Shown: positions 1 through 11,929 of the stretch, one piece after another
How the letters are laid out: each line of letters begins with the position of its first letter
Position numbering within the stretch: the first letter of the stretch is position 1
Source of the DNA: a bacterium
GTDB taxonomy: Bacteria > JAJVIF01 > JAGGVT01
Direction: 5' to 3'
NCBI GenBank assembly: GCA_021157815.1
Contig: JAGGVT010000179.1
Span: 1 to 11,929, forward strand
Length of the DNA stretch: 11,929 nt
Translations under genes and position numbers: made by a program
The notes under the pieces: generated by a model
Told to the model about the DNA's origin: nothing
The model's input: only the letters and a program-made list of their open reading frames with translations
Databases searched by the model: none

Positions 1-20
1 CGGGTCAAGCCCGGAATGAC
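1..20. repeat. fragment of a dispersed intergenic repeat
   Basis: The first bases contain a short inverted repeat (CGGG at 1-4, CCCG at 10-13) followed by GGAATGAC. A similar string, GCGGGAATGAC then GAGTT, occurs at 10755-10770 beside another palindromic repeat. Strings of this type are common parts of short dispersed palindromes in many bacterial genomes. Only a fragment is visible because the window begins inside it. Confidence 0.3.
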
Positions 21-52
21 AACGAGTTCAATCGCGGATTTAGGGTATTCAC

Positions 53-132
53 TTACGATTCATGTCTGATAAATACCAATAAGCCGGTATGTTCTTTATT
101 AATCAGCAATACGGTAATTGGTCTCTAACTTA
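53..132 (+). repeat. 80-bp leader repeat, copy A
   Basis: This stretch aligns without gaps to 6707-6786, with 68 of 80 positions identical by my hand count. Both copies lie upstream of a gene in the same orientation: this one ends 82 bp before the TPR lipoprotein start, copy B 24 bp before the YqeK-LCP fusion start. A short stem can be drawn in both: CCGGTAT at 84-90 with ATACGG at 109-114 here (one bulged G), and CCGGT with ACCGG in copy B. It may be a shared regulatory leader or a dispersed repeat. I see no convincing -35/-10 pair in it. Confidence 0.7.
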
Positions 133-214
133 ACCGGACAGTAGTGATGACAAACAGTAGTACACATAAGTAGCAAATATCTTCATGTAAAAAAAGAATG
201 GAAAGGTTGAACCA

Positions 215-1096
215 ATGCGCAAGAGTTTTTATATCATCATTTTTATCATATCAATAGCTTTCCTCACTTCGTGCGTTTCAGAAACTACATCGGATTCAGA
301 CAAGACAGACAATTCCCATAACGGAGATTTGTCATTACGGCAAACCCTGGTGGATGTATCATCCGATACTCAAATAATCGATCTCAAATTGAAACTTGAA
401 ACCAACCCGGACGATCCTGAGGCAAACTACAATCTTGCCATGAGATATTTTGAATTGAAACGATTTGATCTTGCGAATGATGTTTTCGCAAAAGCGATTG
501 AACTCGACCTGTCAAATGCAACCTACAAATTAGCCGCCGCGAATTCCTATGCGGATGATAATAAAATCTCAGAAGCCGAAGCTCTTTTCAAGGAGATTCT
601 GGATGATGATGAAAACAATACCGATGCGCTTAATTCATGGGGCGTGATGTATTACAAACAGGGCATAGTTTTTAAGGATGAAGAAAAACTCAATACCGCA
701 GAGGAAAAATATAATCAGGTCCTTGAGATTGATCCTGAAAATATTAAGGCGCTTTTCAATCTTGGATTGCTGTATATATACCGGAAGGAAAATGAAAAAG
801 CAAAAGAGAAATTCATTAAGGTTAATCAACTGGAACCGGATAGAATGACAGCAATAAAGCATCTTGCAAGTATCTCACTTCAAGCAGATGACTGGGATTC
901 ATGCAGGGAGTATTCTCTAAAAGGCATGGAAATCAAGGAAGAACCTGAATTCGTTTACTATCTGGCGCGTGTGGCGTACGAAAAAAAGGAATACAAGAAA
1001 GCTGAAGAACTATTTGAGAAATTCCTCGGCATGGGATACTTAGGCCCATGGGAAGTTGACGCTCGCGCACGACTTTTCGAATTGAAAGGGATTTAG
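215..1096 (+). CDS. TPR-repeat lipoprotein
   Basis: This gene encodes a 293-residue envelope lipoprotein that is probably a protein-interaction scaffold. Residues 1-19 form a lipoprotein signal peptide (MRK, hydrophobic core, then the lipobox L-T-S-C), so Cys20 would be the lipidated N-terminus. A polar Ser/Thr/Asp-rich linker follows to about residue 50. From about 67 to 272 there are roughly six tetratricopeptide repeats with typical signatures such as NYNLAMRYFELKRFDLA and ALFNLGLLYIYRKENEKA; the third repeat has a longer inter-helix stretch. The start is supported by GGAAAGG at 200-206, eight bases upstream. The gene is followed by a palindromic repeat and faces the convergent glycosyltransferase gene. 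The TPR lipoprotein call is firm; its partner and pathway are unknown. An 80-bp repeat shared with the YqeK-LCP gene lies upstream, so the two may be co-regulated. Confidence 0.88.
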   Translation: MRKSFYIIIFIISIAFLTSCVSETTSDSDKTDNSHNGDLSLRQTLVDVSSDTQIIDLKLKLETNPDDPEANYNLAMRYFELKRFDLANDVFAKAIELDLSNATYKLAAANSYADDNKISEAEALFKEILDDDENNTDALNSWGVMYYKQGIVFKDEEKLNTAEEKYNQVLEIDPENIKALFNLGLLYIYRKENEKAKEKFIKVNQLEPDRMTAIKHLASISLQADDWDSCREYSLKGMEIKEEPEFVYYLARVAYEKKEYKKAEELFEKFLGMGYLGPWEVDARARLFELKGI

Positions 1097-1126
1097 AATA
1101 CAGTTAATTAAGAGACTCCTAAAACC

Positions 1127-1236
1127 TGTCATTCTGAACAGAGTGAAGAATCTATCCACTATTATGTTAATTATTGCACCTGTTGAGTAAAGACTACGTC
1201 ATCGAGAATAGATTCTTCGCTGCGCTCAGAATGACA
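1127..1236. repeat. palindromic dispersed repeat (29-bp arms)
   Basis: The arms at 1127-1155 and 1208-1236 are inverted complements at 25 of 29 positions and are separated by about 52 bp. The arm sequence (TGTCATTCTGA...GAAGAATCTAT) belongs to a type of short palindrome that I recall as abundant between genes in many unrelated bacteria, probably spread by REP-like or miniature mobile elements. It contains no coding sequence. Transcribed, it would form a long hairpin between two convergent genes and might limit read-through, although no T-run follows it. Confidence 0.75.
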
Positions 1237-1252
1237 ACCCCCCAGCAACATT

Positions 1253-1299
1253 GAAGTAGCCCGGTTTCTCATTAACCGGGAATAATACATGGCTACTTC
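1253..1299. terminator. nested hairpin between convergent genes
   Basis: An outer 9-bp inverted repeat (GAAGTAGCC at 1253-1261, GGCTACTTC at 1291-1299) encloses an inner one (CCCGGTT at 1260-1266, AACCGGG at 1274-1280). It lies nine bases past the glycosyltransferase stop and downstream of the TPR gene, where a bidirectional terminator would be expected. Neither strand shows a proper T-tract, so termination is only inferred from position and structure. Confidence 0.45.
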
Positions 1300-1307
1300 A
1301 GGAGCGC

Positions 1308-2183
1308 CTACTTCCTCAGCGTAAATCTCAAATTCGCTATCTGCTCGCTTATCAGCCCGAAAAGAAACACGAACAGGCTGGAAAGAAAAAGCATTACATT
1401 AGTCGATTGGATGGCGGTAGTATCAGGATTGTTGTAGTACCACAATGTGCTTCCCGCAAACATGAGGAAAATAACAAAACTGATTGGAAGAAAAACTCGA
1501 AGTGGTTTGAAATAAACCGCAATCCTGACAATGATAACCAGGAACCTTATCCCGTCCGAAAGCGGCCTGATTTTACTTTTCCCCTTTCGATGTTTGATTT
1601 TGATAGGCACATACTTGATATTATATCCCGCGGTGATTACAGCCATCGTGCTTGTGGATGGCAATGAGAATCCGTTAGGGAACATATGGATAAATTCAAG
1701 CGCAATTTCCCTCGACATCGCCCTGAAACCGCTTGTAAGGTCAGGAATATGGCATCCCGCGACCATGCTGGCGAAAATATTGAAAATGAGATTCCCGAAA
1801 TTGCGAACCATCAGTGTTTCGCTCTCTTTTGCTCTTGCTCCAACCACAAGATCATGGTTTTTAAGATTTTCAACCAGTATGGGAATATCCTCCGGATTAT
1901 GCTGGCCATCGCCATCGATAATTACAATATATTTCGTATCGCAATTTCTCATGCCAGTCTTTACTGACGCGCCGTTTCCTTTATTATATGGATGGTTTAT
2001 TACAAAAGCGCCGGCTGATTCAGCGATTTCAGCGGTTTTGTCGGTGGACGAATCGTTTACGACCAGTATTTTGTACTTAGGTTCAACTGCCTGAATCTGC
2101 TTTATCACATTGCCAATGTTCATTTCCTCGTTATACGCGGGAATGATAACCGTAACATCTGTTATTTTGGAATCTTCGTTCAT
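1308..2183 (-). CDS. family 2 glycosyltransferase, membrane-anchored
   Basis: This gene encodes a 291-residue inverting GT2 enzyme of the dolichol-phosphate mannose synthase/polyprenyl-phosphate transferase type. It would transfer a sugar from an NDP-sugar to a lipid carrier at the cytoplasmic face of the membrane. Visible motifs are PAYNEE (15-20) and NDSSTD (43-48) for nucleotide binding, the metal-binding DGD (90-92), and TSGFR (150-154), then the basic RKGKSK (199-204). The C-terminus has two membrane segments at about 228-248 and 263-281, with an amphipathic helix before them. The sugar donor and the polymer served cannot be read from the sequence. The gene is divergent from the parvulin gene and convergent with the TPR gene. 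There is no Shine-Dalgarno sequence, and the predicted -10 box ends seven bases before the ATG, so the mRNA may be leaderless. Confidence 0.88.
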   Translation of the reverse strand: MNEDSKITDVTVIIPAYNEEMNIGNVIKQIQAVEPKYKILVVNDSSTDKTAEIAESAGAFVINHPYNKGNGASVKTGMRNCDTKYIVIIDGDGQHNPEDIPILVENLKNHDLVVGARAKESETLMVRNFGNLIFNIFASMVAGCHIPDLTSGFRAMSREIALEFIHMFPNGFSLPSTSTMAVITAGYNIKYVPIKIKHRKGKSKIRPLSDGIRFLVIIVRIAVYFKPLRVFLPISFVIFLMFAGSTLWYYNNPDTTAIQSTNVMLFLSSLFVFLFGLISEQIANLRFTLRK

Positions 2184-2190
2184 GAACGAA

Positions 2191-2199
2191 ATTATATCA
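2191..2199 (-). promoter_or_regulatory. extended -10 promoter of the glycosyltransferase gene
   Basis: On the minus strand the sequence reads TGATATAAT, a perfect TGn-TATAAT extended -10. Only seven bases (TTCGTTC) separate it from the ATG at 2183, so transcription should start at or within a base or two of the initiation codon. No good -35 is present, which is usual for extended -10 promoters. Confidence 0.6.
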
Positions 2200-2249
2200 T
2201 GTATGTATCTGACATCACGGATTTAGCTTTCAAATTTAGAGCTTTTGAT

Positions 2250-2278
2250 TTGTATATTACAATCATGCGGTTTATAAT
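2250..2278 (+). promoter_or_regulatory. promoter of the parvulin gene
   Basis: TTGTAT at 2250-2255, a 17-bp spacer, and a perfect TATAAT at 2273-2278. The predicted start near 2285 gives a leader of about 34 nt containing the ribosome-binding site AGGGAG (2306-2311). It is divergent from the glycosyltransferase promoter, about 55 bp away. Confidence 0.6.
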
Positions 2279-2318
2279 CCCTTGGCTTATATTAAATGAT
2301 TTATCAGGGAGAAAGAAA

Positions 2319-3839
2319 ATGAAACATACATCCCTAATGATTATCCTGATTTGCCTCGTGGCATTTCCACTTATGGCAACATGCGGATGTGAAACGGCGG
2401 TTGACGATACGCAGGAAAACGGTGAGATTGAGCAGACTGTTATCACAGACCCGGATGGTGTGGTTTTAACCATCAACGGCATGCCTGTAACCAAAGCTGA
2501 ATTGGAGGACGTTGTTGAATCTGCAACTCCGGATAATAAAATGGGGCTTTTCAGGGCATTTCAAATGCACTACCTTCTGCAGACAACCATTGAAAAACAC
2601 TTCAAGAAAGAAATAAAGGAACTGTCTGATGAAATGGAGGGCATTGTTGAGAAAATCAATAACAAAAAAATCACATTTGAAGATGCAATCATGGAATATT
2701 CAGATGATCCTGACAAAGAAAGGTCAAATGGATTGATTGAAGGATACAGTACTGGAGCAGCTTTCTATGTCCTTGACCAGCAACTTTTAAATCTAAAGGA
2801 AGGTGAGATTTCGGAGCCGTTCATAAGTCCGATAGGTTGTATGATTATCAGAAAAGAGAAAGAAAATCTTGATCTTAACGGTGGATTTGTTTCCGCCGAT
2901 ATCAGGCAGTTGATTCTTTCACTTGACAGGTTCCTGCCGGAAGGTGAAAACACCTTAACGAAATTGCAGGAACTTGCGATGGAATCTGATGTTGAATTAA
3001 TAGATATCAGCCTTCTAAAGGAAATCCCGGAACTTCAGATGATAAAAACTCCTCCTGAAGAATATGAGACTCGCAGGGCGGAGATAGATAGTCTTGAAAT
3101 GCCTGAAACCGACTGGCGTGATGTTGATCCTGATACTGTAATAGCAAAGCTCAACGACTATGATATAACAAGCGGTGAATTGAAGGAAATAGTGCAGGCA
3201 AGCATGCCGTCAAAACGCGATATGTACAAAAATGCAATTTACAATCAATTTGTGCCGTCCTTGAGTATGATTGGAATGTTCAAGGATCATCATGAGGAAA
3301 TGATTAGTAAACTCAAGGATATCACTGCAAAAATCGAAAAAGGTGAAATGACATTTGAAGAGGCGCAGGAGGAATATTCCACTGATCCTGGAAAAGAACA
3401 AGGTTATGTTTACGAGGGCATAGGACGGCACCAATTCGTTCCGGAGTTTGAAAAGATTATGTTCACTATTCCTGTAAAGGAAATTTCAGAACCTTTCTTC
3501 ACACAATTTGGCTGCCATATCCTTATGGTTGAGGAAGAGACCAAAAATGAAGATGGTGAACGTGAGACTGTTGATGTGCGACATATCCTTTTAGGATTCG
3601 ACCAGTATATGGACAAGGATGATCCGGAAGCGATGAGGAAGTTGAATCAGAAAGAGGACAAGGAACTGGATATAAAGGTTTATGATTCGTATATTCAATC
3701 ATTGCTTCCCGGACTTGGGCACGAGAATGATACAGTCGAAGAGCCTGAGAAACCTGTAGAAACTGAAGAAGAAACCGAAGAACTGAAGGAAAGCGAGGAA
3801 ACTGAGGATGCTTCTGATTCGGAAGAGAGTGGAGAATAA
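2319..3839 (+). CDS. secreted two-module parvulin-type peptidyl-prolyl isomerase
   Basis: This gene encodes a 506-residue exported foldase of the SurA/PrsA/PpiC class. I chose the ATG at 2319 because AGGGAG sits seven bases upstream and a signal peptide follows; the frame stays open back to 2199, but that part overlaps the promoter. Residues 1-21 are hydrophobic and followed by CGC, possibly an atypical lipobox. The protein has two copies of the same unit: an N-terminal segment (TINGMPVTKAEL at 51-62, AKLNDYDITSGEL at 276-288), helices, then a parvulin core (about 118-203 and 342-427). Module 2 keeps both conserved histidines (GCHIL, His400; VRHILL, His422), while module 1 has Met174 and Gln197 instead, so probably only module 2 is catalytic. 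The tail from about 471 is strongly acidic (Glu-rich). The HIL strand follows the core in each module instead of preceding it. Confidence 0.82.
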   Translation: MKHTSLMIILICLVAFPLMATCGCETAVDDTQENGEIEQTVITDPDGVVLTINGMPVTKAELEDVVESATPDNKMGLFRAFQMHYLLQTTIEKHFKKEIKELSDEMEGIVEKINNKKITFEDAIMEYSDDPDKERSNGLIEGYSTGAAFYVLDQQLLNLKEGEISEPFISPIGCMIIRKEKENLDLNGGFVSADIRQLILSLDRFLPEGENTLTKLQELAMESDVELIDISLLKEIPELQMIKTPPEEYETRRAEIDSLEMPETDWRDVDPDTVIAKLNDYDITSGELKEIVQASMPSKRDMYKNAIYNQFVPSLSMIGMFKDHHEEMISKLKDITAKIEKGEMTFEEAQEEYSTDPGKEQGYVYEGIGRHQFVPEFEKIMFTIPVKEISEPFFTQFGCHILMVEEETKNEDGERETVDVRHILLGFDQYMDKDDPEAMRKLNQKEDKELDIKVYDSYIQSLLPGLGHENDTVEEPEKPVETEEETEELKESEETEDASDSEESGE

Positions 3840-3863
3840 CAGAAATTTCTGAAATATTTCAGA
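3840..3863. repeat. overlapping AT-rich palindromes after the parvulin gene
   Basis: A perfect 12-bp palindrome (CAGAAATTTCTG, 3840-3851) overlaps a perfect 16-bp palindrome (3848-3863, TCTGAAAT and its complement). The two could form mutually exclusive hairpins or an operator. They begin directly after the parvulin stop codon and end ten bases before the rplU -35 box, so they could be a binding site for a regulator of the ribosomal-protein operon. With no T-run they are a poor terminator. Confidence 0.5.
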
Positions 3864-3872
3864 TATTATTGA

Positions 3873-3901
3873 TTGACCGGAAATATGTATGGTGTTAAAA
3901 T
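3873..3901 (+). promoter_or_regulatory. promoter of rplU-rpmA
   Basis: TTGACC (3873-3878), a 17-bp spacer, and TAAAAT (3896-3901) preceded by TGT, which also makes an extended -10. This is among the best promoter matches in the window, as expected for ribosomal-protein genes. The predicted start near 3908 leaves a leader of about 44 nt, in which GTAAA (3912-3916) can pair with TTTAC (3926-3930). That hairpin is too weak to call an autoregulatory leader. Confidence 0.7.
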
Positions 3902-3951
3902 TTAAGTTTGTGTAAATACTGTAAGTTTACTTGGAATTTAGGGTCAATATA

Positions 3952-4266
3952 ATGAAAGCAATTCTTGAAATCGGTGGGAAGCAGATTTTAGTGGAACCGG
4001 GAAGCGTGGTTCGCACTGAAAAATTAAATTACGATGTCGGTGAGTCTTTTGAAATCGATAAAGTTCTTTGTGCTTTCGATGACGATAATACACATATTGG
4101 ATCGCCGCATGTCAACGGCGCCAAAGTGAAATTCACTGTAAAAAGCGATGGTAGGGGCAAAAAAATCCGTATAAGGACATACAAGAAAAGAAAAGCCCAA
4201 AAACGAACTATGGGACATCGCCAGAATTACACTGAGCTTAAAGTGGATGAGGTTATCGCCGGTTAA
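3952..4266 (+). CDS. rplU: 50S ribosomal protein L21
   Basis: This gene encodes L21 (104 residues, the normal family length), which binds 23S rRNA in the large subunit. The protein opens with the typical MKAILEIGGKQ and carries the conserved basic C-terminal region with KIRIRTYKKRK (about 75-85) and the MGHRQNYTELKV signature near the end. I prefer the ATG at 3952 to an in-frame TTG at 3931: MKAI is the normal L21 start, and AGGG at 3940-3943 is correctly spaced for it. The gene is first in a two-gene unit with rpmA, 18 bp downstream, a pairing conserved across bacteria. No intervening prp/ysxB protease gene is present, unlike in Firmicutes. Confidence 0.97.
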   Translation: MKAILEIGGKQILVEPGSVVRTEKLNYDVGESFEIDKVLCAFDDDNTHIGSPHVNGAKVKFTVKSDGRGKKIRIRTYKKRKAQKRTMGHRQNYTELKVDEVIAG

Positions 4267-4284
4267 GGCATAAGAGGTGACATA

Positions 4285-4539
4285 ATGGCACATAAAAAAG
4301 GACAGGGATCAACATCAAACGGTAGAGACTCAAAGTCGAAGAGGCTTGGAGTAAAACTATACGATGGGCAAATAGCTCGTTCGGGAAATATCCTGATACG
4401 CCAGCGTGGAAATCGAATCAAAGCCGGGGAAAATGTTGGCACGGGGAAAGACTACACACTGTTTGCAAAAGCTGATGGCAAAGTGCAATACGTTAATATT
4501 CTGGGCGGAAGAAAAATGGTTCGTGTCGTTACGGAGTAA
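4285..4539 (+). CDS. rpmA: 50S ribosomal protein L27
   Basis: This gene encodes L27 (84 residues), whose N-terminal tail reaches the peptidyl-transferase centre. The protein starts directly with MAHKKGQGS, so it lacks the short N-terminal extension that Firmicutes remove with the Prp protease, in keeping with the absent prp gene. The conserved [13 protein letters not shown] and RQRG motifs are intact. AGAGGTG at 4273-4279 provides a ribosome-binding site five bases before the ATG. A hairpin terminator follows the stop codon by about 28 bp, so much of the rplU-rpmA transcript probably ends before obg. Confidence 0.97.
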
Positions 4540-4567
4540 ACGAATCAAATCCAGGCTATGATATTTC

Positions 4568-4609
4568 AGGGTGTTCCTATCAATGGAGCGCCCTTTATTT
4601 TATTTTTTG
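4568..4609 (+). terminator. intrinsic terminator between rpmA and obg
   Basis: A 10-bp stem pairs AGGGTGTTCC (4568-4577) with GGAGCGCCCT (4585-4594): eight Watson-Crick pairs and two G.U pairs that fit RNA made from the + strand. The loop is seven bases. A T-rich tract (TTATTTTATTTTTT) follows directly. It lies just upstream of the obg start and would separate highly expressed ribosomal-protein mRNA from obg. Incomplete termination is likely, since I see no convincing promoter between it and obg. Confidence 0.72.
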
Positions 4610-4624
4610 TTTGGCAATAGCGAT

Positions 4625-5704
4625 ATGTTCGTGGATGAAGTTGAAATAGAGATTCATGCAGGACGGGGCGGCGATGGCTGCATCGCGTTTCTCCGTGAGA
4701 AATTCAAACCCAAAGGCGGTCCCGCTGGAGGCAACGGAGGAAATGGCGGCAATGTCTATGTCGAAATAGAGAAAGGCCTTCTTACTTTGCAGCATTTCAG
4801 GGGGCAAAGGATATTCAAAGCCGGCAGGGGCGGAAATGGTGAGGGAAAAAAACGAAAGGGAGCGCGTGGCAAAGATGTTGTGGTTCGAGTTCCCCCCGGA
4901 ACATCAATTTACGACATGACATCAAAAATCTTCATTGCCGACATGGATGAGAATAGCAAAAAGTTTCTTCTGGCAAAGGGAGGAAAAGGCGGACTGGGAA
5001 ACGCAATCTTTGCAACATCGATAAAGCAAACTCCTCGAAAAGCAACTCCGGGTGTGGATGGCGAAATGAAAAAACTTCACCTGGAATTAAAGATGATTGC
5101 GGATATCGGCGTCGTTGGATTGCCAAGCGCGGGAAAATCGAGCCTTGTTGCTCTTGTTTCATCCGCCGACCCAAAAAAGGCTGAGTATCATTTCACAACG
5201 CTCGTGCCTAAAATCGGACACATTGATTTAGGCGGATTCTACAGGGTGGTTATTGCGGATCTGCCCGGATTAATCGAGGATGCCCACGAGGGCAGGGGAC
5301 TCGGGCACAAATTCCTTAAACACATTCAGCGTACGCAAATGCTTGTCCACATGATATCGTGGCGCGATGAATTCGCTGACAACCCCGACGAGTTCATGAA
5401 CGACAGGGAAATCATTCTAAATGAAATGTACAAATTTGATAAATCGCTTCTTGAGAAACCGAAATATACCGTGCTGAACAAGATTGATATGATTGGCTCA
5501 GAACTTGATAGTGAAAAAATAATCGGTGAACTGAAAAATCGTCTTGGAGATGAAACACTGCACGCAATCTCAATTCAAACACACGACGGAGTCGAAGCGC
5601 TGATTCAGGAGATTGCAGAGAGAATGCTGGTCGATTCAGGTAAATTTATCGAGGGGCTTCCTGTTCAATTCAAGCTTGATGAGGATTCAAAACAAATATA
5701 TTAA
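4625..5704 (+). CDS. obgE: GTPase Obg (50S ribosome assembly)
   Basis: This gene encodes the Obg/CgtA GTPase (359 residues), a 50S-assembly factor linked to growth control. The glycine-rich Obg fold (about 1-158) begins with the canonical MFVDEV and contains the GGPAGGNGGNGG and GKGGLGN loops. The G domain shows G1 GLPSAGKSS (165-173), G2 TT (191-192), G3 DLPG (212-215) and G4 NKID (285-288). The G5 loop reads SIQT (316-319) where SAxT is usual. The protein stops soon after the G domain, with no OCT extension. In-frame ATGs at 4571 and 4583 are rejected because they fall inside the terminator hairpin and would add a non-family N-terminus. The chosen ATG lacks a clear ribosome-binding site. 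nadD follows after 60 bp. Confidence 0.96.
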   Translation: MFVDEVEIEIHAGRGGDGCIAFLREKFKPKGGPAGGNGGNGGNVYVEIEKGLLTLQHFRGQRIFKAGRGGNGEGKKRKGARGKDVVVRVPPGTSIYDMTSKIFIADMDENSKKFLLAKGGKGGLGNAIFATSIKQTPRKATPGVDGEMKKLHLELKMIADIGVVGLPSAGKSSLVALVSSADPKKAEYHFTTLVPKIGHIDLGGFYRVVIADLPGLIEDAHEGRGLGHKFLKHIQRTQMLVHMISWRDEFADNPDEFMNDREIILNEMYKFDKSLLEKPKYTVLNKIDMIGSELDSEKIIGELKNRLGDETLHAISIQTHDGVEALIQEIAERMLVDSGKFIEGLPVQFKLDEDSKQIY

Positions 5705-5718
5705 CTGGTTAACTAGTT
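5703..5718. promoter_or_regulatory. near-perfect palindrome overlapping the obg stop
   Basis: AACTGGTTAACTAGTT is a 16-bp inverted repeat with one mismatched symmetric position (G/T), centred on GTTAAC. It overlaps the obg stop codon and lies 37-52 bp upstream of the nadD -10 box. This suits an operator for nadD, but NAD-linked repressor sites are too variable for me to name a regulator. A T-run at 5726-5731 follows at a distance, so a weak terminator is the alternative. Confidence 0.3.
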
Positions 5719-5729
5719 CACTTGCTTTT

Positions 5730-5760
5730 TTGGAAAATCTTTCGTTTCATTATATATAAT
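5730..5760 (+). promoter_or_regulatory. candidate promoter of nadD, next to its start codon
   Basis: A perfect TATAAT at 5755-5760 ends four bases before the nadD ATG; TTGGAA at 5730-5735 with a 19-bp spacer is a poor -35. If used, transcription would begin at or just inside the start codon, giving a leaderless mRNA. The sequence is very AT-rich here, so the TATAAT may be coincidental. The absence of any Shine-Dalgarno sequence before nadD is certain. Confidence 0.35.
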
Positions 5761-5764
5761 ATAT

Positions 5765-6418
5765 ATGGGAAAAATAGAAAAAATAGGAATCATTGGCGGT
5801 TCGTTCGACCCTCCGCACGAAGCTCATATGGCTATGGCTCGAAAAGCGCGTGATGAATTCAGTCTTGACCAAATAATGTTTGTTCCGTGCCACCAGAATC
5901 CTCTAAAGGATTTTACGGGCCACGCAAGTCCCTATCACAGGTATGTAATGTGCCAGCTGGCGACTTTGGTCGAGGAGGATTTTCCCGTAACCCCAATTGA
6001 ACTGAATCGTGGCGGATTAAGCTACACCATAGATACTCTCAGGGAAATAGCCCGAACCGGATTTGAGCTGTTTCTTCTAATCGGCATGGATGCTTTTCAA
6101 ACAATTAACGGATGGAAAGATGCGAATCTATTTCCCGAACTGTGTAAATTGATTGTTTTTTCAAGAGAGAAAGAATTTGATATTGAAAAGATACCGGATG
6201 AAATAATTAAGGTGAGTAATTTCATAACCGGATTTGATATTAATGTTTCATCAACTGAAATTAGAAAGAAAGTAAGAAGTGGGGAAAGTATCGACTGGGA
6301 TGTGGCTCCGATGGTTGATGTTTACATACGGAAATATGAACTTTACAAGCATTTTAGAGATCAAAACCGGCTGATAGACAATCAACCAAAACAGTTCTTC
6401 ATAAAGGGAGTTGAATGA
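5765..6418 (+). CDS. nadD: nicotinate-nucleotide adenylyltransferase
   Basis: This gene encodes NadD (217 residues), which makes deamido-NAD from nicotinate mononucleotide and ATP in the cytoplasm. The nucleotidyltransferase signature GGSFDPPHEAH (11-21, with His18 and His21 of the HxxH type) and the C-terminal VSSTEIRKKV (161-170, matching the ISSTxIR motif) are intact, as are SYTIDTL (86-92) and GMDAF (107-111). Length and motif order are normal for the family. No other start is possible before the signature, yet the bases upstream of the ATG contain no G at all for 15 nt, so there is no ribosome-binding site. It sits in its usual place after obg and before yqeK. A large hairpin element begins five bases after its stop codon. 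Confidence 0.95.
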   Translation: MGKIEKIGIIGGSFDPPHEAHMAMARKARDEFSLDQIMFVPCHQNPLKDFTGHASPYHRYVMCQLATLVEEDFPVTPIELNRGGLSYTIDTLREIARTGFELFLLIGMDAFQTINGWKDANLFPELCKLIVFSREKEFDIEKIPDEIIKVSNFITGFDINVSSTEIRKKVRSGESIDWDVAPMVDVYIRKYELYKHFRDQNRLIDNQPKQFFIKGVE

Positions 6419-6422
6419 GGCA

Positions 6423-6655
6423 TTTGAAATTTTGGCTCTTCAATAAATCGTGTGGGTTGAGTTTCGATTGAGTAAAAAAAGGGGACTTTCCCAACCAAGT
6501 GAATAAACACAGTATAAATAAGGGGTTACAGCATAGTATATTGATAACATCAGATTTGAAGCATCATGTGGACGTACCCCATGATTAGGGAATGCCCCTT
6601 TTTTTACGGGGGTGCAAATAACCCACACAGTTTATTGAAGTGCCGAAATTTTAAG
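6423..6655 (+). ncRNA. candidate structured RNA: 233-nt long-hairpin element
   Basis: This sequence folds as a set of nested stems. P1 pairs 6423-6458 with 6620-6655 without gaps over 36 positions: 30 Watson-Crick, four G.U and two mismatches. An internal loop of 15 and 14 nt (6459-6473, 6606-6619) follows. P2 pairs 6474-6492 with 6588-6605, 17 Watson-Crick pairs including A7GGGG/CCCCT7, with one bulged A and one U.U. P3 pairs GGGGTTAC (6522-6529) with GTACCCC (6574-6580). The four wobbles are G.U only if the + strand is transcribed; on the other strand they would be A.C mismatches. It may be a processed or trans-acting RNA, an operon-internal control element, or a decaying palindromic mobile repeat. 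A long stem interrupted by an internal bubble recalls 6S RNA, but I see no conserved 6S sequence. Confidence 0.5.
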
Positions 6656-6706
6656 AGAGATGCGGAAATATTTAATCTAAATCGTTTTCGGCTTGTTTCT
6701 TGCATA

Positions 6707-6786
6707 TTACGATTCAAGTCTGATAAATGCAAATAAGCCGGTATATTCTCTATCAATTAGAAAACCGGTAATTGGTCTCTGGCTTA
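6707..6786 (+). repeat. 80-bp leader repeat, copy B
   Basis: This is the second copy of the repeat at 53-132 (68/80 identical, gapless), ending 24 bp before the YqeK-LCP start codon. It has its own inverted repeats: TAAGCC (6734-6739) with GGCTTA (6781-6786), CCGGT (6738-6742) with ACCGG (6764-6768), and CAATTA with TAATTG across the ACCGG side. The TAAGCC/GGCTTA pair is only partly kept in copy A, whereas the CCGGT stem is kept in both. Confidence 0.7.
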
Positions 6787-6789
6787 AAA

Positions 6790-6803
6790 CAACACTAGTG
6801 TTG
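6790..6803. promoter_or_regulatory. perfect 14-bp palindrome before the YqeK-LCP start
   Basis: CAACACTAGTGTTG is a perfect palindrome ending seven bases before the ATG at 6811. Its position suits an operator for a dimeric repressor, or a hairpin that would mask the weak ribosome-binding region (GAGA, 6803-6806). Copy A of the upstream repeat is not followed by an equivalent palindrome, so this element is specific to the fusion gene. Confidence 0.45.
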
Positions 6804-6810
6804 AGAATTA

Positions 6811-8457
6811 ATGGATAAAACCAAAACGGAAAATATTACAGATACCATAGTAGAGCACCTGAAGCGCACATTGACGCCCAAGCTTTTCAATCATTGTTTG
6901 CATACTCGTGATTACGCACTGAAATTAAATAGTGAACTTTCACTTGGCCTTGATGAAACCAAAGTCGAGATTGCCGCTCTTCTGCATGACATGGCGAAGG
7001 AATATCCTGTCAGGCAGTATTTTGACATAGCCAACCGATATGGCTATGTCTTTGATGATTTCATCCTTAATAATTCAAAATTGATGCATGGCGTGATAGG
7101 AGCTTTCGAGGCGAAAAAATGGTTTGAAATTGATGATGATGAAATATTGAGCGCGATTGCCAAACACACAGTTGGTTGCGCTGATATGAACAACCTTGAT
7201 CTTCTCATTTTTGTCGCGGACAAAATTGAACCGGGCAGGAAATTTCCAGATGCCAATCGATTGCGAAAACTGATAGAGAAAAACTTTTTTAAAGGCACTC
7301 TTGCGATTTTCCAATCAAATAAAGAATTCGTTTTGTCAAAGGGTATCGAATACCACCCGGATGGCGACAGGGCAATTGAACGTTTGAAAAAGCGAATAGA
7401 CAATCCTGATTATCAAGAGACAATTGGAAAAACCCGCAAAGAAAAATCTGATGAAATTAACGGTGTCCTTGGCGCGAGTGAAAAGAAGACATTTATCCTA
7501 TCACTTATTTCAATCGACAGATACATAATCGTATGCGCGATTCTTGCAATATTAATCACCTTTCTCGGCTCGACTGTCTATGGCCTCTATGTTTTATACA
7601 CTGGAATTGGAACATCAAGCAATGCCGTTTCCGGAAAGCATTCGCCATCATATTATTTCAACGGCAGGGAGGAACTTCTCTTCCTTATAGCAGGACTTGA
7701 TGAGGTGGAACACAGAAGTCGCACCGATGCTTTAATCCTTGCCAAACTCGATTTCAAACGCAAGAAACTGAAACTTGTTTCAATTCCGCGTGATACGTAT
7801 GTCGAGATTCCAGGGAGTGTTTCAAACTATTGGGACAGGATTAATGCGGCATATACACGCGGTGGAAAGGAAAGGCTTCTTAAAGCAATTTACAATTTGA
7901 CAGGGCATTATCCGGATTATCTCATTCTCATTGATTATGAGGGATTCAAAACAATTGTTGATCTTATCGGTGGCGTTGAAATAGATGTGGAAAAAAATAT
8001 GAATTATGATGACAACGCTGGAGGTCTCCATATTCATATTCAAAAGGGATTGCAGGTGCTTAATGGTGATGATTCGCTGGGTTATGTGCGGTATCGCAAG
8101 GATATAGACGGCGACTTTTCCCGAATGAGACGGCAGCAGAATTTTGGGAAAGTTTTTTTAAAAAGTCTCAAAAGCCCTAAAAACGCTTTTAAAGCTGGAA
8201 AGATCATTTCAGCTATTGCTGAATGTGTTGATTTTACAGTAATTGAATCAGATAAAAAGGACTTGAATATCACGGATAAAAAGCTCAAATTCATTCAATA
8301 CATGGCAATCGAAAAAGTGATTAAAAATGTCCCATCTGATAACATACAAAACAGTACTGTTCCCATTTCCAAGGAGGGCATTGTCGATAAGAAATGGGTG
8401 CTGATTCCCGACTATACTGAATTTGATATAATGATGACTGAGTTTTTTAGCCCTTAA
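6811..8457 (+). CDS. YqeK HD hydrolase fused to LCP cell-wall ligase
   Basis: This gene encodes a 548-residue fusion. Residues 1 to about 200 are a full-length YqeK-type HD domain, a family that cleaves Ap4A symmetrically to 2 ADP; likely metal ligands are His31, His59-Asp60, His93, His119 and Asp137 (LLHDMAK, LMHG, AKHT, VADKIEPGR). After a polar linker (about 200-226) one membrane helix spans about 237-260. An LCP (LytR-CpsA-Psr) domain follows from about 285 to 450 with GLD (295-297), RSRTD (302-306), SIPRD (324-328), RINAAYTRGG (343-352), VDLIGGVE (383-390), YVRYR (425-429) and DFSRMRRQQ (435-443). LCP enzymes attach lipid-linked polymers to the envelope. The single helix puts the HD domain in the cytoplasm and LCP outside. 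The linker contains no stop or internal Met. Separate yqeK and LCP genes are usual at this position. Confidence 0.9.
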   Translation: MDKTKTENITDTIVEHLKRTLTPKLFNHCLHTRDYALKLNSELSLGLDETKVEIAALLHDMAKEYPVRQYFDIANRYGYVFDDFILNNSKLMHGVIGAFEAKKWFEIDDDEILSAIAKHTVGCADMNNLDLLIFVADKIEPGRKFPDANRLRKLIEKNFFKGTLAIFQSNKEFVLSKGIEYHPDGDRAIERLKKRIDNPDYQETIGKTRKEKSDEINGVLGASEKKTFILSLISIDRYIIVCAILAILITFLGSTVYGLYVLYTGIGTSSNAVSGKHSPSYYFNGREELLFLIAGLDEVEHRSRTDALILAKLDFKRKKLKLVSIPRDTYVEIPGSVSNYWDRINAAYTRGGKERLLKAIYNLTGHYPDYLILIDYEGFKTIVDLIGGVEIDVEKNMNYDDNAGGLHIHIQKGLQVLNGDDSLGYVRYRKDIDGDFSRMRRQQNFGKVFLKSLKSPKNAFKAGKIISAIAECVDFTVIESDKKDLNITDKKLKFIQYMAIEKVIKNVPSDNIQNSTVPISKEGIVDKKWVLIPDYTEFDIMMTEFFSP

Positions 8458-8460
8458 GCC

Positions 8461-8489
8461 TTGCAGGTTTTAAAATTACAACCTAAAAT
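8461..8489 (+). promoter_or_regulatory. possible promoter of rsfS
   Basis: TTGCAG (8461-8466), a 17-bp spacer and TAAAAT (8484-8489) lie in the 74-bp gap before rsfS, predicting a leader of about 36 nt. The -10 is good and the -35 matches only half of the consensus. rsfS may also be read through from the upstream gene. Confidence 0.4.
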
Positions 8490-8531
8490 CTTAATGTTGG
8501 TTTAATAATCTAAACTGGATTATGGAGTCCC

Positions 8532-8924
8532 ATGCAGGATACCGACAAAACTATCGATACGGAATACATACCGGAAAACACCGAACTTAATCATGCAATT
8601 ACTTTGATGTTGGAGAAAAAAGCGCAGGACGTTGTTGTGGTTGACCTTAGGGGATTCACTCAGCTGTTTGACTTTGCGGTTATCGCATCCGGCCTGAGTT
8701 CGACTCAGCTCGATGTCATCAGGCGAACCCTGGAAAGAGGTTTGAGAAAAATTGGAACAAGACCTATGGGAACGGAAGGGTCAGCGCAAAGCGGTTGGAT
8801 TCTTCTCGATTATGTCGATTTCGTTATCCACGTATTCAGCAAGGAAAAAAGAGAATACTACCGCCTCGAAAAACTATGGGGCGACATGCCCTCAATAACG
8901 ATAGAAAATAATTCAGAATTGTAA
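8532..8924 (+). CDS. rsfS: ribosomal silencing factor RsfS (Iojap/YbeB family)
   Basis: This gene encodes RsfS (130 residues), which binds L14 on the 50S subunit and blocks joining with 30S when nutrients are short. The protein shows the family features in order: the KKAQDVVVVDLRG strand (about 29-41), DFAVIASGLSSTQ (47-59), the conserved glycine/tryptophan segment GSAQSGWILLDYVDFVIHVF (about 82-101), and the YYRLEKLWGDMP ending (about 108-119). About 19 variable residues precede the domain. GGAG at 8524-8527 supports the ATG. It closes the obg-nadD-yqeK-LCP-rsfS series in the usual order, and with Obg makes this block a 50S assembly and silencing cluster. Confidence 0.95.
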   Translation: MQDTDKTIDTEYIPENTELNHAITLMLEKKAQDVVVVDLRGFTQLFDFAVIASGLSSTQLDVIRRTLERGLRKIGTRPMGTEGSAQSGWILLDYVDFVIHVFSKEKREYYRLEKLWGDMPSITIENNSEL

Positions 8925-9006
8925 TATTCTCATAAAAATTCTTCATACAATCCTTTTCAATAAAATAAATAAATCTTAAAGAATAACTGACGAAAATACA
9001 CTCAGG

Positions 9007-9035
9007 TTGACTATTTATGCGTCATAATGTAAAAT
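9007..9035 (+). promoter_or_regulatory. promoter of tRNA-Ala
   Basis: TTGACT (9007-9012), a 17-bp spacer and TAAAAT (9030-9035), five of six matches in each box. The predicted start near 9042 lies about 26 nt before the tRNA. A perfect TTGACA at 9047-9052 has no -10 partner and is ignored. Confidence 0.7.
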
Positions 9036-9067
9036 CTTTCACTGATTTGACAGTTGAGGGAACAATT

Positions 9068-9142
9068 GGGGCTGTGGCGCAGAGGGAGCGCGTCTCCTTG
9101 GCATGGAGAAGGTCGGGGGTTCGATTCCCCCCAGCTCCACCA
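9068..9142 (+). tRNA. tRNA-Ala (anticodon GGC)
   Basis: A complete cloverleaf can be drawn: acceptor GGGGCTG/CAGCTCC (one G.U), D stem GCGC/GCGC, anticodon stem TCTCC/GGAGA with loop TTGGCAT, five-base variable region, T stem GGGGG/CCCCC with TTCGATT loop, discriminator A and an encoded CCA (9140-9142). The anticodon GGC is at 9100-9102 and reads GCC and GCU alanine codons. The gene is single, not in a tRNA cluster, and the following sequence shows no integrase or attachment-site duplication within the window. Confidence 0.97.
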
Positions 9143-9182
9143 ATCGTCAGATTGGAAGCACAAACTGTTTATTTGTACTTTT

Positions 9183-9191
9183 TGCTATAAT
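9183..9191 (+). promoter_or_regulatory. extended -10 promoter of the 404-aa exported protein gene
   Basis: TGCTATAAT is a perfect extended -10 (TGn-TATAAT). No good -35 is visible 17 bp upstream. The predicted start near 9198 leaves a leader of about 53 nt with the strong ribosome-binding site AAGGAGG at 9237-9243. Confidence 0.6.
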
Positions 9192-9250
9192 TTGTATTCT
9201 TATATTTTAAATAATACCATTCATCATCGCCTTCACAAGGAGGCAAAATA

Positions 9251-10465
9251 GTGATTAAAAAGTTTGCCATAATTACATCCCTTGCTATTCTAACCACAAT
9301 ATTGGTTCAGAATGCCGGTATGACGAAACGTGTTTTCGACACAGAACTTATGTTCAACCCACGATCTGGACAGAGCTATCATTACGCGCAGATGACGCGA
9401 TTAAGGGGTTCGGAGATTTCATTCCAGAGAGTTAAGGAATTCAGCGGTATGATTCAAACAATATTTGATGAGAAATGCAACTCGAATTCTAATGGAATCA
9501 TCTCAAACACTCTCCAATACCAGACTTATGAGGTACTGGGTGAAACCAGCGGCGTATGGGATGAACAGCCTTTTGGCGGGCCGTTTGGTCCGGGTAGAGG
9601 CCCATATTCCAGCGCTCCGTATGATCCCCCTTCCGGCAGTGAAGGTCCTGAAAGAGGTGAAGAAAGCCCTTCAGTTCAATCAGCTCCTGAAAATGAAGGT
9701 CCACAACCCATGCAGGGAATGGGTCCTGGCGGTGGTGGTTCCGGTGGCGGTGGCGAATGGGGCCAGCGGCAGAGACGTGAAGAATCCGACTCTTTCCGAA
9801 TCACACCGATTCTTGAAACCCAGTTGAATTATACAATTGCACAGGATGGCCGACTTCTCGACATGGAGGGACTCGATTTGATTGGCGATTTCTATGACCC
9901 GCAAAATCAAATCTCCGTCAGGCAGGTTTTCCAGTCATCTCACTTTTTAACTTTGCCAAGCTACGAAATTCATGTTGGCGAAAGCTGGCGTGGGCCTTTC
10001 TTCTGGACAATTCCTTTCGTCGGTGAAACACGAAAATTCGACATGCAGTTCACCCTTGAGGAAATTGAAATTCAGGAAAGATACCGGCTGGCAAACATTG
10101 CGTTCTATGGCATCGACCAGTTCGACACCGTAACAACCGATGAAAAATGGGACGATTTCTTCGGGACAGATGTTCGAATCGATTCGGATGTTCATTGTGA
10201 CGTCATGCTCAATGGGAACATACTTTTCGATATCGACCGTGGCATTGTAGTTGCGATTGGCGATGACCTTCGATCAAAACAGTGGATACCCTACATCAAC
10301 CCGAATTCATTCCCGACACCGCTTGGAAGCAACAATCTACTTTCAACAATTGTAGTTGACAGGATGGACACCAAAACTCCACTTGGCAACGTGTTGGATA
10401 ATGAGCCAAGAACGGATCACATCGTTCAGGACATGGTCTGGTCAACATGGTTAATTCTTGAGTAA
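9251..10465 (+). CDS. exported protein of unknown function with Gly/Pro-rich insert
   Basis: I do not recognise this 404-residue protein. It starts with GTG, supported by AAGGAGG seven bases upstream. Residues 1 to about 22 form a signal peptide or membrane anchor (MIKK then a hydrophobic run). A first folded part (about 28-102) is followed by a low-complexity linker at about 105-180, rich in Gly, Pro, Ser and Glu, with two GGGG runs. A second folded part (about 183-404) contains LPSYEIHVGESWRG (235-248), strand-like segments, and NGNILFDIDRGIVVAIGDD (321-339). The pattern of a protein sized or delivered by GxSW and ending in xFDxxxGxV resembles DUF6263-like exported beta-rich proteins, but that is only an impression. 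It has its own promoter and terminator, so it is a single-gene unit. The only Cys residues are 76 and 316. Confidence 0.75.
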   Translation: MIKKFAIITSLAILTTILVQNAGMTKRVFDTELMFNPRSGQSYHYAQMTRLRGSEISFQRVKEFSGMIQTIFDEKCNSNSNGIISNTLQYQTYEVLGETSGVWDEQPFGGPFGPGRGPYSSAPYDPPSGSEGPERGEESPSVQSAPENEGPQPMQGMGPGGGGSGGGGEWGQRQRREESDSFRITPILETQLNYTIAQDGRLLDMEGLDLIGDFYDPQNQISVRQVFQSSHFLTLPSYEIHVGESWRGPFFWTIPFVGETRKFDMQFTLEEIEIQERYRLANIAFYGIDQFDTVTTDEKWDDFFGTDVRIDSDVHCDVMLNGNILFDIDRGIVVAIGDDLRSKQWIPYINPNSFPTPLGSNNLLSTIVVDRMDTKTPLGNVLDNEPRTDHIVQDMVWSTWLILE

Positions 10466-10520
10466 TTTGCTTGATATGCTATTTACATTTATATTCAGTT
10501 TACCTTTATAGTTAGAAAAC

Positions 10521-10545
10521 AAACCCGCGCACCCCGCGGGTTTTT
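10521..10545 (+). terminator. intrinsic terminator of the 404-aa protein gene
   Basis: A perfect 9-bp stem (AAACCCGCG at 10521-10529, CGCGGGTTT at 10535-10543) with a CACCC loop ends in a run of five T. It lies 56 bp past the stop codon and is the clearest rho-independent terminator in the window. A-rich sequence before the stem makes it weakly bidirectional. Confidence 0.85.
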
Positions 10546-10620
10546 CATTTTCTCCACGCCGGGAGCTTCAGCACCCCTGTAAAAAAACTGCGGCTTACGC
10601 CCCTTCGCCGGCAAGATTAG

Positions 10621-10748
10621 GGCTGTTGAAAAGCTAAATATGTAGGGGTGAACCTTGTGTTCGCCCACTAGTGGGTCGCCCTGTATTTATGCCTAACTTT
10701 CTGGGCGAACACAAGGTTCGCCCCTACATTAGCGCTTTTTCAACAGCC
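10621..10748. repeat. long palindromic dispersed repeat (47-bp arms)
   Basis: The arms at 10621-10667 and 10702-10748 are inverted complements, identical except around 10633-10642 and one base near 10649, separated by a 34-bp loop. The inner arms carry GTAGGGG(T/C)GAACC...GTTCGCCC and the outer ends GGCTGTTGAAAA. Such palindromes are known as non-coding, probably mobile, intergenic repeats in several phyla. A further repeat-like string, GAAAGCGGGAATGAC, follows at 10751-10765. No transposase is present, so any movement would need an enzyme encoded elsewhere. The sequence between the terminator and this repeat (10546-10620) shows nothing I can name. Confidence 0.8.
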
Positions 10749-10815
10749 ACGAAAGCGGGAATGACGAGTTATTCGAGACCTGCTTATATTTAATTTCCAA
10801 CTGATAGAAATCCTG

Positions 10816-10824
10816 TGATATAAT
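10816..10824 (+). promoter_or_regulatory. extended -10 promoter of the subtilase gene
   Basis: TGATATAAT is a perfect extended -10 (TGn-TATAAT), with a weak TTCCAA (10795-10800) as -35 at an 18-bp spacing. Transcription would start near 10831 and leave a leader of about 70 nt before the ATG. Confidence 0.6.
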
Positions 10825-10902
10825 CGCAAAACTTTCAACCTTGGATTGGTGTTTTCAATCTAAATGTTGTATCAAAAGACAATTAAGTAACCGGGAGATG
10901 AA

Positions 10903-11929
10903 ATGAAAAACATACCAGGCAGGAAATATCGTATTGCTTCTTACACGTTACTCTCATTTCTGTTTGTTATTTTAAGCTGTTCTCTGTTATACGCACAGGG
11001 ATTCATATCCAACGAAAGGCCTCCAATCGCGAAAGAGGATGCCAAACCCGCTTTTGTGCAAGGGCAGGTTGTGGTTAAGTTTATCTACGGCAGGCATGTT
11101 GAATCCATTCAATCGTCAGATTCATTCGAGATTTCTTCATGGGAAAATCTTCCGTACGGTTTCACGCGAATATTTGTCGAGGGCGATGTCCTTGAAGTAT
11201 GCGCTGAGCTGATGAAGAATCCTGATGTGGCAATCGCAGAACCGAATTATATTAGATATCTGCAGGTAACTCCTGATGATCCTCTTTTCTACAAGCAGGA
11301 GAATCTTCAAATCTCTAATGCTGAAAGGGGATGGAATATCGAAACCGGTGACGCATCTGTTACTGTTGCGGTTATCGATACAGGTGTCGATACAGTTCAT
11401 CCCGACCTGAAAGCAAATCTCTTAAACGGCACGGATTTTAGAGATAACGATGAGGATGAAAGCGATGATTCGGGACATGGAACAGCGGTTACTGGTGTTG
11501 TCGCCGCGGTTGGTAATAATGCGGTTGGAATAGCAGGCGCAGCGTGGAATGTTAAAATTCTTCCACTCAGAGCATGTGGAGGTGCGAATCTTACATGTAG
11601 TGTGGTCGATGAAATTGAAGCAATCGAAGAGGCAATCCTGCAGGGTGTGGATATAATCAATCTAAGCCTTGGAGGGATGGGGGCATCCTCTATGGAAGAG
11701 GGCGCCTGCAATGATGCCTGGGATGCCGGTATTGTTCTGTTCGCAGCCGCCGGAAATAACCATCTCCTCGGCAAAATAGGCGATCCGGAAACAGAGGGTT
11801 TCATTAACTACCCTGCGGGTTATGCCAATGTTATTGGTGTTTCTTCCATTGACTATCCTGCTAACGGTAACTTAAGCGCTGTTGTGCTTTCCGATTTCAG
11901 CAATTCCGGCGATGCTGTCACAGTTACCG
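10903..11929 (+). CDS. secreted subtilisin-family (S8) serine protease, 3' end outside window
   Basis: This is a secreted subtilase; the frame is open to the window end (342 codons visible) and the gene continues beyond. GGGAG at 10893-10897 supports the ATG. A signal peptide covers about 1-31 with cleavage likely after LLYA. A propeptide-like segment follows (about 50-121), starting FVQGQVVVKF and ending PNYIRYL, which resembles the fervidolysin-type prodomain. The catalytic domain shows the Asp motif VAVIDTGVD (Asp159), the His motif DSGHGTAV (His192), the INLSLGG strand (252-258) and the oxyanion Asn in AAAGNN (Asn285). The catalytic Ser (GTSMA motif) would lie beyond the end and is not seen. 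It may carry further C-terminal domains, which cannot be judged here. The role is extracellular or periplasmic proteolysis. Confidence 0.93.
   Translation, partial: MKNIPGRKYRIASYTLLSFLFVILSCSLLYAQGFISNERPPIAKEDAKPAFVQGQVVVKFIYGRHVESIQSSDSFEISSWENLPYGFTRIFVEGDVLEVCAELMKNPDVAIAEPNYIRYLQVTPDDPLFYKQENLQISNAERGWNIETGDASVTVAVIDTGVDTVHPDLKANLLNGTDFRDNDEDESDDSGHGTAVTGVVAAVGNNAVGIAGAAWNVKILPLRACGGANLTCSVVDEIEAIEEAILQGVDIINLSLGGMGASSMEEGACNDAWDAGIVLFAAAGNNHLLGKIGDPETEGFINYPAGYANVIGVSSIDYPANGNLSAVVLSDFSNSGDAVTVT

Follow-up and report, generated by a model that had tools for sequence, protein, structure and literature searches.

An open reading frame joining YqeK to an LCP glycopolymer transferase probably reflects a natural merger of operon neighbours

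The genes yqeK and lytR, the latter coding for a LytR-CpsA-Psr (LCP) protein, are separate members of a nadD-yqeK-lytR-rsfS cluster that occurs across Firmicutes and, at least partly, in other phyla (PMC7549365). The locus described here carries both in a single frame, which raises the question of whether this frame is a genuine gene and, if so, whether it ties nucleotide hydrolysis to glycopolymer attachment. We analyzed the complete 11.9-kb contig on which it lies (C32, hereafter the window), which stems from a MAG assembly of 221 contigs totaling 3.2 Mb with 91% completeness. Positions 6811-8457 of the forward strand form one unbroken 548-codon frame with both domains inside (Table 1); the ORF listing thus agrees with a preliminary description of this DNA, which had reported a single uninterrupted frame of that length. 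Measured from stop to stop, the frame extends over 550 codons, so that the ATG start is nearly forced. The gene order in the window is obg-nadD-[fusion]-rsfS, with family models placing nadD 5' and rsfS 3' of the fusion, in line with the nadD-rsfS context cited in the preliminary description.

Table 1. Coordinates of the fused gene, its parts and its neighbors in the window.
Feature	Position	Strand	Basis
Fused yqeK-LCP gene, 548 aa	6811..8457	+	ORF listing; TIGR00488 and PF03816 matches
YqeK (HD phosphohydrolase) domain, residues 1-203	6811..7419	+	TIGR00488; alignment to 3ccg, 2ogi, 8jja, 2o08
Linker, residues ~204-233	7420..7510	+	Aligns with cytoplasmic N-terminal tail of stand-alone LCPs
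Single transmembrane helix, residues ~237-262	7519..7596	+	Kyte-Doolittle windows up to 2.49; model helix 235-266
LCP (LytR-CpsA-Psr) domain core, residues 304-453	7720..8169	+	PF03816; MsrR, TagV, TagU structure matches
obg, further upstream, start approximate	4616..5704	+	TIGR02729, 396.8 bits
nadD, upstream neighbor	5765..6418	+	NF000840, TIGR00482, above cut-off
rsfS, downstream neighbor	8532..8924	+	TIGR00090, 99.5 bits

Each half was assigned by a family model and by comparison with characterized relatives. The symmetrical Ap4A hydrolase model TIGR00488 matched residues 17-184 with 114.5 bits (curated cut-off, 70.15), and the solved structures related to this half were 3ccg, 2ogi, 8jja and 2o08. 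In Streptococcus pyogenes YqeK, residues H29, H58, D59, K62, H91, H117 and D135 bind two metals or are required for Ap4A cleavage (PMC11857287), and our alignment placed H28, H59, D60, K63, H93, H119 and D137 of the fusion at these positions. The set of metal-ligand motifs, described earlier as complete, therefore contains all published ligands. The LCP model PF03816 matched residues 304-453 with 142.3 bits (gathering score, 24.6), and MsrR (6uex), TagV (6uf3) and TagU (6uf6) were the solved LCP structures matching the fusion. Such sequence-level hits to known structures suffice to assign the fold of each half. Aligning the fusion with five other LCPs revealed D297, R304, D306, R327, R427, R429, D435, R438, R441 and Q442/Q443 to be invariant. 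These residues fit the arginine and aspartate pattern of the family (PMC7831098; PMC6381275) and also align with TagV, MsrR and TagU, bearing out the claim that the phosphate-binding arginines and aspartates are all present. Judging from these motifs, both halves look catalytically complete. According to genome-wide family searches, the fusion gene is the sole YqeK above cut-off and the sole LCP match in its own genome. The same genome encodes three MraY/WecA-type transferases, making it plausible that the host has lipid-linked donors for the predicted glycopolymer transfer, and it contains Omp85, because of which the host cell is probably diderm.

Between the two domains, the fusion contains one strong hydrophobic segment, with 19-residue Kyte-Doolittle windows beginning at residues 227-245, in agreement with the single helix proposed initially. 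By alignment, the counterpart of residues 204-262 in stand-alone LCPs is the N-terminal tail plus helix. In an AlphaFold model of the fusion, residues 1-229 are entirely helical, residues 235-266 form a helix, and the LCP domain, which has an alpha/beta fold, begins at residue 288. Confidence was fair for the LCP and low for the YqeK half (pLDDT of about 40-65), the latter because the underlying alignment contained LCP relatives only. Scanning viral contigs for YqeK relatives with which to deepen this alignment returned none. Lysines and arginines around the helix were weakly biased (three in the 25 residues before it, two after), so that the positive-inside rule alone leaves the orientation unsettled. 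LCP proteins of the TagU/TagV/MsrR type have a short cytoplasmic tail, and this family precedent suggests that the fusion likely spans the membrane once, with YqeK in the cytoplasm and LCP on the other side, the arrangement put forward in the preliminary description.

Several further features of the neighborhood were recorded. A 392-nt gap (window 6419-6810) separates nadD from the fusion gene and includes a perfect 12-bp palindrome, AACACTAGTGTT, about 8 nt 5' of the fusion start codon; in the genomes G001 and G003, nadD extends 4 nt into yqeK. An Rfam search upstream of the fusion yielded no riboswitch or other RNA family, the sole Rfam match being a tRNA. The number of promoter matches did not differ from chance, and few terminator-like ones occurred (3 versus 1.7 expected). 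Farther downstream, window 9251-10465 encodes a 404-aa, secreted-looking protein matching neither Pfam nor NCBIfam; it has a syntenic relative in G003 (L038:1173-2363, 32% identity, E 4e-69), and both lie 3' of rsfS with a subtilase-family protease further on. On the far side, 5' of the genes for ribosomal proteins L21 and L27, window 2199-3839 encodes two tandem parvulin-type PPIC domains behind a lipoprotein-like N-terminus.

Whether the joint itself is real was assessed by comparison with relatives, by surveying other genomes and by analyzing the linker DNA. The phylum comparison covered four genomes, namely the fusion genome and G001, G002 and G003, and yqeK and LCP were separate genes in all three of the others. 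The two genes overlap as ATGA (4 nt) in G002, are 17 nt apart in G001 and are separated by 15 nt followed by a GTG start in G003; in the more distant G018, the yqeK stop and LCP start overlap as TAATG. The preliminary description had named separate genes in close relatives as an observation that would speak against a fusion. The split is indeed present in all three other phylum genomes, but as identity to these relatives amounts to no more than about 30%, it is equally compatible with a derived fusion and with an artefact. Alignment to the YqeK proteins of three relatives showed that the YqeK-homologous part stops at about residue 203; as the LCP-tail alignment spans residues 204-262, a fusion would need little beyond the loss of one stop and one start. 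Separately, we noted that the LCP gene of G001 (L036:8665-9711) is missing the strand that bears the first catalytic arginine and is interrupted by an in-frame stop at about 8886, reflecting either a damaged gene or an assembly error.

Searches beyond the phylum revealed how rare the architecture is. Among the matches listed for the approximately 1,240 genomes surveyed, YqeK and LCP were joined in 1 of about 450 YqeK frames; the fusion is thus known from one assembly, with no second instance among these matches. In a set of 385 diverse genomes, YqeK scored above cut-off in 79, and a frame long enough to hold LCP as well was found only in the fusion genome (G000). No LCP-containing frame was among the roughly 150-160 matches listed for each of two further sets, 386 and 398 genomes of two other phyla (243 and 335 with YqeK above cut-off, respectively), nor did any listed frame include LCP in 74 genomes of another phylum, 66 of them with YqeK above cut-off. 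Searching the fused protein against 335 genomes gave no single-frame match covering both halves, and scanning genome contigs with it recovered stand-alone LCPs only (L031-L035 inspected). Some candidates were followed up and rejected: in G131, whose genome is GC-rich, the long YqeK frame (453 aa) reflects an N-terminal extension that happens to be open, and no second domain was recognized in it, and the long YqeK frames of G403 (437) and G423 (321) as well as those of G144 and G280 were unfused.

Within the linker, codon usage in frame 0 scored -3.91 per codon, like coding DNA of the genome (-3.97, sd 0.09). Stop-free shadow frames lay at -4.23 (sd 0.09), and none of them (0/494) reached the linker score; of the stop-free windows taken from regions separating long ORFs, 7% did so. 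This test is insensitive to one missing base at about 7453-7479, because frame 0 would then be coding on both sides. Such a consensus or assembly error would conceal two overlapping genes, with LCP starting at an ATG at 7451 in frame +1, and the local sequence offers a plausible gene pair of this kind: frame +1 is open from that ATG to about 7525, and yqeK would end at the frame +2 stop at about 7479. In the relatives, the two are separate genes that overlap or nearly do so. However, the 7453-7479 interval has no homopolymer above three bases, the ATG at 7451 has no Shine-Dalgarno match, and the neighboring genes on the contig are uninterrupted and recognized by their family models. An error located elsewhere would require either two independent errors or initiation at a TTG at 7384. 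We therefore consider an assembly error quite unlikely, and the fusion of yqeK and LCP is probably real.

A second way of obtaining a separate LCP protein would be internal initiation on the fused message. The claim that the linker has no in-frame ATG held, but the preliminary description did not mention the in-frame TTG at 7384 (codon 192). This codon sits right at the end of the YqeK domain, and starting there would yield an LCP of normal appearance whose cytoplasmic tail is short. Its Shine-Dalgarno match, however, comprises only 3 bases, a score that is equally best at 37% of random sites in the genome, making initiation at this position unlikely. That LCP is additionally made alone from this TTG, or that the fusion is cleaved after insertion, is in our estimate very improbable.

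Fusions of YqeK to other partners put the finding into perspective. NCBIfam models confirmed NadD-YqeK, YqeK-RsfS and YqeK-Nudix proteins. As NadD and RsfS are neighbors in the same cluster, fusion by proximity recurs at this locus. One YqeK-RsfS example is a 320-aa ORF of G1080 (L075:1575-2537, reverse strand) composed of YqeK (TIGR00488, 146 bits) and RsfS (TIGR00090, 104 bits). A 329-aa ORF in G255 (L050:1511-2500, reverse strand), also present in G119, combines YqeK with a Nudix hydrolase domain and carries a short Cys-containing stretch, CPYCGRW, between the two. No YqeK-LCP fusion was described in the literature searched, and while both families are well known, their combination apparently has been undescribed so far.

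Overall, we favor, with a probability of roughly three in four, a natural in-frame merger of the operon neighbors yqeK and LCP, which would have produced a bitopic protein with two probably separate activities. The yqeK stop and the LCP start, overlapping or no more than about 17 nt apart in relatives, would have been lost to give one frame. The YqeK half, predicted to convert Ap4A to two ADP and probably to act on other dinucleotides, would be held at the cytoplasmic face through the LCP helix, while the LCP half would serve as a glycopolymer transferase on the periplasmic face of the inner membrane; most likely, each half would retain its customary activity independently of the other, at a fixed 1:1 stoichiometry. 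For the YqeK family, a broader diphosphatase activity that extends to other nucleotides has been reported and a role in proofreading NadD products proposed (PMC9426524). We infer that the protein is expressed with this topology and these activities and, most likely, has no dedicated coupling between them.

The preliminary description had suggested that a nucleotide alarmone and envelope polymer attachment are physically coupled. Regulatory coupling across the membrane is indeed possible, and in its strongest form the fusion would be a signaling device: Ap4A, or some other nucleotide bound by YqeK, would regulate LCP ligation, or the reverse. Loss of yqeK alters biofilm or extracellular polysaccharide in Bacillus subtilis, Veillonella parvula and Streptococcus mutans (PMC7549365; PMC10281425), and yqeK adjoins LCP in many distant phyla, both of which would be in line with such a role. 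The S. mutans effect, however, was attributed to gtf gene expression rather than to LCP, the connection between the two halves consists of a short linker and one helix and includes no known transducing domain, and YqeK is fused to NadD and RsfS too, so that LCP is not a specific partner. These points make a signaling device improbable. Similarly doubtful is a bifunctional transmembrane enzyme in which one polypeptide couples Ap4A turnover inside the cell to glycopolymer ligation outside it, be it mechanically or by stoichiometry; if true, it would report a functional link hinted at by the widespread yqeK-LCP adjacency, for which no reason was given in the literature searched. Together, the NadD and RsfS fusions at this locus suggest a merger of neighbors by proximity and not a dedicated signaling device. 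Even so read, a natural fusion would provide a Rosetta-stone type hint that YqeK and LCP can act at a shared membrane location, as well as a ready construct for asking whether nucleotide hydrolysis affects LCP activity, with the recurrence of YqeK fusions at the same locus cautioning against over-reading this one.

The fusion can be compared with several known systems. The nadD-yqeK-lytR(LCP)-rsfS cluster of Bacillota and others (PMC7549365) has the same genes, order and neighbors, but yqeK and LCP are separate there and form a single frame here. In NadD-YqeK (PRK07152), known from mycoplasmas and others (PMC9426524), YqeK is likewise joined to a cluster neighbor, yet that partner is the upstream, cytoplasmic NadD, whereas here it is the downstream membrane enzyme LCP. 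The YqeK-RsfS protein of G1080 resembles the fusion in that YqeK is followed C-terminally by the product of a downstream cluster gene; RsfS, in contrast, is soluble and brings no membrane helix, which the fusion described here has. Finally, B. subtilis TagU and TagV and Staphylococcus aureus MsrR share with the fusion one helix, the same arginines and an LCP domain that, in the fusion, is predicted to be extracytoplasmic behind a similar N-terminal tail, but have no cytoplasmic enzymatic domain, the position at which the fusion would carry YqeK.
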